A DNA stretch of 64,000 nucleotides, taken from Nocardioidaceae bacterium. GTDB lineage: Bacteria; Actinomycetota; Actinomycetes; Propionibacteriales; Nocardioidaceae. Where the stretch lies: assembly GCA_030447865.1 (NCBI GenBank), contig JAUJOD010000002.1, positions 582,473 through 646,472 on the forward strand. The letters are read 5' to 3'. Positions 1 through 64,000 of this stretch are shown piece after piece (position 1 is the stretch's first letter; every line of letters starts with the position of its first letter). The notes below the pieces were generated by a model. It worked only from the letters and a program-made list of their open reading frames with translations. It made no database searches and was not told the DNA's origin. The position numbers and the translations under genes are program-made.

Positions 1-167
1 CATTGGTCCCGCTCGCCCGTCTCCCCGTCGGTGACCGCCCCCAGGTGCTCACCCAGGATCTCCCGCGCCACGCGCATCGCCGACTCAGCGTCAGGAGCCT
101 TCAAACCACCTACCAGGTGTGCGCCAACGACCCGGTCCATCCGGTCCTCCCACGGTGTCTGGGGCAT
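1..167 (-). CDS. Partial MetE/UROD-like conserved protein (N-terminus only)
   Basis: The gene begins at an ATG at 167 and runs off the left edge, so only about 55 residues are visible. They include HLVGG, then PDAESAMRVAREILGEHL and TDGETGER. This spacing resembles the N-terminus of an uncharacterised actinobacterial family related to cobalamin-independent methionine synthase barrels, in which GETGER is typically followed by W; the cut codon at the edge (TG?) fits W. Function cannot be assigned from this piece. There is no clear Shine-Dalgarno sequence. Family membership is recalled from motif similarity and is only moderately sure; that it is coding is more certain. Confidence 0.55.
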   Translation of the reverse strand, partial: MPQTPWEDRMDRVVGAHLVGGLKAPDAESAMRVAREILGEHLGAVTDGETGERDQ

Positions 168-211
168 TGAGTGCCTAAGCAAGGCAGCCTAGTCCTCAGC
201 GGAGGAGGTAA

Positions 212-217
212 GCTATA
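212..217 (-). promoter_or_regulatory. Possible -10 box (TATAGC) for the truncated gene
   Basis: On the minus strand TATAGC lies about 45 bases before the ATG at 167, in an AT-rich patch that stands out from its surroundings. There is no convincing -35 hexamer. The 102-base gap around it holds nothing else recognisable. Confidence 0.25.
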
Positions 218-269
218 TCTCACCCCGTCGAGACCAGACGGACCTCCATGCCGCGCCGCGACGGGAAAC

Positions 270-788
270 CTAACGCCGGTTTGGCGGCGGACCGACGCCC
301 TCGTGTCGGCCAGGCCGCAGACGTGCGTGCTGTGCGCCGGCACCAGGCCCACGCCGGGCGGCGAGCCGGTCGGCCACCAGGCCGGTGACGACGCCGTACA
401 CGGTCTTGTGCGCGATGTCGATGACGAGTTCCTTGCGCGGCCAGGTCCACGGTGGCGCACCGACGCCGGTGTAGTTCTCCAGCGTCTGGTCGTTGGCCAA
501 CCGCACCGACGTGAAGAGTGCAGAGGCCCGCATCCCCCGGAGCCCACCCTCAGCCATCACGCTCCGCCACATGCCCAGCAGAGCAGCCTGGCCGAAGTGC
601 ATACCGAGGTTCATCGCCGCTGACCGCTCGGCCCGGTTGTCGGGTACGCCGACCAACCGGCCCAGCGTGACGGCCGGGACGTAGGAGTTCGGCCGGCCCG
701 TGAACCGCTGCTCAAGCTTTTCGGTCAAGGTCATGGCGGCGCCACCAACGGTTCCGGCGACCAGGCCCTCCCACCACAGGTTGCTCAC
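270..788 (-). CDS. Conserved hypothetical protein with hydrophobic segments
   Basis: 172 residues if it starts at the GTG at 788, whose GTGA overlaps the TGA stop of the upstream 118-residue gene, implying translational coupling. An ATG at 821 would add 11 residues that read as overlap shadow. The N-terminus (NLWWEGLVAGTVGGAAMTL) and the region around MNLGMHFGQAALLGMW look membrane-associated, and the segment ending TVYGVVTGLVADRLAARR resembles the end of small bacterial membrane proteins of the DUF1440 type. The last 25 residues are arginine- and proline-rich and may be a non-conserved tail. Function unknown; it probably works with its coupled neighbour. Confidence 0.6.
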   Translation of the reverse strand: MSNLWWEGLVAGTVGGAAMTLTEKLEQRFTGRPNSYVPAVTLGRLVGVPDNRAERSAAMNLGMHFGQAALLGMWRSVMAEGGLRGMRASALFTSVRLANDQTLENYTGVGAPPWTWPRKELVIDIAHKTVYGVVTGLVADRLAARRGPGAGAQHARLRPGRHEGVGPPPNRR

Positions 789-1141
789 GCCAACGCCTCC
801 TTCGACGAATCCTTCATCCACTCGCGCAACGACGCGACGATGAGCAGCCCCTCCAGCGCCGCCTCCGCCAAATAGACCGCTCGCAGCGCTGGCCGGTGTC
901 TCAGATCAAGACCGGCGCTCGCGCCGCCGGCGAGCACCGCTAGCGTCCGCAGGTGGAGTGGTGGCCGCTTCCCACCCGCTAGCAGCGCCGCGCCAATGGC
1001 GACGTACAACGCCGAGGCCACCTCGGTGACGAAGCGGTCCGGTTTCCGGCCCGTCACCTTTTCGAAGGACCGGAAGTGGACAAGCGGCCACAGTCCGCCG
1101 ATGAGGTAGTACCCACCCTGGACTCGCATCATGACGCTCAT
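785..1141 (-). CDS. Small hypothetical membrane protein
   Basis: 118 residues. Hydrophobic stretches (YYLIGGLWPLVHF, ASALYVAIGAALLAGG, LRTLAVLAGGASAGL, LAEAALEGLLIVAS) suggest three or four membrane helices. The ATG at 1141 is preceded by TAGATT six bases upstream and has no Shine-Dalgarno sequence, which suggests a leaderless transcript. The stop overlaps the GTG of the following gene. The family resembles unnamed actinobacterial membrane proteins; no function is known to me. Confidence 0.65.
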   Translation of the reverse strand: MSVMMRVQGGYYLIGGLWPLVHFRSFEKVTGRKPDRFVTEVASALYVAIGAALLAGGKRPPLHLRTLAVLAGGASAGLDLRHRPALRAVYLAEAALEGLLIVASLREWMKDSSKEALA

Positions 1142-1227
1142 TGGCGCAATCTACCTGGCCGGCAGACTGCCGCCCCTCTCTCGGGGGCCGCGTCGTAGCA
1201 GCAGCGCGCCGGGGCTCTGCTGACGGA

Positions 1228-1259
1228 CCCTCGACGAACGACAAGCCGCTTGTCGAGGG
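1228..1259. repeat. Nested inverted repeats around GACAAGC
   Basis: Two overlapping dyads: arms CCCTCGAC (1228-1235) and GTCGAGGG (1252-1259), and inside them GACAAGC (1240-1246) and GCTTGTC (1248-1254) with a one-base spacer. No T-run follows on either strand, so this is not a classical terminator. The inner palindrome recurs at 27932-27946. It lies between the 71-residue gene and the 118-residue gene, in a 217-base gap without any other recognisable feature. Confidence 0.6.
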
Positions 1260-1358
1260 CGCGAGGCGCCGGCGCCGGCGGGTCGTAGCGGGCCCACTTC
1301 GACCAGCACTCTAGGTCCTCTGGAAGGACAAGCCCATTGTCGAGTAGCCGAGGCGGCC

Positions 1359-1574
1359 CTAGATGGTGTCGTGACGCAGCTTGAGGAAGTCTTCCACCCT
1401 CGACTCCAGCCGTCGGCTGCGCGCCTGCTGCCCAGGCTCAAGCAGCCCAGCACTTTGCAGCGACCGCTTGAGGTCGTCGCTCAGCTGGCCGGTTCGGGTG
1501 TACGCCGCAGCGTCGGCTCGCTGTGAATCGCTGAGGCCCTGCCACCATTCCAGCAGTGGGTCGTCCGTTGCCAT
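1359..1574 (-). CDS. Small hypothetical protein (71 aa)
   Basis: A short acidic-basic soluble protein beginning MATDDPLLEWWQGLSDSQR and containing LKRSLQSAGLLEPGQQ. A strong AGGAGG lies at the right distance before the ATG, which supports real translation. It looks all-helical and lacks membrane segments or known motifs. It sits just downstream of the cyclase-ATPase gene on the same strand (31 bases away) and could be co-transcribed with it. Function unknown. Confidence 0.6.
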   Translation of the reverse strand: MATDDPLLEWWQGLSDSQRADAAAYTRTGQLSDDLKRSLQSAGLLEPGQQARSRRLESRVEDFLKLRHDTI

Positions 1575-1605
1575 CAGTCCTCCTGTGTTAGGTGGGTCCG
1601 GATCA

Positions 1606-4284
1606 TCACTCGCCTCGAGAACTGGCCTTCGACGCGGCTGACAGAGCTGGCCGAGCCGCCATTCCCTCGGCGACCGCCGCGTCGATGCTCAACGTTCGGC
1701 CTCGTGTGTAGGCACGATCCCACTCTTGGTGGCCAACCGAACTCTTCGCCGGGACGATGAAGCGGCTGAGGTCCTCGACGTCAACGGGCGGTCTCGGCAT
1801 GCCCGCAAGCTCACGCTGGTGGTCGCTCCCCCCTACCAGGGTCGCCGCCCGCTCGGCATGCCCGAAGCCAGCCCACACCGCGGCGAAGGAGTCGATGATC
1901 TCTACCGTCAGCTCGGTGTCGCCGAGGGCGACAGCGTCGGCTGCCACCTCAATCAGGTGCTCGTACGCCCGTTCCGGCCCCTGCGAGTGCAGCAGAGCCG
2001 TCGCGAGGTTGCATTGGCTGATCGCGACTCCCCAAGGGTCGTCGAGGGCACGGTCAGCCGCTATCGATCGTTGCGCCGCATCGACAGCCGCCCGGTAGTC
2101 GCCGGTGTCGATGAGGAACTGGGCGATGTTCGCCAACGCCGTCGCCTCTCGCCGCGGATTCCCAATCTGTTGAGCGAGTCTGAGGCTGTTCTCGATCAGC
2201 ACGAACCCACCCGCCGAGTCACCGGCCATCCGACGGGCGATCCCGAGGCTGTTGCTCTGCCGCGCCTCCCTGTCGACGTCGCCGAGCCGACGGGCCATCT
2301 CCAGCGCCCGCTCGAGCGCTTGCGTCCCAGGGCCGATATCGCCCTGCTGAACGGCGAGAATGCCCGTGCCGTGCAAAGCGTCGACGAGACGACCGCTGTC
2401 GGCGTTGTCGTCGCTCTCCACGAGCTTCAGCGCCCGGTCATGCCAGCCGCGGCCCTCAGCGGCGTACCCAAAGCGGTACCAGTACATGTTCATCGGATCC
2501 AGCAGCGCGTAGCCACATTCGCGCCGCTCCGCGGACGCCTCGTCCGCCGGTCGCAGGCACCAGTCCAGCGCCGACCTGATGTCTTCCCCCACCAGGTCCA
2601 TTCGGTCGAGAGCTGTCATCCGGTTCGGTCCCTGTAGCAGTGCGTGAATCTCGTTGGCTTTCTCCAGGCACCAGCGGGCATGTCGCATCCGCACCTCGTC
2701 GCATTCGCCGGAGGCTTGCAGGCGGTCACGGGCAAACTGTCGGATCGTCTCCAGCATCGAGATCATCGGCTCGCCGTCTGGCGCCTCCACGACCTGCACG
2801 AGACTGACATCGACGAGGTGGGCGACGACGTCGAGGGGGTCGCGATCGTCGGAGCCGGCGACGTACGCGATCGCCGCCAGGTCCGCCTTGCTGGAGAAGG
2901 CTCCGAGCCGGCGGAAGATCTCCTTGTCCTGCTCCTCCAACAGGTCATAGCTCCAGGCGATGGTGGCGCCAAGGGTGCGCTGGCGCTGAGCCCGGTCGGT
3001 GGCGGTGACCCCCTCGCCCAGTCGGTCGTCGATGCGGCTCAGCAAGGCTCGCGCACTGAGGAGGCGGACCCGCGCGGCAGCCAGCTCGATAGCGAGAGGG
3101 AGCCCGTCAAGCCGTCGGCACAGCTCGGCGACGTCGGCCGCGTTGTCGGCCGACAGCCGGAAGTTCGGCCGCACCATGGCAGCCCGGCGGGCGAACAAGC
3201 GGACAGCTCCACTGTGCTCCGCGGTCGTCTGGTCAACCTTGCCAGCCGCAGGCACGTCCAGCGGGGCGACGGGGAACTCGTGTTCGTCGACGAGGTGGAG
3301 TGGCCGCCGCGACGTCGCCAGTAGCTGTACCTGCGGCGCATGGTTGAGCAGTTGGCTAACGACGACGTCGGCGTCGGGGATCTGCTCGAGGTTGTCGAGG
3401 ATCAGCAGCGACGCTCGATCGGATAGGAAGCGAAGCGCGCGCTCGTGCGGAAGCTCCTCAGCGTCGGCAGGCGTGCCAACCGCCTCCGCTATGGCCGACC
3501 ACATCAACGTAGCCCGATCAACGGCGTGCAGCTCGACGAAGAACGTGTCACACGGGAACTGCTCGTGCAGTTCGGCGGCTACTGCCACCGCCAGCCTCGT
3601 CTTTCCGGTCCCACCGGGGCCGGTCAACGTCACCAGCCGAGCGCCCTGCTGTCGGACCGCATGTTGGATGGCGGCAACCTGCTCCGACCTCCCAATGAGC
3701 TCGGTGGCGTACGTCGGGAGGTTGGCGCGGGTGCCCAGACTGCGCAGCGGCGGGAAGGTATCGAGCAGACCAGGGGCCACGACGTCATACAGGTGCTCCG
3801 CCTCGGGGAGGTCCTTCAGCCGGTGTCGGGCCAGGTCGCGCACCCGCACCCCGGGTACGTCACCGACGAGCGCTCGGGTTGACTCCGACATCACGGTCTG
3901 CCCACCGTTCGCGGTGGCGGCGATCCGAGCCGCCCGGTGCACGTCGATCCCGATGTACCCGTCCTCGTGCCTCGACGGCTCTCCGGTGTGCAGCCCCATT
4001 CGCACCCGCAGGGGTACGTTGTCCGGCCAGCTGTGCTGCTGGAGCTGCCGCTGCCCGTTGAGGGCGGAAAGCAAGGCCTGTTGGGCGGACTCGAACACGA
4101 CGAAGAAGCTGTCGCCCTCGGTGCCCATCTCATGGCCACCGTGCTCTTCGAACACGTCTCGCAGGATCGAGCGCTGGTCCGACAACGCCTCGCCCCAGCG
4201 GTCGCCCAAGCGGTTCAGCATCAAGGTGGAGCCCTCGATGTCGCTGAACAGCAGGGTCACGGTCCCTGTTGGAAGCGGACGCAT
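1606..4284 (-). CDS. Class III nucleotidyl cyclase - STAND ATPase - TPR regulator
   Basis: 892 residues in three parts. Residues 1-170 are a class III adenylate/guanylate cyclase catalytic domain with both metal aspartates (D15 in FSDIEGST, D58 in GTEGDSFFVVF) and the catalytic arginine (R120 in VHRAAR). The usual asparagine four residues earlier is H116, and the usual base-recognising lysine is replaced, so substrate and activity are uncertain. Residues 190-520 are an NB-ARC/STAND-type ATPase with a P-loop GPGGTGKT (221-229), LLILDNLE and the GLPLAIELAAARVR motif. The rest is TPR-like helices. No C-terminal DNA-binding domain is seen. Mycobacterial relatives (such as the Rv1358 group) are sensor-regulators. 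CATACT six bases before the ATG suggests a leaderless start. It faces a cyclic-nucleotide-binding gene across a 105-base shared promoter region. Confidence 0.85.
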   Translation of the reverse strand: MRPLPTGTVTLLFSDIEGSTLMLNRLGDRWGEALSDQRSILRDVFEEHGGHEMGTEGDSFFVVFESAQQALLSALNGQRQLQQHSWPDNVPLRVRMGLHTGEPSRHEDGYIGIDVHRAARIAATANGGQTVMSESTRALVGDVPGVRVRDLARHRLKDLPEAEHLYDVVAPGLLDTFPPLRSLGTRANLPTYATELIGRSEQVAAIQHAVRQQGARLVTLTGPGGTGKTRLAVAVAAELHEQFPCDTFFVELHAVDRATLMWSAIAEAVGTPADAEELPHERALRFLSDRASLLILDNLEQIPDADVVVSQLLNHAPQVQLLATSRRPLHLVDEHEFPVAPLDVPAAGKVDQTTAEHSGAVRLFARRAAMVRPNFRLSADNAADVAELCRRLDGLPLAIELAAARVRLLSARALLSRIDDRLGEGVTATDRAQRQRTLGATIAWSYDLLEEQDKEIFRRLGAFSSKADLAAIAYVAGSDDRDPLDVVAHLVDVSLVQVVEAPDGEPMISMLETIRQFARDRLQASGECDEVRMRHARWCLEKANEIHALLQGPNRMTALDRMDLVGEDIRSALDWCLRPADEASAERRECGYALLDPMNMYWYRFGYAAEGRGWHDRALKLVESDDNADSGRLVDALHGTGILAVQQGDIGPGTQALERALEMARRLGDVDREARQSNSLGIARRMAGDSAGGFVLIENSLRLAQQIGNPRREATALANIAQFLIDTGDYRAAVDAAQRSIAADRALDDPWGVAISQCNLATALLHSQGPERAYEHLIEVAADAVALGDTELTVEIIDSFAAVWAGFGHAERAATLVGGSDHQRELAGMPRPPVDVEDLSRFIVPAKSSVGHQEWDRAYTRGRTLSIDAAVAEGMAARPALSAASKASSRGE

Positions 4285-4389
4285 CTGCCCAGTATGGCGG
4301 CATCGGGCGCCGTTGTCTCCGACTCCTGTGCCGCCGGCGGCAGGCGGTATATGGTGACAAACCGTCGTTGCGCTTCTTCAGGAGGCGAC
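4285..4389. promoter_or_regulatory. Divergent promoter region between cyclase and CNB genes
   Basis: These 105 bases separate the two divergent starts. On the minus strand CATACT (4291-4296) ends six bases before the cyclase ATG. On the plus strand an AT-rich patch GGTATATGG (about 4347-4355) could hold the -10 for the CNB gene, and CAGGAGG just before 4390 is its Shine-Dalgarno sequence. GCCGCCGGCGGC near 4332 is a GC-rich palindrome that might be an operator. All assignments are by eye. Confidence 0.4.
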
Positions 4390-5391
4390 ATGCGTCGCGA
4401 AAGTTCCGTCACAGCCGTCTCGTGGATACCGAGTGAGTCGGTGACAGGCGCGGTGTTCCGCGTCCCGTTCGAGGTCGGGTTCTCCCATTACGACGAGCCG
4501 CCGCCCGACCTCCTCACCGATATCGACGCCCTCCTCGCGACTGACAGGGCAAGGTTTGTGAACAACTTGCGGGCCTGGATCGAGATTCAGGGCGGTGTCA
4601 TCGTCGACCACGGTCACGCGGGGACGGGACGCATCGGGGCCACCACGCTGCGTCTTGGCCGCCAAGACATGACGTTCGCGGCGGTTCCCTTGCCGGACCG
4701 CCGTAAGGCCGAACCCATCAGCGCCGAGGCAGTACGGTTCGAGCAGACCGCGGGCGGGCGCACCGGTGTCCCTGCTCCCCGGCGCGTGAGCCGGCCGCCG
4801 TACGTGCAACTCGCCGCGCCGCTGGCCTGGACGAGCTTGCGGTTGACGCTGCACGCCGACGGCCGCGAAGACTTCGAGCTGATCGGCGCCAGCCCGTTCC
4901 CCCGTCACTGGGTCTACGACCACAAGGGCCGGCTGGCGGCCAAGTCGGCGACGATCGACTACCAGCGTTGGAGCACGGAGGCGTTCGGCCGCCACACCCC
5001 CTGGGGCGACACCGACTCACCGGCGTTCGTCAGCGCTGTCGAGTCGGCGCTCGAACGTGAGCTGTCGCGGCAGATCATGCGGTCGGGCGCGAAGCCCCAG
5101 ATCCGACGATTGCGCGAAGGCCAGTCGTTGACCCGACAGGGGGAGGAAGCCGACGAGTTGTTCCTCCTGCTTGACGGCGTTCTCAGCGTTGACGTGGACG
5201 GCAACGTTCTCGCGGAGGTCGGACCTGGGGCGGTGCTTGGCGAGCGTTCGATCCTCGAGTCTGGTCGGCGTACGGCGTCGCTGACGGCGGTGACTCCGTG
5301 CACTGTCGCTGTCGCAGACCGCGACTCGGTTGATCCGGGTGCGTTGCAGCAACTCTCCGCAGGTCACCGTCGAGAGGAAAGCACCACCTGA
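4390..5391 (+). CDS. Cyclic-nucleotide-binding-domain protein with unknown N-terminal domain
   Basis: 333 residues from the ATG at 4390, chosen because CAGGAGGCGAC precedes it; the frame is open further upstream but lies within the cyclase gene. The C-terminal 110 residues form a CNB domain: LREGQSLTRQGEEADELFLL, then GAVLGERSILESGRRTASL, which fits the phosphate-binding cassette with E285 and R294-T295. The first 230 residues match no domain I recognise; they contain AAPLAWTSLRLTLHADG and PWGDTDSPAFVSAVE. There is no helix-turn-helix, so it is not a Crp-type DNA-binding regulator of the usual order. Next to the cyclase it is a plausible receptor for that enzyme's product; this is inference. 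Confidence 0.8.
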   Translation: MRRESSVTAVSWIPSESVTGAVFRVPFEVGFSHYDEPPPDLLTDIDALLATDRARFVNNLRAWIEIQGGVIVDHGHAGTGRIGATTLRLGRQDMTFAAVPLPDRRKAEPISAEAVRFEQTAGGRTGVPAPRRVSRPPYVQLAAPLAWTSLRLTLHADGREDFELIGASPFPRHWVYDHKGRLAAKSATIDYQRWSTEAFGRHTPWGDTDSPAFVSAVESALERELSRQIMRSGAKPQIRRLREGQSLTRQGEEADELFLLLDGVLSVDVDGNVLAEVGPGAVLGERSILESGRRTASLTAVTPCTVAVADRDSVDPGALQQLSAGHRREESTT

Positions 5392-5404
5392 GGTGAGGTA
5401 CCAC

Positions 5405-5480
5405 TGGCTCCCGCGATAGGACTCGAACCTATAACCTGCCGGTTAACAGCCGGACGCTCTGCCGATTGAGCTACGCGGGA
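5405..5480 (-). tRNA. tRNA-Asn (anticodon GTT), CCA encoded
   Basis: Read on the minus strand: acceptor 5' arm TCCCGCG, D-arm TAGCTCAATCGGCAGAGC, anticodon loop CTGTTAA with anticodon GTT, T-arm GGTTCGAGTCC, 3' acceptor arm CGCGGGA, discriminator G, and CCA at 5407-5405. All stems pair. It lies 13 bases beyond the convergent CNB gene and downstream of the dnaG cluster. No convincing promoter hexamers were found before it. Confidence 0.97.
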
Positions 5481-5603
5481 CTGAGCCCGACGCGGCCGGG
5501 CAACCTGGATAGGTTAGCAACCGGCTGCAGTACGGCGAAACGCTCGCGCGCGGGACGCCGGCGCGCCAGCCAATGCGGGCGAGACCGCCGCGGCTACCGC
5601 CTC

Positions 5604-6131
5604 CTAGAGATCGGCGAGCTCTGCGGACGCTTGACGCAGTGTGCGCTCGGCCACCTCGCTGACCTCTGGGTCGTCAGGGTCGAGCCCCGCTGCCAGCACA
5701 TAGGACCACACGACTGGACCGGCCCCGACCGGCGAGCGGCGCGCCACCACACTGAGGCCGGAACAGCCGCGCACCCGCGCGAACACCGTCGTCAGCACAC
5801 TCTTCGTCACCCGCTCCCGCAGCAGCTCGAGCAGCTGGCCAGGGTCGGACACCGTGATCTCATCGCGCCGCTCCGGCTCACCCCACTCGGTCACCTCGAC
5901 CAGCGCCAGTCGCTCGTCGTCATGGTGCCAGTCCGCCCGTTCGATCTGCTCCCAGCCAAGCCTGCGGAAGCCGTCGCCGTCGGGAAGGTGCAAGGCGCGG
6001 TCGGTGCCGACGTACCAGCGCCCGGCGGTGTCGACAGCCCAGGCCAGCGGCCGCTCACCACGGTCGAGCTGCAAGCCGTCGTGCACCGCAGCGGGCAGCC
6101 GGGTACGACGCGGGGGCTTGCGCAGCCGCAT
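5604..6131 (-). CDS. Conserved hypothetical protein downstream of dnaG
   Basis: 175 residues. The ATG at 6131 shares a base with the dnaG stop (TGATG), so translation is coupled to primase. The protein is soluble, begins with a basic patch MRLRKPPRR, and contains WAVDTAGRWYVGTDRALHL and GWEQIERADWHHDDERLALV, which look like a PH-like or beta-rich fold. The C-terminus is acidic. Actinobacteria often carry an unnamed gene of this size between dnaG and tRNA-Asn; the function is unknown to me. Confidence 0.7.
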   Translation of the reverse strand: MRLRKPPRRTRLPAAVHDGLQLDRGERPLAWAVDTAGRWYVGTDRALHLPDGDGFRRLGWEQIERADWHHDDERLALVEVTEWGEPERRDEITVSDPGQLLELLRERVTKSVLTTVFARVRGCSGLSVVARRSPVGAGPVVWSYVLAAGLDPDDPEVSEVAERTLRQASAELADL

Positions 6132-8002
6132 CAGATCCCGCTCCCGATCGCCTCTTCGCGCAGCGCCCGACGATGGCTCTCCAGGGCGACCAGCTCACCG
6201 AACAACCGGTTGTAGTCAACAGTCTCCGTCACCGGGTTCATCCGTTGGAGGCGCGACTTCACCTGGGCGATGCGGCGCAGCGCGGTCAGCTCGCGCAGCC
6301 GCACGACGTACGCGCCGACCAGGCGGGCGTCTGGCTCCCCGGACACCTCCAGCGGCTCCACCGACAGCGCCGACACCGTGCTGCGGGCATCGCCGGGAAC
6401 GGCGGCGGTCACCGCTTCCACCGTCGCCTCCGCTGGGCCGCCGCTGGCGGCGATCGCCGCGAACACGTCACGGTAGTAAGGGTGAGTGAAGTCCTCGAAC
6501 TCGAGTTCGGCGAAGTGTTCCGCTGTCGGCTTGGGATGCTGCAGAGCGAGCTTCAGCACGTCGCGTTCGATCGAGAACCGCCGCTCCCGCGGATCGGGTA
6601 CGTCGCGCGCTACCGGCGCCTCCCCCGACCCCGTCGGCGACGGGCCGCGAGTCGTGGCTGGGGAGACTCCCCGGCGGCCTGCTCGGCGGACCTCCGCGCG
6701 TACGTCGTCGACGTCGGCACCGACCATCCCGGCGAGCTCGCGGGCGAAGGCGTCGACCTTGGACTTATCGCGGACGCTTGCAACTAACCGGGCGGCCTCG
6801 CGAACGGCGTCGACCCGAGCATCGGCACGGTCGAGGTCGTAACGAGACACGACACTGCTCAGCACGAACCGGTAGAGCGGCACGCGGCGGGCGATCAGCT
6901 CACGCACGGCCGCATCGCCCTCAGCCAGCCGCAGATCGCAGGGGTCTCGCCCGTCAGGCTCCACGGCCACATAGGTCTGGCCCACGAACTGCTGATCGCC
7001 GGCGAACGCGCGCAGCGCCGCCTTCTGCCCCGCCTCGTCGCCGTCGAAGGTGAAGATGACCTCGCCACGGAACTCGTCGTGATCGAGCAGCAGCCGCCGC
7101 AGGACGCGGCCATGGTCGTCGCCGAACGCCGTGCCGCACGTCGCGACGGCCGTCTTCACCCCTGCCAGGTGGCAGGCCATCACGTCGGTGTAGCCCTCGA
7201 CCACCACCGCTTGGGAGCTGCGGGCGATCTCCTTGCGCGCCAGGTCAACGCCGTACAGCAGGTGGCTCTTCTTGTACAGCGGTGTCTCGGGGGTGTTCAG
7301 GTACTTCGCGTCGACCCGGTCGTCGTCGAACAGCCGGCGGGCACCGAACCCCACCACGTCGCCGGAAAGCTCGCGGATCGGCCACAGCAGCCGGCCCCGG
7401 AACCTGTCGTAGGGTCCGCGGTTGCTCTGCCCAACCAGCCCAGCGGTGACCGCGTCTCCGTCCTTGACTCCACGCTCGCGCAGATGGCGGAGCAACGCCT
7501 CACCGGTGCGCGGGGCGAAGCCGACGCCGAATATCGCTGCGGCGTCGCGGTCGAAGCCGCGCGAGCTGAGGAACTGCCGGCCTGGCTCAGCATCGGGGGA
7601 GTCGAGCTCGCGCTGGTAGAACTGTGCCGCGATGCGGTTCGCCTCGACCAGCCGGGTGCGCTGGCCGGGGTCGCGCCGAGGGCCCCGGGAGTCGTCGTCG
7701 ACGTATCGCAGTTGCACGCCGAAGCGACCCGCCAGCCGCTCGACCGCCTCGGTGAAGCCAACCCCCTCCACCTTCTGCACGAACGTGATGACGTCGCCGC
7801 CCTCCTGGCAGCCGAAGCAGTGGAAGAACCCGCGCGCCGGAGTGACGTGGAAGGAGGGGCTCTTCTCGTCGTGGAAGGGGCACAGACCCTTCAGTGAGCC
7901 GCTGCCGGCGGAGCGCAAGGTGACGTGGTCGGACACGACTTCGTCGATCCGCGCCCGCTCCCGCACCAAGGCGACGTCGTCGTCCTTGATGCGCCCAACC
8001 AC
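6131..8002 (-). CDS. dnaG: DNA primase DnaG
   Basis: Synthesises RNA primers at the replication fork. 623 residues from the GTG at 8002, giving the family-typical start V-G-R-I-K-D-D-D; an ATG at 8059 would add 19 residues overlapping dgt. The N-terminal CHC2 zinc finger is visible ([11 protein letters not shown] and [11 protein letters not shown]), followed by the TOPRIM catalytic region ([10 protein letters not shown], then [14 protein letters not shown] with the metal-binding DGD) and a helical C-terminus that should bind the DnaB helicase. The start lies ten bases after the dgt stop, so dgt and dnaG are probably one operon. Confidence 0.97.
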
Positions 8003-8012
8003 CCGGCTGAGT

Positions 8013-9302
8013 CTACGCAGTGGAGAGCAGCGCCCGATGCCTGTCCACAGCGGAGACATCAGTCAGCGACGCGACCTGGTCGACCACTACCCGAAGCCGC
8101 GCCGCCTCATCCGCGGCCGCCTCCACGTCGGGCCGAAACGCAGGGTCGAACGCCTCAGCGGGGCCGTTGCGGAGCGCGTCGACGAGCTCGGCGAGCAGCT
8201 CCCGCTGCCAGCTCAGCAGCGCAACCCGATCGTCGGCCTTCATCACCAGATGCGCCGCGATGCCCTTCAGCACTGCGATCTCCGCGGCGATCTCGGGCGG
8301 CACCCGCAGGCACGCGTCGTACCGCACCGGCCGACCGGACGACTCACCCGTCGGTGGTGTCGGCGTGACGGCCGAGCAGAAGCGGTTGATCAGCGCGCTG
8401 GTGAGGTTCTTCAGGCCGGCGAGGTGCCGGCGGCTTGCGTCGTACGTCGTCTGCGGCCACCCGTCGAGGATCATCAACCGCTCGAACGCCGATTCGAGCT
8501 CGGCGGCGGCGCTCCACGGCGCGTACCAGTCCCGGGCGGTTTCCCAAACCTCCCCGCGGAGCTCGGCGTCTCGTAGGTCGGTGAGGTCAATGCGCCCGGC
8601 GACGACGCCGTCCTCCACGTCGTGCACGCTGTAGGCGACGTCGTCGGCGAAGTCCATCACCTGCGCCTCCATGCAGGTGCGACCGGGCGGCGCGCCGGAC
8701 CGCATCCAGTCGAATATGCCCTTGTCGTCGGCGTACACACCGAACTTGCGCACGGCACGCGGCAGCCCGTCCAGGTGCCTTCCTGCGGTATCGGGCGCGT
8801 CCTTGAGAGTCCACGGGTACTTGGTGGCGGCGTCGAGTGAGGCGCGGGTCAGGTTGAGGCCGAGGCTGCGGCCGTCGGGTGCGAACCGCTTTGGCTCCAA
8901 CCGGGTCAGCAGCCGCAGTGTCTGGGCGTTCCCCTCGAAGCCGCCAATGGTGGCGGCTGCCTCGTTGAGCGCCCGTTCGCCGTTGTGGCCGAAGGGCGGG
9001 TGCCCGAGGTCGTGGGCCAAGCAGGCCGTCTCCACCAGGTCGGCGTTGCAGCCGAGTGAGACGGCGAGGTCGCGCCCCACCTGGGCGACCTCCAGGGTGT
9101 GGGTCAGTCGGTTGCGGACGAAGTCGGAGCTGGAGGGGCCGACGACCTGGGTCTTGGCGGCCAGTCGGCGCAGCGCTCCGGAGTGGACGATGCGGGCCCG
9201 GTCACGCTCGAAGGGTGAGCGGCGCGAGCCACTCAGCTCATTGACGACCCGCTCAACATCCGCACTGCCGTACCCCGACGCAGATGGCGAGACCGCGCTC
9301 AA
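8013..9302 (-). CDS. dgt: Deoxyguanosinetriphosphate triphosphohydrolase-like protein
   Basis: HD-superfamily enzyme that splits dNTPs into deoxynucleoside and triphosphate, tuning nucleotide pools. 429 residues. The HD metal site is visible as H in [13 protein letters not shown] in [15 protein letters not shown], and D in [12 protein letters not shown]. The longest frame begins with TTG at 9302, with AGGAC about seven bases upstream and no nearby ATG or GTG in frame, so TTG is accepted. It immediately precedes dnaG on the same strand, the standard actinobacterial arrangement. Substrate specificity (dGTP or other dNTPs) cannot be read from sequence. Confidence 0.95.
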
Positions 9303-9327
9303 CGTTGCGTCCTAACCGCCGGTGCCA

Positions 9328-9717
9328 TCAGGAAGTTTCCAGCACAGCGATACCCACGTCGCGTGCGGCACCCGCCAGTGCACTGTCGAAGGTGGCAAGC
9401 CGGGTTCGGTTGCTCAGCGCGGTGTCCAAGACACAGCAGTCTGGGAGCTTGAGTCCCGTGGAGACCCGGAGCCGCGCCAAGCGCAACGATTGATCGCTCC
9501 CGCCGTCGGCTGCGGTCAAACCCATCGCGTCGAGCTCTGCCAGCATCGCATGCTCTCGGCCGACATTCACGCCGCCGACGAGGACCTCTGCAAGCGTCAG
9601 AGGATGCACGAGAAGCGCCGCCCCAGCTGTCTGCCGCAGGATGCTTCTTGCGGCGCCAGAATGTCTATCGTTCCCAGCCAAATGGGCGATGAGGACGCTC
9701 GCGTCGAGGGTGATCAA
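9328..9717 (-). CDS. vapC: PIN-domain ribonuclease toxin, VapC type
   Basis: 129 residues. A PIN fold with the usual acidic residues: D5 in ITLDASVLIAHL, E in HPLTLAEVLVGG, and D in GLKLPDCCVLDTAL and TRLATFDSAL. VapC toxins are metal-dependent RNases that cut tRNA or rRNA and stop translation. Its ATG overlaps the stop of the antitoxin gene by four bases (ATGA). It ends 25 bases beyond the dgt start. The exact RNA target cannot be inferred. Confidence 0.88.
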   Translation of the reverse strand: MITLDASVLIAHLAGNDRHSGAARSILRQTAGAALLVHPLTLAEVLVGGVNVGREHAMLAELDAMGLTAADGGSDQSLRLARLRVSTGLKLPDCCVLDTALSNRTRLATFDSALAGAARDVGIAVLETS

Positions 9718-9977
9718 TCGGGCCAGTCTCGGCGCAACTCGGCAAGGTATCCCGGCGGAAAGGCGTCGGTGTACTTGCCACTCGTTTCTTTTATCGCGGC
9801 TAGCCGCCGCTCAATCTCAGCATCATGGGTGTCTTCGAGCGTCGCAGCGCCTGTCGTGACCAACCGCAGTAGCAACTTACTCCGCGGCTCTCCTGGCCAG
9901 CGCTGCGCCGCGAGGTCAATAGCGCGCGCAACGGCCGGCGTCTCGGTGATCTGGTGGCGCGGCCGGGTTGTGGGCAT
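9714..9977 (-). CDS. vapB: VapB-type antitoxin
   Basis: 87 residues, basic N-terminus (MPTTRPRHQITETPAVARA) that is probably the DNA-binding part, and an acidic-aromatic C-terminus (KYTDAFPPGYLAELRRDW) suited to blocking the PIN active site. It precedes the toxin gene and overlaps it by ATGA. TACACT ends exactly six bases before the ATG, with no Shine-Dalgarno sequence, so the mRNA is probably leaderless and autoregulated by the VapBC complex. The antitoxin family is inferred mainly from context. Confidence 0.8.
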   Translation of the reverse strand: MPTTRPRHQITETPAVARAIDLAAQRWPGEPRSKLLLRLVTTGAATLEDTHDAEIERRLAAIKETSGKYTDAFPPGYLAELRRDWPD

Positions 9978-9983
9978 GCGGCA

Positions 9984-9989
9984 AGTGTA
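9984..9989 (-). promoter_or_regulatory. vapB -10 box (leaderless promoter)
   Basis: TACACT on the minus strand, six bases before the vapB ATG, matches TANNNT at the distance expected for transcription beginning at the start codon. The nearby dyad GGGTGT-C-ACACCC (10003-10015) sits where a -35 or operator would be. Confidence 0.5.
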
Positions 9990-10002
9990 CCACCGTAGGG
10001 AG

Positions 10003-10051
10003 GGGTGTCACACCCACTCCGATAGGCACTGACTCCCCGGCAACCGGTTGC
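10003..10051. repeat. Two short palindromes between vapB and sulfatase
   Basis: GGGTGT-C-ACACCC at 10003-10015 and the perfect 12-base palindrome GCAACCGGTTGC at 10040-10051. The first overlaps the likely upstream promoter zone of vapBC and may be its operator; the second is close to the sulfatase stop and may be part of its 3' end. Neither is followed by a T-run. Confidence 0.4.
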
Positions 10052-10078
10052 TTACCCGTCAACCGCCTGAGACAGCGG

Positions 10079-11593
10079 CTACTGCTGACAATGGCGTCCG
10101 CCGCACGACCGATACTGCTCATAAAGGCGCTCAAGTCGGTCCTGCTCAGCTCGATAGCCCGGGAGTCCCGCGAGGTTCTGCTCCTCGTAGGGGTCCATGT
10201 TGAGGTCGTACATCTCCACTTCGTCCGTCTGTGGGTAGTGGGTGTACTTCCATCCGTCGCTGGTAACGATGCCCTGCATAGTCCACGAGACACCCGAAAG
10301 GCGTTGCGCCTCGGTCCGAGAGAGCGTTGCCCCCCGTTCGATCTGGGTGTCGGTCAGCTCAGAGGCTTGCGCCGTTTCGATCACCTGGACGCGGTCGGTG
10401 CTCAGCGACCCGCGGATGAGTTTGAGCAGGCTTACGCCGTCGATCTGCGCCTCCTCCTGGTCGCGCCACTGCCGGGTCATGCTCAAAATAGTCGGAGTCA
10501 CGTCTTGCAGACCGGTCACGTTGTCATACGTCGCACCAGCCGGAAATCCCGGTCCGCGAATGATCAGTGGAACCCGACTGGCCGGCTCGTACGCGACCCC
10601 CTTGCCGTAGGAGATGCGGTGCTGCCCCTGCATTTGGCCGTTGTCTGAGACAAAGATGAAGTACGTGTTTCGGAGTTCTCCCGACCTCCTCACTTCACGA
10701 ACGATGCGGGCAACCTCGTCGTCCACCGAGCGCAAAGACTCTCGACGCTGGGCCAACTTCTCCTGCATCGCAGCGATCTGCGCGACGGTCAGCGGTGGTA
10801 GCGACTGCATGGCTTGCCGCTTGTCGGTCATGTCCGCCTCATTGAACGACGGGTCAACTGGCAACCGTGGCCCGACGTACGTGTCGCGGTACTGTTCCTC
10901 GACGTACGGCGACACCGGGTCATCAGATGTTTCGCGGGGAGTCCCGGTGTGTGGGGCGACCCACGACACGTAGGCGAAGTACGGCTGGTCAGCTTTACTG
11001 ATGAAGCCGCGGACCTGCCTGCCGTACTGGTTTGTCATGTGTGTGTCGAACGTCTTGACTCTGCCGTTCAGATTCATGATCTGGTGCATGTAGTTGTACG
11101 TCGACCGTTCAATCGGCACCTTCCACGTGTCCCAGCCCGGCGGGATGTACTCGTAGGTGTCGAAGTCGTTCAGGTACTTCCCGATGATTGCCGTGTCGTA
11201 GTCGTCGGTGAGATAAGTGGCGATTGTCGCCGAGTCGTCGAAGACGGATGCTCCCCCAAGCGGCGCCATGTTGTCCAACACCCCGTGGTTATGGGCGTAC
11301 TGGCCGGTCAGCACGGTAGCTCTCGCCGGGCAGCACACCGGGTACGGCGAGTAGCTTCGCGTGAACGACGTCCCCTGCTCCACCAGCAGAGCTTGGACGT
11401 TCGGCATGTACTCGATGTCTTCGACCGTCGCGTCGTCCACCATGAGCAGTACGACGTTCGGCGGCTGCGCCGGGTGTGCGGATGCGGGTGCTGACTGGGG
11501 TGCGGGTACCGGTGACAACGAGGCGACACTTGGCGTCCCCAACGCAGCGACACCCACCACTGCGGCAGCGGCTGGCAACAGATTCCGGATCAT
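10079..11593 (-). CDS. Exported sulfatase (arylsulfatase / GlcNAc-6-sulfatase type)
   Basis: Hydrolyses sulfate esters outside the membrane. 504 residues from the ATG at 11593, chosen because AAGGGGGA precedes it and a signal peptide follows (MIRNLLPAAAAVVGVAALG); a longer frame exists but lacks these. The metal-binding VDDATVED and the sulfatase signature CCPAR (C87-x-P89-x-R91), whose cysteine must be converted to formylglycine, are present, followed by LTGQYAHNHGV. FVSDNGQMQGQHRISYGKG near residue 320 is the second conserved block. No formylglycine-generating enzyme is in the window. The natural substrate is unknown. Confidence 0.92.
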   Translation of the reverse strand: MIRNLLPAAAAVVGVAALGTPSVASLSPVPAPQSAPASAHPAQPPNVVLLMVDDATVEDIEYMPNVQALLVEQGTSFTRSYSPYPVCCPARATVLTGQYAHNHGVLDNMAPLGGASVFDDSATIATYLTDDYDTAIIGKYLNDFDTYEYIPPGWDTWKVPIERSTYNYMHQIMNLNGRVKTFDTHMTNQYGRQVRGFISKADQPYFAYVSWVAPHTGTPRETSDDPVSPYVEEQYRDTYVGPRLPVDPSFNEADMTDKRQAMQSLPPLTVAQIAAMQEKLAQRRESLRSVDDEVARIVREVRRSGELRNTYFIFVSDNGQMQGQHRISYGKGVAYEPASRVPLIIRGPGFPAGATYDNVTGLQDVTPTILSMTRQWRDQEEAQIDGVSLLKLIRGSLSTDRVQVIETAQASELTDTQIERGATLSRTEAQRLSGVSWTMQGIVTSDGWKYTHYPQTDEVEMYDLNMDPYEEQNLAGLPGYRAEQDRLERLYEQYRSCGGRHCQQ

Positions 11594-11718
11594 GGGTCCC
11601 CCTTGGCGGCGATGGGCGTGCCCCGAGGGCACGAGGAAACGTTGACGAGTACTGCCCGAAATGTCAACTTTTGCGCCCTCTTCTCTCGAACCAAGTCCCA
11701 TGAGGACAGACGGCCAGC

Positions 11719-12864
11719 TCAGCCGCCAGAGATCCCGAGCTCGGCCCGAGAGTCGACGCACACGTCGTCGCAGTCGGCCAGCCAGCGGTCGGGCAGCGCC
11801 ACCCGACGCGGGCTCCCCTGGCGGCCGCGTGGCGTGCCGAGCTCGGCTGTCGGGTAAGGCTCGGTCGGGTCAAGGCGGGCCAGCAGCGTGTCAAGAGAGC
11901 GAAGGTTGTCGACCAATCCGAGCGACTGGCGTAGCTCGCCGCCGGCGGCGAACCCCTTGAGGTACCAGGCGATGTGCTTGCGGAACTCCTTGCACCCGCG
12001 CTCCTCCCCCAGGTAGCGCACCAGCAGCTCGGCGTGCCTCCGCATCATCGCCGCCACCTCACCAAGCGTGGGAAGCGGGGCAGGCGACGCCGCCCGGAAT
12101 GCCGCCGCCAAATCCCTGAACAGCCATGGTCTTCCTAGACAACCGCGACCAACCACCACGCCTGCACACCCTGTCTTGTCCATCATCTGCACGGCGTCGG
12201 CGGCCTCCCAGATGTCGCCGTTGCCGAGCACCGGGATGTCGACGTACTCGACGAGCTCGGCGATCGCGTCCCAGTCGGCGGAGCCGGAGTAGTGCTCGGC
12301 GGCGGTGCGCGCGTGCAGCGCGATGGCGGCGCAGCCCGCCTCCTGGGCGATGCGCCCGGCATCGAGGAACGTCAGGTGGGCGTCGTCGATCCCCTTGCGG
12401 GTCTTCAGCGTGACCGGCACGTCGTACGGCGCCGCGGCCGTAACCGTCGCCTCCAGGATCGCCCCGAGCAGCCGCCGCTTCCAAGGGAGGGCGGCTCCGC
12501 CACCTTTTCGGGTCACCTTCGGGACGGGACAGCCGAAATTGAGGTCGATGTGCCCGACGGCGTACTCCTCGCACAAGATCTGAGCCGCCCGAGCCATGTA
12601 CGCCGGGTCGACGCCGTACAACTGCACCGACCGCACAGTCTCGCCAGGGTCGAAGACGAGCATGTCGAGCGTTGTGGAGTCACGCTCAGCTAGGCCGCGG
12701 CTGGTGATCATCTCGCAGACGTACAGGCCCGCGCCCTGCTCGCGGCACAGCGTGCGGAACGCGGCATTGGTGACACCCGCCATCGGCGCCAGCACGACCG
12801 GCGGGTCGACGACGACACGGCCAAGCCGCAAAGCGCCAGCGGACCGAGTCAGCGCACTGCCCAT
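11719..12864 (-). CDS. dusB: tRNA-dihydrouridine synthase
   Basis: Flavin enzyme that reduces uridines in the tRNA D-loop. 381 residues from the ATG at 12864, overlapping the upstream lipoprotein stop by 16 bases; a longer frame adds 11 non-conserved residues. A TIM barrel with LAPMAGVTNAAFR at the start, DLNFGCPVPKV (catalytic cysteine), RKGGGAAL, VTLKTRKGIDD, IALHARTAAEHYSG, VLGNGDIW and VVVGRGCLGRPW. The C-terminal 50 residues are variable. Placement upstream of dgt/dnaG and downstream of glyS is usual in actinobacteria. Confidence 0.95.
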   Translation of the reverse strand: MGSALTRSAGALRLGRVVVDPPVVLAPMAGVTNAAFRTLCREQGAGLYVCEMITSRGLAERDSTTLDMLVFDPGETVRSVQLYGVDPAYMARAAQILCEEYAVGHIDLNFGCPVPKVTRKGGGAALPWKRRLLGAILEATVTAAAPYDVPVTLKTRKGIDDAHLTFLDAGRIAQEAGCAAIALHARTAAEHYSGSADWDAIAELVEYVDIPVLGNGDIWEAADAVQMMDKTGCAGVVVGRGCLGRPWLFRDLAAAFRAASPAPLPTLGEVAAMMRRHAELLVRYLGEERGCKEFRKHIAWYLKGFAAGGELRQSLGLVDNLRSLDTLLARLDPTEPYPTAELGTPRGRQGSPRRVALPDRWLADCDDVCVDSRAELGISGG

Positions 12865-13517
12865 GTGATCGGGTCGGAGTTGTCGGCCGGCCGCCATTGG
12901 ACGCTGAGAACCTTGCCGTGGCGCGGCGCCAGGAACACGATGCAGACGTCAGCCCGCTCCCCCCGGCCGAACTTCTCGGGCAGCGGTTGGTAGTCGCATC
13001 GTTGGAAGGTCGATTTCAAGACGACCGGCTGCACGACTAGGTCGGCGGAGACCTGGCCGTACAGCAAGAGCGGTTGGCCCCCGAGGTCACCCTTGCCGAT
13101 GTTTTTCACTGTCGCCGAGACGTAGTAGACGCTCGACCGTTTGGTCTGGTCGTCGAGCCGAAACTGCGCGAGGTCCCTGATCTCTCCCTGCTCGACCCTC
13201 GTCACTGCGAGCTTGATCAGCGAGTCCTGCTCGGGGTTGGCCGTGAACCGGACCACCGCCGGGTCACCCAGCCTCAGCCTGGTTCCGGAGGGCGTGACAG
13301 CCTCGTCGACCTGCGCGGTGGAGGCCCGCGTGGACGCGGCGGGCGAGTCCGACGACGCTCCGCTGAGGGTGGGCGCCGCTTCCGCTCCGCCCCCGGCCAG
13401 GTCGGAGCAGCCGGTCAACGCGATAGCGCACAACGTCGCCGCGGCCACCGCTCGGCTGACGACCCGGGGGCGCACTCGGCGTTCGCCGTCGTGCACCGGC
13501 ACGCTCAGGACAGACAC
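12849..13517 (-). CDS. Predicted lipoprotein, DUF4352-like
   Basis: 222 residues from the GTG at 13517; the frame further upstream overlaps glyS and reads as shadow. A lipobox (ALTGC) follows the basic-hydrophobic signal RAVAAATLCAIALTGC. A Ser/Thr/Ala-rich linker leads to a beta-rich domain containing VYYVSATVKNIGKGDLGG and a Cys pair (QRCDYQ, ADVCIVF), like surface proteins with a DUF4352/immunoglobulin-like fold. CACAAT lies seven bases before the GTG, suggesting a leaderless transcript. It sits 26 bases from the glyS stop. Function unknown. Confidence 0.75.
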   Translation of the reverse strand: MSVLSVPVHDGERRVRPRVVSRAVAAATLCAIALTGCSDLAGGGAEAAPTLSGASSDSPAASTRASTAQVDEAVTPSGTRLRLGDPAVVRFTANPEQDSLIKLAVTRVEQGEIRDLAQFRLDDQTKRSSVYYVSATVKNIGKGDLGGQPLLLYGQVSADLVVQPVVLKSTFQRCDYQPLPEKFGRGERADVCIVFLAPRHGKVLSVQWRPADNSDPITWAVR

Positions 13518-13543
13518 ACCGCCAATTGTGCCGCCTCGGTGAC

Positions 13544-14935
13544 TCAGCACCCGACAAGGCGTTCGGCGAAGTAGGACGCGACCGAGTCGAGGCCGATGCG
13601 CTCCTGCTTCATCGTGTCGCGCTCCCTGACCGTGGCGGCGTTGTCGTCGAGGGTGTCGAAGTCGACGGTCACGCAGTACGGCGTACCGATCTCGTCCTGC
13701 CTGCGGTAGCGCCGACCGATCGCACCGGCGTCGTCGAAGTCGACGTTCCACGCCGTGCGCAGATCGCTCGCCACCTGCTTCGCCTTCGGCGACAGCTCGG
13801 CGTTGCGCGACAGCGGGAGCACCGCCACCTTGACCGGCGACAGTCGCGGGTCGAGGCGCAGCACGGTGCGCTTGTCGACGCCGCCCTTGGCGTTTGGCGC
13901 CTCGTCCTCGGCGTACGCGTCGATGAGGAAGGCCATCAGCGAGCGGGTGAGGCCGGCCGCAGGTTCGATGACGTACGGCGTCCAGCGCTCGCCCTTGGCT
14001 TGGTCGAAGTACGTGAGGTCCTGCCCCGACGCCGCGCTGTGCGCCTTGAGGTCGAAATCGGTGCGGTTGGCGATCCCCTCCAACTCGTCGAACTCCCGGC
14101 TTGGCAGGTTGAACCGGTACTCGATGTCAACGGTGCGCTTGGAGTAGTGCGACCGCTTCTCTTGAGGGTGCTCGAGGTGGCGCAGGTTGCCGCGGTCGAT
14201 GCCGAGGTCGACGTACCAGTCGGTGCGCAGGTCGATCCAGGTCTGGTGCCACTCGGCGTCGGTGCCCGGCTCGACGAAGAACTCCATCTCCATCTGCTCG
14301 AACTCGCGGGTGCGGAAGATGAAGTTGCCGGGCGTGATCTCGTTGCGGAAGGCCTTGCCGGTCTGGGCGATGCCGAACGGCGGCTTCTTGCGCGTCGAGT
14401 TCATGACGTTGACGAAGTTGAGGAAGATGCCCTGGGCGGTCTCTGGGCGCAGGTAGTGGAGCCCCGAGTCGTCCTCGATGACCCCGAGGAAGGTCTTGAG
14501 CATGCCGTTGAAGGGGCGCGGCTCGGTCCAGGCGCCGCGGGTGCCGCAGTTGGGGCAGGCGATCTCGGCGAGGCCGCCGGTTGGCGGGCGGCCCTTGCGC
14601 GTCTCGAACTCCTCCTCGAGGTGGTCGGCGCGGAACCGCTTGTGGCAGCTCTGACACTCCGTCAACGGGTCGGTGAACGTGGCGAGGTGACCCGACGCCT
14701 CCCAGGTCTTGGTCGGCAGGATCACCGAGGAGTCGAGGCCGACGATGTCGTCGCGGGAGGTGACCATGGCGCGCCACCACTGGCGCTTGATGTTCTCCTT
14801 GAGCTCGACGCCGAGCGGGCCGTAGTCCCAGGCCGACCGGGTGCCCCCGTAGATCTCGCCGCAGGGGAACACGAATCCCCGGCGCTTGCACAAGCTGACG
14901 ACGTTGTCGATGGCTGGGGCGGCCTGCTGGGCCAT
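13544..14935 (-). CDS. glyQS: Glycyl-tRNA synthetase (single-chain, class II)
   Basis: Charges tRNA-Gly. 463 residues, the normal length for the alpha2-type enzyme, from the ATG at 14935 with GGAG eight bases upstream; the frame is open far upstream but that part is non-conserved. Visible blocks: [20 protein letters not shown], the zinc-binding CQSCHKRF with [18 protein letters not shown], motif 2 [20 protein letters not shown], and motif 3 near [16 protein letters not shown]. The C-terminal anticodon-binding domain ends at the stop. It precedes the lipoprotein and dusB genes. Confidence 0.98.
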
Positions 14936-15053
14936 GAGCGTTCTCCATCCGGCTGGCGGTCGGCGGGTGACTCCTGCGGCAAAGGCGGGAAGCGCACAGG
15001 CTACCCCGCCGCTGACTCGGCCCGCGCCGTTACCTCCCAGCCCGTGGGCGCCT

Positions 15054-15377
15054 TCACCTGCCGCGGGACCTGGCCTCGTTTGGCGACGTGGCGCCTTCGC
15101 CGACGATGATCTCGTACGCCGAGGGCTCGTCGACGGCGTACGACAGCAGCGGCACGACCGCGAGCCTGATCTCGTACGACGAGAGCGCCCGACGGTAGGA
15201 GCCGACGTTCTCCCAGCGGGTCTGCAACACCCACAACGTCGGGTCGTCGAGCGCTCGACCGACCGTGCCTGCGAGGTAGCCGGACTGTTCGGAGAGGCGG
15301 TCAAGGCAACCGGCCAACTCGGAGGTGGCGCGCTCGGCCAGGGCCTCGTCGTACCGAAACCTCGAGATGACCAGCAC
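15054..15377 (-). CDS. Antibiotic-biosynthesis-monooxygenase (ABM) fold protein
   Basis: 107 residues. The pattern [50 protein letters not shown] and [12 protein letters not shown] fits the dimeric ferredoxin-like ABM fold found in small monooxygenases and many uncharacterised proteins. The start is the GTG at 15377, with GGGGAG close by and CAAGAT about six bases upstream, so it may be leaderless. Such a gene often sits upstream of actinobacterial glyS. Whether it is an enzyme is unclear. Confidence 0.75.
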
Positions 15378-15469
15378 CTCCCCATCTTGCCCCGTCGCAT
15401 CCTCCGGCGGGCGCGGCCCCGGTGGACACGGCCCGACCGGCTGAGCCAGCCCCGGCTAGGGTGGCTTGC

Positions 15470-15853
15470 GTGTCAGCCTCGAACCCAGGATCAAAGCGGA
15501 GCCGGTCCGGTAACCCCGCTACCCGCGCGACGGCTGGTCAGTCCGCGCCAAACTCCGCTCCTTCCAACGCGCCGCCGCGAACGGCGCTGGACGAACGCAG
15601 CCGACGGCTGCTCCTTACGCTATCCAGACTGCCGCGGATCGTGATCCCAGCTGCGGTGTTGGTCCTGATGCTGATCGGGCTGGGTGCGCCCCTGCCGTTC
15701 GCGCTGCCCGCCTTCGGTCTCATTGCGGCCTTCGTGGCCTGGCTGGCGTACCTGTCTTGGCCGGTCCTGGACACCAGGAGCCGCCTCATGCGCGTCCTGA
15801 TGCTTGGGATCGTGGTCGGTTCAGCGGTCGCCCGTACCCAAGGTTGGCTCTAA
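15470..15853 (+). CDS. Small membrane protein, DUF6703-like
   Basis: 127 residues from the GTG at 15470. A Ser/Asn/Ala-rich cytoplasmic N-terminus is followed by [20 protein letters not shown] and [20 protein letters not shown], two membrane helices, then [19 protein letters not shown], a third. TAGGGT ends seven bases before the GTG and no Shine-Dalgarno sequence is present, pointing to a leaderless mRNA. Its 3' end overlaps the convergent PH-domain gene by 33 bases. The family is widespread in actinobacteria and uncharacterised. Confidence 0.75.
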
Positions 15854-17269
15854 CCGCCTAAGCGGGGCTCGATGCAACCGTGCCTGACCGGCCAGCTCCC
15901 CGACCAGCGCAGCCGCCTCGGCCATGTCGCGATGCTGTGCCTGCCACCGCTGGACCCCAGAGGGCATGTCAAGGTACACCGTCGCCAGCCCGAGGCGCCG
16001 CTGCACCGGCCCTTGCCTCGCGCTGACACTCTGCACCCGTGCGTACGGCACGAAGAACTGTGTTCGCCGCCAGCGTCCCCACCGGGTCACCGCGCCGCGG
16101 TCCAGCAGCTCCACCCCCAGATGCCGAGCGACCCACGGGTCGAGCCACCTCGCCTGCGCACCGGCAGGCACCACCGCCGCCTCGTCGAGCCGCGCTCCGG
16201 TTACCTCGGCGATCAACGCCACCGCATCTCGTCGGTCTGCAACTGGCATTAGCGAAGCGCCGTGGTGGCTCTGATCGCTCGCGCCGGCGATGTCGACACC
16301 AACCCGCGCCCAGCCCAGCCGCCGCCAGAGGTAGGGCTCCTCCAGCCGCACGCCCTGGATCCGGTCCAGGTCGATGGTCCGGTTGATTGTCGACGTGAGC
16401 CCCGAGCTGGTCTGGATCCCCGTCGGCGTACGCCGCAGCCGGAAATTGGCGTCTCGCATCATCGACGCGACCTGTCGTCTCAGCTGTACGGCGATCCCAA
16501 CGGTCACCGGGACGATCCCTGGCGCCACCGTGACCAGCCCTCGCCAGCCGAAGACCACGCCACCAACAACCAGAGCGACAACCCAGACCACGAGCACAAC
16601 CCACGCGACCACCCCGTCGAGCAGGTTCGCCTGCACCATTCGAGCGGTCGAGATCTCCGCGATCAGCTCACCGCCGGCTCCTTCGGTCGAGTCTGTCGCA
16701 GCCGTCGGCCGACTCCGCGCGACCGCAGTGTGGCGCAGAATCTCCGCCCGCAGCGCCCAGGCGTCCTGACGGCGGAGGTAGGCAAGGTTTACCGACGCTC
16801 CCTCGCCTGCCGCCATGTCGAGGCGTACGGCGGCCAGTCCGCACAGCCGGGGAAGAAACGGCTGGTTGACGTCGACCGACTGCACCCGATTGAGCCGTAC
16901 CTGGCTGCGTTGCCGCACGATCAGGCCGCGGTGATACAGCAGCGTCCCTGACGGTGAGGCGTCGGTGATGATGGCGAACCCGGTGACCCGCCACGACAGC
17001 CAGGACACGAAGACGAGGGCGAGAGCCACGAGCAGCAGCACACCGACCGCCCGCATCAGCAGCGACACCTCGACGTCGCCGTGAAGCGCCCGCCAGATCC
17101 ACTTGAGCTTGTCGAGATCGTCGCGGAACACCCCGAAACCGCTGGCCGCCAGCGCACCAACCAGTTGCCAGGACCGGAAGAAGGGCGTCAGCGGGTGCAG
17201 CCTGCGCAGGGTCGACGCTGACGCTGACGCCTGCGTCGCAGCTGCTGGGGCAGCGTCGGTGGCGCTCAC
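15821..17269 (-). CDS. Membrane protein with bacterial PH domains (YdbT-like)
   Basis: 482 residues. Several hydrophobic segments (VGVLLLVALALVFVSWLSW; VVAWVVLVVWVVALVVGGVV) separate three bacterial PH (DUF304) domains, seen in repeats such as QVRLNRVQSVDVNQPFLPRL, TIDLDRIQGVRLEEPYLWRR and VPYARVQSVSARQGPVQRRL. The GTG start overlaps the stop of the smaller PH protein (GTGA), so the two are translated together, like YdbS/YdbT pairs. YdbT-type proteins are linked to envelope stress or resistance to certain antibiotics in other bacteria, but the function here is unknown. Confidence 0.88.
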   Translation of the reverse strand: MSATDAAPAAATQASASASTLRRLHPLTPFFRSWQLVGALAASGFGVFRDDLDKLKWIWRALHGDVEVSLLMRAVGVLLLVALALVFVSWLSWRVTGFAIITDASPSGTLLYHRGLIVRQRSQVRLNRVQSVDVNQPFLPRLCGLAAVRLDMAAGEGASVNLAYLRRQDAWALRAEILRHTAVARSRPTAATDSTEGAGGELIAEISTARMVQANLLDGVVAWVVLVVWVVALVVGGVVFGWRGLVTVAPGIVPVTVGIAVQLRRQVASMMRDANFRLRRTPTGIQTSSGLTSTINRTIDLDRIQGVRLEEPYLWRRLGWARVGVDIAGASDQSHHGASLMPVADRRDAVALIAEVTGARLDEAAVVPAGAQARWLDPWVARHLGVELLDRGAVTRWGRWRRTQFFVPYARVQSVSARQGPVQRRLGLATVYLDMPSGVQRWQAQHRDMAEAAALVGELAGQARLHRAPLRRLEPTLGTGDR

Positions 17270-17799
17270 AAGCCCGCCGTCAACGCTTCCCCTTTGGCAG
17301 CCAGCCGGTCACGCAGTTCCTGCGCCACGTCAACCGGCACCCCGGGGATGCGCGCGTCCGTGGACGCCGAGGCAGTGACCAACGTGACAGTGGCGATGCC
17401 CAATCGCGCCGACACGGGGTTCGCTGACACCTCGATCACCTGCATCCGGCCATACGGTATGACCGTTAGCCGGCGCACCAGCCGGCCACGGCTCACCAGC
17501 AGGTCCTGCTCGCGCTCGGCGTACCGCCACGCACTCACCACCCGCGGTACGACGAAGAACCACCCCACCACGGCTCCCACCAGCGCGGCGGCAGCCAGGC
17601 CGGAGAAGAGCGCGCCAGTGAGGTCCGCGCCGGCCGCTTCAGACTGCTCGGCGACGAAGCGCCCAAAGGCCAGGAGCGCCAGTCCGAACAGGAGTAGACC
17701 AAGCAGCGGCAACCGGCGCTCGATCGTCAGCTTGGGTGACACCGACCGCCACTCCAGCCCAGGCTCCGCAAAGAGCCGCTGGACGGGTGAGTCACTCAC
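17266..17799 (-). CDS. Membrane protein with one bacterial PH domain (YdbS-like)
   Basis: 177 residues. Two membrane helices (LLGLLLFGLALLAFGRFV and ALVGAVVGWFFVVPRVV) followed by a PH (DUF304) domain with SRGRLVRRLTVIPYGRMQVI and ANPVSARLGIATVTLVTASA. It begins at the GTG at 17799; TAGGCT ends seven bases before it, so it is probably leaderless and its promoter lies back to back with the znuA promoter. It is coupled to the downstream YdbT-like gene. Confidence 0.87.
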   Translation of the reverse strand: MSDSPVQRLFAEPGLEWRSVSPKLTIERRLPLLGLLLFGLALLAFGRFVAEQSEAAGADLTGALFSGLAAAALVGAVVGWFFVVPRVVSAWRYAEREQDLLVSRGRLVRRLTVIPYGRMQVIEVSANPVSARLGIATVTLVTASASTDARIPGVPVDVAQELRDRLAAKGEALTAGL

Positions 17800-17841
17800 A
17801 CCGCCGAGCCTAATCGCGCCGCGGCGCTGGGGCCCAGTGTT

Positions 17842-17871
17842 TTGACAATGGTTTTCATTGCCGGTGATAAT
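17842..17871 (+). promoter_or_regulatory. znuA promoter with embedded Zur-type operator
   Basis: TTGACA (17842-17847) and GATAAT (17866-17871) are near-consensus -35 and -10 boxes with an 18-base spacer. The spacer contains the inverted repeat CAATG-GTTTT-CATTG (17846-17860), the core of a Zur/Fur box, placed to block polymerase when zinc is plentiful. The ATG of znuA comes six bases after the -10, so transcription should begin at or next to the start codon. The operon's last gene encodes Zur, giving a feedback loop. Confidence 0.88.
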
Positions 17872-17877
17872 CGCTTC

Positions 17878-18846
17878 ATGAGACGCACAGCGGCCGTCCT
17901 TGCCTGCTTATTGCCCTCGCTCGCCGCATGCGGTGGAGCAACGAGCGGCAACGGCGGCGGAGACGACGACGGCATCAACGTCGTTGCCGCCTTCTATCCC
18001 TACGCCTACGTCGCCCAGCGTGTCGCAGGTGACGCCGCCACGGTCCACAACCTCACCCCGCCAGGAGTCGAGCCACACGACCTCGAGCTCACCCCGCAGC
18101 AGGTCGCCGAGCTCGCCGACGCCGACCTCGTCATCTACGAAGCCGGCTTCCAACCAGCCATCGACTTAGCCATCGAGCAGAATCCACCAGGTGAGGCTCT
18201 TGACGTCACCGACGTCGTACCGCTTCGCGACACCGGCGCCCCAGTCGAGACCGGCGCAGTCGAGACCGGCGCAGACCACGCCGAGGCAGGCCATCCGGAC
18301 GGAGCTCACACCGACACCGAGTTGTCCGCCGATCCCCACCTCTGGCTCGACCCCACCCTGCTCATCCCCATCACCCAGCAGGTGGCCGACACGCTCTCAG
18401 ACCTCGACCCCACCAACGCCAACCACTTCGCCGCCAACGCCCGCCGGCTCAGCGCCGACCTCACCCGACTCGACGAACAGTTCCAGGCGGGACTGGCCGA
18501 CTGCGACCGCACTGAAGTCGTGACCAGCCACGCGGCATTCGGTTACCTCACCAGCCGCTACGGGCTCACGATGGTCCCCATCGCCGGTCTCTCCCCCGAC
18601 GCCGACCCCAGCCCACAGCACCTAGCCGAGCTGCACAGCTTGATCAACGCGCACGACATCACCACGGTGTTCTCCGAGACGCTCGGGACAAAGGCGTACG
18701 CCGACACGCTGGCGTCCGACCTCGGCGTGCAGGCCGCGGTGCTCGACCCGATCGAGGGGCTAGCCGACGAGGAGTCCGACGAGGACTACCTTTCACTGAT
18801 GCGCTCCAACTTGGCCGCCCTCCGCGAGGCGAACGGCTGCCGATGA
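17878..18846 (+). CDS. znuA: Zinc ABC transporter substrate-binding lipoprotein ZnuA
   Basis: Captures Zn2+ outside the membrane for the ZnuBC permease. 322 residues from the ATG at 17878; an upstream ATG lies inside the promoter. Lipoprotein signal with lipobox LAAC (C18). Cluster A-1 features: VVAAFYPYAYVAQRVAG, PPGVEPHDLELTPQQ (metal-binding His), a His/Asp/Glu-rich loop (HAEAGHPDGAHTDTEL), ADPHLWLDP, and the C-terminal VVTSHAAFGYLTSRYGL and VFSETLGTKAYADTLA. The His-rich loop argues for zinc over manganese. Its stop overlaps the znuC ATG. Confidence 0.94.
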   Translation: MRRTAAVLACLLPSLAACGGATSGNGGGDDDGINVVAAFYPYAYVAQRVAGDAATVHNLTPPGVEPHDLELTPQQVAELADADLVIYEAGFQPAIDLAIEQNPPGEALDVTDVVPLRDTGAPVETGAVETGADHAEAGHPDGAHTDTELSADPHLWLDPTLLIPITQQVADTLSDLDPTNANHFAANARRLSADLTRLDEQFQAGLADCDRTEVVTSHAAFGYLTSRYGLTMVPIAGLSPDADPSPQHLAELHSLINAHDITTVFSETLGTKAYADTLASDLGVQAAVLDPIEGLADEESDEDYLSLMRSNLAALREANGCR

Positions 18847-19652
18847 CGCCCGCAACCGACGGCCAGGCCCCCGGTCAAGCTGGTGGTCGAGTCGGCACTG
18901 TCATCCAGATCACCGACGGCAACTTGACCCTGGGCAGTCGCCCCGTGCTGCGCGGGATCAACCTGACCGTGCGGCGCGGCGAGGTGGTGGCCATCTTGGG
19001 TAGCAACGGCTCAGGCAAGTCGACTCTCATCCGGGGGGCTCTCGGGTTGATCCCGTGGGGGGCCGGCGACGTACGCCTCTTCGACACCCCGCTGAAGGAC
19101 TTTCGCGACTGGCAGCGGGTCGGGTACGTCCCCCAACTCATGACGGCAACGTCCGGTGTCCCCGCAACCGTGGCAGAGGTGGTGGGCGCGGGCCGGCTGT
19201 CGCGGCGGCGGCTGCTGCTCCCGATGCGGCACGCCGACCGCCAGGCCGTGCGCCGGGCCCTCGAGTCGGTTGACCTGCTCGACCGCCGGTCCGACGCACT
19301 CAGCCAGTTGTCCGGCGGACAGCAGCACCGGGTGCTGATTGCCCGCGCGCTTGCTGTCGAACCCGACCTCTTCGTGCTTGACGAACCGAACGCCGGCATC
19401 GACCACGCCAGCCAGCTTGGGCTCGTCACGACGCTCAGGCCGCTCGTGGCGGCCGGCGCCACCGTCGTTATCGTGCTGCATGACCTCGGCCCGTTCGAGG
19501 AACTGATCGACCGGGCGGTCGTGCTTCGCGACGGGCGAATGGTGTACGACGGAGCGCCGCCCCAGGATGGCTCGCTCCATGAGTTCCATACCCACCACCA
19601 CCCGCGCCGTGTGGTCGACACCGTGCCGATGCGAAGTGGGTGGGACCTGTGA
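18843..19652 (+). CDS. znuC: Zinc ABC transporter ATP-binding protein ZnuC
   Basis: Powers zinc import. 269 residues. Walker A GSNGSGKST, the ABC signature LSGGQQHR, Walker B LFVLDEPNAGID and the switch histidine in VVIVLHDLG are all present. The ATG overlaps the znuA stop (ATGA) and the TGA overlaps the GTG of znuB, so the three are co-translated. The first 20 residues are non-conserved; an internal GTG near residue 17 could also serve as start. Confidence 0.95.
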   Translation: MTPATDGQAPGQAGGRVGTVIQITDGNLTLGSRPVLRGINLTVRRGEVVAILGSNGSGKSTLIRGALGLIPWGAGDVRLFDTPLKDFRDWQRVGYVPQLMTATSGVPATVAEVVGAGRLSRRRLLLPMRHADRQAVRRALESVDLLDRRSDALSQLSGGQQHRVLIARALAVEPDLFVLDEPNAGIDHASQLGLVTTLRPLVAAGATVVIVLHDLGPFEELIDRAVVLRDGRMVYDGAPPQDGSLHEFHTHHHPRRVVDTVPMRSGWDL

Positions 19653-20638
19653 GCTTCCTGGACTACGAGTTCATGGTCCGGGCCCTGCGGGCCGCCTTGT
19701 TCACCGGGATCGCCGCGCCGGCCGTCGGCACCTACCTTGTGCAGCGCCGGCTGGCGCTGATGGGCGACGGGATCGGCCACATCGCGGTGACGGGGGTCGG
19801 CCTCGGCCTGCTGACCGGCCAGTCCCCCGTCTGGACCGCCGTGGCGGTCGCCATCGTCGGGGGGCTGCTCATCGAGTTCGTGCGTGAGCGGGGCCGCACC
19901 AGCGGCGATGTGGCGTTAGCACTCATCTTCTACGGCGGCATCGCGGGCGGCGTACTGGTGACCGGGCTTGCCGGTGGCAGCGCCCAGACGCTGCACAACT
20001 ACCTCTTCGGCTCGATCGCCACTGTCGACTCGACCGACGTCTGGACGGTTATCGCGCTCGCCGCCGCCGTGATCTTCCTCGCCGGCGGGCTCGCCCCTCA
20101 GCTGTTCGCGGTGTGTCAAGACGAGGAGTTCGCCCGCGTCACTGGTGTCCGGGTCCGGGCCTACAACGTCTTGACGTCCGTCATGGCGGCCGTCACCGTC
20201 ACGGTGGCCATGCGCACCGTCGGCCTGCTGCTCGTCAGCGCGCTGATGGTCGTGCCGGTTGCCACTGCACAGCAGCTCACCCGGGGCTTCAAGGTGACGC
20301 TGGTAACGGCGATGGCGCTGGGAGGGGTCGCGGCGGTGGCTGGGGTGGTGACGAGCTTCTACATCAATGTGGCTCCAGGAGCGACCATCGTGGTGCTCGC
20401 GTTGGCCGGTTTCGTCGCCGCGTGGCCGGTTGGGAGCCTGGTGCGGTACCGGCGACGGGTGCGGGCGCCGTTCCAGGCCGGCGATGACGCGTTGCCGCAC
20501 ACCGTCGTGCCCGAGCTGCACGGGCACACCCACGGCGACGACTGTGGCCATCCGGCCGTGCCGCACGGTGACCACGTCGACTATGTGCACGGCGGCCACC
20601 GGCACGCCACGCACGGCGACCACTACGACGAGCACTGA
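19649..20638 (+). CDS. znuB: Zinc ABC transporter permease ZnuB with histidine-rich tail
   Basis: 329 residues from the GTG at 19649, which overlaps the znuC stop (GTGA). An ABC-3 family permease with about eight helices (for example VIALAAAVIFLAGGLAPQLF, VGLLLVSALMVVPVATAQQL, TIVVLALAGFVAAWPVGSLV). The last 40 residues form a cytoplasmic tail with about 15 histidines (ELHGHTHGDDCGHPAVPHGD and onward), unusual for a permease and likely to bind zinc as a sensor or buffer. Followed 15 bases later by zur. Confidence 0.93.
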   Translation: MSFLDYEFMVRALRAALFTGIAAPAVGTYLVQRRLALMGDGIGHIAVTGVGLGLLTGQSPVWTAVAVAIVGGLLIEFVRERGRTSGDVALALIFYGGIAGGVLVTGLAGGSAQTLHNYLFGSIATVDSTDVWTVIALAAAVIFLAGGLAPQLFAVCQDEEFARVTGVRVRAYNVLTSVMAAVTVTVAMRTVGLLLVSALMVVPVATAQQLTRGFKVTLVTAMALGGVAAVAGVVTSFYINVAPGATIVVLALAGFVAAWPVGSLVRYRRRVRAPFQAGDDALPHTVVPELHGHTHGDDCGHPAVPHGDHVDYVHGGHRHATHGDHYDEH

Positions 20639-20652
20639 GCAAGGAGCAAGCG

Positions 20653-21096
20653 ATGCCCGCCAACGCACCGATCGGCGTACGACCGACCCGTCAGCGCAAA
20701 GCCGTGGCGGCGGCGTTGAGCGGCGTCGAGGTGTTCGCCAGCGCCCAGGAGATCCATGCGCTGCTCCGCTCTCGGGGCGAGGACGTCGGCCTGACGACGG
20801 TGTACCGGACGCTGCAGGCGCTGGCCGACTCCGGCGAGATCGACGTGTTGCGTACCCCTGAGGGTGAGTCGGTCTACCGACGCTGCAGCACTGGCCACCA
20901 TCACCACCTGGTCTGCCGTTCCTGTGGGCTCACCGTCGAGATCGAGGGGCCAGCTGTCGAGTCGTGGGCAGACACGATGGCCGCCAAGCACGGGTTCGCG
21001 GAGGTCGAGCACACGCTGGAGATCTTCGGCACCTGCACTGCCTGCGCGGGCCGCCTCCCCCAAGCACCCCCACCGCACAAAGATCCGGCGCTATGA
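20653..21096 (+). CDS. zur: Zinc uptake regulator Zur (Fur family)
   Basis: 147 residues. Winged helix (RPTRQRKAVAAALSG, SAQEIHALLRSRGEDVGLTT, VYRTLQALADSGEID), then the metal-binding dimerisation domain: GHHHHLVCRSCGLTVEI and CTACAG give the structural zinc cysteines and the sensory histidines. Zur represses zinc-uptake genes when zinc is sufficient. AAGGAG lies before the ATG. It is the fourth gene of the znu operon and the operon promoter carries a Zur box, so autoregulation is likely. Confidence 0.93.
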   Translation: MPANAPIGVRPTRQRKAVAAALSGVEVFASAQEIHALLRSRGEDVGLTTVYRTLQALADSGEIDVLRTPEGESVYRRCSTGHHHHLVCRSCGLTVEIEGPAVESWADTMAAKHGFAEVEHTLEIFGTCTACAGRLPQAPPPHKDPAL

Positions 21097-21163
21097 CCGC
21101 CCTAGCGTGCTAACCGTCGGATCCTGCGCGCGAGAGGCGCGCGCGAGAGGCCCCGCGCCCCCG

Positions 21164-21709
21164 TCAGCGCAGCGCCAGCTGGGGTATCACCTCGGCACGC
21201 GGGAGTTCAGGCAGCAGTGACCCGGGCAGCAGCAGCTTTGAGCGACGTACGCCGCTTCCGATGATCGCCACGTCGATGTCGGCCGCCTCGGCCGAGACCA
21301 GCAACCGCCACGATTCGGGCAGCCCCAGTGGCGTGATGCCGCCGTACTCCATGCCGGTCTCGTCGACGGCGCGCTCTGTGGACAGGAACGATGCCTTGCG
21401 TACGTCGAGCGCGCGCTTTACGACGTTGTTGACGTCGGCTCTGGTGTCAGCCCGTACGACGCACGCCGCGATCCGCTCCTCGCCGCCTCGCCGCCCCGCC
21501 ACGACCACGCAGTTCGCCGACGCGGTGATCGGCAGCGAGTACGCCTCGGTCAGCGCCGCCGTGTCGGCAAGCGCTGGGTCGATCTCGACGACCGCCACCG
21601 AGCGCTCGTGCTCCCAGCCCGCCAAGGCGACCGCCACCGACTCGGCAAGCAGGTCGGACCGATCGACCGCGGGCAGCGAACGCAGGATGCCCAACGTCGG
21701 CAGCGTCAT
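21164..21709 (-). CDS. YbaK/EbsC-type aminoacyl-tRNA deacylase
   Basis: 181 residues from the ATG at 21709, which has a strong GAGGAGG; a longer frame to 21772 lacks one. The YbaK fold is seen in ITASANCVVVAGRRGGEE, ACVVRADTRADVNNVVKRAL, VRKASFLSTERAVDETGMEY and GGITPLGLPESW. Members hydrolyse mischarged tRNAs in trans (for example Cys- or Ala-tRNA-Pro). The exact substrate here is not predictable. It converges on zur with a 67-base gap holding only a GC-rich GCGCGCGAGAGGCGCGC dyad. Confidence 0.88.
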   Translation of the reverse strand: MTLPTLGILRSLPAVDRSDLLAESVAVALAGWEHERSVAVVEIDPALADTAALTEAYSLPITASANCVVVAGRRGGEERIAACVVRADTRADVNNVVKRALDVRKASFLSTERAVDETGMEYGGITPLGLPESWRLLVSAEAADIDVAIIGSGVRRSKLLLPGSLLPELPRAEVIPQLALR

Positions 21710-21846
21710 ACTCCTCCTCGGCCGCTTCATCCGGCCGCACAACTCGCGCCGGTCTGGGCCCGAGATGCGCAAGAATGCGCGGTCAGCCCAGCCTCAGCAG
21801 CATTCGCACGCATCTCGCCGCGCTCACACCGAGCGTCGGGCGCCTT

Positions 21847-22596
21847 TCAGGCCCGACCGTACCGCCTGTCCCGGCGGGCGTAGATGTCGAGGGCTTCGAA
21901 CAACGTGCGCCGGTCGACGTCCGGCCAGAGCACGTCCATGAACACCATCTCGGCGTACGCCGACTGCCACAGCATGAAGTTGCTGACCCGCTGCTCACCC
22001 GATGTGCGCAGCACCATGTCGACGCCCGGCAGCTCCGGGACGTATAGCGCCCGAGCCAGCGCATGCTCGTCGATCTGTTCGGGCTTCAGGCGGCCGGCCG
22101 CGACGCGCTTCGCTAGCAGCTGGGCCGCGTCGGCGAGCTCTGCCCGGCCGCCGTAATTGACGCACATGGTCAGTGTGAGTACGTCGTTGTGCTGGGTCAT
22201 CTCCTCGGCAACCTCTAGCTCGCGGATCACCGACGCCCACAACCGGGGCCGGCGACCGGCCCACCGCACCCGCACGCCCAGCGCATGCATCTCGTCGCGG
22301 CGACGGCGGATCACGTCCCGGTTGAAGCCCATCAGGAACCTCACCTCGTCGGGCGAGCGGCTCCAGTTCTCGGTCGAGAAGGCGTAGGCGGAGATGCACT
22401 TCACGCCGGCCTCGATGGCACCCTCGACGACGTCGAAAAGCGCCGCCTCGCCGCGCTCGTGGCCGGCTGTCCGCGGCAGCCCATGCTTGCTGGCCCAGCG
22501 GCCGTTGCCGTCCATGATCACCGCGATGTGCCGCGGGATGAGCTCAGCCGGCACGTCCGGGGGCCGGTCGAAAGTCACGGGTTCCCCGCCCCACAT
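21847..22596 (-). CDS. uppS: Polyprenyl diphosphate synthase UppS (cis-prenyltransferase)
   Basis: Makes the long-chain cis-prenyl diphosphate used as carrier lipid in cell-wall synthesis. 249 residues from the ATG at 22596; a further ATG at 22620 lies inside hairpin repeat A1 and is rejected. Conserved regions: [18 protein letters not shown] (catalytic Asp), [30 protein letters not shown], and [20 protein letters not shown] near the C-terminus. It follows recO on the same strand. Confidence 0.95.
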
Positions 22597-22600
22597 CCGC

Positions 22601-22656
22601 AAACTGGAACGTTCTTGCACTCCCCTGGCCCCTCGGGCTGCAAGATTGTTCCAGTA
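22601..22656. repeat. Hairpin repeat family A, copy 1
   Basis: Left arm AACTGGAACGTTCTTGCA and right arm TGCAAGATTGTTCCAG form a stem of about 16 base pairs with two or three mismatches in the middle and a GC-rich loop of about 20 bases. It fills the gap between uppS and recO. Two relatives lie at 24511-24567 and 25679-25735. Confidence 0.85.
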
Positions 22657-22710
22657 TGCGTAGTCAGCAGAGCCGGACGGCGCACGAGGCGCTGGGCGGT
22701 CACGGGCGCG

Positions 22711-23439
22711 TCACCGCTCGACGTGGACGAGCGAGCGGAGGCTGCGTTCCAGATGCCACTGCAGGTACGCCGCCACGACGCCACTTGCGGCCTTCCGGAA
22801 CCGCGGGTCAACCGCCTCCGCTGTCGGCCAGTCCCCCGCCAGCAGCGCGCCAAGCAGTACGACGGTCTCGGCCGCCGGAGTAGCAGCGCCGGGGACCCGG
22901 CATGAGCCGCACAGCATCCCTCCCGCGCCGGCGCTGAAGCTGCGGTGCGGCCCCGGCGCCCCACAGCGGGCGCACCCGCCGAAGGTCGGCGCATACCCCG
23001 CCACCGCCAGCGACCGCAGCAGGAACGAGTCGAGCACCAATGAACCGTCCCGCTCGCCACCGGCAAGCACCCGCAGCGCGCCGACCAGCAGCAGATACTG
23101 CTGCAACGCCGGCTCCAACTCCTCGACAACGAGCCGCTCGGCCGTCTCGAGCATGGCGGTGCCGGCGGTGTAGCGGGCGTAGTCGCCGCTGATCGCCTCT
23201 CCGAACGGCGACAGCGTCTCAGCCTGGGTGACGATGTCAAGGGTGCGCCCGCGGGCGAACTGCACGTCCACGTGCATGAACGGTTCGAGCCGGGCCCCGA
23301 ACTTCGACTTCGTACGGCGCACCCCCTTGCCCACCGCGCGGACCCGCCCGGTGTTGCGGGTCAGAAACGTGATGATCCGGTCAGCCTCGCCCAGTTTCTG
23401 AGTCCGTAGGACGACCGCCTCGTCCCGGTAGAGGTTCAC
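22711..23439 (-). CDS. recO: DNA repair protein RecO
   Basis: Loads RecA with RecF and RecR during recombinational repair. 242 residues from the GTG at 23439, which gives the family-typical N-terminus [11 protein letters not shown]; the frame further upstream is non-conserved. OB-fold part: [20 protein letters not shown] and [16 protein letters not shown]. The zinc-binding pairs CARCG and CGSC are present. CACAAT ends six bases before the GTG, so the start is likely leaderless. Confidence 0.93.
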
Positions 23440-23626
23440 CCAGCCATTGTGCCCGCGGCAGCGCCTACGCAGCGCCGGACAGCACCGGAAGCCAAGAGGC
23501 GGTTGTGAAGGCGGTCCGCCAACTTGAGCCAGCTGGTTGACAGGCTCAGCCAGCCTGACAGCGAGGTGAGCGTTGGACAGCCAATATCCGGCTGACACCG
23601 AAGGCAGTGACTGCAATGCTCGCGCC

Positions 23627-24490
23627 GTGACTGCATCAGCCCAACTGCTTGCGCTCGAGAACTACTACGACTCCGCACCCCGTGACCGTTCGCTGGTCGA
23701 GGAGATCGGTCCGTTCACATTGTTCGTCGCCACGTCTGGGTGGCCTTACTACGCGCGCCCCCGCCTCGAGTGGTCTCTAGCTCGATTTCCGGAAGGCGGG
23801 GCTCGACACCCGGCGACGGCGACGGTTGACGACGTACGGTCGGTGCTGTCGCGGCAACGTGAGCTTGGCGTGCCACGAGCGCTTGAGTGGGTGGACGAGG
23901 TGACGCCTGAGTTGGTCGAGGTGGTGCGCTCGGCCGGTGCCAGAGTTGAGGAGTGCCCACTTCTCGTGCTCGACGGCCCGCCAGTCGGCGCTGCTGGCGC
24001 TGCTCGGATGCTCGGCCCCGATGACCGAGCTGACATCACCACCGCGCAGGCGGCGATCGCGGTGAGCTTCGCGCACGGCGGTACGTCGACCGGCCCGGCC
24101 GGCTTAGAAGCGCGGGATCAGCAGGCACGGTCGCGTGATCTCGAACCGCTCGACCACCTTCAACCGCTCCTCGAGCGTCTCGCTGAGGGGAAGCTGCGAA
24201 TGGCGGCCGTGTCGGCGCCCGGCGCGCCGGACGCCGGTCCTGTCGGTGGCGGCAGCCATATCCCCGTTGGCAACGTGACCGAGATCGTTGGCGTCGGTGT
24301 GCTGCCGGCGTACCGTCGCCGCGGCCTCGCTGCCAACCTCACCTACGTACTTGCCCAAGACGCGCTGCAGCGCGGCGCGACCACCGTCTTTTGCTCGGCC
24401 CAGTCCGACGCCGTAGCCCGCGGCTATGCGGCGGTCGGCTTTCGGCGAGTCGGTACCGCCTGCATCGCGTCAATGGAGGCGCATCACTGA
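23627..24490 (+). CDS. GNAT-family N-acetyltransferase
   Basis: 287 residues from the GTG at 23627. The C-terminal half is a GNAT domain with the acetyl-CoA loop [20 protein letters not shown] and [20 protein letters not shown], ending [10 protein letters not shown]. The N-terminal half ([39 protein letters not shown]) is seen in an actinobacterial subgroup of unknown substrate. Transcribed divergently from recO. TGCAAT lies nine bases before the GTG. Confidence 0.85.
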
Positions 24491-24510
24491 AGCCAGGCGG
24501 CTCAGCACGC

Positions 24511-24567
24511 AAACTGGCACGTTTTTGCACCCTCAGCGCCTTCTTGACTGCAAGTCTGTTCCAGTTT
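24511..24567. repeat. Hairpin repeat family A, copy 2
   Basis: Left arm AAACTGGCACGTTTTTGCA and right arm TGCAAGTCTGTTCCAGTTT. The ends pair well (AAACTGG with CCAGTTT) but the middle is more mismatched than in copies 1 and 3. It begins 20 bases after the GNAT stop and may act as its 3' end. Confidence 0.8.
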
Positions 24568-24666
24568 GAGAGCCAAGAGTGGCCTGTACGTCGTCCCCCA
24601 CCCCACCCGTCAACCTCCTGTGGATAAGCGCCTCGCCAAGTTTGCCGTGCGGGTCACAGTTCTTCC

Positions 24667-25632
24667 ATGCACCGATGGAGCAGCCGGCTCAACCCACCTC
24701 CGAACGGCGTCGCGCCAATCGCATGGGGCACTGCCGCAGAACACGGCGTGACCACCGGCCGGTTGCGCGGGCCTGCATGGCGGAGGGCTAGCCACGGCTT
24801 GTACGTGCCATCCCACCTTCCGCTCGACCCACACCAGCGCATAGTCGAAGCAGCAGCGCTCCTCCCCTCGGGCGGTGCGTTGGGGGGATGGGCATCGGCG
24901 TACTGGCGGGGCGTCCGGCTCCTGGATGGGCAGGGCGCCTACGGCACACAGCCTGAGAACGTGCTGCTGTGCCTGGGGTACGGCGGCAGGGTCCGACCGC
25001 GCCCAGGGATTGACCTGTCTCGCGAGCGGCTGACGGCGAGCGACGTGGAAGTGATCCGATGCGTGCCATGCACCACCGCTCCACGGACCGCCTTCGACGG
25101 TGCACGTAAGGCCCGCTCACTGTACGACGCGGTGGTCTTCCTCGACATGATGCTGACCGCCTCGGCAGTCACCATGCCAGAACTTCACGCGTACTTCGGC
25201 GACGCGCGTGGGTGCCGCGGACTGTCGCTCGCCAAGCGTGCACTCTCGCTGGCGCAATGCGGCTCGCGTAGCCCACCGGAGACTCGGCTGCGGCTGATGT
25301 GGGTCGACGAACTCGGGTTCCCGACCCCTTTGCTGAACCGGTCAGTCTTCAGCCTTGATGGTCGGCTGCTAGGAATCCCGGACATCCTCGACGACGAGGC
25401 CGGCACGGTTTTGGAGTACGACGGCGATGAACACCGCGACATCAGCCAGCACACGGCCGACAACGCGCGGGAGGAACTCTTCGAAGACCATGGGCTGATT
25501 GTTTGCAGGGCCGGTCGCCTCGATCTGGGGCCTCGCAGGCCGCAAACGCTTCACCGGATGAGGAGGGCGCGGGCGCGCGGACTAGCCCGCGACCGGAACC
25601 TCGACCGTTGGATCCTGGAGCCTCCGTCGTGA
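24667..25632 (+). CDS. AbiEi-like winged helix plus Vsr/DUF559-like nuclease protein
   Basis: 321 residues. The N-terminus (PIAWGTAAEHGVTTGRLRGP, WRRASHGLYVPSHLP) resembles the winged-helix domain of AbiEi antitoxins. The C-terminus has a PD-(D/E)xK-like arrangement: ETRLRLMWVDELGF, LLGIPDILDDEAGTVLEYDG, then DEHRD and HGLIVCRAGRLDL, similar to Vsr/DUF559 endonucleases. Such two-part proteins are common and multi-copy in actinobacteria; their role (defence, toxin-antitoxin or other) is not established. No partner toxin is adjacent. It is flanked on both sides by family A hairpins. There is no Shine-Dalgarno sequence at the ATG. Confidence 0.75.
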   Translation: MHRWSSRLNPPPNGVAPIAWGTAAEHGVTTGRLRGPAWRRASHGLYVPSHLPLDPHQRIVEAAALLPSGGALGGWASAYWRGVRLLDGQGAYGTQPENVLLCLGYGGRVRPRPGIDLSRERLTASDVEVIRCVPCTTAPRTAFDGARKARSLYDAVVFLDMMLTASAVTMPELHAYFGDARGCRGLSLAKRALSLAQCGSRSPPETRLRLMWVDELGFPTPLLNRSVFSLDGRLLGIPDILDDEAGTVLEYDGDEHRDISQHTADNAREELFEDHGLIVCRAGRLDLGPRRPQTLHRMRRARARGLARDRNLDRWILEPPS

Positions 25633-25678
25633 TGGCAGTCGGCTCGCTTCAGAGGCCGCCGTACGCCAGCCCGGTCAC

Positions 25679-25735
25679 AAACTGGCACGTTCTTACACTC
25701 AAAACGGCGATGGGGGTGCAAGAACGTACCAGTTC
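25679..25735. repeat. Hairpin repeat family A, copy 3
   Basis: Left arm ACTGGCACGTTCTTACAC and right arm GTGCAAGAACGTACCAGT pair at 16 of 18 positions, the best stem of the three copies. The loop is about 18 bases. It lies between the nuclease-like gene and the second GNAT gene. Confidence 0.87.
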
Positions 25736-25782
25736 GGCGGTCGTACGCGTGGTTGACGGCGTTGCAAAGATGGGGAAATGAG

Positions 25783-26808
25783 GTGGCGGCCGTAAGTGTG
25801 CAACGGGTCCGGATGGAGCGGGTCGATCCGCTTGCGCTGGACAACGAGACAGCCGAGCGGCTCGCCGCCAATGCCAACGCTTTGATGGCGGCGGACAACC
25901 CGCGAGGAACGCCGGCAACCGCTGCCACGATCACCGTCCACGCTCGCTACTCGACGGAGAACCGCCCGTACGACGGGATGTGGTTGGCCCGTGACCGCGA
26001 CGATGTCATCGGGCACTCCTCGCTGGAGCTGTCCACCTGGAGCAACACCCACATGGGCATGGTCTTCTGCGTCGTGCACCCGGCGCACCGTGGCCGAGGA
26101 GTCGGGCGCCAACTGCTCGACGTACAGGCAGCGGCGGCAAGCGACGCCGACAGGTCGATGTTGATGACCTTCGCGATGAGGGACACCCCGACGGAGCGGT
26201 TCCTGGCCGCCAACGGCTTCGAGGTGGGCCAGCTCAACACCCAGCGGCGGATCGAACCCCCTCGCCTCGACTACGCGGCAATCGAGGCGTTGGCCGGTGA
26301 GGCGGCCGCGGTGGCCACCGACTACGAGCTGGTACGGCTAGACGGGCCTGCACCGGAGGAGTGGCTGCCCGAGCTGCGCACGCTCACCGAGGCCATCAAC
26401 GACGCACCGCTCGACGACGCGGACCTCGAGCCCGACGTGTTCCCGCTCGAGCGGCTGCGCGCCTACGACGACGCCCTGGCAGCGCGGGGGCAGCATGTGT
26501 ACCGACTCATGGCCCGACACCGTACGACGGGTGACTGGGCCGGGCGCACCACCCTCTGCGTGGACAAGTTGCGGCCGGGGGTCGCGTTCCAGGAGGACAC
26601 CAGCGTGCTCCGCGCCCACCGCGGCAACCGGCTGGGCCTGCTGCTGAAAGCCACCATGCTGCTATGGATGCAGGAGCAGGAACCTGGGCTCACGTCGATC
26701 GACACCTGGAACGCCGACACCAACAGCCACATGATCGCCGTAAACGAGCGGCTCGGCGCGTTCGTGCTGAACCGTGGATATCTGCTGCAGCGCCGTCTCC
26801 CGGCCTGA
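25783..26808 (+). CDS. Tandem GNAT-fold acetyltransferase
   Basis: 341 residues with two GNAT-like halves. The first has the full acetyl-CoA loop FCVVHPAHRGRGVGRQLLDV and FAMRDTPTERFLAANGFEVG; the second, degenerate at that loop, contains DTSVLRAHRGNRLGLLLKAT and NADTNSHMIAVNERLGAFVL. This architecture is shared with mycothiol synthase-like and other two-domain actinobacterial acetyltransferases. The GTG at 25783 is preferred to the GTG/ATG nearer 25753, since GGGGAAATGAG precedes it. Substrate unknown. Confidence 0.85.
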   Translation: MAAVSVQRVRMERVDPLALDNETAERLAANANALMAADNPRGTPATAATITVHARYSTENRPYDGMWLARDRDDVIGHSSLELSTWSNTHMGMVFCVVHPAHRGRGVGRQLLDVQAAAASDADRSMLMTFAMRDTPTERFLAANGFEVGQLNTQRRIEPPRLDYAAIEALAGEAAAVATDYELVRLDGPAPEEWLPELRTLTEAINDAPLDDADLEPDVFPLERLRAYDDALAARGQHVYRLMARHRTTGDWAGRTTLCVDKLRPGVAFQEDTSVLRAHRGNRLGLLLKATMLLWMQEQEPGLTSIDTWNADTNSHMIAVNERLGAFVLNRGYLLQRRLPA

Positions 26809-26825
26809 CCCCCTCCCCACCCCCG

Positions 26826-26937
26826 CGACTTGTCAGTCTCCTGTCGGTCTATGGGTCGTCTACGTTCTGACAAGTCGGGGAGGGCACGGAGTTGTCAGTC
26901 TCCAGTCGGTCGATAGGTCGACTACGTTCTGACAAGT
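26826..26937. repeat. Hairpin repeat family B, two tandem copies (62-bp period)
   Basis: Copy 1 spans 26826-26877 with perfect 11-base arms CGACTTGTCAG and CTGACAAGTCG. Copy 2 begins 62 bases later (TTGTCAG at 26892, CTGACAA at 26929) and has an inner dyad around GTCGATAGGTCGAC. Both share the right-hand sequence TACGTTCTGACAAGTCG. They lie just after the GNAT stop. Relatives occur at 37423 and 40354. Confidence 0.9.
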
Positions 26938-26999
26938 CGCCGAGGGCGGGGGGAGAGTCTCCCGAGCCGGCGCGTAACGCTCACTTAGAGTGGGCCGCA

Positions 27000-27878
27000 A
27001 TGCCTCGCCACGTGACCCGGCCTATCGACGTTCTCGTCTCGGCAGTGGCCGTCGTGACGCTGACCGTCGCGTGCAGCCCCTCCGGCCCGCAAGCGGGAGA
27101 CGGTGAGACCCGGTCGCCGCGCTCGGCCGCAGCGGGTGCCGGCTCAACGATTGAGACTGCCGGCCAGTCCGCGCCTCCGCAACCCCGAGTCGGGGAGTGC
27201 CGCAATCTCGGGTACGCCGAGATCTCGCTGTTCTCCGATACGACCCGCACGACCCCCTGCGCGAAGAAGCACACCGCCTACACCTTCGCCGTGAAGAAGC
27301 TCCCGCGCGACATCGCCTTCACCGGGGTGGCGATCGAGAACGACGCGGTGCAGAACTTCGCCGGTGAGTCTTGCCGTACGGCGTTCGCCCGCTTCATCGG
27401 CGGCGACGCCGCCGAGCGAGCGCTGTCTCGCCTCACCGTCACCTACTTCGTGCCCAACCAGCGCCACTTCGACCTCGGAGCGCGGTGGGTGCGATGCGAC
27501 GTAGTTGCGCTGCAGTCCGCCAACGTCCTGGCTGACCTCCCCCGCCAGAAGCTGCGCGGCATCCTCAACGACCATGGCGCCCTGGACCGCTTCGGTGTCT
27601 GCTCAACGACCGAACCGGGCTCGGCTGGGTTCAAGCTCGTCATGTGCAGCCAGGACCACGCCTACCGCGCGCTGGCGGCGCTGCGGTTGGGTGGCAGCGA
27701 CGCGCCGTACCCCGGTGAGCAGGTGACGAGGATCGACGGCCGGCAACGGTGCAAGCACGTGGTCGACGACGTCTTGCGGCCCGGCGGTGGCTACACGTTC
27801 GGCTGGACCTACCCTTCACCCTCCGACTGGCAAGCGGGACAGCGGTTCGGCTACTGCTGGCATAAGACGACCGGGTGA
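27000..27878 (+). CDS. Lipoprotein of the septum-formation domain type (paralogue 1)
   Basis: 292 residues from the ATG at 27000; the frame upstream lies in repeat B. Signal with lipobox TVAC (VSAVAVVTLTVACSPSG). The extracellular part has regularly placed cysteines: VGECRNLGY, TTPCAKKHTAYTFAV, ESCRTAF, ARWVRCDVVALQ, FGVCSTT, LVMCSQDHAYRAL, QRCKHVV and FGYCWHK. This pattern (GxC, then C-x-x-x-H) is that of actinobacterial septum-formation family proteins, a name of uncertain functional basis. TAGAGT eight bases upstream suggests a leaderless start. A paralogue follows. Confidence 0.8.
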   Translation: MPRHVTRPIDVLVSAVAVVTLTVACSPSGPQAGDGETRSPRSAAAGAGSTIETAGQSAPPQPRVGECRNLGYAEISLFSDTTRTTPCAKKHTAYTFAVKKLPRDIAFTGVAIENDAVQNFAGESCRTAFARFIGGDAAERALSRLTVTYFVPNQRHFDLGARWVRCDVVALQSANVLADLPRQKLRGILNDHGALDRFGVCSTTEPGSAGFKLVMCSQDHAYRALAALRLGGSDAPYPGEQVTRIDGRQRCKHVVDDVLRPGGGYTFGWTYPSPSDWQAGQRFGYCWHKTTG

Positions 27879-27931
27879 CCCGACGGGCCAGCACTCGCTT
27901 CCTGAGCTGCTGGCGGCCTCCGACCTGACTA

Positions 27932-27946
27932 GACAAGCGGCTTGTC
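27932..27946. repeat. Palindrome GACAAGC-G-GCTTGTC
   Basis: A perfect seven-base inverted repeat with a one-base spacer, followed by CTTTG on the plus strand, 54 bases after the first lipoprotein stop. It could be a weak terminator. The same palindrome occurs at 1240-1254. Confidence 0.5.
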
Positions 27947-28016
27947 CTTTGCTCCGGCACCATGCCCCGCAGCACTGGGCTTCCTTCCGTCGCGAGGCCG
28001 TGGCCCGACCAGCGGG

Positions 28017-28022
28017 CATAAT
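28017..28022 (+). promoter_or_regulatory. -10 box of leaderless promoter for second lipoprotein
   Basis: CATAAT ends six bases before the GTG start, with no Shine-Dalgarno sequence. This is the expected geometry for transcription beginning at the start codon. No clear -35. Confidence 0.55.
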
Positions 28023-28028
28023 GCTCGG

Positions 28029-28979
28029 GTGACGAGGTTGGCCGGTGCACTGGCCGTGTTAGTGCTCGGTGCCACCGTGTCGGGCTGCGGGAGCGCCGCA
28101 GATGTCGCGGGCACGTCCACCCGACCAACGGTGACGCCGCAGTCGTCAACCAGTGCCCCGCCCAGCACCCCCACCAGCACCGCGCCGACGTCCTCAGCCA
28201 CCTCGACAGCATCCTCGCCGGCGGAGCCGAGCCCGACGACACCTACGCCGGCCACCTCCACCGCCACTTCACCAACACAAGATGTCGCCGCCCGGCCCAA
28301 GGTCGGAAACTGCTACGACACCGGCAAGGCGGCCTTCCAGCGGCAACGCGACGACAGCGAGCCGGTCAGCTGCAAGCGCCGCCACACCGCAGAAACGTTC
28401 GCGGTCTTCACCCTCAAGTCCGTCCCGAGCACGGCGAAGATCAATGCGGTTGGGCGAGCCTGCAATGCCCGGTTCAAGCAGTACGTCGGCGGGTCTCCCA
28501 CGATCTCCAAGCTCGGCCTGACGGTCATCTTGCCGGGCAGCGAACAGACTGCTGTCGGCCAGAACTGGATCCGCTGCGACGTCATCGAGTTGGCGAACTA
28601 CAACGGCAAGGGCGGTGTGCCTCGGACCGGCAGTGTCAAGGGCGCCCTCGACGACCGCGTGCCCCGGACTTTGCGCGGCTGCGTGCGACACTGGCCCAAG
28701 GTCGACCAGCCGGTGCACTTCACCTCCTGCCAGCGCCGTCACCAGGCCGAGCTCATCCCCGAGTCGCTCAACCTGGGCGGCCCCCGCGCCGACTATCCGG
28801 GGCGGGCTTCGGTGGTAGCCGACAGCAAGCTCTTCTGCAGGAACACCGTCTTGGACTACGTGCCGGAGGCGCGGAACTATTACTACTACTATCCCAAGCT
28901 GTCGGGCTGGCGGTCCGGCACCCGGGACACCACCTGCTGGGCGCTCGAGAGGGAAGGCAACGGCCTCCCCCCGCTCTGA
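28029..28979 (+). CDS. Lipoprotein of the septum-formation domain type (paralogue 2)
   Basis: 316 residues from the GTG at 28029. Lipobox VSGC, then about 70 residues of Ser/Thr/Pro-rich linker (probably spanning the cell wall), then the same domain as its upstream neighbour: VGNCYDTG, PVSCKRRHTAETFAVFTLKS, RACNARFKQYVGG, NWIRCDVIEL, RGCVRHW, FTSCQRRHQAEL and TTCWALE. The two genes are likely an old tandem duplication. It ends ten bases before the convergent era stop. Confidence 0.8.
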   Translation: MTRLAGALAVLVLGATVSGCGSAADVAGTSTRPTVTPQSSTSAPPSTPTSTAPTSSATSTASSPAEPSPTTPTPATSTATSPTQDVAARPKVGNCYDTGKAAFQRQRDDSEPVSCKRRHTAETFAVFTLKSVPSTAKINAVGRACNARFKQYVGGSPTISKLGLTVILPGSEQTAVGQNWIRCDVIELANYNGKGGVPRTGSVKGALDDRVPRTLRGCVRHWPKVDQPVHFTSCQRRHQAELIPESLNLGGPRADYPGRASVVADSKLFCRNTVLDYVPEARNYYYYYPKLSGWRSGTRDTTCWALEREGNGLPPL

Positions 28980-28988
28980 CCGGCTTCT

Positions 28989-29969
28989 TCAGAAGCCGAG
29001 GCGGCGGAGCTGCCGAGGGTCGCGTTGCCAGTCCTTGGCCACCTTGACGCGCAGGTCGAGGTACACCGGCGTGCCCAGCAGGGCCTCGATCTGACGCCGC
29101 GCAGCGGCACCGACCGTCTTCAGCCGGCTCCCTTGGTGTCCGATCACGATCCCTTTCTGGCTGGACCGCTCGACGTACAGCACAGCCGACACGTCGAGCA
29201 GCGGCTTGTCGGCCGGCCGGTCGTCACGCGCCCGTAACTCCTCCACGACGACTGCGATCGAGTGCGGAAGCTCGTCGCGCACCCCTTCGAGCGCGGCTTC
29301 TCGGATCAGTTCGGCGACCAGCGTGGTCTCCGGCTCGTCGGTGAGCTCCCCGTCGGGGTACAGCGGCGGACCCTCCAGCAGCCGCGTCATGAGCAGATCA
29401 GCCAACAGTCCCACCTGCTGCCCGTGCAGCGCCGACACCGGGACGATCTCGGCCCACTCGACCCCCGTCTCGGCACCAAGCTGTGCCACCGACGACAGGT
29501 GCTCGGCCATTCGGTCGGGCGTCACGAGGTCGCTCTTGGTGGCCACCGCGATCTTCGGGGTCTGCTTGACGGAGCTGACCGCCTTGACCAGAAACCTGTC
29601 ACCCGGTCCGATCGGGTCACTGGCCGGCAGACATACGACGACCACGTCGACTTCGGCCCAGGTGGCGCGCACCAGGTCGTTGAGGCGCTCGCCGAGCAGT
29701 GTCCGCGGCTTGTGCAGACCGGGTGTGTCCACCAGCACGAGCTGGCCGTCGGCGCGGGACACGATGCCGCGTACCGCATGCCGAGTCGTCTGCGGACGCG
29801 ACGAGGTGATCGCCACCTTGGTTCCGACAAGCGCGTTGGTAAGCGTCGACTTGCCGGCGTTCGGCCGCCCGACCAGGCACGCGAACCCACTGCGGTATGT
29901 CGCGCCCGAACCCTCGGCAGCGTTCTCACGCACCTCGACTCGGCGGTCCTCGCCAGCCTGCTCACGCAT
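28989..29969 (-). CDS. era: GTPase Era
   Basis: Ribosome-assembly GTPase that binds the 3' end of 16S rRNA. 326 residues. G1 GRPNAGKST, G3 DTPGLHKP, G4 TKSD and the C-terminal KH domain with GIVIGHQGSRLKTVG are all clear. The first 25 residues are a variable extension. The ATG overlaps the end of the upstream DMT transporter gene by eight bases, so it belongs to the ybeY-corC-deaminase-like-transporter-era operon. Confidence 0.96.
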   Translation of the reverse strand: MREQAGEDRRVEVRENAAEGSGATYRSGFACLVGRPNAGKSTLTNALVGTKVAITSSRPQTTRHAVRGIVSRADGQLVLVDTPGLHKPRTLLGERLNDLVRATWAEVDVVVVCLPASDPIGPGDRFLVKAVSSVKQTPKIAVATKSDLVTPDRMAEHLSSVAQLGAETGVEWAEIVPVSALHGQQVGLLADLLMTRLLEGPPLYPDGELTDEPETTLVAELIREAALEGVRDELPHSIAVVVEELRARDDRPADKPLLDVSAVLYVERSSQKGIVIGHQGSRLKTVGAAARRQIEALLGTPVYLDLRVKVAKDWQRDPRQLRRLGF

Positions 29970-30981
29970 CTGGACTCGACTCGTCCTCGGCGCGCCGCGT
30001 CGTACGGACCATCACGGCGAGCGCGACCAGCACCACGCCAGCACCGACCCAGCTGACCGGCGACAGCACCTCGTGCAGTACGACGACCCCGAGCAACGCC
30101 GCGACCAGCGGCTCGGTCAGGCCCAGGGTTGCCGCCGACCCAGGAGGGACACTGCGCAGGCCCCGGTTGAACAGGCTGTAGGCAACGACAGTCGCCGCGA
30201 CCGCCATGTAGACCACCATCGCGAGGCCCGACGGCGTACGGCTCCAGTCCAGCGGCCACAGCAGCAGCGCCGGCGCCAGCGCAGCAGCGGCCACTGTGAA
30301 GATCCCGGCCAGCTTGGCTGTCATGTGCACGTCGGAGGAGGCGAGAGCGGTGCTGGAGAGGATGAACGTCGCGTACGACGCCGACGCGCCCAGCGCGAAC
30401 AGGATGCCCGACACCGTGACTCCGGAGCGCAGCCCTTCGCTCAGCAGCGCGGTCAGGCCGACAAGGGCGAGCCCGGTGGCAAGCAACCAGGATCGGCTGA
30501 AGCGTCGGGCCGCCAAACCGGTGAGGATCGGCGTGCACCCGATCGCCACCAACGTGCCAACGGCGACGCCGGTGCGGGTGACGGCCCCGAGGAAGGTGAT
30601 GTTGAACGCGGCCTGGGCTAGCCCCGCGAGCCACACTGCGCGCAGCCGCCAGGCGGCGACCAGCGGCGCCCAACCGCGCGGGGCTGCCAGCAGCACCAGC
30701 AGGCCCGCGGCAATCGCCAACCGCACCGCGCCGACCGACGCCGAGGGCGCCTCCGGTCCGAGCACCCGCGCGGTGCCGATCGTGCCGAACAGCGCTGCAG
30801 CCGAGATGACCAGCAAGGCGCCAACGCGCGGCGTGGGCACGGGTGGCCCGGTCCGGTCTGGCACGGCCTGCGGCTCGGGTGGGGATGGCGGGGACTCGCC
30901 GGGCCGTAAAGAGGAGCGAAGCGATGGCCCAAGAGTCCCGTCAGCCCCGGACGGGCCGCCAAACTGACTGCTAGGGCTCAC
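29962..30981 (-). CDS. EamA/DMT-family transporter
   Basis: 339 residues if started at the GTG at 30981, which overlaps the upstream stop (GTGA). About ten membrane helices in two EamA repeats, for example VGALLVISAAALFGTIGTAR, LAIAAGLLVLLAAP and PLVAALLGVVVLHEVLSPVS. The first 50 residues are Pro/Ser-rich and encoded partly by a family C repeat copy, so they may be non-native: either the repeat inserted in frame or the true start is nearer residue 48. The substrate is unknown. Insertion between the deaminase-like gene and era is not the usual operon content. Confidence 0.85.
   Translation of the reverse strand: MSPSSQFGGPSGADGTLGPSLRSSLRPGESPPSPPEPQAVPDRTGPPVPTPRVGALLVISAAALFGTIGTARVLGPEAPSASVGAVRLAIAAGLLVLLAAPRGWAPLVAAWRLRAVWLAGLAQAAFNITFLGAVTRTGVAVGTLVAIGCTPILTGLAARRFSRSWLLATGLALVGLTALLSEGLRSGVTVSGILFALGASASYATFILSSTALASSDVHMTAKLAGIFTVAAAALAPALLLWPLDWSRTPSGLAMVVYMAVAATVVAYSLFNRGLRSVPPGSAATLGLTEPLVAALLGVVVLHEVLSPVSWVGAGVVLVALAVMVRTTRRAEDESSPDA
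30891..30940. repeat. Repeat family C, copy 1 (degenerate, inside a coding region)
   Basis: Shares GGACTCG, CCGTAAAGAGGAGCGAAGCG and AAGAGTCC with the other C copies, but the paired GCGCC/GGCGC arms have decayed to GGGCC/GGCCC (which still pair). It lies in the part coding for the N-terminal extension of the DMT transporter. Confidence 0.7.
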
Positions 30982-31322
30982 GTGGCCACGGCGTCGGTGA
31001 CGGTGCCAGCGGTGTCGGCGCGGTAGATCGGCACGCCGGCGCCGGCGAACTCCCGCACCACCGTAACGTCCGCCGGCTCGATGCCGTGGTCACCAACCAG
31101 TAGGGCGGCCTCGAGGCCGGAGCCCCCGCTGCTCACGGCAAGCGCGACGGCCAGCTCGAGCGCCGACAACCGCAGCGACGGCAGCACGACGTCGGCTGCG
31201 CTGTAGGTGCGGCCGTCGGTGTCGCGTACGGCGGCCGCCGCGGCGCTGCCGGCCCGAGCCCGATGCGCCCGCGCGAGCACGAGCAGCTTGGCGTCCTCCT
31301 GGTCAGCCAGCTCAGGTGCCAT
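30978..31322 (-). CDS. Cytidine-deaminase-like protein lacking the zinc motifs
   Basis: 114 residues. By position (between the CorC-like gene and era) and sequence (AVRDTDGRTYSAADVVLPSL, LSALELAVALAVSSGG, LEAALLVGD) it is the actinobacterial protein usually annotated as cytidine deaminase. The catalytic signatures of that enzyme, a His/Cys-Ala-Glu and a Pro-Cys-x-x-Cys, are absent, so it should not bind catalytic zinc or deaminate. It may be structural or regulatory. The ATG overlaps the upstream stop by 11 bases. Confidence 0.8.
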   Translation of the reverse strand: MAPELADQEDAKLLVLARAHRARAGSAAAAAVRDTDGRTYSAADVVLPSLRLSALELAVALAVSSGGSGLEAALLVGDHGIEPADVTVVREFAGAGVPIYRADTAGTVTDAVAT

Positions 31323-32661
31323 GCGCCACCCCGGACGCGCGGGAGTCCATCGAGTGCCCGTCGTCGCTCCCGTTGGCTGCCGTCGATCCGAGCGACTCGA
31401 CAGCCGGCCTGACCACGACAGTCACCACCTTGTTGCGGCGTCCGGCCAGCGACTCGGCCTGCAGGTGCAGGCCCTCGCAGACCACCTCAGCGCCGGGGAT
31501 CGGCACTCGCCCGAGGTGCTTGGCCATCAGACCGCCGACTGTCTCGATGTCCTCGTCGTCGATCTGCACGCCGAACAGCTCCCCCAACTCGTCGACGGGC
31601 AGCCGGGAACTGACCCGGGCAGCGCCGCTGGGCAACCGCTCCACGGCGACCGGCTCGACGTCGTACTCGTCGGTGATCTCACCGACGATCTCCTCGAGGA
31701 TGTCTTCGATGGTGACCAGCCCGGCGGTGCCGCCGTACTCGTCGATGACGATCGCTACATGCATGCGCTTGGCCTGCATCTCGCGCATCAGCTCAGCCGC
31801 CGGCTTGGAGTCGGGCACGAAGAACGACGGACGCATGACCGTCTCGACGCGCTCGGTGGTCTCGGCCTCGTGCCGGTCGTAGACCCGTTTGGTCACGTCC
31901 TTGAGATAGGCGACGCCGATGATGTCGTCGAGGCCTTCGCCGACGACAGGTATCCGGGAGAATCCGCTGCGCAACGCCAGCGACATCAGCTGCCGCAACG
32001 TCTTGTGCCGCTCGATGAACACCATGTCGGTGCGCGGCACCATCACCTCACGCACCAGGGTGTCACCGAGCTCGAACACCGAGTGAATCATCTGGCTCTC
32101 GACCGACTCGATGACCCGGCTCTGCTCGGCCAGGTCGACCAGGTGGCGCAGCTCAGCCTCGGTGGCGAACGGCCCCTCCCGAAAACCTCGGCCGGGCGTC
32201 AGCGCGTTGCCGATCAGGATCAGCAGCTGCGGCAACGGTCCTAGTACGGCGGTCAGCGCGCCAACCGGCCGGGCCGTCACCAACGCGACCCGTTCGGCGT
32301 GCTGGCGACCGATCGTGCGCGCCCCGACCCCAACCGCGATGTAGGAGACCACCACCATGCTGCCGGCGGCGGTGAGCACCCGCAGCCACACCGGCTCGAG
32401 GACGTGCGTCACCACCAAGGTGACGAGCACGGTCGCGGTGATCTCGCAGACGACCCGCACCAGCAGCACGGTGTTGAGGTAGCGGGGTGCGTCGGCGAGG
32501 ATCGACGTAAGCCTGGCGGCGCCGGAGCGCCCCTCCCGCTGCAACTGCTCGGCACGGACCCGCGAGACCGCTGACAGCGCGGTCTCCGCGCTGGCCAGTA
32601 GCGCAGCGACGAGGATCAGGACGCCCGCGAGGGCGAGCCAGGTGACGTCATCTGAGGTCAT
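31312..32661 (-). CDS. CorC/HlyC-family membrane protein (DUF21 + CBS pair)
   Basis: 449 residues. An N-terminal DUF21 membrane domain (LALAGVLILVAALLASAETA, and helices near 70, 100 and 150), two CBS domains (MVPRTDMVFIERHKTLRQLM; MRPSFFVPDSKPAAELMREM) and a C-terminal CorC_HlyC domain (SSRLPVDELGELFGVQIDDE, VGGLMAKHLGRVP). Members are linked to Mg2+/Co2+ export; the old name haemolysin is misleading. The ATG overlaps the ybeY stop (ATGA). Confidence 0.93.
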   Translation of the reverse strand: MTSDDVTWLALAGVLILVAALLASAETALSAVSRVRAEQLQREGRSGAARLTSILADAPRYLNTVLLVRVVCEITATVLVTLVVTHVLEPVWLRVLTAAGSMVVVSYIAVGVGARTIGRQHAERVALVTARPVGALTAVLGPLPQLLILIGNALTPGRGFREGPFATEAELRHLVDLAEQSRVIESVESQMIHSVFELGDTLVREVMVPRTDMVFIERHKTLRQLMSLALRSGFSRIPVVGEGLDDIIGVAYLKDVTKRVYDRHEAETTERVETVMRPSFFVPDSKPAAELMREMQAKRMHVAIVIDEYGGTAGLVTIEDILEEIVGEITDEYDVEPVAVERLPSGAARVSSRLPVDELGELFGVQIDDEDIETVGGLMAKHLGRVPIPGAEVVCEGLHLQAESLAGRRNKVVTVVVRPAVESLGSTAANGSDDGHSMDSRASGVAHGT

Positions 32662-33128
32662 TCGACGTCCTCACCGCTCTTGACGCCCTGCCACTCCGCC
32701 AGCAGCCGGGCCTGCAGCGTGAACATCTCCCGCTCCTCGGCAGGCTCGCCGTGGTCGTACCCCAGCAGGTGCAAGATGCCGTGGATCGTCAGCAGGTGCA
32801 TCTCGTCGTCGGCGGTCCGAGAGTACGTCGGCGCCTGGGCGGCGGCGTACTGCGGGCACAGCAGCAGGTCGCCGAGGATGCCCTCGTCGGAGGGCTCGCC
32901 GTCATGGCCAGGACGCAGCTCGTCCATGGGGAACGACAACACATCGGTAGGGCCGTCGGCGCCCATCCAGCGCCGGTTGAACTCGGTGATGGTCGCCTCA
33001 TCGACCAGCTTGAGGCAGAGCTCTGCCTGCGGATGCACCCGCAGCCGGCTCAGCGTGAAACGGGCCAACTTGGCGAAGTCCGCGACGTTGACCTCGACAC
33101 CCGACTCGTTGAGGACCTCAACGCTCAT
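32658..33128 (-). CDS. ybeY: Endoribonuclease YbeY
   Basis: Needed for 16S rRNA 3'-end maturation and ribosome quality control. 156 residues from the ATG at 33128 (start MSVEVLNESG); a longer frame to 33170 is non-conserved. The zinc-binding HGILHLLGYDH motif and the upstream NRRWMGADGPTDVLSFPMDE block are intact. It follows phoH by 54 bases and overlaps the CorC-like gene, the standard phoH-ybeY order. Confidence 0.96.
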   Translation of the reverse strand: MSVEVLNESGVEVNVADFAKLARFTLSRLRVHPQAELCLKLVDEATITEFNRRWMGADGPTDVLSFPMDELRPGHDGEPSDEGILGDLLLCPQYAAAQAPTYSRTADDEMHLLTIHGILHLLGYDHGEPAEEREMFTLQARLLAEWQGVKSGEDVE

Positions 33129-33182
33129 CTGGTCCCGACTACTCCCTCGACGCTCACCGGCACTCGGCAATGCGCTCGACGC

Positions 33183-34226
33183 TCATCCACCTTCGACCCT
33201 GCCATCGATGCCCCGGCTTTGGGTGCTCAGCCCCTCGGCGAACGAGGTACGACCGGGCCGCGCGGCTGCCTCGTAGGTGTCGTAGGCCGCGACGATCTTG
33301 CCGACAAGCTTGTGCCGGACGACGTCGGAGCTGGTCAGCCAGCAGAAGTTCACATCCTTGATGCCGTCGAGGATCTCCTGCACCACCCGCAGGCCGCTCT
33401 TCGTGCCGGTGGGCAGGTCGACCTGGGTGACGTCACCGGTGACCACCATCTTTGACCCGAAGCCGAGCCGAGTCAGGAACATCTTCATCTGCTCCGGTGA
33501 GGTGTTCTGCGCCTCGTCGAGGATGATGAACGAGTCATTGAGCGTCCTACCGCGCATAAAGGCCAGCGGGGCCACCTCGATGGTGCCGGCGGTAAGCAGC
33601 TTCGGGATCGTCTCGGGGTCGAGCATGTCGTGCAACGCGTCGTACAGCGGGCGCAGGTAGGGGTCGATCTTCTCGCTGAGCGTGCCGGGCAGATAGCCGA
33701 GGCGCTCGCCCGCCTCGACGGCCGGGCGGGTCAAGATGATGCGGTTGACCTGCTTCGCCTGCAGCGCCTGCACGGCCTTCGCCATGGCGAGGTAGGTCTT
33801 GCCGGTGCCGGCCGGCCCGATGCCGAACACGACGGTGTGCTTGTCGATCGCGTCGACGTACCGTTTCTGGTTGAGCGTCTTGGGCCGGATCGTACGGCCG
33901 CGGTTGCTCAAGATGTTCAGCGTCAGTACGTCGGCCGGCCGCTCCTGCGTCTCGGCGCGCAGCATGCCGATGACCCGTTCGACGGTCTCGCCGGTGAGGC
34001 CTTGGCCGGTGCGGACCATCGCGACGAGCTCGTCGAGGAGCCGCTCGATCAGCGCAACTTCGCCGCGGTCGCCGCTGAGGTTGACCTCGTTGCCGCGCAC
34101 GTGGACTTCGGCGGTGAACTCACGCTCGATGAGGTTCAGAAACTCGTCGCCCGGCCCAAGGACGGCGACGACGGGAATGCTGTTGGGGATGACGACCGTA
34201 TGTCGTGGCAGTTGGGTATCTGTCAT
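33183..34226 (-). CDS. phoH: PhoH-like ATPase
   Basis: 347 residues from the ATG at 34226; an open frame continues to 34397 but that part is encoded by repeat C2 and is not conserved. Walker A GPAGTGKT, Walker B SFIILDEAQNTSPEQMKMFL, VVTGDVTQVDLP and an N-terminal KH-like region (AEVHVRGNEVNLSGDR). PhoH proteins are predicted RNA-associated ATPases; pairing with YbeY suggests a role in RNA processing. TAGCAT lies ten bases before the ATG. Confidence 0.95.
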   Translation of the reverse strand: MTDTQLPRHTVVIPNSIPVVAVLGPGDEFLNLIEREFTAEVHVRGNEVNLSGDRGEVALIERLLDELVAMVRTGQGLTGETVERVIGMLRAETQERPADVLTLNILSNRGRTIRPKTLNQKRYVDAIDKHTVVFGIGPAGTGKTYLAMAKAVQALQAKQVNRIILTRPAVEAGERLGYLPGTLSEKIDPYLRPLYDALHDMLDPETIPKLLTAGTIEVAPLAFMRGRTLNDSFIILDEAQNTSPEQMKMFLTRLGFGSKMVVTGDVTQVDLPTGTKSGLRVVQEILDGIKDVNFCWLTSSDVVRHKLVGKIVAAYDTYEAAARPGRTSFAEGLSTQSRGIDGRVEGG

Positions 34227-34301
34227 CGTGCGCCCAATGCTACGGCTTCTCCACGCAACCAGCCTGGTACGGCGGCCGGTCGGCCGACTCAGCCCGCCGG
34301 T

Positions 34302-34347
34302 GGCTCTCGCGCCTTCGCTGCGCTCTTTGACGGCGCTTCGAGTCCCC
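34302..34347. repeat. Repeat family C, copy 2 (inverted orientation)
   Basis: Reads GGCTCTCGCGCCTTCGCTGC, then GCTCTTTGACGGCGCTTCGA, then GTCC on the plus strand, the reverse complement of copies 3 and 4. It lies in the 182-base gap between phoH and the HIT gene; the rest of that gap holds no other recognisable feature. Confidence 0.85.
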
Positions 34348-34408
34348 CGTCGGTCCTCCCCGGCCTCAGGCCTTCGGTGGTTGAGCCCGTCGAGCACACC
34401 GTGTGATG

Positions 34409-34756
34409 TCAGCCGGGCGGCCAGGTGAACTCGCGGCCGCCGAGCACATGCACGTGGGCGTGGAACACGGACTGCTGGGCGCCGGCGCCGTTGTTGGCCA
34501 CCAGCCGGTAGCCGGCGCCGACGCCCTCCTGCTCCGCCACTTCCCGCGCCAGTCGCAGTACCTCTAGAGCCGCCTCAGGATCGGCCTCGGCGAGCTCGGC
34601 CAGCGTCGGCTGGTGCGTCTTGGGGATGACCAGCACGTGCATCGGCGCCTGCGGGCTGATATCGCGGAACGCGAGCGCGGCGTTCGTCTCGGCCACTCGG
34701 TCGGTGGGGAGCTCCCCGGCGATGATCCGGCAGAACAAGCATGAGTCGTCAGCCAT
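34409..34756 (-). CDS. HIT-family (HINT-like) nucleotide-binding protein
   Basis: 115 residues. Begins DDSCLFCRIIAGELPTDRV and carries the histidine triad FHAHVHVLGG, with HVLVIPKTH in between. HINT-type members hydrolyse nucleoside phosphoramidates or similar. AAGGA lies before the ATG. The position between rsmE/dnaJ and phoH is the usual one in actinobacteria, although here a sigma factor gene pair is inserted. Confidence 0.93.
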   Translation of the reverse strand: MADDSCLFCRIIAGELPTDRVAETNAALAFRDISPQAPMHVLVIPKTHQPTLAELAEADPEAALEVLRLAREVAEQEGVGAGYRLVANNGAGAQQSVFHAHVHVLGGREFTWPPG

Positions 34757-34895
34757 GCTCGTTCCTTACCCACGACGGCCAAAAGATGACGGCCCAGCGC
34801 AAGAGAGTGCGCGATCATGTAAACCGCTGGGCGGAGCCAGGCGTGGTTTGGGTATGACCGCCGTGCTGAAGGGTTCCACGCGGAGAGGGACGGCG

Positions 34896-35399
34896 ATGAC
34901 GTCAGGGTGGGACGCCGACGAGGCGGTCACCGCGCTGTACGCCGCTCACTACGCCGAGCTGGTCAGGCTCGCGGCGCTGCTGGTCCGGTCCAGTGGCGAG
35001 GCGGAAGAGATCGTGCAGGACTCGTTCGTAGCGATGCACGACAAGTGGCGGCGACTGCGCGAGCCGGAGAAGGCGGTCGGATACCTGCGCCGTACGGTCG
35101 TCAACCGGGCCCGCTCGTCCCAACGGCACCACCGGGTCGCCGACAAGCACAGCTCGACCGAGGTGGCGGTGTCGCCGAGCGCCGAGCAACACGCGCTGGC
35201 CGCCGAGTCGCGTGCCGCCGTCATCGACGCTCTGCACCGCCTGCCGACCCGGCAACGCGAGGTGCTGGTGCTCCGCTACTACGGCAACCTGCCCGAAGCC
35301 GACATCGCCGCCACCCTCGGCATCAGCCGCGGAGCCGTCAAGAGCCACGCATCCCGCGGCATGACCGCCCTCCGCTCCAGCCTCGAGGACTCGCCATGA
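34896..35399 (+). CDS. ECF sigma factor (SigE-like family)
   Basis: 167 residues from the ATG at 34896 (GAGAGGG upstream); an ATG at 34854 would add 14 residues. Region 2: ALYAAHYAELVRLAALLV, AEEIVQDSFVAMHDKWRRL and GYLRRTVVNRARSSQRHH. Region 4: LPTRQREVLVLRYYGNLPEA and ISRGAVKSHASRGM. Typical of the actinobacterial SigE-like group. The stop overlaps the ATG of a membrane GerMN protein, which is likely its partner or target. An AT-rich patch with TATGAC (34853) may be the -10. Confidence 0.92.
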   Translation: MTSGWDADEAVTALYAAHYAELVRLAALLVRSSGEAEEIVQDSFVAMHDKWRRLREPEKAVGYLRRTVVNRARSSQRHHRVADKHSSTEVAVSPSAEQHALAAESRAAVIDALHRLPTRQREVLVLRYYGNLPEADIAATLGISRGAVKSHASRGMTALRSSLEDSP

Positions 35400-36544
35400 C
35401 ACCGAGCAACCCGCCGTACGATCCTGACTCAGAGGCCACCGCCGAACTGCTGCGTCAGGCGCTGTCGGCCGAGGCCGCCGAGGTCCAGCCCGATCCGGAC
35501 GCGCTGCGCTCGATCCAGCAGCGCACCGCCGCTGTCCCCTCTCCCCTCAGCGATTCGTCCGACCCAGCGCGGAGGTTTTACGCGGGGTCCACCCGGACGA
35601 ATCTCAACGGCAGGCGGTCGTGGATGCTCGGCGCGGTTGGTGCGGCCGCCGCGACCGCCGCTGTGATCACGGCTGTTGTGGTAGTCGGCGACCAGGGCGC
35701 AGACCCAAGTCGTACGCCGGCCGCAAGCCCCGACACGACTGCCGGCCAGACCGACGTCACGACGGAACCGACCGTCGACGCACCGACGCCGACGACCCAG
35801 CCCAGCGCAACGACCCAGCCCAGCGTGACGAATGCCCCGGCTGGCGAACAGGTCACGATCTACTACGTCGGACCAACGCCGAGCAACCCCAGACTGGCGC
35901 CCCGGTTGTACCCCGAACTGCACACCGTCTCGTTGAATGGCGACTCGCGCGCGGTTGCGGCGGTCCGCGAGTTCTTCACCCTGGCCCCGCTCGACCCCGA
36001 CTACTCATCCGGCTGGCCAACAGGAGTGGAAGTCAAGAGCATTTCTGAGCGGCGGAACGGCATGACGATTATCAGTTTGGACGACACGGGAGCGTTTCTG
36101 GCATCACCCTCGGGTCGCGTCGACATAGACGACGAACTCCTCTGGGCGGTTCGGGCCTTGCTCGCAACTGCCGGCGTAGAGGACCAGGCGATGCTCAGGT
36201 TCGACAACAACGCGCGCGTGGGCCCCTTTGCGCGGCCAACTGACTACGATGCCCGCGCCCTGGTGTCCATCACGGCACCGGTCGAGGGTCAGACCGTTGA
36301 CAGTCCCGTGACCGTTGAAGGCACGGCCAATGTCTACGAGGGCAACCTCAACTGGGAGTTGCTCGATGTCGACGGCCAGGTGATCGACAGCGGGCACACG
36401 ATGGCCGGGGCATATGAGTGGGCGCCGTTCACGATCGAGCTCGGATCGCTCGACCCCGGCACGTACACGATCCGAGCTTTCGAGTCCAGCGCCAAGGACG
36501 GCAGCCTGACGTTCATTGACGACAAGACCTTCTCCGTCCGCTGA
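35396..36544 (+). CDS. Membrane-anchored GerMN / Gmad2 domain protein
   Basis: 382 residues; the ATG overlaps the sigma factor stop (ATGA). A cytoplasmic N-terminus of about 80 residues (TAELLRQALSAEAAEVQPDP), one membrane helix (AATAAVITAVVVV), a Thr/Pro-rich linker, a GerMN domain (VTIYYVGPTPSNPRLAPRLY and ELLWAVRALLATAGVEDQAM), and a C-terminal beta-sandwich of the Gmad2 type (ITAPVEGQTVDSPVTVEGTA). The topology resembles an anti-sigma factor with an extracellular sensor, but the cytoplasmic part lacks a recognisable zinc anti-sigma motif. The organism type does not make endospores. Confidence 0.85.
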   Translation: MTPSNPPYDPDSEATAELLRQALSAEAAEVQPDPDALRSIQQRTAAVPSPLSDSSDPARRFYAGSTRTNLNGRRSWMLGAVGAAAATAAVITAVVVVGDQGADPSRTPAASPDTTAGQTDVTTEPTVDAPTPTTQPSATTQPSVTNAPAGEQVTIYYVGPTPSNPRLAPRLYPELHTVSLNGDSRAVAAVREFFTLAPLDPDYSSGWPTGVEVKSISERRNGMTIISLDDTGAFLASPSGRVDIDDELLWAVRALLATAGVEDQAMLRFDNNARVGPFARPTDYDARALVSITAPVEGQTVDSPVTVEGTANVYEGNLNWELLDVDGQVIDSGHTMAGAYEWAPFTIELGSLDPGTYTIRAFESSAKDGSLTFIDDKTFSVR

Positions 36545-36675
36545 GCCCCAAGCGCATTGTCGATGGATCCGAGCCCTCCGTCGTCCAAGCAACGCCAAAC
36601 TCGGATCGTTGGAGTATGGCGGGCGGTGCTGCGCCCGTCATGCAGCTGAGGCCCATGGCCGAGCCCGCGGCGGTG

Positions 36676-37407
36676 CTAACGCCAGCGGTCGGTGCGGCTG
36701 AGCAGCACACCCGCGGCCACTGCTCCAGCTGCCGAGGCGCGCAGCACCGTCGGCCCGAGCCGCACGGCCTGAGCGTCAACCGCCGCGAACTCGGCCAGCT
36801 CCTCGTCCGTTACTCCCCCTTCGGGGCCGACTACCAACACGACGTCACCCGATGCAGGCACCTGAACGCCTGAGAGCGGCGCAGGGGCGCCCTCGTGCAA
36901 CACGAAGGCAGCGGCGCCACCCAGCAGGGTAGCGACCTCGTGGGTCGAGTGCAGCGGCTCCACGACCGGGAACCGCAGCCGACGCGACTGCTTCGCCGCT
37001 TCCCGCGCCGTCGACCGCCACCTGCCCAGCGCCTTGTCGCCACGCTCACCGCGCCACGTTGCCACGCTGCGCGAAGCGGCCCACGGCAGGATCGCGTCGA
37101 CACCCACCTGGGTCAACAGGTCGACGACCAGCTCAGCCGCCTCCCCTTTCACGAGCGCCTGGACGACGACCAGCCGGGGTGACGGCAACGGTTCGGACCG
37201 ACGTACCAGCACATCAGCAACCAGGCTGTGCTTGCCGAGCGATGTCACGACGCACTCAGCGCCGTGTCCGGCGCCGTCGGTGAGCAGGACATGCTCCCCG
37301 ACCCTGATCCGGCGCACCACCACGGCATGCCGGCCCTCGTCGCCGGCCAGCTCGACGGAGCGGGCAGCCAGTGCGCCAGCGCCGACGGCGAACACCGCCA
37401 ACGTCAT
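36676..37407 (-). CDS. rsmE: 16S rRNA (uracil-1498-N3)-methyltransferase RsmE
   Basis: SPOUT-class methyltransferase acting on 30S subunits. 243 residues. N-terminal PUA-like region (HAVVVRRIRVGEHVLLTDGA), then VQALVKGEAAELVVDLLTQV, REAAKQSRRLRFPVV, VVLVVGPEGGVTDEELAEF and RLGPTVLRASAAG forming the knotted cofactor site. GGGGAGA precedes the ATG. It follows dnaJ as usual; the gap between them holds a B-type hairpin. Confidence 0.95.
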   Translation of the reverse strand: MTLAVFAVGAGALAARSVELAGDEGRHAVVVRRIRVGEHVLLTDGAGHGAECVVTSLGKHSLVADVLVRRSEPLPSPRLVVVQALVKGEAAELVVDLLTQVGVDAILPWAASRSVATWRGERGDKALGRWRSTAREAAKQSRRLRFPVVEPLHSTHEVATLLGGAAAFVLHEGAPAPLSGVQVPASGDVVLVVGPEGGVTDEELAEFAAVDAQAVRLGPTVLRASAAGAVAAGVLLSRTDRWR

Positions 37408-37422
37408 GCCGATCTCCCCAGA

Positions 37423-37470
37423 CCTGTCAGAACGCCAGCCGCCTGAGCATGTCCGCTACAGACTGACACG
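37423..37470. repeat. Hairpin repeat family B, single degenerate copy
   Basis: Arms TGTCAG (37425-37430) and CTGACA (37463-37468) enclose a diverged loop; CAGAACG next to the left arm matches the copy at 40358. It fills the gap between dnaJ and rsmE. Confidence 0.65.
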
Positions 37471-37473
37471 TCG

Positions 37474-38643
37474 TCACCGGCCACCACCGAAGGCGTCCCT
37501 GAACCGGTCAAACACCCCCTTGGGCCGGCCGTCGACCGTCGGAACCGGCTCCTCCTCCTCACGTAACGCCGCGAGCTGCCGCAGCAACTCTGTCTGCTGC
37601 TTGTCGAGCCGGGTGGGGGTCTCGACGACGACTGTCGCGACGACGTCGCCGCGGCCGGTTCGGCGCAGGCGGGGTACGCCGCGTCCGCGGGCCACGAGCT
37701 GCTCACCGGACTGGATGCCCGGTCGGATCTCCAGCGGCAGCGACCGCTCGATGTCGGAGTTGTCGGTCGACGCGACGTCGGCCTCAAGCGTCGGCAGCTC
37801 GACCGTGGTGCCGAGCGCCGCCGCTGTCATCGGGACCGTGATCGTGCAGAGCAGGTCATCGCCGTGCCGAGTGAAGACAGGGTGCGAGGCGACGTTGATC
37901 TCGACGAAGAGGTCACCGGCTGGTCCTCCGCCTGGGCCGACCTCGCCTTCTCCGGTGAGCTGGATCCGGGTCCCGGTGTCGACGCCGCCAGGAACCGACA
38001 CGTGAACGGCTCGGCGGGCTCGCACCCGACCGTCTCCTGAGCACTCGCTGCACGGGTCGGGGATGACGGTGCCGAACCCCCGGCAGGTAGGGCAGGGCCG
38101 CATGGTGCGAACCTCGCCGAGGAACGACCGCTGCACGTGGCTGATCTCCCCGCGGCCGCTGCAGGTGCTGCACGGGGCCAACGACGTACCAGGACTTGTG
38201 CCGGCCCCACTGCACCGGGAGCAGGTGACGGCCGTGTCGACCTTCAGCTCCTTCTCGGCGCCGAATGCCGCTTCGGCGAGGTCGAGCGACACCCGGATCA
38301 GGGCGTCCTGACCGCGGCGGGTACGCGGGCGCGGACCCCGCCCGGTGCCGGCGCCCTGACCGAAGAACGCGTCCATGATGTCGGTGAACGAGAACCCCGC
38401 CCCGAAGCCGGCCCCCGCCCCGCTGGCCGACAGCGGATCGCCACCTAGGTCGTACATTTCACGCTTCTGGGGGTCGCTCAGCACGTGGTAGGCGCGGGTG
38501 ACCTCCTTGAAGCGCTCCTGGATGGCCTCGTCAGGGTTGACGTCGGGGTGCAGCTGGCGGGCCAGCTTGCGGTAGGCCTTCTTGATCTCCTCGGGGCTCG
38601 CGTTGCGCGAGACACCGAGGGTCGCGTAGAGGTCTTGCGTCAT
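37474..38643 (-). CDS. dnaJ: Chaperone DnaJ
   Basis: Hsp40 co-chaperone that stimulates DnaK. 389 residues. J-domain with the HPD motif ([15 protein letters not shown]), a Gly/Phe-rich stretch ([20 protein letters not shown]), four CxxCxGxG zinc repeats ([32 protein letters not shown]) and the C-terminal substrate domains. It is the second dnaJ typical of actinobacteria, linked to hrcA instead of dnaK. GGAG lies close to the ATG. It is 39 bases downstream of hrcA and should be under the same CIRCE control. Confidence 0.97.
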
Positions 38644-38682
38644 ACTCCAGCATTTCTTGGGAACGGTTGCATGAGTCGGCGA

Positions 38683-39705
38683 TCAGGCTTCGGAGAGGAT
38701 CTGGCTGACGTAGCGGGCGACGGCATGTACGGCGGCCATCGATCCCGGGTAGTCCATCCGGGTCGGCCCCACCACACCGAGGGTGGCCAGCGGCTGCTCC
38801 TCGGGCCCGTAGCCGGTGGCAACGACCGACGTCGAGGCAAGCTGCTTGTAGGGCACCTCGTGACCGATGCGCACGGTCACCAGGCTCGGGCTGGTTGCTT
38901 CCCCCAGCAGCTTGAGCAGTACGACGTGCTCCTCGAGCGCTTCGAGGAGCGGCTTGATCGACCGGTCGAAGTCGTCGCCGAACCGGGTCAGGTTGGCCGT
39001 GCCGCCGATCGCGACTTTCTCGTCGGTGCGGTCGTCGGCCACCGCCTCGGCGAACACCGCCACGATCTGGGTGACCGCCGCCTTGTCGGCGGCGTGGGCC
39101 TGGTCCGGCAGCGACGTCACCCGAACGGCTGCCTCCGAAAGCCGCTGACCGACGGCGCTGGTGTTGAGCCTGGCGCGCACATCGGCGACGACGTCGTCGG
39201 GTAGCGGCTTGGGCAGCTCGACGACGCGCTGTTCGACCCGGCCGGCGCTGGTGATCAAGACGAGCAGCAGCCGCGAGCTCGACAGCGTGACGAGCTCAAC
39301 GTGCCGCACGGTCGAGCGAGCGAGTGTCGGATATTGCACGATCGCCACCTGCTGCGTCAGCTGTGCCAGCAGGCGCACGCTGCGGTGTACGACGTCATCG
39401 AGGTCGACCGCACCCTGCAGGAAGGTGGCGATGGCCCGCTTCTCAGCACCGCTCAGCGGCTTGATGCTGGTCAGCTTGTCGACGAAGAGCCGGTAGCCCT
39501 TGTCGGTAGGGATGCGTCCGGCGCTGGTATGCGGCTGGGTGATGAACCCCTCCTCCTCCAGTGCCGCCATGTCGTTGCGCACGGTGGCTGGCGACACCTC
39601 CAGGTGGTGCCGCTCGACCAGGGCCTTCGACCCCACCGGTTCCTGGGTGTGCACATAGTCCTCGACGATGGCACGCAGCACGTCGAGCTTGCGATCGTCC
39701 AGCAT
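38683..39705 (-). CDS. hrcA: Heat-inducible transcription repressor HrcA
   Basis: Represses heat-shock genes by binding CIRCE. 340 residues. N-terminal winged helix ([59 protein letters not shown]) and the GAF-like core. GAGGAGG precedes the ATG. A CIRCE operator lies 19 bases before the start, so it represses itself and dnaJ. Confidence 0.97.
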
Positions 39706-39723
39706 GCGGCCTCCTCGTCCTGG

Positions 39724-39750
39724 CTAGCACTCCGGCGTACTGAGTGCCAA
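39724..39750 (-). promoter_or_regulatory. CIRCE operator
   Basis: On the minus strand TTGGCACTC, nine spacer bases, GAGTGCTAG: only two substitutions from the consensus TTAGCACTC-N9-GAGTGCTAA, and the arms keep pairing except for a G-T contact at one position. It is located between the hrcA start and its probable promoter (TAGAGT-like -10 just upstream), so HrcA binding should block transcription. Confidence 0.95.
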
Positions 39751-39944
39751 CTCTACTAGGCGAGTCGCCCCTGCGGCGTTGTCGACGATCCGGCTTCCGT
39801 TGCGCGGCAGCGGGACATTCGCGGGCACCGTCCGGCGGAGAATCACCGGTTCCCTACCGTTGTCGAAGTCGCCGACACAGCGGCGACAATGGCTCAGAGG
39901 CGGAGACCTCTTCCGCAGCCGCCGTACGTCAGCGAGGATGGACC

Positions 39945-40342
39945 ATGGCTCAGCCCACACTGCCCGACCCGCCCGGCAGCGGCGCCCTCGCGCCGAACGA
40001 GGAGCGGAACTGGGCGATGGCGGCGCACATCGGGTCGCTGGTCGCAGCGTCATCGCAATGGGCTTCCTCGCGCCGCTTGCAGTGCTGCTGTATATGGGCG
40101 GCCGTTCGGATTTCGTGCGGCGCCACGCCATCGAGTCACTCAACTTTCAGATCACGCTGCTGCTCTACTTCGCCGTTGCGATGGCTTTCATCTTCGTCAC
40201 GATCGGGCTGGGCACGGTCGTCATACTCCCGGTGCTCGGCGTCGCCGCAATCGTGGCGTTGATCGTGATCTTGCTGGCCACGATGGCCGCCTCCCGGGGC
40301 GGGGACTACCGCTACCCCTTGACGTTCCGCTTCATCAAGTAG
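39945..40342 (+). pseudogene. DUF4870 membrane protein interrupted by a one-base frameshift
   Basis: The start ATG at 39945 (GAGGA upstream) reads MAQPTLPDPPGSGALAPNEE, then NWAMAAHIGSLVAA, the usual DUF4870 N-terminus. The rest of the family sequence (IAMGFLAPLAVLLYMGGRSD, FVRRHAIESLNFQITLLLYF and two more helices) continues in the frame one base earlier. The switch lies between 40047 and 40052, as if one base were missing in GCAGCGTCATCG. Rejoined, it would be about 132 residues with three helices. No slippery sequence is present, so this is either a true pseudogene or a sequencing error. Confidence 0.8.
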
Positions 40343-40353
40343 CCCCCCTTTGC

Positions 40354-40526
40354 GACTTGTCAGAACGTGTTCGACCTACAGACCGACTACGTTCTGACAA
40401 CTCTCGGGGTCGGCAAACCTGTCAGTCTCTACTCGACCCATAGGTCGACTACGTTCTGACAACTTTCGGGGTCGGCAAACCTGTCAGTCCCTACTCGAGC
40501 CATAGGTCGACTACGTTCTGACAGGT
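40354..40526. repeat. Hairpin repeat family B, three tandem copies (62-bp period)
   Basis: Copies begin at TGTCAG 40358, 40420 and 40482, exactly 62 bases apart. Copy 1 has 12-base perfect arms TTGTCAGAACGT and ACGTTCTGACAA. Copies 2 and 3 keep a TCGA(C/G)CCATAGGTCGA inner dyad. In copy 3 both outer bases have changed together (CTGTCAG with CTGACAG). The 20-base links between copies (CGGGGTCGGCAAAC) are conserved. They fill the gap between the DUF4870 remnant and hemW. Confidence 0.92.
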
Positions 40527-40541
40527 CGTGGGCGGAGTGGG

Positions 40542-41780
40542 TCACGGCAGCAGGGTCCGGACCACCGCGTCGGCGAGCAGCCGTCCACGCCGCGTCAACA
40601 CGAGACGCTTCGCAGCTCGCCCTGCGTCGGCCGGCCGGACTTCGGCTAGGCCGTCGGCAAGCAGCGCTCGTACGGCGCCCAGCCCTTCGTCGTCGAGTAC
40701 GTCGAGGGGCAGGCCGGTAGCGAGTCGGGTCTCCAACAGCACCCGCTCGACCCGTTGGATGCCGGCGTCCAAGACCTCGCGTCCCGCGGCGGGACTCTCG
40801 CCCGCCGCCACCCGGGCCGCATAAGCGGCTGGGTGCTTGACGTTCCACCAGCGCACGCCGCCGACGTGAGAGTGCGCACCCGGTCCTACGCCCCACCAGT
40901 CCGAGCCCTGCCAGTAGCCGAGGTTGTGCCGGCAGGCGTAGTTCCCGCCGCGTGCCCAGTTGGAGACCTCGTACCACTCGTATCCGGCAGCGACCAGAGC
41001 GTCGTCGACGAGCTCGTACTTGTCGGCGACGTCGTCGTCGTCAGGCGCCGGAAGATCGCCTCGGGCAATGCGCCGAGCAAGCGCCGTACCCTGCTCGACG
41101 ATCAGCGCGTAGGCGCTCACATGGTCGGGTTCGAGAGCAACCGCGGCGTTGACGCTTGCGTGCCAGTCGTCCAGGGACTCACCGGGCGTGCCGTAGATTA
41201 GGTCGACGCTGACCTGGTCGAAGCCGGCGCTGCGCGCCCACCGCACCACAGACGGGACTCGCGCCGGGTCGTGGGTGCGGTCGAGCGTGGCGAGCACCGA
41301 CGGGACCGCCGACTGCATCCCGAAGGAGATCCGGTTGACGCCACCGGCACGCAGCGTCTCGAGCTCTGCCGGGGTGACGCTGTCGGGGTTGGCCTCGGTG
41401 GTGACCTCGGCGTCCGGGCTGAGGCCGAATTCGCACCGAAGCGCCGCAACGATCGACACCAGGTCTGCGGCTGGTAGCAGGGTCGGCGTACCGCCCCCGA
41501 AGAAGACCGTGTCCAGAGGCACCGCCCGCTCGCCCAACACCTCCCGGGCGAGGGCGATCTCAGCGACCGCCGCCTCAGCGTAAGTGTCCCGCGACGCTCC
41601 AGGGGGGTTGCCAAGCTCGAGGGCCGTGTAGGTGTTGAAGTCGCAGTAGCCGCACCGGACGGCGCAAAACGGCACATGGACATAGCAACCGAAGGACCGG
41701 GTGCCCAGGGCTGCAACGGCACCGGGTGGCAGCGCGCCATCCCGCGGAGCGGCTTGCCCCTCGGGCAGCGTCGACGGCAT
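40542..41780 (-). CDS. hemW: Radical SAM protein HemW (coproporphyrinogen III oxidase-like)
   Basis: 412 residues from the ATG at 41780. The 4Fe-4S motif PFCAVRCGYCDFNTY (CxxxCxxC), VFFGGGTPTLL, TTEANPDSVTPAELETLRAG, RISFGMQSAVPSVLATLDR and VSVDLIYGTPGESLDDW mark the HemN/HemW family; the C-terminal HTH-like domain is present. HemW binds and inserts haem, although often labelled coproporphyrinogen oxidase. GACAAT ends six bases before the ATG, suggesting a leaderless mRNA. A tandem hairpin array lies upstream. Confidence 0.93.
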   Translation of the reverse strand: MPSTLPEGQAAPRDGALPPGAVAALGTRSFGCYVHVPFCAVRCGYCDFNTYTALELGNPPGASRDTYAEAAVAEIALAREVLGERAVPLDTVFFGGGTPTLLPAADLVSIVAALRCEFGLSPDAEVTTEANPDSVTPAELETLRAGGVNRISFGMQSAVPSVLATLDRTHDPARVPSVVRWARSAGFDQVSVDLIYGTPGESLDDWHASVNAAVALEPDHVSAYALIVEQGTALARRIARGDLPAPDDDDVADKYELVDDALVAAGYEWYEVSNWARGGNYACRHNLGYWQGSDWWGVGPGAHSHVGGVRWWNVKHPAAYAARVAAGESPAAGREVLDAGIQRVERVLLETRLATGLPLDVLDDEGLGAVRALLADGLAEVRPADAGRAAKRLVLTRRGRLLADAVVRTLLP

Positions 41781-41822
41781 TGCCCTATTGTCCCCCGGCG
41801 GCAAGGTACCGCACGCGCGGAC

Positions 41823-41969
41823 AGCGACCGTCTACCGCGACAACCCGGTAGACGTACGCCGGGGGCCGCTCGCAGCGACCGTCTACCGCGACAACCCGGT
41901 AAACGTACGCCGGGGGCCGCTCGCAGCGACCGTCTACCGCGACAACCCGGTAGACGTACGCCGGGGGCC
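41823..41969. repeat. 51-bp tandem repeat array, 2.9 copies, each with a hairpin
   Basis: Units start at 41823, 41874 and 41925; the third is cut at 45 bases. Each has arms GTCTACCG and CGGTAGAC around CGACAACC (first copy 41830-41853). Copy 2 has AAAC for AGAC, which still allows a G-U pair in RNA from the minus strand. The units are otherwise identical, so the array is young or homogenised. It lies between the acyl-CoA synthetase stop and the hemW promoter and ends about 40 bases before hemW. Confidence 0.93.
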
Positions 41970-41998
41970 CAGACAGGTGGGAGCCCAGCCCACAACGT

Positions 41999-43819
41999 TC
42001 AGGTGTAGAGGGCGTCGAGCTGCTCGCGGTAGTGGTCTTCGACGACCTTGCGCTTGATCTTCATGCTCGGGGTGATCTCGCCGTCCTCTATCGACAGGTC
42101 GCGGTCCAGCACCACGAACCGCTTGATCGTCTCCCACCGGTTGAGCTGCGAGTTGAGCTGATCGACGTACCCCTGCACCATCGCGAGGGCCTGCTCAGAC
42201 GTCACGATCTCGCCGTACGACGTGCCTCCCAGCCCATGCTGGCGGGCCCAGGGCTCGATCGCGTCGGGGTCGAGGGTAACGAGCGCTGAACAGAATGGAC
42301 GCTCACCGCCGTGCACGACGACCTGGCTGACGTAGGGGCACACCGCCTTGAACTTGCCCTCGATGCTCTGCGGAGCGACGTACTTGCCACCGGACGTCTT
42401 GAACAGGTCCTTCTTTCGGTCGGTGACGCGCACGAAGCCCTCGTCGTCGATCTCACCGATGTCTCCGGTGTAGAGCCAGCCGTCCTTGAGTATCTGTTGA
42501 GTGGCCTCGTCGACATTGTGGTAGCCGTCCATCACCCCCGGCCCCTTGACCAGCAGTTCACCATCGGGCGCGGTCTTCAGCTCAGTGCCAGGCAATGGCG
42601 GGCCGACCGTGCCGAGCTTGAAGTGCTGCGGGCGGTTGACGCAAGTACCCGCCGAGGTCTCGGTGAGGCCATAGCCCTCGAGGATCAAGATGCCGGCGGC
42701 GTAGAACCACTCGGCGATGTCGCTGTTGAGCGCCGCCGCCCCGGAGATGAAGAACCGCAGCCGGCCGCCGAAGCGGTCACGGACCTTGGCAAACACCAGC
42801 CGGTCGAACACCTTATGCTGGGCCGCTAGGTGAGGAGGCACCTTCTCGCCAGCGAGCCGGCGCCGGGCAACTTCGCGGCCAACCTTGAACGCCTGGTCGA
42901 AGATCTTCTTCTTCGCCCCACCCTCGGAGGCCGCCATGGTGGTGACCCGCGCATGGGCCTTCTCGAAGATCCGCGGCGCAGCCCCCATGAAGGTCGGCCG
43001 CACGACAGCCAGATTGTCAATGATCTTGTCGACCCGTCCGTCGACGGCCGTCGGGAAGCCGATCTGCAGCTGGGCGGTCAGGAGAACCTTGCCGAACGAG
43101 TGCGCCAACGGCAGCCACAGGAACTGGACGTCGTCGGCAAACAGCAGGTCCATCGCCTCGATGGCAGCGCCCTCGTAGGTCCAGGCCGAGTGCCGCAGCC
43201 GCACCCCCTTGGGACGCCCGGTCGTGCCGGACGTGTAGATCAACGTGGCGAGGTCGTCGGGCCCGCTGGCCGCTACTCGCTGCTCGACCACGTCGGGCTG
43301 TTCCGCGAGCAGCTTGGCCCCCTGCTGCTCCAAGTCGTCGAGCGATATCACCCAGTCGTCGTCGGGTGTGCCGTCAAACACCACAACCTTCGTCAAAGCT
43401 GGTACGTCGGCCCGTCGCTCCCGCAGCTTCGCTACCTGGTTCTCGTCCTCGGCGAAGACCACCCGGGAGTCAGAGTCACCGATGATGTAGGCGACCTCCT
43501 CGGGCACTGTCGAGGGGTAGACCGTCGTGGTGGCCGCTCCTGCCGACATGATCGCCAAGTCGGCGAGGATCCACTCGTAGCGGGTACCGGAGGCGATAGC
43601 GACACGTTGCTCGGGCTCGACGCCCAGCGCGATCAGACCCGCCGCGATCCTGGTGACGCGCTCACCGGCCTGCTGCCAGGTGACCGACGTCCAATTGTCG
43701 TCAACGGGATAGCTGAACGCATCCCTGTCGGGGGAAGCGACCACCCGATCGAAGAACATCCGCCCAACTGAGGGCGGCCGACCGTCGATGATCGCCTGAG
43801 CTTCTGCGGAGTCCACCAT
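41999..43819 (-). CDS. Long-chain fatty-acid-CoA ligase (AMP-forming)
   Basis: Activates fatty acids to acyl-CoA with ATP. 606 residues from the ATG at 43819 (a GTG at 43825 is also possible; TACGGT lies seven bases before the ATG). AMP-binding motifs: TLIYTSGTTGRPKGV, LWLPLAHSFGKVLL, ILEGYGLTETSAGT, DGWLYTGDIGEIDDEGF and RVTDRKKDLFKTSGGKYVAP. The type and length match the FadD15 group of actinobacteria, thought to act on long chains. It follows the MOSC gene by 23 bases. Confidence 0.92.
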   Translation of the reverse strand: MVDSAEAQAIIDGRPPSVGRMFFDRVVASPDRDAFSYPVDDNWTSVTWQQAGERVTRIAAGLIALGVEPEQRVAIASGTRYEWILADLAIMSAGAATTTVYPSTVPEEVAYIIGDSDSRVVFAEDENQVAKLRERRADVPALTKVVVFDGTPDDDWVISLDDLEQQGAKLLAEQPDVVEQRVAASGPDDLATLIYTSGTTGRPKGVRLRHSAWTYEGAAIEAMDLLFADDVQFLWLPLAHSFGKVLLTAQLQIGFPTAVDGRVDKIIDNLAVVRPTFMGAAPRIFEKAHARVTTMAASEGGAKKKIFDQAFKVGREVARRRLAGEKVPPHLAAQHKVFDRLVFAKVRDRFGGRLRFFISGAAALNSDIAEWFYAAGILILEGYGLTETSAGTCVNRPQHFKLGTVGPPLPGTELKTAPDGELLVKGPGVMDGYHNVDEATQQILKDGWLYTGDIGEIDDEGFVRVTDRKKDLFKTSGGKYVAPQSIEGKFKAVCPYVSQVVVHGGERPFCSALVTLDPDAIEPWARQHGLGGTSYGEIVTSEQALAMVQGYVDQLNSQLNRWETIKRFVVLDRDLSIEDGEITPSMKIKRKVVEDHYREQLDALYT

Positions 43820-43842
43820 AGGCACGACCGTAGAGCAGACGC

Positions 43843-44547
43843 CTACCTTGCGGTAGGTGTGTGCTCCCTCTGCCGCTCTCTGGTCGCAGAGCTGTACGCC
43901 GCCTTCTCGGCCGCGGCCCGCGGCTTCGGCGCCAACGACTCGCCGACCTCCAGCAGCCGCGGCAGCAACGACCTGTCGGTCGTGAAGGCGCGGAACATCG
44001 TCGCGACGGTGATGTCATGGGCGGGGCGGTGTACGACGCTCACCTCGTCGCCTGCCGTCAACGTGCCCGGCTCGAGCACCCGCAGGTAGGGCCCGGGCCG
44101 CTCCTCGGCGGTGAACCGCTTCACCCACGCGGTGTTGTCGACACCCAAAGTGCCCAGCCAGTTCTTGAAGGTGTTGCAGGGGATGCGCACCTCAGCCACC
44201 TCGAACAGCGCAGAGCCGATCCGCCACCGCTCGCCCAGCAGCGCCTGGTTGACGTCGATGCCCAGCGTGGTCAGGTTCTCGCCGAACTGGCCGTTCTCGA
44301 TTGGCTGGCCGATGCGCTCGCTCCACAGGTCGAGGTCCTCGCGGGCGTACACGTACACCGCCTGGTCAATGCCGCCGTGGTGCTTGGTGTCGGAGACCTC
44401 GTCACCCACCAGGCCGAGCTGCTCGGCCGGCACCGGTCCGGCGACGGCGCGTTTGTTGATCGACGTACGCCCCACGGGCGCTGCCCAGGGCACGTCGACG
44501 GGACGGCCGACGTTGATCGACAGGACTGTGGCGGGCATAGCGCTCAT
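43843..44547 (-). CDS. MOSC-domain protein (YiiM-like)
   Basis: 234 residues. DTKHHGGIDQAVYVYAREDL, GQFGENLTTLGIDVNQALLG, ALFEVAEVRIPCNTFKNWLG (conserved cysteine) and RPGPYLRVLEPGTLTAGDEV mark a MOSC domain with the YiiM C-terminal helical part (FRAFTTDRSLLPRLLEVGES). YiiM relatives handle molybdenum-cofactor-dependent reduction of N-hydroxylated compounds. The start is either 44547 or the ATG at 44538. It lies 39 bases from the helicase stop. Confidence 0.88.
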   Translation of the reverse strand: MSAMPATVLSINVGRPVDVPWAAPVGRTSINKRAVAGPVPAEQLGLVGDEVSDTKHHGGIDQAVYVYAREDLDLWSERIGQPIENGQFGENLTTLGIDVNQALLGERWRIGSALFEVAEVRIPCNTFKNWLGTLGVDNTAWVKRFTAEERPGPYLRVLEPGTLTAGDEVSVVHRPAHDITVATMFRAFTTDRSLLPRLLEVGESLAPKPRAAAEKAAYSSATRERQREHTPTAR

Positions 44548-44586
44548 TGTCGCAAACCGAGACGTACGGCGACCACGCAATAGCCG

Positions 44587-46068
44587 TCAGCGCTTGCCGG
44601 TTCGGCCGCGTCCCCGGGCGGCGGCGGAGAAGGCTGCCGCCGACGGCACAGTCCCTGCCGCAGCGCCGGTTCTCGCCGCTCCTCGCCGGCCACCGGCTCC
44701 CGGACGTGCGGTGCGGGCAGCGTTCCCGTTCGGCGCCGCGGCAGTGCGCCGCCGATCGCCTCGCCGCGACCCGCCTCCGCTGCCGGCACGCCGCCGCGAG
44801 CTGGCGTCGCTCGGCACGGCCGCGCGGCGGGGTGGCTCGACGTACGTGCGCTCGCCCGGCGCGATCTGGGCCAGCAGCGGGTCGCCGGCGGTCAGCCGGG
44901 TGATCATGGGCTTGATGCCTGCCTTGCGAGTGAGGCTTCGTACGTCGCTGACCTGCGCGTCGGTCATCAACGTGACAACGGTTCCCGAGGCGCCGGCGCG
45001 GGCGGTGCGGCCGGACCGGTGTAGGTAGGCCTTGTGCTCGACCGGTGGGTCGGCGTGCACCACCAGGGCGATGTCGTCGACATGGATCCCGCGGGCGGCG
45101 ATGTCGGTGGCCACGAGCGTCTCGGCTCGACCTTGGGAGAACGAGCTGAGGTTGCGGGTGCGCGCCGACTGGGACAAGTTCCCGTGCAGCTCGATGGCCG
45201 GAACTCCGGAGGCGACGAGCTGACGAGTGAGAGCCTTGGCGCCGTGCTTCGTGCGGGTGAAGACGAGCGCGCGGCCCGGAGCCGACACGAGGTCGACGAG
45301 CACCGGCACCCGGCAGCCGTGTCTGACGTGCAGCACGTGATGGGTCATGGCGGCGACCGGGGAGCGCTCCGAGTCGACGCTGTGCGTCACCGGGTTGGTG
45401 AGATAGCGCTTCACCAACACGTCGACGCCGCGGTCGAGGGTGGCTGAGAACAGCATCCGCTGCCCGGAGGACGGCGTCTTGTCGAGCAATCGGCGTACGA
45501 CGGGCAGGAAGCCCAGGTCAGCCATGTGGTCGGCCTCGTCGAGAACGGTGATCTCGACCGCGTCGAGGCGGGCGTGACCCGACTGGACGTGGTCGGTCAG
45601 GCGGCCCGGACAGGCGACGACGATGTCGACGCCGGCTCGCAGGCCGGCGATCTGCGGGGCCGCGCCCACTCCACCGAAAACGGTGAGGGTGCGTAGGCCC
45701 AGTCGCTTGGCCAGCGGGGCGATCACCGCGTCGATCTGCGACGCGAGCTCCCGGGTGGGTGCCAAGACAAGCGCACGGGGGCAGCCCGGACGGCGCTGGG
45801 ACGGGCTCGCGGCCAGCCGGGCCAGGATGGGAAGGGCAAACGCATAGGTCTTGCCCGAGCCGGTGCGGCCCCGGCCGAGCACGTCACGCCCGGCAAGTGC
45901 ATCCGGCAGCGTCGCTGCCTGAATCGGGAATGGGGCGGTGATGCCCTGCGCTGCAAGCCCGGCTACCAGGGCGGTGGGCACGCCGAGCGATGCGAAGGTG
46001 GTTGCCGCCTCGCGAGGCGGGACTGTGGACGAAGGGGAAGTCAAGCTGAGAGGGCGGCGGGCCGCCAT
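44587..46068 (-). CDS. DEAD-box ATP-dependent RNA helicase with basic tail
   Basis: 493 residues. Q-motif (FASLGVPTALVAGLAAQGIT), motif I GRGRTGSGKT, PTRELASQI, motif II VLDEADHMADLGF, motif III LFSATLD, VATDIAARGIHVDDI and motif VI YLHRSGRTARAG are intact. The last 90 residues are Arg/Gly/Ala-rich and low-complexity, probably an RNA-binding extension. Relatives help ribosome assembly or RNA decay in the cold. A leader of well over 100 bases separates it from the upstream gene, unlike the short or absent leaders of its neighbours. Confidence 0.94.
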   Translation of the reverse strand: MAARRPLSLTSPSSTVPPREAATTFASLGVPTALVAGLAAQGITAPFPIQAATLPDALAGRDVLGRGRTGSGKTYAFALPILARLAASPSQRRPGCPRALVLAPTRELASQIDAVIAPLAKRLGLRTLTVFGGVGAAPQIAGLRAGVDIVVACPGRLTDHVQSGHARLDAVEITVLDEADHMADLGFLPVVRRLLDKTPSSGQRMLFSATLDRGVDVLVKRYLTNPVTHSVDSERSPVAAMTHHVLHVRHGCRVPVLVDLVSAPGRALVFTRTKHGAKALTRQLVASGVPAIELHGNLSQSARTRNLSSFSQGRAETLVATDIAARGIHVDDIALVVHADPPVEHKAYLHRSGRTARAGASGTVVTLMTDAQVSDVRSLTRKAGIKPMITRLTAGDPLLAQIAPGERTYVEPPRRAAVPSDASSRRRAGSGGGSRRGDRRRTAAAPNGNAARTARPGAGGRRGAARTGAAAGTVPSAAAFSAAARGRGRTGKR

Positions 46069-46217
46069 AGATACTCCGAAACGTTGAAGGGTCGTCCTGC
46101 CCGGGCGGCTCTAGGGCCGCAGCGCGTGGGGATCGACAGAGAAAACCGGCCCGAGGCAGAACTGTGCGGGCCGACACCTCAACTGTAGCTGGAGACACGC
46201 CCCCTTCTTGCATTAAT
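46069..46217 (-). promoter_or_regulatory. Long 5' leader of the DEAD-box helicase gene
   Basis: About 150 non-coding bases before the helicase ATG. An ATTAAT (46212-46217, minus strand) could be the -10, which would give a leader near 135 bases, long for this window. It contains several GC-rich dyads (for example around GGGCCGC / GCCCGGGC near 46110). Long structured leaders are common for cold-shock helicases. No Shine-Dalgarno sequence is evident near the ATG. Confidence 0.35.
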
Positions 46218-46258
46218 GAGGGTTACGTCGGTCACGGAGCGTTCTCGCAATGCGGAGG

Positions 46259-47191
46259 TCAGTCCTGCACCGCCTTGGCTATCGCGATGCACTGCGTGAT
46301 CCAGTCACGCTCGTCCTCCCGCAGGGAGCGCTCGGCTCGCTGCGCGTCCTCAATCGACCAGTTGGCGTTGAGCACCATCCGCACGACGACCCAGTCGCGT
46401 GCGCGCTCCTCGTCGAGACCCGCGACGTCCACCAGCGTGTGGAAGCGCCGGCGCACCGCGTCACGGACGTTGCCGGTCTCCACCAGGTCATCCCACCGGT
46501 TCCACAGCATCGGCGCGGGTTCGTAATGCGGGTCTCCCGACATCGCCTTCGGGTCGATCACCAGCCACGGCTCCCGATCACCGGCAAGCACGTTCTCGTA
46601 GTGCAGGTCACCGTGCACTATCACGCCGACGCTCCCCCGATCGGCCACGAACTCCCGACCCAGCGACGTCGCCTGCTCGACGAGCCGCCTCGGGATCGGC
46701 GCGTTCCGTGGCAGTCTGGTCAGCGCGTCGACCCACCGGTCGACGTACGACGTCACCGTGCGCAGCTGCGGCAGCGCGGGCACATGCAGCCGCCGGTAGA
46801 ACCCAGCCACCACCTCGCATGCGGCGAGGTCGTCGATGGCGGAAAGGTCTCGGACGTGGAGCCGCTCGAGCAACAGCGCCCGCCGGTGGGGGTCGGCTCG
46901 CAGCAGCTTCACCGTGCCACGGCCGTTCCAGTGCTGGAGGGCGACCGCCTCGTGCAGCGACTCATCGTCACCGTCGAAGGTCACCTTGAGCACCGCAGGC
47001 TCGCCAGACCGCGTTCGCACGGGCGCGACGAGAGAGCAGTACCCATGCCTCGGTGGTCCGTCGTAGGCCAGCGCCCAATCGGCCATCACGGAGTGAAACA
47101 GCGCGGGCAGCCGGTCAAGCCAGTCCGCCCAGTCGGGGCCAAGCTCCGCCTGCTCCAGCAGACCCGGCGGCACGTCGTACGGCAGCGTCAA
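46259..47191 (-). CDS. APH(6)-family phosphotransferase (streptomycin 6-kinase / hydroxyurea kinase type)
   Basis: 310 residues. The kinase core is intact: VLKVTFDGDDESLHEAVAL, LLLERLHVRDLS, VIVHGDLHYENVLAGDREPW (catalytic loop) and LVIDPKAMSGDPHYEPAPML (metal site), a combination specific to the APH_6_hur family that includes streptomycin and hydroxyurea phosphotransferases. Most environmental members have unknown substrates, so resistance cannot be claimed. GAGGGGGAG precedes the ATG. It sits between lepA and the helicase. Confidence 0.88.
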   Translation of the reverse strand: MTLPYDVPPGLLEQAELGPDWADWLDRLPALFHSVMADWALAYDGPPRHGYCSLVAPVRTRSGEPAVLKVTFDGDDESLHEAVALQHWNGRGTVKLLRADPHRRALLLERLHVRDLSAIDDLAACEVVAGFYRRLHVPALPQLRTVTSYVDRWVDALTRLPRNAPIPRRLVEQATSLGREFVADRGSVGVIVHGDLHYENVLAGDREPWLVIDPKAMSGDPHYEPAPMLWNRWDDLVETGNVRDAVRRRFHTLVDVAGLDEERARDWVVVRMVLNANWSIEDAQRAERSLREDERDWITQCIAIAKAVQD

Positions 47192-47240
47192 GACTCCCCC
47201 TCTGGGTCATTGGCCGCCACGGTTGAAGGGAGTGGCGGGT

Positions 47241-47287
47241 GTGGACTCGAAGCGCCGTAAAGGAGCGAAGCGACAGGCGCGAGAGCC
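47241..47287. repeat. Repeat family C, copy 3
   Basis: GTGGACTCGAAGCGCCGTAA, then AGGAGCGAAGCGACAGGCGC, then GAGAGCC. The arms CTCGAAGCGCC and GGCGCGAG pair. It lies between the lepA stop and the APH(6)-like gene in a 125-base gap. Confidence 0.88.
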
Positions 47288-47316
47288 ATACCCGCCGCGA
47301 CCGTAAGCAGCGGAGG

Positions 47317-49185
<1,869 letters not shown>

Positions 49186-49265
49186 TGCCTCATCCTCCCA
49201 CGGCGCCTTCTTCGCAGGCGAAAAGGAGGTGCTGGGGCCGACTGCACCTGACAAGATCGCGTGGC

Positions 49266-50273
49266 ATGTCCGACCTGGGGTGGCAGCTCGACTCCGTCAC
49301 CACCCGCACCGGGGTGACGATCCCGGTGCGGGCAACCGCTCGGCGGCCGACCTGGAACCAGCTCCCATCGGCGGTGCGGCAGGTCATTGAAGGCCTGGCC
49401 GGCGCTGCCGCAATTGGCTCAGAGTCAGCGGGGACCGGCTTCACCCCTGGCTTCGCTTCCAGGCTTGACCTCGCCGACGGTCGGCGGATCTTCGTCAAGG
49501 CGGCGTCCAGCGCCGACGACACCCTGCACGGCTGGCCGCTGAGCGACGCCTACCGCGAGGAGGTCCGCAAGCTCACCGCGCTGCCTCCGGGCATCGGCGC
49601 ACCGCCCCTGCTTTGGCACCGTGACGTCCACATCGACGGGTTGCGGTGGGTCATCGTCGGCTTCCAGTACGTCGACGCGACCCCACCGCGTCGCCCGTGG
49701 CGTCCCGCCCAACTGCGCCTGGTGCTCGACAAGCTGGCTGAGACGGCCGCCGCGCTGACCGCCGTACCGGCGGAGCTCGGCCTGGAGCCGGTCGCCGCTG
49801 AGCTGGTTGGTGGCGCCGTTGAGCGACTGGCGGAAGTCCGGCAGCTTCAGGGAGACAACCCATGGCTGGCCACCATCCAGGCCTTGTGCGAGGAGGCCCG
49901 AGGGCGCACCGCTGGCAGCAGCGTCGTGCATCTGGACCTGCGCGACGACAACATCTTGATCGGCTCCGACGGCGAGGTGTGGTTCGTCGACTGGAACTGG
50001 CCGGCCGTCGGCGCGCCCTGGATCGACCTGGTCTGTGTGCTGCTGTCGGCGCGTGGTGACGGGATCGGCGTCGATGCGCTGCTCGCTGAGCATCCGCTGA
50101 CCCGAGAAGTCGACCATCGTTCGATTGACTCACTGCTCGCAGTTCTATGGTCGTTCTGGGCGGTCGCGAAGACCCGGCCGGTCCCTGAGCACTCCCCGCA
50201 CTTGCGCGACCACCAGCAGTGGTACCTCGACGTCACTGAAGAGTGGTTACGTGACCGGCTGGGCGAGCGGTGA
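49266..50273 (+). CDS. APH-fold phosphotransferase (first of a coupled pair)
   Basis: 335 residues from the ATG at 49266. Kinase features: [14 protein letters not shown] (ATP lysine), [20 protein letters not shown] (catalytic loop) and [20 protein letters not shown] (metal site in place of DFG). CAAGAT eight bases upstream suggests a leaderless start. Its TGA overlaps the GTG of a second kinase. Substrate unknown; aminoglycoside, macrolide or metabolite phosphorylation are all possible. Confidence 0.87.
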
Positions 50274-51219
50274 CCAGTGCATCGCCGCTGCGGGCGGTGG
50301 GTGTGCGCGCCCCGTACGAGAGCCTTCCCCCGAATGTGCGCGGGTGGGTGGAGCGGACGCTCGGTTCGCCCGTCACCGACGCGGAAACTCAACCCGGAGG
50401 TATGTCGCTGGCTGCGCTGCCCGGCTGCGCCTGGGTGACGGCTCCCGGGCGTTCGTCAAGAGCGTGGGATCCAGCCTGAACCCCAACACGCCGGACCTCT
50501 TCCGCACCGAGATCGCTGTCTTGTCTGTGCTGGAGCAAGTGCCGTGGCGGACGGGCCTGCGAGCGACGTACGACGACGGCGACTGGGTGGCGATGATCCT
50601 CGACGACGTCGACGGGCGCCACCCGAACTGGGCCGACCCGGCCGACGTCGACCGCGTGCTCACGGCTGTCGAGGTGCAGACGCGCGAACTCACCCCAGCG
50701 CCGACCGGTGCCGAGACCACAGCCGCCGCGGAGCAGGCGATGCGATGGACCGCGACGCTGGCGAACGCCGCGCCCGAGGAGCTCGCTGCGTTGCCGGACT
50801 GGTTAGACCCGGAAGCCGAAAGCCTCCGCCAGCTGCTCGCCCGGCTGCCTGCCTGGCTGAGCGGCGGCACGCTGTGCCACTGGGATGTGCGCAACGACAA
50901 CCTGCTGATCCGGCCCGACGGCTCGGTGGTGATCGTCGACTGGGGCATGGCGCGCGAAGGGCCGACGTGGGCAGACACAGCTGTGTTCGCGCTGGAATGG
51001 GCGGAGACGCCGAGATTCGACGAGATCATGGGCGGCTCGCCGTTCATGGCGGGCGTCGACGACGAGGTGTTGACCGCGTTCCTGCTCGGGATAGGCATCC
51101 ACCTGACGCTCATGAGCACGCGGCCGCCGCCACCGGGACTGCCGACTATGCCGGCGTTCCGACGAGTCGAGGGCGCCCGCTTCCTCCAAGGCGCACGTCG
51201 CCGACTCGGGGTCGCCTGA
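50270..51219 (+). pseudogene. APH-fold phosphotransferase with a one-base frameshift
   Basis: The GTG at 50270 (GTGA overlap with the previous stop) opens [45 protein letters not shown]. The matching continuation AARLRLGDGSRAFVKSVGSS with TLCHWDVRNDNLLIRPDGSV and VIVDWGMAREGPTWADTAVF lies in the frame one base earlier, so a base appears to be missing between 50405 and 50419. Downstream of that the kinase motifs are complete. Rejoined it would be about 316 residues. Either a recent pseudogene or a base-calling error; there is no slippery site. Confidence 0.82.
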
Positions 51220-51232
51220 ACCTCGCCGCGAC

Positions 51233-52393
51233 TCAGGCGACGGCCCACGACCCTTCGGTACGTTCGCGCAAGTCGGCGACGACGGCCTGGAGTTCACCGG
51301 TCGCCTCGGCGACCGCTCGTTGCCGGCTCGCCCCGGCGCCTCGCGCCAGCAACCGCTCGAACAACTCGTGTACGGCGTCGGTGTCCCCCGCCTCGTCGAG
51401 CGCGTCGCGCGTATGGGCGACGAACGAGCCGAACACCTCACGCACCTGCAGGAGCTCGCGGCTGACTGGGTCGATGAGGCCCGACGACAGACCGAACTGG
51501 GCGGCTCGCCAGTGCGCAACCCGGAGCAGATCGGTCCGCCAGCTCGCGGGCGGCACACCCGCCGACCACTCGCGCGCGGCCGTCTCGACTAACCCGCGCC
51601 CCAGTGCGGCCACCAGCACAGTGTCGTCTACCTCGGTGCAGACATCGGCGATGCGGATCTCAACGGTCGGGTACGCCGCTGCCAGCCGCGCGTCGAAGTA
51701 CAGCATGCCTCGATCGATGGCGGCCCCGGACGCTAGGAGAGAGGCCACCACATCCTCGTAGCCCGCCCGGTCGCCGTACGGCTCCGCTGGACCTACGGTG
51801 GGCCAGCGGCCCCATACCTGGGAGCGCCAGCTGGCATATCCCGTGTCGGTTCCGCGCCAGAACGGGGAGTTCGCCGACACTGCCAGCAAGAACGGCAGCC
51901 ACGGCCGGATCCGGTCGAGTACGCCGACCCGCTGGTCGTCGTCGTCGACCTCGACGTGCAGGTGCATCCCGCAGGCCGCCGCCTGCCGCCCGACCTCACC
52001 GAACGAGCTGACGATGCGCTGATACCTCGGCTTCGGCGTCGCCGTGAGCTCCGTTTGGCCGAGAACCGGTCCGCCGACGGCTACCGCAGCCGCACCGGCG
52101 GCCCGCGCCGCCTCGCCGGCAGAGCGCCGACAACGCCGCACCTCGTCTGTCAGCTCGTCAAGATCCGCACACGGCGCGCTCGCGGTTTCGATCTGCTGGA
52201 GGAACAGCTCCTGCTCGATGTCAGACGGCCGCTTGACGGCATCGCCGGGTTGGCCGGTGGGGTCGTCAACGTCGCCGCCACCCGCGGCCGCCCGGTGAGC
52301 GGTTAGCGCGCGGTGCGACACCTGGGCGAGCTCCCCGGTCGCCGGATCTACCAGCAACAGCTCTTCCTCGACACCGACCTTGCGCACCGCCAC
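51233..52393 (-). CDS. Carboxylate-amine ligase / glutamate-cysteine ligase-like (YbdK family)
   Basis: 386 residues from the GTG at 52393 (or 52387); the longer frame runs through repeat C4 and is rejected. Starts RKVGVEEELLLVDPATGEL. Other GCS2 blocks: GMHLHVEVDD, AVSANSPFWRGTDTGYASWR, AYPTVEIRIADVCTEVDDTV. YbdK-type enzymes have weak glutamate-cysteine ligase activity and a debated role; in actinobacteria the group overlaps with EgtA-like enzymes. CACACT about seven bases upstream suggests leaderless transcription. Confidence 0.9.
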   Translation of the reverse strand: MAVRKVGVEEELLLVDPATGELAQVSHRALTAHRAAAGGGDVDDPTGQPGDAVKRPSDIEQELFLQQIETASAPCADLDELTDEVRRCRRSAGEAARAAGAAAVAVGGPVLGQTELTATPKPRYQRIVSSFGEVGRQAAACGMHLHVEVDDDDQRVGVLDRIRPWLPFLLAVSANSPFWRGTDTGYASWRSQVWGRWPTVGPAEPYGDRAGYEDVVASLLASGAAIDRGMLYFDARLAAAYPTVEIRIADVCTEVDDTVLVAALGRGLVETAAREWSAGVPPASWRTDLLRVAHWRAAQFGLSSGLIDPVSRELLQVREVFGSFVAHTRDALDEAGDTDAVHELFERLLARGAGASRQRAVAEATGELQAVVADLRERTEGSWAVA

Positions 52394-52440
52394 GCCGACA
52401 AGTGTGCAGCACAGGTTGCGGAGGCCGGGGAGAGACCGAC

Positions 52441-52485
52441 GAGGACTCGAAGCGCCGTAAAGAGCGAAGCGAAGGCGCGAGAGCC
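52441..52485. repeat. Repeat family C, copy 4
   Basis: GAGGACTCGAAGCGCCGTAA, then AGAGCGAAGCGAAGGCGCGA, then GAGCC: the cleanest copy, with CTCGAAGCGCC pairing to GGCGCGAG. It lies in the 172-base divergent gap between the ligase-like gene and the DUF72 gene. Confidence 0.9.
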
Positions 52486-52565
52486 CGGCGGGCTCGACCG
52501 GGCCGGTCTCGAACAGCAGCGGTTTCGACGAGCTCGATCGCCGCGTGCGGCAATAGGCTGCGGCC

Positions 52566-53390
52566 GTGGCAGCGGTGCGGATCGGCATCTCCGGCTGGCG
52601 ATACGCCGGGTGGCGGGGCAGCTTCTATCCGCCAGGGCTGGCGCAACGGCGCGAGTTGGCCTACGCCGGTGAGCGGTTCAACTCCATCGAGATCAACGGC
52701 TCGTTCTACTCGCTGCAACGCCCGTCGAGCTACGCGTCGTGGCGGGCGGAGACGCCCGACGGCCTCGTGTTCGCGGTCAAGGGCGGCCGGTTCATCACAC
52801 ACATGAAGAAGCTGGCTGGCGTCGAGACAGCGCTGGCGAACTTTTTCGCCTCGGGACTGCTGGCGCTCGGTCCGAAGCTCGGACCTCTCCTGTGGCAGCT
52901 GCCGCCGATGCTTCGATTCGACGCCGGCCGGTTGACTGGGTTCTTCGAACTGCTCCCGCGGACGACCGGCGAGGCCGCGGCGTTGGCGGCGCAGCACGAC
53001 GAGAAGATCCCCACCGACCGGGCATTGGTGACGACTGAGGCCGATGTACCGCTCCGCCACGCGCTCGAGGTGCGGCATGACTCCTTTGTCACCTCCGACG
53101 CGGTGGCTCTGCTGCGTGACCACGACATCGCGCTGGTCGTTGCCGACACCGCGGGCAAGTGGCCGCTCGTCGAGGAGGTAACGTCGGACTTCATGTACGT
53201 GCGGCTGCACGGGGCCGAGGAGCTCTACGTCAGCGGCTACACCGAGGAGGCGCTCGACAGCTGGGCCGACAAGGTCAGGCAGTGGAGCGACAACGGGCTC
53301 GACACCTACGTGTACTTCGACAACGACGCCAAGGTGCACGCGCCGTACGACGCGATGAGCCTGATGAAGCGCCTGGGGCTCGGCTCTTAA
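52566..53390 (+). CDS. DUF72-family protein
   Basis: 274 residues. RIGISGWRYAGWRGSFYPPG, FNSIEINGSFYSLQRPSSYA, VFAVKGGRFITHMKKL, LLWQLPPML and the C-terminal YVRLHGAEELYVSGYTEEAL with YFDNDAKVHAPYDAM define a DUF72 TIM-barrel-like protein. The family is near-universal and of unknown function. The GTG at 52566 is preceded by TAGGCT six bases upstream, so it is probably leaderless. Confidence 0.93.
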   Translation: MAAVRIGISGWRYAGWRGSFYPPGLAQRRELAYAGERFNSIEINGSFYSLQRPSSYASWRAETPDGLVFAVKGGRFITHMKKLAGVETALANFFASGLLALGPKLGPLLWQLPPMLRFDAGRLTGFFELLPRTTGEAAALAAQHDEKIPTDRALVTTEADVPLRHALEVRHDSFVTSDAVALLRDHDIALVVADTAGKWPLVEEVTSDFMYVRLHGAEELYVSGYTEEALDSWADKVRQWSDNGLDTYVYFDNDAKVHAPYDAMSLMKRLGLGS

Positions 53391-53409
53391 GAACCTGCGC
53401 TGCCCGAGG

Positions 53410-53946
53410 ATGGGCGGCAAGATATGGGAGGTGAGCGCGATCCAGTCCCCCGTCCCAGTCCCGAGATCCGGCGCCCCTGCGCCGCAGGTAACCCGGGCGA
53501 TTTACGGCATGCCGATGTTCGCCACCTTCGAGGTGGCCGACCTCGACGCGACCGTTGCTTGGTACGTCGACGCCTTGGGATTCATCGACTTGTTCACCGT
53601 GCCGGGCCCCAGCGGCCCAGCTCTGGTGCATTTGCGGCGCTGGCAGTTTCAGGACCTCGTGGTGCGCCCGGCAACCGGATCGGTCTCCCCGGGAACCGGC
53701 TGTACGATCAGCTTCGCCGCGGTGTACGAGGACATCGACGCCGTTGCCGAACGCGCACGTAGTCACGGCGGTGGCCGTGTCGACGGACCGGTTGACACCC
53801 CCTGGAACACCCAAGACGTCACCACCACCGACCCCGACGGGCACGTCGTGATCTTCACCGCCGCCCGGCCCGAGCACCTGGCGGACCCGGCGTTCTCGGA
53901 GCAGATGCAGCGCTGGAACGAGAAGCACGGCCTGGCCAGCCACTGA
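53410..53946 (+). CDS. VOC-fold (glyoxalase/bleomycin-resistance-like) protein
   Basis: 178 residues as the longest form; a GTG at 53431 may be the true start. The paired beta-alpha-beta modules are seen in MPMFATFEVADLDATVAWYV, DALGFIDLFTVPGP, VYEDIDAVAERARSHGGGRV, and TQDVTTTDPDGHVVIFTAAR. Metal-ligand positions are only partly conserved. It may be an isomerase, dioxygenase or antibiotic-binding protein. It follows DUF72 closely on the same strand. The 105 bases after it, before the amidase stop, hold nothing recognisable. Confidence 0.85.
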   Translation: MGGKIWEVSAIQSPVPVPRSGAPAPQVTRAIYGMPMFATFEVADLDATVAWYVDALGFIDLFTVPGPSGPALVHLRRWQFQDLVVRPATGSVSPGTGCTISFAAVYEDIDAVAERARSHGGGRVDGPVDTPWNTQDVTTTDPDGHVVIFTAARPEHLADPAFSEQMQRWNEKHGLASH

Positions 53947-54051
53947 GCCAGATCGGTGTTGCGAGCGCTTCAGGCACCCGCCGCATCGACCGAGTGGTTG
54001 CAGGCCGCCGGCCAGGTGCAGTGAGCATGCCAGCCGTGGATGTCCTCGCCG

Positions 54052-55458
54052 TCAGACGAACTGCGGGTAGGTCGGCTCGGGCAGCGGCCCGTCCTCGGCG
54101 TCGCGGGCCGCCTCATAGCCGGCCGCGATCTCGATCAGCGCGGCCTCACTGCCCGCCGTACCCCAGAAGGAGACGGCGACGGGCAGGCCGTGCGCCAGCG
54201 CCGCCGGCACCGTGACGAGTGGGTAGCCCGCCATGGCGGCAGGTTGCGTGCAGCTCCCCCAGTGGTGCTCGGCGTTCACGAGGTCGACGGGGATCGCCGG
54301 GGCGTAGGACGGGGTCACCAGCGCGTCGAGCTCATGCTCGCGGAGCACCTTGTCGATGCCTTCATCTCGGCCGCGCCGCACGCACTCGGCGCGGGCCTGT
54401 TCATACTCGGGAGACCCAACGTCCGGACCGTCAACGGCCATCTCGAAGAGTCCTTGGCCGAAGTGCGCGAGCTCCTCGTCACTGTGCTGGTTGTTGAACT
54501 CCACCAGGTCGGCCAGCGTCTTCAGCCCGCTGGCCGGTCGGGTGGCGAGGTAGCGAGCCATGCCGTCCTTGAGCTCGGCCAGCAGCACCAGCAGCTCGTC
54601 GTCGAACCCGTAGTCCACCATCGACTCCAGGTTCGTGTCGTCGACGATCACGGCGCCGGCGGCCGCCAGCAGCTGGACTGCCCGTTCGGCGGGTACGTCG
54701 GCAAGTGCGCTGTAGCCCCAAAACACCTCGCGCGGGACCCCGATCCGCTTGCCCGCCAGCCGCCCGGCCGCCGCGTGAACGCCATAGTCGGCGCCGTTGC
54801 CGGCCAGCACCGTGAGCAGTGCAGCCGCGTCGCTCACCGTCGTGGCCATCGGCCCCGCCGTGTCCTGCGACGCGGAGATGGGGACGATCCCATCCGCGGG
54901 CAGCAGTCCGACGGTCGGCTTGATGCCCACACACCCGTTGAACGCGGCCGGACAGGTGATCGACCCGTCGGTCTCGGTGCCGATCGCGTACGGCGCGAGC
55001 CGCGCGGCGACTGCGGCGCCGCTGCCCGAACTGGACCCGCCCGATGAGCGGTTCAGCCCGTACGGGTTGCGGGTGAGGCCGCCGTACGCGCTCCAGCCCG
55101 ACGTCGAGTGGGGGTCGCGGATGTTGGCCCACTCGCTGAGGTTGGTCTTGCCGAGGACCACCATGCCGGCCGCGCGCAACCGGGTGACCAACGGAGCGTC
55201 GGCCGTCGGCGGCTTGTCGGCAAGCGCCAGCGAGCCGGCCGTCGTGAGCAGATCCGCGGTGTCGATGTTGTCCTTGACCAGGACCGGCTGCCCATGCAGG
55301 GCGCTGCGAAGGCGCCCAGTGCGCGCTTCGGCGTCCAGGGCCGCGGCCTGGCTGACCGCCTCGACGTTCAGCGTGCAGACCGCGTTGGTCAGGGGGTCGA
55401 TCGTCTGGAGGCGGTCGAGGCAAGCCTCGGTGGCGGCTACGGCGCTGGTGTCAGTCAC
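54052..55458 (-). CDS. Amidase-signature-family hydrolase
   Basis: 468 residues. The Ser-cisSer-Lys triad is visible: K in GQPVLVKDNIDTADLLTTAG, the glycine-serine stretch RSSGGSSSGSGAAVAARLAP, and the nucleophile in IGTETDGSITCPAAFNGCVG. IGIKPTVG-like and QDTAGPMATTVSDAA also fit. It resembles GatA-like or plant-type amidases that act on small amides; there is no GatB or GatC here, so it is not the tRNA amidotransferase. CAAGAT seven bases before the GTG suggests a leaderless start. Confidence 0.93.
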   Translation of the reverse strand: MTDTSAVAATEACLDRLQTIDPLTNAVCTLNVEAVSQAAALDAEARTGRLRSALHGQPVLVKDNIDTADLLTTAGSLALADKPPTADAPLVTRLRAAGMVVLGKTNLSEWANIRDPHSTSGWSAYGGLTRNPYGLNRSSGGSSSGSGAAVAARLAPYAIGTETDGSITCPAAFNGCVGIKPTVGLLPADGIVPISASQDTAGPMATTVSDAAALLTVLAGNGADYGVHAAAGRLAGKRIGVPREVFWGYSALADVPAERAVQLLAAAGAVIVDDTNLESMVDYGFDDELLVLLAELKDGMARYLATRPASGLKTLADLVEFNNQHSDEELAHFGQGLFEMAVDGPDVGSPEYEQARAECVRRGRDEGIDKVLREHELDALVTPSYAPAIPVDLVNAEHHWGSCTQPAAMAGYPLVTVPAALAHGLPVAVSFWGTAGSEAALIEIAAGYEAARDAEDGPLPEPTYPQFV

Positions 55459-55499
55459 GCGCCCGATCTTGCCACTGTCGGCGTCCTGGCCCGCAGGCG

Positions 55500-56501
55500 T
55501 CAGTCGCGGCGTCGGTGCCTGATGATGACAGTGGCCGGGTGACCGTTGATCAGGACACCGAGGTCTTGTCCGTCGGCCATGCCCACGGATGCGAATGCTC
55601 GCTGCCAGGACTGTTCGACGCGACGGCCCGACAGGAGGACCAGGCGTCCATGGTGCGGGTGGAGCACTCTGGCGAGCTCCGTGGCGACGTCCCGAGCAAA
55701 GGTGTCGTAGTCCTCGATGGCTTCGTGTTCCCCCCAGGGTGGGTCGGTGACGAACACGTCGACGGAGCCGTCGTCAAGGGTCAGGCGACGGGCATCGTCA
55801 GTCCGGAAGTCCACCCGTGCGTTTCTGGACAGGTCACGAGGTAGTGCGGGTCGATCGAGGTCGCGGTCGGAGCAGACGATCCGCTTGACCGGGTAGGCGA
55901 GACGGGCGACGGCTAGAACTCCGCTTCCGGTGAATGGATCACCGAAGACGTCGTGCGGGTGCGGCCTGGAGGCTGCGACCAACATCGCGCACAACTCAGC
56001 CGACAGGGCGCCCTTCGCCTTGGGCCGCTTGCTGCGCGGAAGTCGCTCACCTAGGACGAGGTCAGTCGACCCGGATCGCCCGATGACCCAGAACTCCTGC
56101 ACGGACCCGCGGCTGACGACCCTTGAACCGGTACGACGAGTGATGACCGTCTCCAGGGACGACTTGGCCCTAGATTCCATCGCGACCAAGGCGCCGTCAA
56201 TGTGCGCCATCACCCGGAAGCCTTGGCGCACCGGAGGAAACCTGGCCGACCATGCGCGCTCGGCCAAGCGGCGTACCGACGCGGGAAGGTCTGTCCTGGG
56301 GACGCGAGAGATAACCCGGAACACGTTGTTAGCGAACGGAAGTGCCTCGGCCGTGGTCAGCGCAGGTGAGACCTCGAAGGTCAACGCGCTCTCATCAGCC
56401 CAATTGATCTCGGCGTGCGGGCATGCCTGGAGCAAGGACGCCTCGGCGAGCTGACGCGTTCCCGCCACAAACTGAACGAGATAGGTCTCTCGACCGGCCA
56501 T
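55500..56501 (-). CDS. Class I SAM-dependent RNA/DNA methyltransferase (THUMP/Trm-G10-like)
   Basis: 333 residues from the ATG at 56501 (AAGGG upstream); 56531 is less likely. The C-terminal half is a Rossmann methyltransferase: DVFGDPFTGSGVLAVARLAY (SAM site), RIVCSDRDLD, and the N6/N2-amine motif VFVTDPPWGEHE. The N-terminal part (YLVQFVAGTRQLAEASLLQA, LPFANNVFRVISRVPRTD) is like the substrate domain of tRNA guanine-N2 methyltransferases. Codon use looks a little less GC-rich than that of the neighbours, a hint of transfer. Confidence 0.8.
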   Translation of the reverse strand: MAGRETYLVQFVAGTRQLAEASLLQACPHAEINWADESALTFEVSPALTTAEALPFANNVFRVISRVPRTDLPASVRRLAERAWSARFPPVRQGFRVMAHIDGALVAMESRAKSSLETVITRRTGSRVVSRGSVQEFWVIGRSGSTDLVLGERLPRSKRPKAKGALSAELCAMLVAASRPHPHDVFGDPFTGSGVLAVARLAYPVKRIVCSDRDLDRPALPRDLSRNARVDFRTDDARRLTLDDGSVDVFVTDPPWGEHEAIEDYDTFARDVATELARVLHPHHGRLVLLSGRRVEQSWQRAFASVGMADGQDLGVLINGHPATVIIRHRRRD

Positions 56502-56684
56502 GCACTGACCCTTACGCATCGTCGTCCGCAACCCAAGTGTCCGCGGCGGCGCTCGCCTACACTCGCGGGTGGTGGAGAGCCTTGTACTACACGGTGCTCC
56601 TCGGTCCCCATTCTCGTTCTACAGCATCAAGGGTGATGGTTGGCTATGGAATCGCTCTACTGTTCCACCGTTGTGTAGGCGGCC

Positions 56685-56952
56685 ATGACTGGTTCTCAGG
56701 TCATCTTTCTGAATGGCGTATCAAGCTCCGGTAAGACGAGCATTGCGCTCTCGTTACAGAGCAGAGCGACAGCGAGGCGACCGCTACGTTGGGACAGCAG
56801 CTCGACAATTCCCACTCGTTCATCGTTATGCGACCTATGACGTTGAGGTCGATACCTCCGCAGCGAGCGCCGACCAGTGCGCCCAACAGATACTTGCCCA
56901 CGTTGCCACGCATGAGCCGGTGGCATTTTCCACCCTGCGGGCCAACACCTGA
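56685..56952 (+). pseudogene. Remnant of a chloramphenicol-phosphotransferase-like gene (internal deletion)
   Basis: The ATG at 56685 opens [20 protein letters not shown], the P-loop start of CPT-family kinases, but the frame ends after 53 residues. In the frame one base later, from about 56758, comes a typical CPT C-terminus: [49 protein letters not shown], ending at 56952. About 100 central residues are missing, so a deletion joined the two ends out of frame. The 183 bases before it and 187 after it hold only promoter-like patches. Confidence 0.8.
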
Positions 56953-57040
56953 CAATGGCTTGACCGCCGGACGAGCTTCCGACCAATGGGGTAAACGGTC
57001 GACGGGCCGGAGGAGAGCGCTGTGGTCGGTGTTCGATATT

Positions 57041-57069
57041 TTGTCGGGTCGGTGGCCCGCTGGTAACGT
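57041..57069 (+). promoter_or_regulatory. rpsT promoter
   Basis: TTGTCG (57041-57046), a 17-base spacer, then TAACGT (57064-57069). Transcription would begin near 57076, leaving a leader of about 64 bases before the rpsT GTG, enough for translational feedback by S20. Confidence 0.65.
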
Positions 57070-57139
57070 GATCCGTCGCGTCCGGCTTGGTCCGGCGTCG
57101 ACAACCACTCATCAGATCGAAGAAGCCGAGGCTTGCCCC

Positions 57140-57400
57140 GTGGCAAACATCAAGTCGCAGATCAAGCGCAACAAGCAGAACGACGCTGCGCACGAGCGCA
57201 ACAAGTCGGTCCGCTCCGCGCTGAAGACGTCGATCCGGCGCTTCCGCGAGGCGGCCGACGCAGGTGAGACCGAGCAGGCCCGCGAGTACGCGAAGGCCGC
57301 TGGCCGCAAGCTCGACAAGGCCGCCTCGGCCGGCGTCATCCACAAGAATCAGGCCGCCAACAAGAAGTCGGCCATCAGCAAGCGCGCCGCCACCCTCTGA
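57140..57400 (+). CDS. rpsT: Ribosomal protein S20
   Basis: 86 residues from the GTG at 57140: [40 protein letters not shown], then [20 protein letters not shown]. Primary binder of 16S rRNA in 30S assembly. The Lys/Arg-rich helical composition and length are typical. Upstream there is a good promoter; the stop is followed directly by an 18-base perfect palindrome. It converges with holA. Confidence 0.97.
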
Positions 57401-57418
57401 CGTCCGGCCGGCCGGACG
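57401..57418. terminator. Perfect 18-base palindrome between rpsT and holA
   Basis: CGTCCGGCCGGCCGGACG starts at the base after the rpsT stop and ends seven bases before the convergent holA stop. A bidirectional terminator is likely from position, but there is no T-run on either strand. Confidence 0.55.
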
Positions 57419-57425
57419 AGGTCGC

Positions 57426-58406
57426 CTAGCGCAGGCCGCGGGCCTCAACCACAGAGATCACCAACCGTTCGCACGCCCACAACCGGTCACCAGCTGCTCC
57501 CTTGACGTCGGCGTCGGCCTGAGCGGCAGCTTGAATCGCCGTCGCCAGCCCGCGCGGTGACCACCCCCGAGACTGGGCGGCCAACGACCTCAGCTTCCAG
57601 GCTGGTACGCCGACCTCGCGGGCCAGGTCCGCCTCGCGCAGACCACGCGGCGCGGAGGCGTACCGGGCCACCGACCGCAGCCCGTTGGCCACCGCGCTGG
57701 TAATGAGTACCGAGTCGACCCGGCTGCCGAACGCCCAGCGCAGCTGCTCGAGCGCCTCGCCTTGGTTACCGTCGATCGCGGCGTCGGCGATGGCGAAGCC
57801 CTTCACCTCGGCGCGACCCCCGAAGTACCGGCGTACAAGCTCGGCAGTGACCGGCTCGTCCGCCGCGTCGGCGACCAGCTGGTCGACGGCAGCGGCCAGC
57901 GCCCGCATGTCTTCGCCCACCGCATCGACTAGCGCCGCGGCCACCGAGTCACCGACCTTCGCACCCGACGAGGCGAACTCCGCGACCACCCACCTGGGCA
58001 GCTCCCATTTCTTCAGGGCCAACGCCTTGACCTCGACCGTTCCAGCTTTGCGGAGACTGTCGAGGAGCGCCTTGCCCTTGGCCCCGCCGGTGTGGTGCAA
58101 GACCAGGTGTACGTCGGGCGCCGGCGACTCGACGTACGACAGGAGCGCCGGCGCCGTGTCGGCGGGGACGTCCTCGATGGCGCGTACGACGACCGAGCGG
58201 CGGGTCGCGAACAGCGAGGGGCTGCTGATCTCCGCCAGCGCTCCCGGACCGAGTTCGGCAGCGGCCATCTCTGATATGTCGGCGTCGGCGTCGACGGCTC
58301 GGATTGCTGCCCGGGCCGAGGTGATGGTGCGCTCAGCCAGGAACTCGTTGCCGCCGGTGATCAACGTGGTGGTGCCCAAGAGGTCGCTCGCGCGCGGTGT
58401 TGCCAT
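57426..58406 (-). CDS. holA: DNA polymerase III subunit delta
   Basis: Clamp-loader subunit that opens the sliding clamp. 326 residues. TTTLITGGNEFLAERTITSA, ISSPSLFATRRSVVVRAIED, LHHTGGAKGKALLDSLRKAG, VEVKALALKKWELPRWVVAE, VDQLVADAADEPVTAELVRR and the C-terminal collar helices fit HolA. It lies downstream of comEC on the same strand with a 51-base gap, as in most actinobacteria. Confidence 0.95.
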   Translation of the reverse strand: MATPRASDLLGTTTLITGGNEFLAERTITSARAAIRAVDADADISEMAAAELGPGALAEISSPSLFATRRSVVVRAIEDVPADTAPALLSYVESPAPDVHLVLHHTGGAKGKALLDSLRKAGTVEVKALALKKWELPRWVVAEFASSGAKVGDSVAAALVDAVGEDMRALAAAVDQLVADAADEPVTAELVRRYFGGRAEVKGFAIADAAIDGNQGEALEQLRWAFGSRVDSVLITSAVANGLRSVARYASAPRGLREADLAREVGVPAWKLRSLAAQSRGWSPRGLATAIQAAAQADADVKGAAGDRLWACERLVISVVEARGLR

Positions 58407-58457
58407 GGTGCGGTCAGCATGTCACGGTGCACCGACACTCGCCGTCGATGTTGCCAG

Positions 58458-60878
58458 TCAGCGCGCGGTGACCACGGCGAGCTGACCGGCGCGAGACACG
58501 ACGGCAATGTCGCCGTCGAGGTCGGTGCGGTAGACGTGCGCACCCAGCTGGGTGAACAGTCCGAGCGTCTCAGGCGCGGGATGGCCATAGTCGTTGTCTG
58601 CACCAACGGAGATCAGCGCCACCGCCGCGGCGGTGTCGAGCACGAAGTCGGGATCCTGGTCGGCCGAGCCGTGGTGGGCGGCCTTGAGCACGTCGACGCG
58701 CAGGTCCGCGCCACTGTCGAGGATGTCGTCCTCCTCCTCCGGCTCGGCGTCGCCGGTGAGCAGGAACCGGTACCCCTGCACTTCCACGAGCATGACGACA
58801 CTGGCGTTGTTTGGCGCAGACCCCTCCTCGTGGGTGTCGCTCGACACCGTCTCGACGTCGTCGGCCGGCTCATCGAGCGGCCCGAGCACCTGCCAGTGCA
58901 GCTGGCCGACAGTACGCCGCTCCCCGGCCACGGCGACCGTCACCGGAACGCCCGCCTGCGCAGCCCAGGTGGCGACCGCCGCCGCGCCTTGGGGTGGGTC
59001 CGGCAGCGGCGAGGTCTCGATTTCGGTCACCTGCCGCCCGTTGAGGACACCCGGCAGCCCGTTCACGTGATCGGCATGAAAGTGCGTGAGGACGACCAGA
59101 GCCACGTCGTCGATGTGCAATCTGGTCAGGCACGAGTCGATCAGCTCAGGGTTGGGGCCGGTGTCGACTACCACTGCCACCTGGTGGCCGGCGTTGAGTA
59201 CGAGCCCGTCGCCTTGGCCCACGTCACACGCCACCAGCAGCCAACCGTCCGGAGGCCATCCCAGCCGTCCGATCGGCCTGACGACAGCGACCACCAGCAC
59301 CGCCGCGACGAGCAGGCAGGCGTAGCGCCGGGCCAGCAGCGGCCGCATGACGCTGATCAGAACTGCGCACAGGAACGCCAAGGCGGTGATCGCGAGGCCG
59401 CCTACGGGCCAGGTGACGCTCGCCCCCGCGAGCTGGGCACCCCGCGTGGCGACGCTGACGATCCACCACGCGGACACGCCGGCGACGTGGCCCAGCAGGT
59501 GGCCCACCGGCTCGGACAGGACGGCGGCGAGGCCGGCAACCAGACCGACGACAGTCGTCGGGCCGACCGCCGGTGCCGCCGCGAGGTTGGCCAACACTGC
59601 CACCAGGCTCACCTGCCCGGAGATGGCGGCGACAACCGGGGTGCAGACGACCTGCGCAGCCAACGGCACAGCGACCGCCTCAGCCAGTATCCGAGGCATC
59701 CACTGCGCCATCGCGTCCCGCCACGGCGGCGCAAGCAGCAAGATGCCGGCGGTGGCAAGTGAGGACAGCAGGAACCCCACTGACCGGGCCAGCCATGGAT
59801 CGAAGAGCACCAGCACAATCACCGCGACGCTCAGCGCGCGCATCCCTCGCCGTCGACCGCCCGCCGACAGACCTGCCAGCGCGACCACGCCCATCGCCGC
59901 CGCGCGCAGCACGCTCGGTTCTGGTCGGGCGAGTAGGACGAAGAAGACCACCGTGACCAGCCCGAGCCACGTCAGACCTTGCGCCCGCACACCACACCAG
60001 CGCGCGATGAACAAGGCGAAGGCCAGCACCAAGGTCAGATTCGCGCCGCTCACTGCCAATAGGTGGGTCAGTCCCGTTGTCCGGAAGTCGTCCGCGACCT
60101 CTGGCGGCATCAAGGAGTCGTCACCGTCAACGAGCGCCGGCACAAGCGCACGCTCAGCCGGCGGCAGCACCGAGGCAGCCTCGACCAACCCGGCCCGCAC
60201 CGTGGAGATGCCGCGGTACAGCCACCCTGCGCGCTCGACGACCTCCGGTGCGCCGGTGGTGATGAGCACGCCGGCCAGGTCGGGTCCCTGGGCGGCCTGC
60301 AGCCTGCCCGCCGCCGCCACCGAGTCGCCGAAGCGCACGTCGAGCCATCCCTCGTCTCCGATGACGAGCACCGGGGAGCGCACCTTGGTGGCCACCCCTC
60401 GACCCAGCACGGTCTGCACGTTGAGTCGCGCGATGACGTACGGCGCGAACTCGCCCTCGCGTCGAACCGGGTCCGTCGTGGCCACCCCGGTCACCTCGAC
60501 GTACGCCCGTTGCCGAGCCAGGTCAGGTATGGGTCCCGCTTGAACGGCTCCAGCGCGGAGCCCGGCAATGGCGAACGCTCCGGCGGCAACGAGGACCGCC
60601 GCCCCAATAGTGCGCCGAAGTAGCCCCGCCCCAGCAGCGGGTGGCCCGCTTGACCCGCTGCGCCCGGGCATAGCCGTGGCGGGGGAAGGCACGAAGCGCG
60701 GCACGTTCTGCCGGCGCTGGAGCGCTGAGGGCAGCCACAGGAGGCCCCCGCCCAGGGTGAGCATGGCCGCAGCGGCAGCCAGCGCCTGTCCGGGTGTCCA
60801 CCCGAGTCCGAGCGCAGCAGCTCCCCAGCTCGCTAGGGCCGCGGGCGCGAGACGCAGGTCGAGCGGCTCGCGCGTCAT
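58458..60878 (-). CDS. comEC: DNA-uptake channel protein ComEC
   Basis: 806 residues. An N-terminal DUF4131/OB-like region, a multi-helix competence domain (DFRTTGLTHLLAVSGANLTL, ARPEPSVLRAAAMGVVALAG) and a C-terminal metallo-beta-lactamase domain (VACDVGQGDGLVLNAGHQVA, VVLTHFHADHVNGL, LKAAHHGSADQD). In transformable bacteria it carries single-stranded DNA across the membrane. Its ATG overlaps the comEA stop (ATGA). Whether this organism is competent is unknown; no pilus genes are in the window. Confidence 0.96.
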   Translation of the reverse strand: MTREPLDLRLAPAALASWGAAALGLGWTPGQALAAAAAMLTLGGGLLWLPSALQRRQNVPRFVPSPATAMPGRSGSSGPPAAGAGLLRRTIGAAVLVAAGAFAIAGLRAGAVQAGPIPDLARQRAYVEVTGVATTDPVRREGEFAPYVIARLNVQTVLGRGVATKVRSPVLVIGDEGWLDVRFGDSVAAAGRLQAAQGPDLAGVLITTGAPEVVERAGWLYRGISTVRAGLVEAASVLPPAERALVPALVDGDDSLMPPEVADDFRTTGLTHLLAVSGANLTLVLAFALFIARWCGVRAQGLTWLGLVTVVFFVLLARPEPSVLRAAAMGVVALAGLSAGGRRRGMRALSVAVIVLVLFDPWLARSVGFLLSSLATAGILLLAPPWRDAMAQWMPRILAEAVAVPLAAQVVCTPVVAAISGQVSLVAVLANLAAAPAVGPTTVVGLVAGLAAVLSEPVGHLLGHVAGVSAWWIVSVATRGAQLAGASVTWPVGGLAITALAFLCAVLISVMRPLLARRYACLLVAAVLVVAVVRPIGRLGWPPDGWLLVACDVGQGDGLVLNAGHQVAVVVDTGPNPELIDSCLTRLHIDDVALVVLTHFHADHVNGLPGVLNGRQVTEIETSPLPDPPQGAAAVATWAAQAGVPVTVAVAGERRTVGQLHWQVLGPLDEPADDVETVSSDTHEEGSAPNNASVVMLVEVQGYRFLLTGDAEPEEEDDILDSGADLRVDVLKAAHHGSADQDPDFVLDTAAAVALISVGADNDYGHPAPETLGLFTQLGAHVYRTDLDGDIAVVSRAGQLAVVTAR

Positions 60879-61852
60879 ACATGTACATAGGCTTCGATGT
60901 CCGCCAGCGTCACCTCGCCGATCCCTGACACCTCAAGCAGCTCATCGACGCTGGTGAAGGCGCCGTTCTCAGCGCGCCAGGCCAAGATGGATGCGGCCGT
61001 CACGGGTCCGATGCCAGGCAACGTCTCGAGCTCTGCCTGGCTGGCGATGTTGAGGTCGACCGAGGTGATCGCGCCCGTGGTCGTGCTTCCTGCGATTCCC
61101 GGTGACGGCACCAGGTCAACCGCCGGCACCTTCAGCCCAACCACGATCTGCTCACCGTCGACCAGGGGACGTGCCAGGTTGAGGGAGGTGGTGCTGACAC
61201 CCGGGCGTGCACCTCCGGCGGCCCGCAGAGCGTCGACCACGCGGGACCCAGCCGGGAGCTCTACGATCCCCGGCCGACGTACCTTTCCGGCCACGTCGAC
61301 GACGACCGGAGCGCCCACGCTTGCGGGGGCGGCGAGCGCGCCACCGGTGGGGGCCGCAACCGATGGCGCGCTCGGGCTCGAAGGGACCGTCGAGGCGGTG
61401 GACGGCAGGGTGCGCTCGTTGGCCAGTTGCACCGGCGCGGGCTGCGGAAGCGACCGCAGGACCCACCAGGCAGCGACCGCGACGACCGCGGCCACAATCA
61501 CGGCGACGACCGCCAGCTGGTGTGCCGTGAGGTTCCACCTGCCGTACTCGTCAGCGCGCGGCCGGGCAGCGTGTCGACCTGCTTCGGAGCCCCGGCCAGC
61601 GGTGGGTCCGGGATCCGACAAGTCTGCATCGGGCAACTCTCGCTCCAGCTCATGCGAGGTGGAGTCGGCTGCTCGGGAGCCGAGCGACGCGGCCTGCGCT
61701 GAGCCGATTGTCGGTGCTGGCCCGCCTGCTCGAGTCGCTGGAGTCGCAGCGGGTCGTGCGCCGGCGACCTCGAACTGCGCTGCCAACGCGGCCAGCCGCC
61801 GCCGCGCGATAGCGCTTGCGTCACTTTCGGGAGAGGGACGTCGACCGAACAT
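60875..61852 (-). CDS. comEA: Competence protein ComEA
   Basis: DNA receptor for uptake. 325 residues, longer than the minimal form: a cytoplasmic Arg/Ala-rich N-terminus, one membrane helix (LAVVAVIVAAVVAVAAWWVL), a Ser/Pro/Ala linker, a SLBB domain (VVVDVAGKVRRPGIVELPAG) and a helix-hairpin-helix pair (LPGIGPVTAASILAWR; LLEVSGIGEVTLADI). TAGCGT lies seven bases before the ATG, giving a leaderless start. Co-translated with comEC. Confidence 0.95.
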   Translation of the reverse strand: MFGRRPSPESDASAIARRRLAALAAQFEVAGARPAATPATRAGGPAPTIGSAQAASLGSRAADSTSHELERELPDADLSDPGPTAGRGSEAGRHAARPRADEYGRWNLTAHQLAVVAVIVAAVVAVAAWWVLRSLPQPAPVQLANERTLPSTASTVPSSPSAPSVAAPTGGALAAPASVGAPVVVDVAGKVRRPGIVELPAGSRVVDALRAAGGARPGVSTTSLNLARPLVDGEQIVVGLKVPAVDLVPSPGIAGSTTTGAITSVDLNIASQAELETLPGIGPVTAASILAWRAENGAFTSVDELLEVSGIGEVTLADIEAYVHV

Positions 61853-62000
61853 GGCTGCGACGCTAGGTGGCGATCGGCCCGCCTAACCAGCCCAGATCTG
61901 CGATCTGTGGATGACCGCTCGCCGGGGCCGCCACGGTGGATAGCGATGGTGGCGCCAGCACCTCACCTCCCTCGAAATCCTGCCGACGCGACGTCAGTAC

Positions 62001-62063
62001 GGCCCGACACGCCGGGAAAGCCGGGCCTTCGTTGACGTGTCGGCCTAGAGGTGGCCTAGAGGT
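62001..62063. repeat. Dyad and 11-bp tandem duplication downstream of degV
   Basis: GGCCCGACACG (62001-62011) pairs imperfectly with CGTGTCGGCC (62036-62045), a possible terminator for degV on the minus strand. Right after it GGCCTAGAGGT occurs twice in tandem (62042-62052, 62053-62063), which duplicates the degV stop region. The remaining bases of the 203-base gap hold nothing else recognisable. Confidence 0.45.
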
Positions 62064-62901
62064 GCGGGGAGACGACGACGGCCAGCATGCCCGGGCCGAC
62101 GTGGGCGCCGATGACGGCGCCGACCTGGTTGACGACGAGCTCGTCAAGCTTCAGCACTCTGCTTCGCAGCCGCTCGGCGAGGGTCTCCGCCCGGTCGGGG
62201 TTGGCCAGATGCGACACGGCGATGTCGACAGGTTCGTCGCCGGCTGCCACCACCGCCAGCTCTTCGAGCCGGCTCAGGGCGCGACCCGACGTACGGACCT
62301 TCTCTAGGGGGACGATCCGACCATCCTCGACCTTGAGTAGGGGCTTGACCGCCAGCGCGGACCCGACCAACGCTGCAGCGGCCCCCACTCGGCCGCCGCG
62401 CCGCAGGTACTCCAGCGTGTCGACGTAGAACAACGCGCTGGTCCCTACCGCTCGACGGCGCGCCACCTCTGCCGCGTCGTCGACGCCAGCACCGGCGTCC
62501 AGCGCTTCAACTGCGGCCCGCACCGCAAAACCAGTGCCCATGCCGATCTGCCGGCTGTCGACAACCCGCACCGGCACCGACGCCCCCTTGGCGGCGAGCT
62601 CGGCCGACTCGTAAGTGCCTGACACCTCGCCGGACAGGTGCACCGACAGCACGGCCTCGGCGCCATTCTCGGCCGCCGCTTCGTACGCCCGGAGGAACAC
62701 CTCGGGCGCGGGACGGCTGGTACTGACCGGTGACCACTCCTTCAGCGCCGCCGCGACAGTCTCGGGGCTTGCGGCGGAGCCTTCGTCGTACGACCGCGCG
62801 CCGATGACCACCTGCAGCGGCACCACCACGACGTCGAGCGCGTCAGCCATTGCGCGGTCCACCGACGTGGAGTCGGTGACGAGGGCGACGCGGCGAGCCA
62901 T
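62056..62901 (-). CDS. DegV/EDD-family fatty-acid-binding protein
   Basis: 281 residues. RRVALVTDSTSVDRAMADAL, WSPVSTSRPAPEVFLRAYEA, AVLSVHLSGEVSGTYESAEL, VVDSRQIGMGTGFAVRAAVE, YVDTLEYLRRGGRVGAAAAL and AVIGAHVGPGMLAVVVSPHL define DegV. Family members bind fatty acids, and the FakB subunits of this family present them to the kinase FakA; no FakA is here. TAGTGT ends six bases before the ATG (leaderless). It lies between leuS and comEA as usual. Confidence 0.93.
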   Translation of the reverse strand: MARRVALVTDSTSVDRAMADALDVVVVPLQVVIGARSYDEGSAASPETVAAALKEWSPVSTSRPAPEVFLRAYEAAAENGAEAVLSVHLSGEVSGTYESAELAAKGASVPVRVVDSRQIGMGTGFAVRAAVEALDAGAGVDDAAEVARRRAVGTSALFYVDTLEYLRRGGRVGAAAALVGSALAVKPLLKVEDGRIVPLEKVRTSGRALSRLEELAVVAAGDEPVDIAVSHLANPDRAETLAERLRSRVLKLDELVVNQVGAVIGAHVGPGMLAVVVSPHL

Positions 62902-62969
62902 AGCGTGACACTACAGCGCAGCTGGAAGCCGTTCGTTCAGCCGGGGTTCTGTCAGAGTTCACCCATCGT

Positions 62970-64000
62970 TCAGCCGACGACGACGTTGACCACCTTGGGC
63001 GGCCGAGTGACCACCTTGCGCACGGGCGACGTCCCGATCGCGTGCACCACCGACGGCTCAGCCAGCGCGAGACGTTCCAGGTCAGCCGCTGAGACCGACG
63101 GGCTGACTTGCAGCTTGCCGCGCACCTTTCCCTGCACCTGCACGATGCAGGTCACCTCGTCCTCAACCAACAGCGTGTCCTCGGCGCGTGGCCAGCCGGC
63201 TTTGGCGACGGTCGGGGAATGCCCCAGTCGCTCCCACATCTCCTCGGCGGTGTAGGGCGCCACCAGGCTCAAGATCACCGCCACCGTCTCGGCCGCCTCC
63301 CGCACCGCCGGGTCGGCCGGCCCGCAGCCGGTGTCGATGGCCTTGCGCGTCGCGTTGACCAGCTCCATCACCCGGGCGACGACCACGTTGAAGCGGTGTA
63401 CCTCCAGCAGGGCCGTAGCCTCCGCAATCGTCTTGTGCGTCGTCTTGCGCAGCGACACATCACCAGCGGTGACGTCGACGCCCCGCTCGCTGGTCACGTC
63501 GCCGCTCAGCCGCCACGCCCGTTGCAGGAACCGCAGTGAGCCACTGGGGGACATGTCGGCCCAGTCGATGTCGTCCTCGGGCGGACCCGCGAACACCATG
63601 GTCAGCCGCACGGCGTCGACGCCGTACTCGGTGATCTGCTCGCCCAGGTCGACGCCGTTGCCCAGCGACTTGCTCATGCCGCGGCCCTGGTTGATGACCT
63701 CCCCCTGGTTCAGCAGCGCCGTGAACGGCTCGACGAAGTCCAGGTAACCCATGTCGTGCAGCGCCTTGGTGACGAACCGGGAGTACAGCAGGTGCAGGAT
63801 CGCGTGCTCGACCCCGCCGACGTACTGGTCGACCGGCGCCCAGCGGCGCAGCGCCTCCACGTCGAACGGCTGCGTGTCGTCGTTCGGGGTCGGGTAGCGC
63901 AGGAAGTACCACGAGGAGTCCACGAACGTGTCCATGGTGTCGGTGTCGCGCTGCGCCGCGCCGCCGCACTTCGGGCACTCGACGTTGACCCACTCGGTGG
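62970..64000 (-). CDS. leuS: Leucyl-tRNA synthetase (3' part; 5' end outside window)
   Basis: Charges tRNA-Leu. About 343 C-terminal residues are visible; the gene runs off the right edge. The frame continues upstream of the ATG at 63933-63935, with [20 protein letters not shown] (zinc-like CxxC region), then [26 protein letters not shown], the KMSKS signature as [13 protein letters not shown], the anticodon-binding helices and the C-terminal domain [11 protein letters not shown]. The start and the editing domain lie beyond the window. Confidence 0.97.

What the first reader, a model, noticed from the sequence alone, without database searches (positions are those of the whole stretch)
22601..25735. 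Repeat family A: three hairpins around two accessory genes
Copies at 22601, 24511 and 25679 share ACTGG(A/C)ACGTT and a matching TGCAAG arm around loops that differ. All three are intergenic, within 3.1 kb, and two of them flank the nuclease-like gene exactly. I do not recognise this as a known REP class.
Basis: seen in the sequence. Interest (0 to 1): 0.62.

Follow-up and report, generated by a model that had tools for sequence, protein, structure and literature searches.

The report
Nuclease gene with its own palindromes
Three similar DNA palindromes in this bacterium belong to a nuclease gene that, in dozens of related species, sits between two palindromes of its own matching type, much like the REP repeats of other bacteria but with an unrelated enzyme.

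Summary
The three hairpins are real: 53-nt palindromes at 22603, 24513 and 25681, from an eight-place family in this Nocardioidaceae genome. They have no RAYT partner here. Two bracket a nuclease gene (24667-25632), and that is a rule: in 51 of 67 homologous loci of named genomes alike palindromes stand at both ends of the gene, against 0 of 101 other genes. In 61 of 67 a TCCACAG word lies between upstream palindrome and gene. Palindrome type follows the nuclease lineage, and copies of a cassette's type are dispersed in its genome. At two places in the Nocardioides luteus/albus group the whole palindrome-gene-palindrome unit is present in some species and absent in others. The protein is predicted to join an AbiEi-like DNA-binding half to a Vsr/I-Bth0305I-like nuclease. 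Proposal: it recognises its own palindromes, and the pair works like REP and RAYT with an unrelated enzyme. Binding, cutting and movement are not shown. Ten searches of an open-access library found no description. Observation confirmed; the RAYT idea fails, but a dedicated enzyme is likely.

The parts
22598..22660 (.). palindrome copy 1 (core 22603-22655), between recO and uppS, no nuclease gene beside it
24508..24569 (.). palindrome copy 2 (core 24513-24565), left end of the nuclease unit; degenerate
24617..24627 (+). CCTGTGGATAA, the TCCACAG-type word between left palindrome and gene
24667..25632 (+). nuclease gene, 321 aa: AbiEi-like half (about 14-197) and Vsr/I-Bth0305I-like half (about 202-307)
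25676..25737 (.). palindrome copy 3 (core 25681-25733), right end of the nuclease unit
41829..41979 (.). three units of a second palindrome family, the type that flanks the genome's second nuclease homologue (L292); no nuclease gene here

Best explanation
The hairpins are the cognate DNA sites of the nuclease encoded between copies 2 and 3, and gene and palindromes form one element. Shown: palindrome, TCCACAG word, gene and palindrome recur as a unit of about 1.27 kb; the two palindromes of a unit resemble each other more than those of other loci; palindrome type follows the nuclease lineage; copies of the cassette's type are dispersed in the genome; the unit is present or absent as a whole at two genomic places. 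Inferred: the AbiEi-like half of the protein binds the two arms (as inverted repeat on duplex DNA, or as hairpin on a single strand), the Vsr-like half nicks or cuts there, and repair or copying spreads palindromes and cassettes and keeps them alike. The pair would work like RAYT and REP with an unrelated enzyme.
For: (2) TCCACAG word upstream in 61 of 67 against 4 of 420 windows and 1 of 101 genes. (3) Up/down identity median 0.87 against 0.64 between loci; own partner is the best match for 46 of 54; protein and hairpin identity correlate over 52 loci (rho 0.455, 0 of 999 permutations). (4) The window's genome has two nuclease homologues each flanked by its own palindrome family. (5) In G029 all 25 palindromes found carry the cassette's arm, in G043 16 of 22. 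(6) Whole-unit presence/absence at two sites. (7) 55 of 56 TAGTCC...GGACTA stretches in the named loci are 58-60 nt although 37-82 was allowed. (8) Model with pLDDT 92.8; fold matches to I-Bth0305I (Z 12.5), Vsr (10.8), AbiEi (9.8); E205, D239, H256, D265 invariant in 59 proteins; AbiEi proteins bind paired 23-bp inverted repeats (passages of PMC7319586).
Against: No binding, cutting or movement was observed. Direct repeats at the outer edges are not clearly above shuffled partners (>=4 nt 7 of 54 against 6%; >=6 nt 0 of 54). At the site shared by many species 14 of 42 cassettes lack a hairpin call on one or both sides, and the own partner is the best match in only 16 of 28. 13 of 67 named loci lack a hairpin call at one or both ends. 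Relative orientation of the two palindromes is not fixed (13 direct, 15 inverted, 26 tied). No match to one query protein in plasmids or phages. Within the genus pairing shows no covariation above shuffles. A third homologue of the own genome has only one weak hairpin (L291). The AbiEi match has a high rmsd (5.8), and residues 53-197 also align with the toxin MenT1 (Z 8.8). Presence/absence does not tell gain from loss.
Confidence: 0.6

Rival explanations
1. Selfish homing-type nuclease: the palindromes are its operator and ends only, and solo palindromes are scars left when recombination between the two palindromes removed the gene (like solo LTRs); the enzyme does not spread palindromes by itself.
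For: Catalytic half most like a homing endonuclease; at the site where 42 of 90 species examined have the cassette, L205 has a lone palindrome of the TAGTCC family.
Against: Solo copies far outnumber the cassettes seen (23 solo of the cassette's type... see G029: 25 palindromes, 3 of them at its cassette; G043: 16, 2 at its cassette); empty sites in L145, L121 and L122 have no palindrome; palindromes of one unit are often in opposite orientation, where recombination would not delete the gene.
Confidence: 0.2
2. Bidirectional transcription terminators or insulators that travel with the gene; the nuclease has nothing to do with them.
For: Intergenic, strong stems; at the shared site some species have short-loop GC-rich stems that look like terminators.
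Against: No terminator-like site is called at the three copies; copies stand inside likely operons (recO-uppS here; infB-rbfA at L012:5103-5155, gene names from my reading of the ORFs); sequence, not only pairing, is matched at both ends of a gene (51 of 67 against 0 of 101) and follows the nuclease lineage.
Confidence: 0.1
3. Defence or toxin-antitoxin gene whose AbiEi-like half autoregulates through the palindromes; dispersed copies are operators for other genes in a regulon.
For: AbiEi autoregulates through paired inverted repeats (PMC7319586 passages); weak PADLOC AbiEi match (E 3e-7).
Against: A palindrome downstream of the gene as well, alike to the upstream one; no AbiEii gene among the neighbours scanned; fixed pairs and whole-unit presence/absence.
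Confidence: 0.1

Closest known systems
REPtrons: REP/REPIN sequences with RAYT (TnpA-REP) transposases
   Same: Palindromic repeats with genome-specific sequence, several families per genome with repeat-specific enzyme genes, enzyme gene flanked by its repeats (PMC3733652, abstract and the section on REPs and tyrosine transposases; PMC3116915, abstract).
   Different: The enzyme is not a Y1 HUH transposase but a predicted AbiEi/Vsr-like fusion; palindromes of about 60 nt with a long middle against REPs of 20-40 bp; counts of 1-43 per genome seen here, whereas hundreds are usual for REPs (recalled).
TIRtrons/TIRYT genes (PMC3733652, same section)
   Same: Enzyme gene flanked by repeats that also occur as dispersed families.
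   Different: Again a tyrosine HUH transposase; here each end is a complete palindrome.
I-Bth0305I / Vsr-fold (EDxHD, name recalled) nucleases
   Same: Predicted catalytic half (Z 12.5, rmsd 2.3, 95 residues) and invariant E, D, H, D.
   Different: Fused to an AbiEi-like half and flanked by palindromes, which I do not know from that family (recalled); no intron or intein context was seen in the window.
AbiEi antitoxins of type IV toxin-antitoxin systems
   Same: N half aligns with S. agalactiae AbiEi (6y8q, Z 9.8, 169 residues, rmsd 5.8); AbiEi binds paired inverted repeats.
   Different: Fused to a nuclease; no AbiEii toxin among the neighbours scanned.

Membership tests
REP/RAYT (REPtron) | Y1 HUH tyrosine transposase (PF01797) as partner | tested here: not met
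   0 matches in the window's genome; the same search rings in 5 of 14 control genomes. Other genomes were not tested.
REP/RAYT (REPtron) | Enzyme gene flanked by its own palindrome type | tested here: met
   51 of 67 loci, 0 of 101 control genes; rho 0.455 over 52 loci
REP/RAYT (REPtron) | Dispersed copies of the same type in the genome | tested here: met
   8 places in the own genome; 25 of 25 in G029 and 16 of 22 in G043 share the cassette's arm. Intergenic position was read for the own genome only.
REP/RAYT (REPtron) | Unpaired GTAG or CGTC tag at one end | tested here: inconclusive
   Many Nocardioides arms begin GGTAGTCC, but there GTAG pairs with CTAC; the window's arms begin CAAACTGG.
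DUF559 / MTES_1575 (Pfam) | Match to the Pfam model | tested here: inconclusive
   Window protein: none up to E 10; of 59 relatives 10 reach DUF559 and 7 MTES_1575 at E<=0.1, best 5.2e-5 and 7.7e-4
Vsr-fold (EDxHD) nucleases | Fold and conserved acidic and His residues | tested here: met
   pLDDT 92.8; Z 12.5 and 10.8; E205, D239, H256, D265 invariant in 59. Predicted fold only; activity not testable here.
AbiE type IV toxin-antitoxin | Cognate AbiEii toxin gene alongside | tested here: not met
   The adjacent genes are GNAT acetyltransferases; the other neighbours scanned are recO, uppS, fur and era
Insertion sequence / MITE | Target-site duplication | tested here: inconclusive
   No clear excess of direct repeats at the outer edges of 54 units; empty sites come from diverged species
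Rfam RNA families | Match at the gathering score | tested here: not met
   Only one tRNA in the window

The most novel reading that the evidence does not exclude
A new class of bacterial element: a fusion of an AbiEi-type DNA reader and a Vsr-fold nuclease that keeps and spreads a private population of palindromes, evolved independently of RAYT/REP, common in Nocardioidaceae and present in other actinobacterial families.
Probability: 0.5. Interest if true: 0.92.

Novelty: categorically new. Interest (0 to 1): 0.84.

Why it matters
[quoted passage not shown] A second, unrelated enzyme with its own palindromes would show that the REP/RAYT way of life arose more than once, would give a role to a group of anonymous actinobacterial endonuclease-like genes, and offers many enzyme/palindrome pairs of differing specificity that can be tested directly at the bench.

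Tried and rejected
RAYT partner: rejected for this genome. Terminators as main reading: no terminator-like site at the copies, and likeness at both ends of the gene. Rfam: none. My first impression that the unit had jumped between G000 and G001 was wrong: the locus is syntenic and the right flank was replaced in G001. My impression that the two palindromes are always direct repeats was wrong. DnaA-box reading of the TCCACAG word: 13 of 67 carry TTWTCCACA, but the shared part is CTGTGGA (61 of 67); whether DnaA binds is unknown. PDB by sequence: only one chance-level match (E 0.87). Foldseek alone gave nothing at E<=0.001; the fold statements rest on VIA-align 2, which re-aligns Foldseek's list. 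Indels of solo hairpins in flanks: 13 extra hairpins, 3 like the own cassette (>=0.75); one, L123:3168-3226, has no counterpart in L144, where the spacer is shorter still: weak.

Rows dropped or weak: of 74 loci, 7 were left out before counting (L111, L136, L140, L142, L148, L149, L150: cut by contig ends, or short or distant matches). Score thresholds were chosen after the first set, and at least 7 of the 67 loci are the same places as in that set. The Mantel test dropped L144 and L145 (frame or stop); one search had them in. The same-genome and orthologous pairs (8 of each) were picked by me. The 15 of 17 used a hand-picked group; the unpicked figure is 16 of 28. One search has no control of its own for the TCCACAG word. 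In one search four of 29 loci (L181, L186, L192, L197) had mis-set coordinates and count as misses, and starts were guessed as first start codon of the open frame, so some upstream windows are misplaced. One search examined 90 of the 118 genomes hit; of its 20 'solo hairpin' calls I trust only L205 as this family. In one search three of the 22 loci (L028, L039, L042) were cut so that the hairpin was not shown. Lists were cut by the tools; counts from tables are whole.
Full report
WHAT IS THERE. The window is part of a 3.1-Mb genome (G000:C2:582473-646472). The three copies are 53-nt palindromes with 17-nt arms (ACTGG(A/C)ACGTTCTTGCA ... TGCAAGANNGTNCCAGT, often extended to CGCAAACTGG...CCAGTTTGCG) around 19 nt. 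The genome has 8 places, G001 also 8. At five of the eight own places G001 has the counterpart (L011/L015, L009/L017, copies 2 and 3, L010/L151). The other three cannot be compared: G001, 70% complete, breaks off beside the C6 region and inside recO next to copy 1. The arms are alike, but two positions are regularly mismatched and pairing shows no covariation above shuffles within the genus.

FROM REPEAT TO SYSTEM. A covariance model of 12 copies matched in 17 of 149 genomes of the family; the matches I could read have other outer arms but a common plan and size. Homologues of the nuclease gene between copies 2 and 3 exist in 58 of 61 family genomes, and in the loci of the closest ones hairpins stand at one or both ends of the gene: 34 of 58 flanks, against 1 of 54 windows farther out and 0 of 58 shuffled flanks.

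TEST ON NAMED GENOMES. A scan of one genome per GTDB species gave 74 loci, nearly all Nocardioides or other Nocardioidaceae; 67 were counted. Hairpin score >=12 (own script): 111 of 133 flanks against 4 of 236 windows 1.5-2.9 kb away; both flanks >=11 in 54 of 67. Alike hairpins (>=75% identity) on both sides: 51 of 67 genes, against 0 of 101 other genes (ORFs of 200 aa or more) of the same loci, which have a hairpin in 14 of 198 flanks. The unit is about 1.27 kb (median of 54). Between upstream hairpin and gene lies CTGTGGA/TCCACAG, in either orientation, in 61 of 67 (4 of 420 control windows; 1 of 101 control genes), at a median of 20 bp from the hairpin. In the window it is CCTGTGGATAA at 24617-24627.

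SPECIFICITY. The two palindromes of one gene are 87% identical (median), upstream palindromes of different loci 64%; for 46 of 54 genes the own downstream palindrome is the best match for the upstream one. Hairpin identity rises with protein identity (52 loci, rho 0.455, 0 of 999 permutations; 0.447 without pairs of 80% or more). In eight same-genome pairs of cassettes hairpin identity is 0.39-0.70, in eight orthologous pairs 0.71-0.93 (pairs picked by me). The window's own genome has two nuclease homologues each flanked by its own palindrome family: the gene here (ACTGG type), and L292, flanked by CGTCTACCG/CGGTAGACG palindromes that recur as three units at window 41829-41979. A third homologue (L291) shows one weak hairpin only.

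DISPERSED COPIES. The pattern TAGTCCNNNACGN{18,46}CGTNNNGGACTA occurs in 30 of 149 family genomes, 1 to 38 times, the reversed control in none. Of the 61 genomes, the 7 with the pattern all have a homologue at E<1e-30 (7 of 33 such genomes; 0 of the other 28). With a slightly wider pattern G029 has 25 copies, all with the cassette's arm TAGTCCGGCACG; G043 has 22, 16 with the cassette's arm TAGTCCCTGACG and 6 with TAGTCCGTGACG. Length between the feet is fixed: 58-60 nt in 55 of 56 stretches in the named loci, with 37-82 allowed; of the 28 copies listed for G060 (43 counted) three are 48 nt, about one helical turn shorter, and one is 57.

GAIN OR LOSS AS A UNIT. In the N. luteus/N. albus group two places differ. 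Place 1: L122 and L138 have the unit, L145 and L121 do not. Place 2: L145 and L121 have another unit with another palindrome type (ATACGACGGGACG), L122 does not; L138 lacks it too but holds unrelated sequence there. The extra DNA begins and ends within about 40 bases of the palindromes, and the empty sites show no palindrome; edges cannot be set to the base because the spacers have diverged. At a site next to one conserved stretch, 42 of 90 genomes examined have the cassette, 27 no hairpin, 20 some hairpin, and 1 ends at the contig; one of the 20 (L205) is clearly of the TAGTCC family. There 28 of 42 cassettes have hairpin calls on both sides, 0.83 against 0.65 identity, own partner best in 16 of 28.

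BREADTH. Of 18 loci of distant paralogues (about 30% identity), 17 of 36 flanks have a hairpin and 16 of 18 the TCCACAG word on one side or the other (no control for the word there). In the phylum the protein family is found in 60 of 198 genomes; of 29 loci outside the family, 21 of 58 flanks have a hairpin (1 of 58 control), both sides in 6 of 29, alike for instance in L177, L178 and L199; the word is rarer (5 of 29). No match of one query protein (L056) in 72,556 plasmid and 50,697 phage records.

THE PROTEIN. The window protein itself matches no Pfam or NCBIfam model and AbiEi weakly in PADLOC (E 3e-7). Of 59 relatives, 10 touch DUF559 and 7 MTES_1575 at E<=0.1. The AlphaFold2 model is confident (pLDDT 92.8, pTM 0.90). 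VIA-align 2 places residues 202-307 on the I-Bth0305I catalytic domain (Z 12.5, rmsd 2.3) and on Vsr (Z 10.8), residues 14-197 on AbiEi of S. agalactiae (Z 9.8, 169 residues, rmsd 5.8); residues 53-197 also align with the toxin MenT1 (Z 8.8). E205, D239, H256 and D265 are invariant in 59 sequences. That these are catalytic is inferred; the D-H spacing of 17 resembles D51/H69 of Vsr named in PMC11879112.

HOW IT MAY WORK. AbiEi-type proteins bind paired inverted repeats and bend DNA (PMC7319586 passages). A palindrome with 17-25 bp arms and a middle of fixed length but variable sequence fits two such DNA-binding halves on duplex DNA with two nuclease domains over the middle; alternatively the palindrome is read as a hairpin on a single strand, as in RAYTs. 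Either would let the enzyme cut at its own sites and drive copying or conversion, which would explain dispersed copies and their likeness within a genome. These last steps are inference.

LITERATURE. Ten searches of the open-access library listed no paper that by title or abstract links DUF559/AbiEi/Vsr-like genes with palindrome families; subscription papers and preprints were not searched. Of PMC3733652 I saw abstract, one section and term hits, of PMC3116915 abstract and outline, of PMC7319586 and PMC11879112 passages. The rating 'categorically new' rests on these searches and on the failed RAYT test; if only 'palindromes plus dedicated enzyme' is taken as the kind, it would be a new variant.

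Noticed in passing
window 26829-26936 and 40354-40526: A further palindrome family (CTTGTCAG-like and CTGACAAG-like ends with GTCGACTACGTT middles), two units at the first place and three at the second; no nuclease homologue was found beside them.
   Followed up: partly
window 41829-41979: Three units at 51-bp spacing, each with a CGTCTACCG/CGGTAGACG palindrome; same family as the repeats around the genome's second nuclease homologue (L292).
   Followed up: partly
L022 about 1100-6860 (G001): The stretch right of the downstream hairpin (second GNAT gene in the window) is replaced in G001 by other sequence, with a transposase-like fragment beginning at the hairpin edge (IS1380-like, recalled, untested).
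   Followed up: partly
L119 about 6465-6560 and L130:6469-6553: An 85-nt palindromic element (GTTCACCGAG...CTCGGTGAAC) absent from the same place in L131.
   Followed up: partly
G029:C1:4201765-4202122: Three palindromes in a row at 149-bp spacing, the first two identical.
   Followed up: no
loops of hairpins in L066, L070, L139, G043, G060: Middles of otherwise different palindromes often contain CGACACGCCG or its complement.
   Followed up: no
L138 about 3845: The TAG in the foot of the palindrome (GGGTAGTCC) seems to serve as stop codon of the gene before the cassette (my reading of the frame).
   Followed up: no
L145:4001-4691: The nuclease reading of this cassette is interrupted (stop in the matched stretch), although both palindromes are intact.
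   Followed up: no
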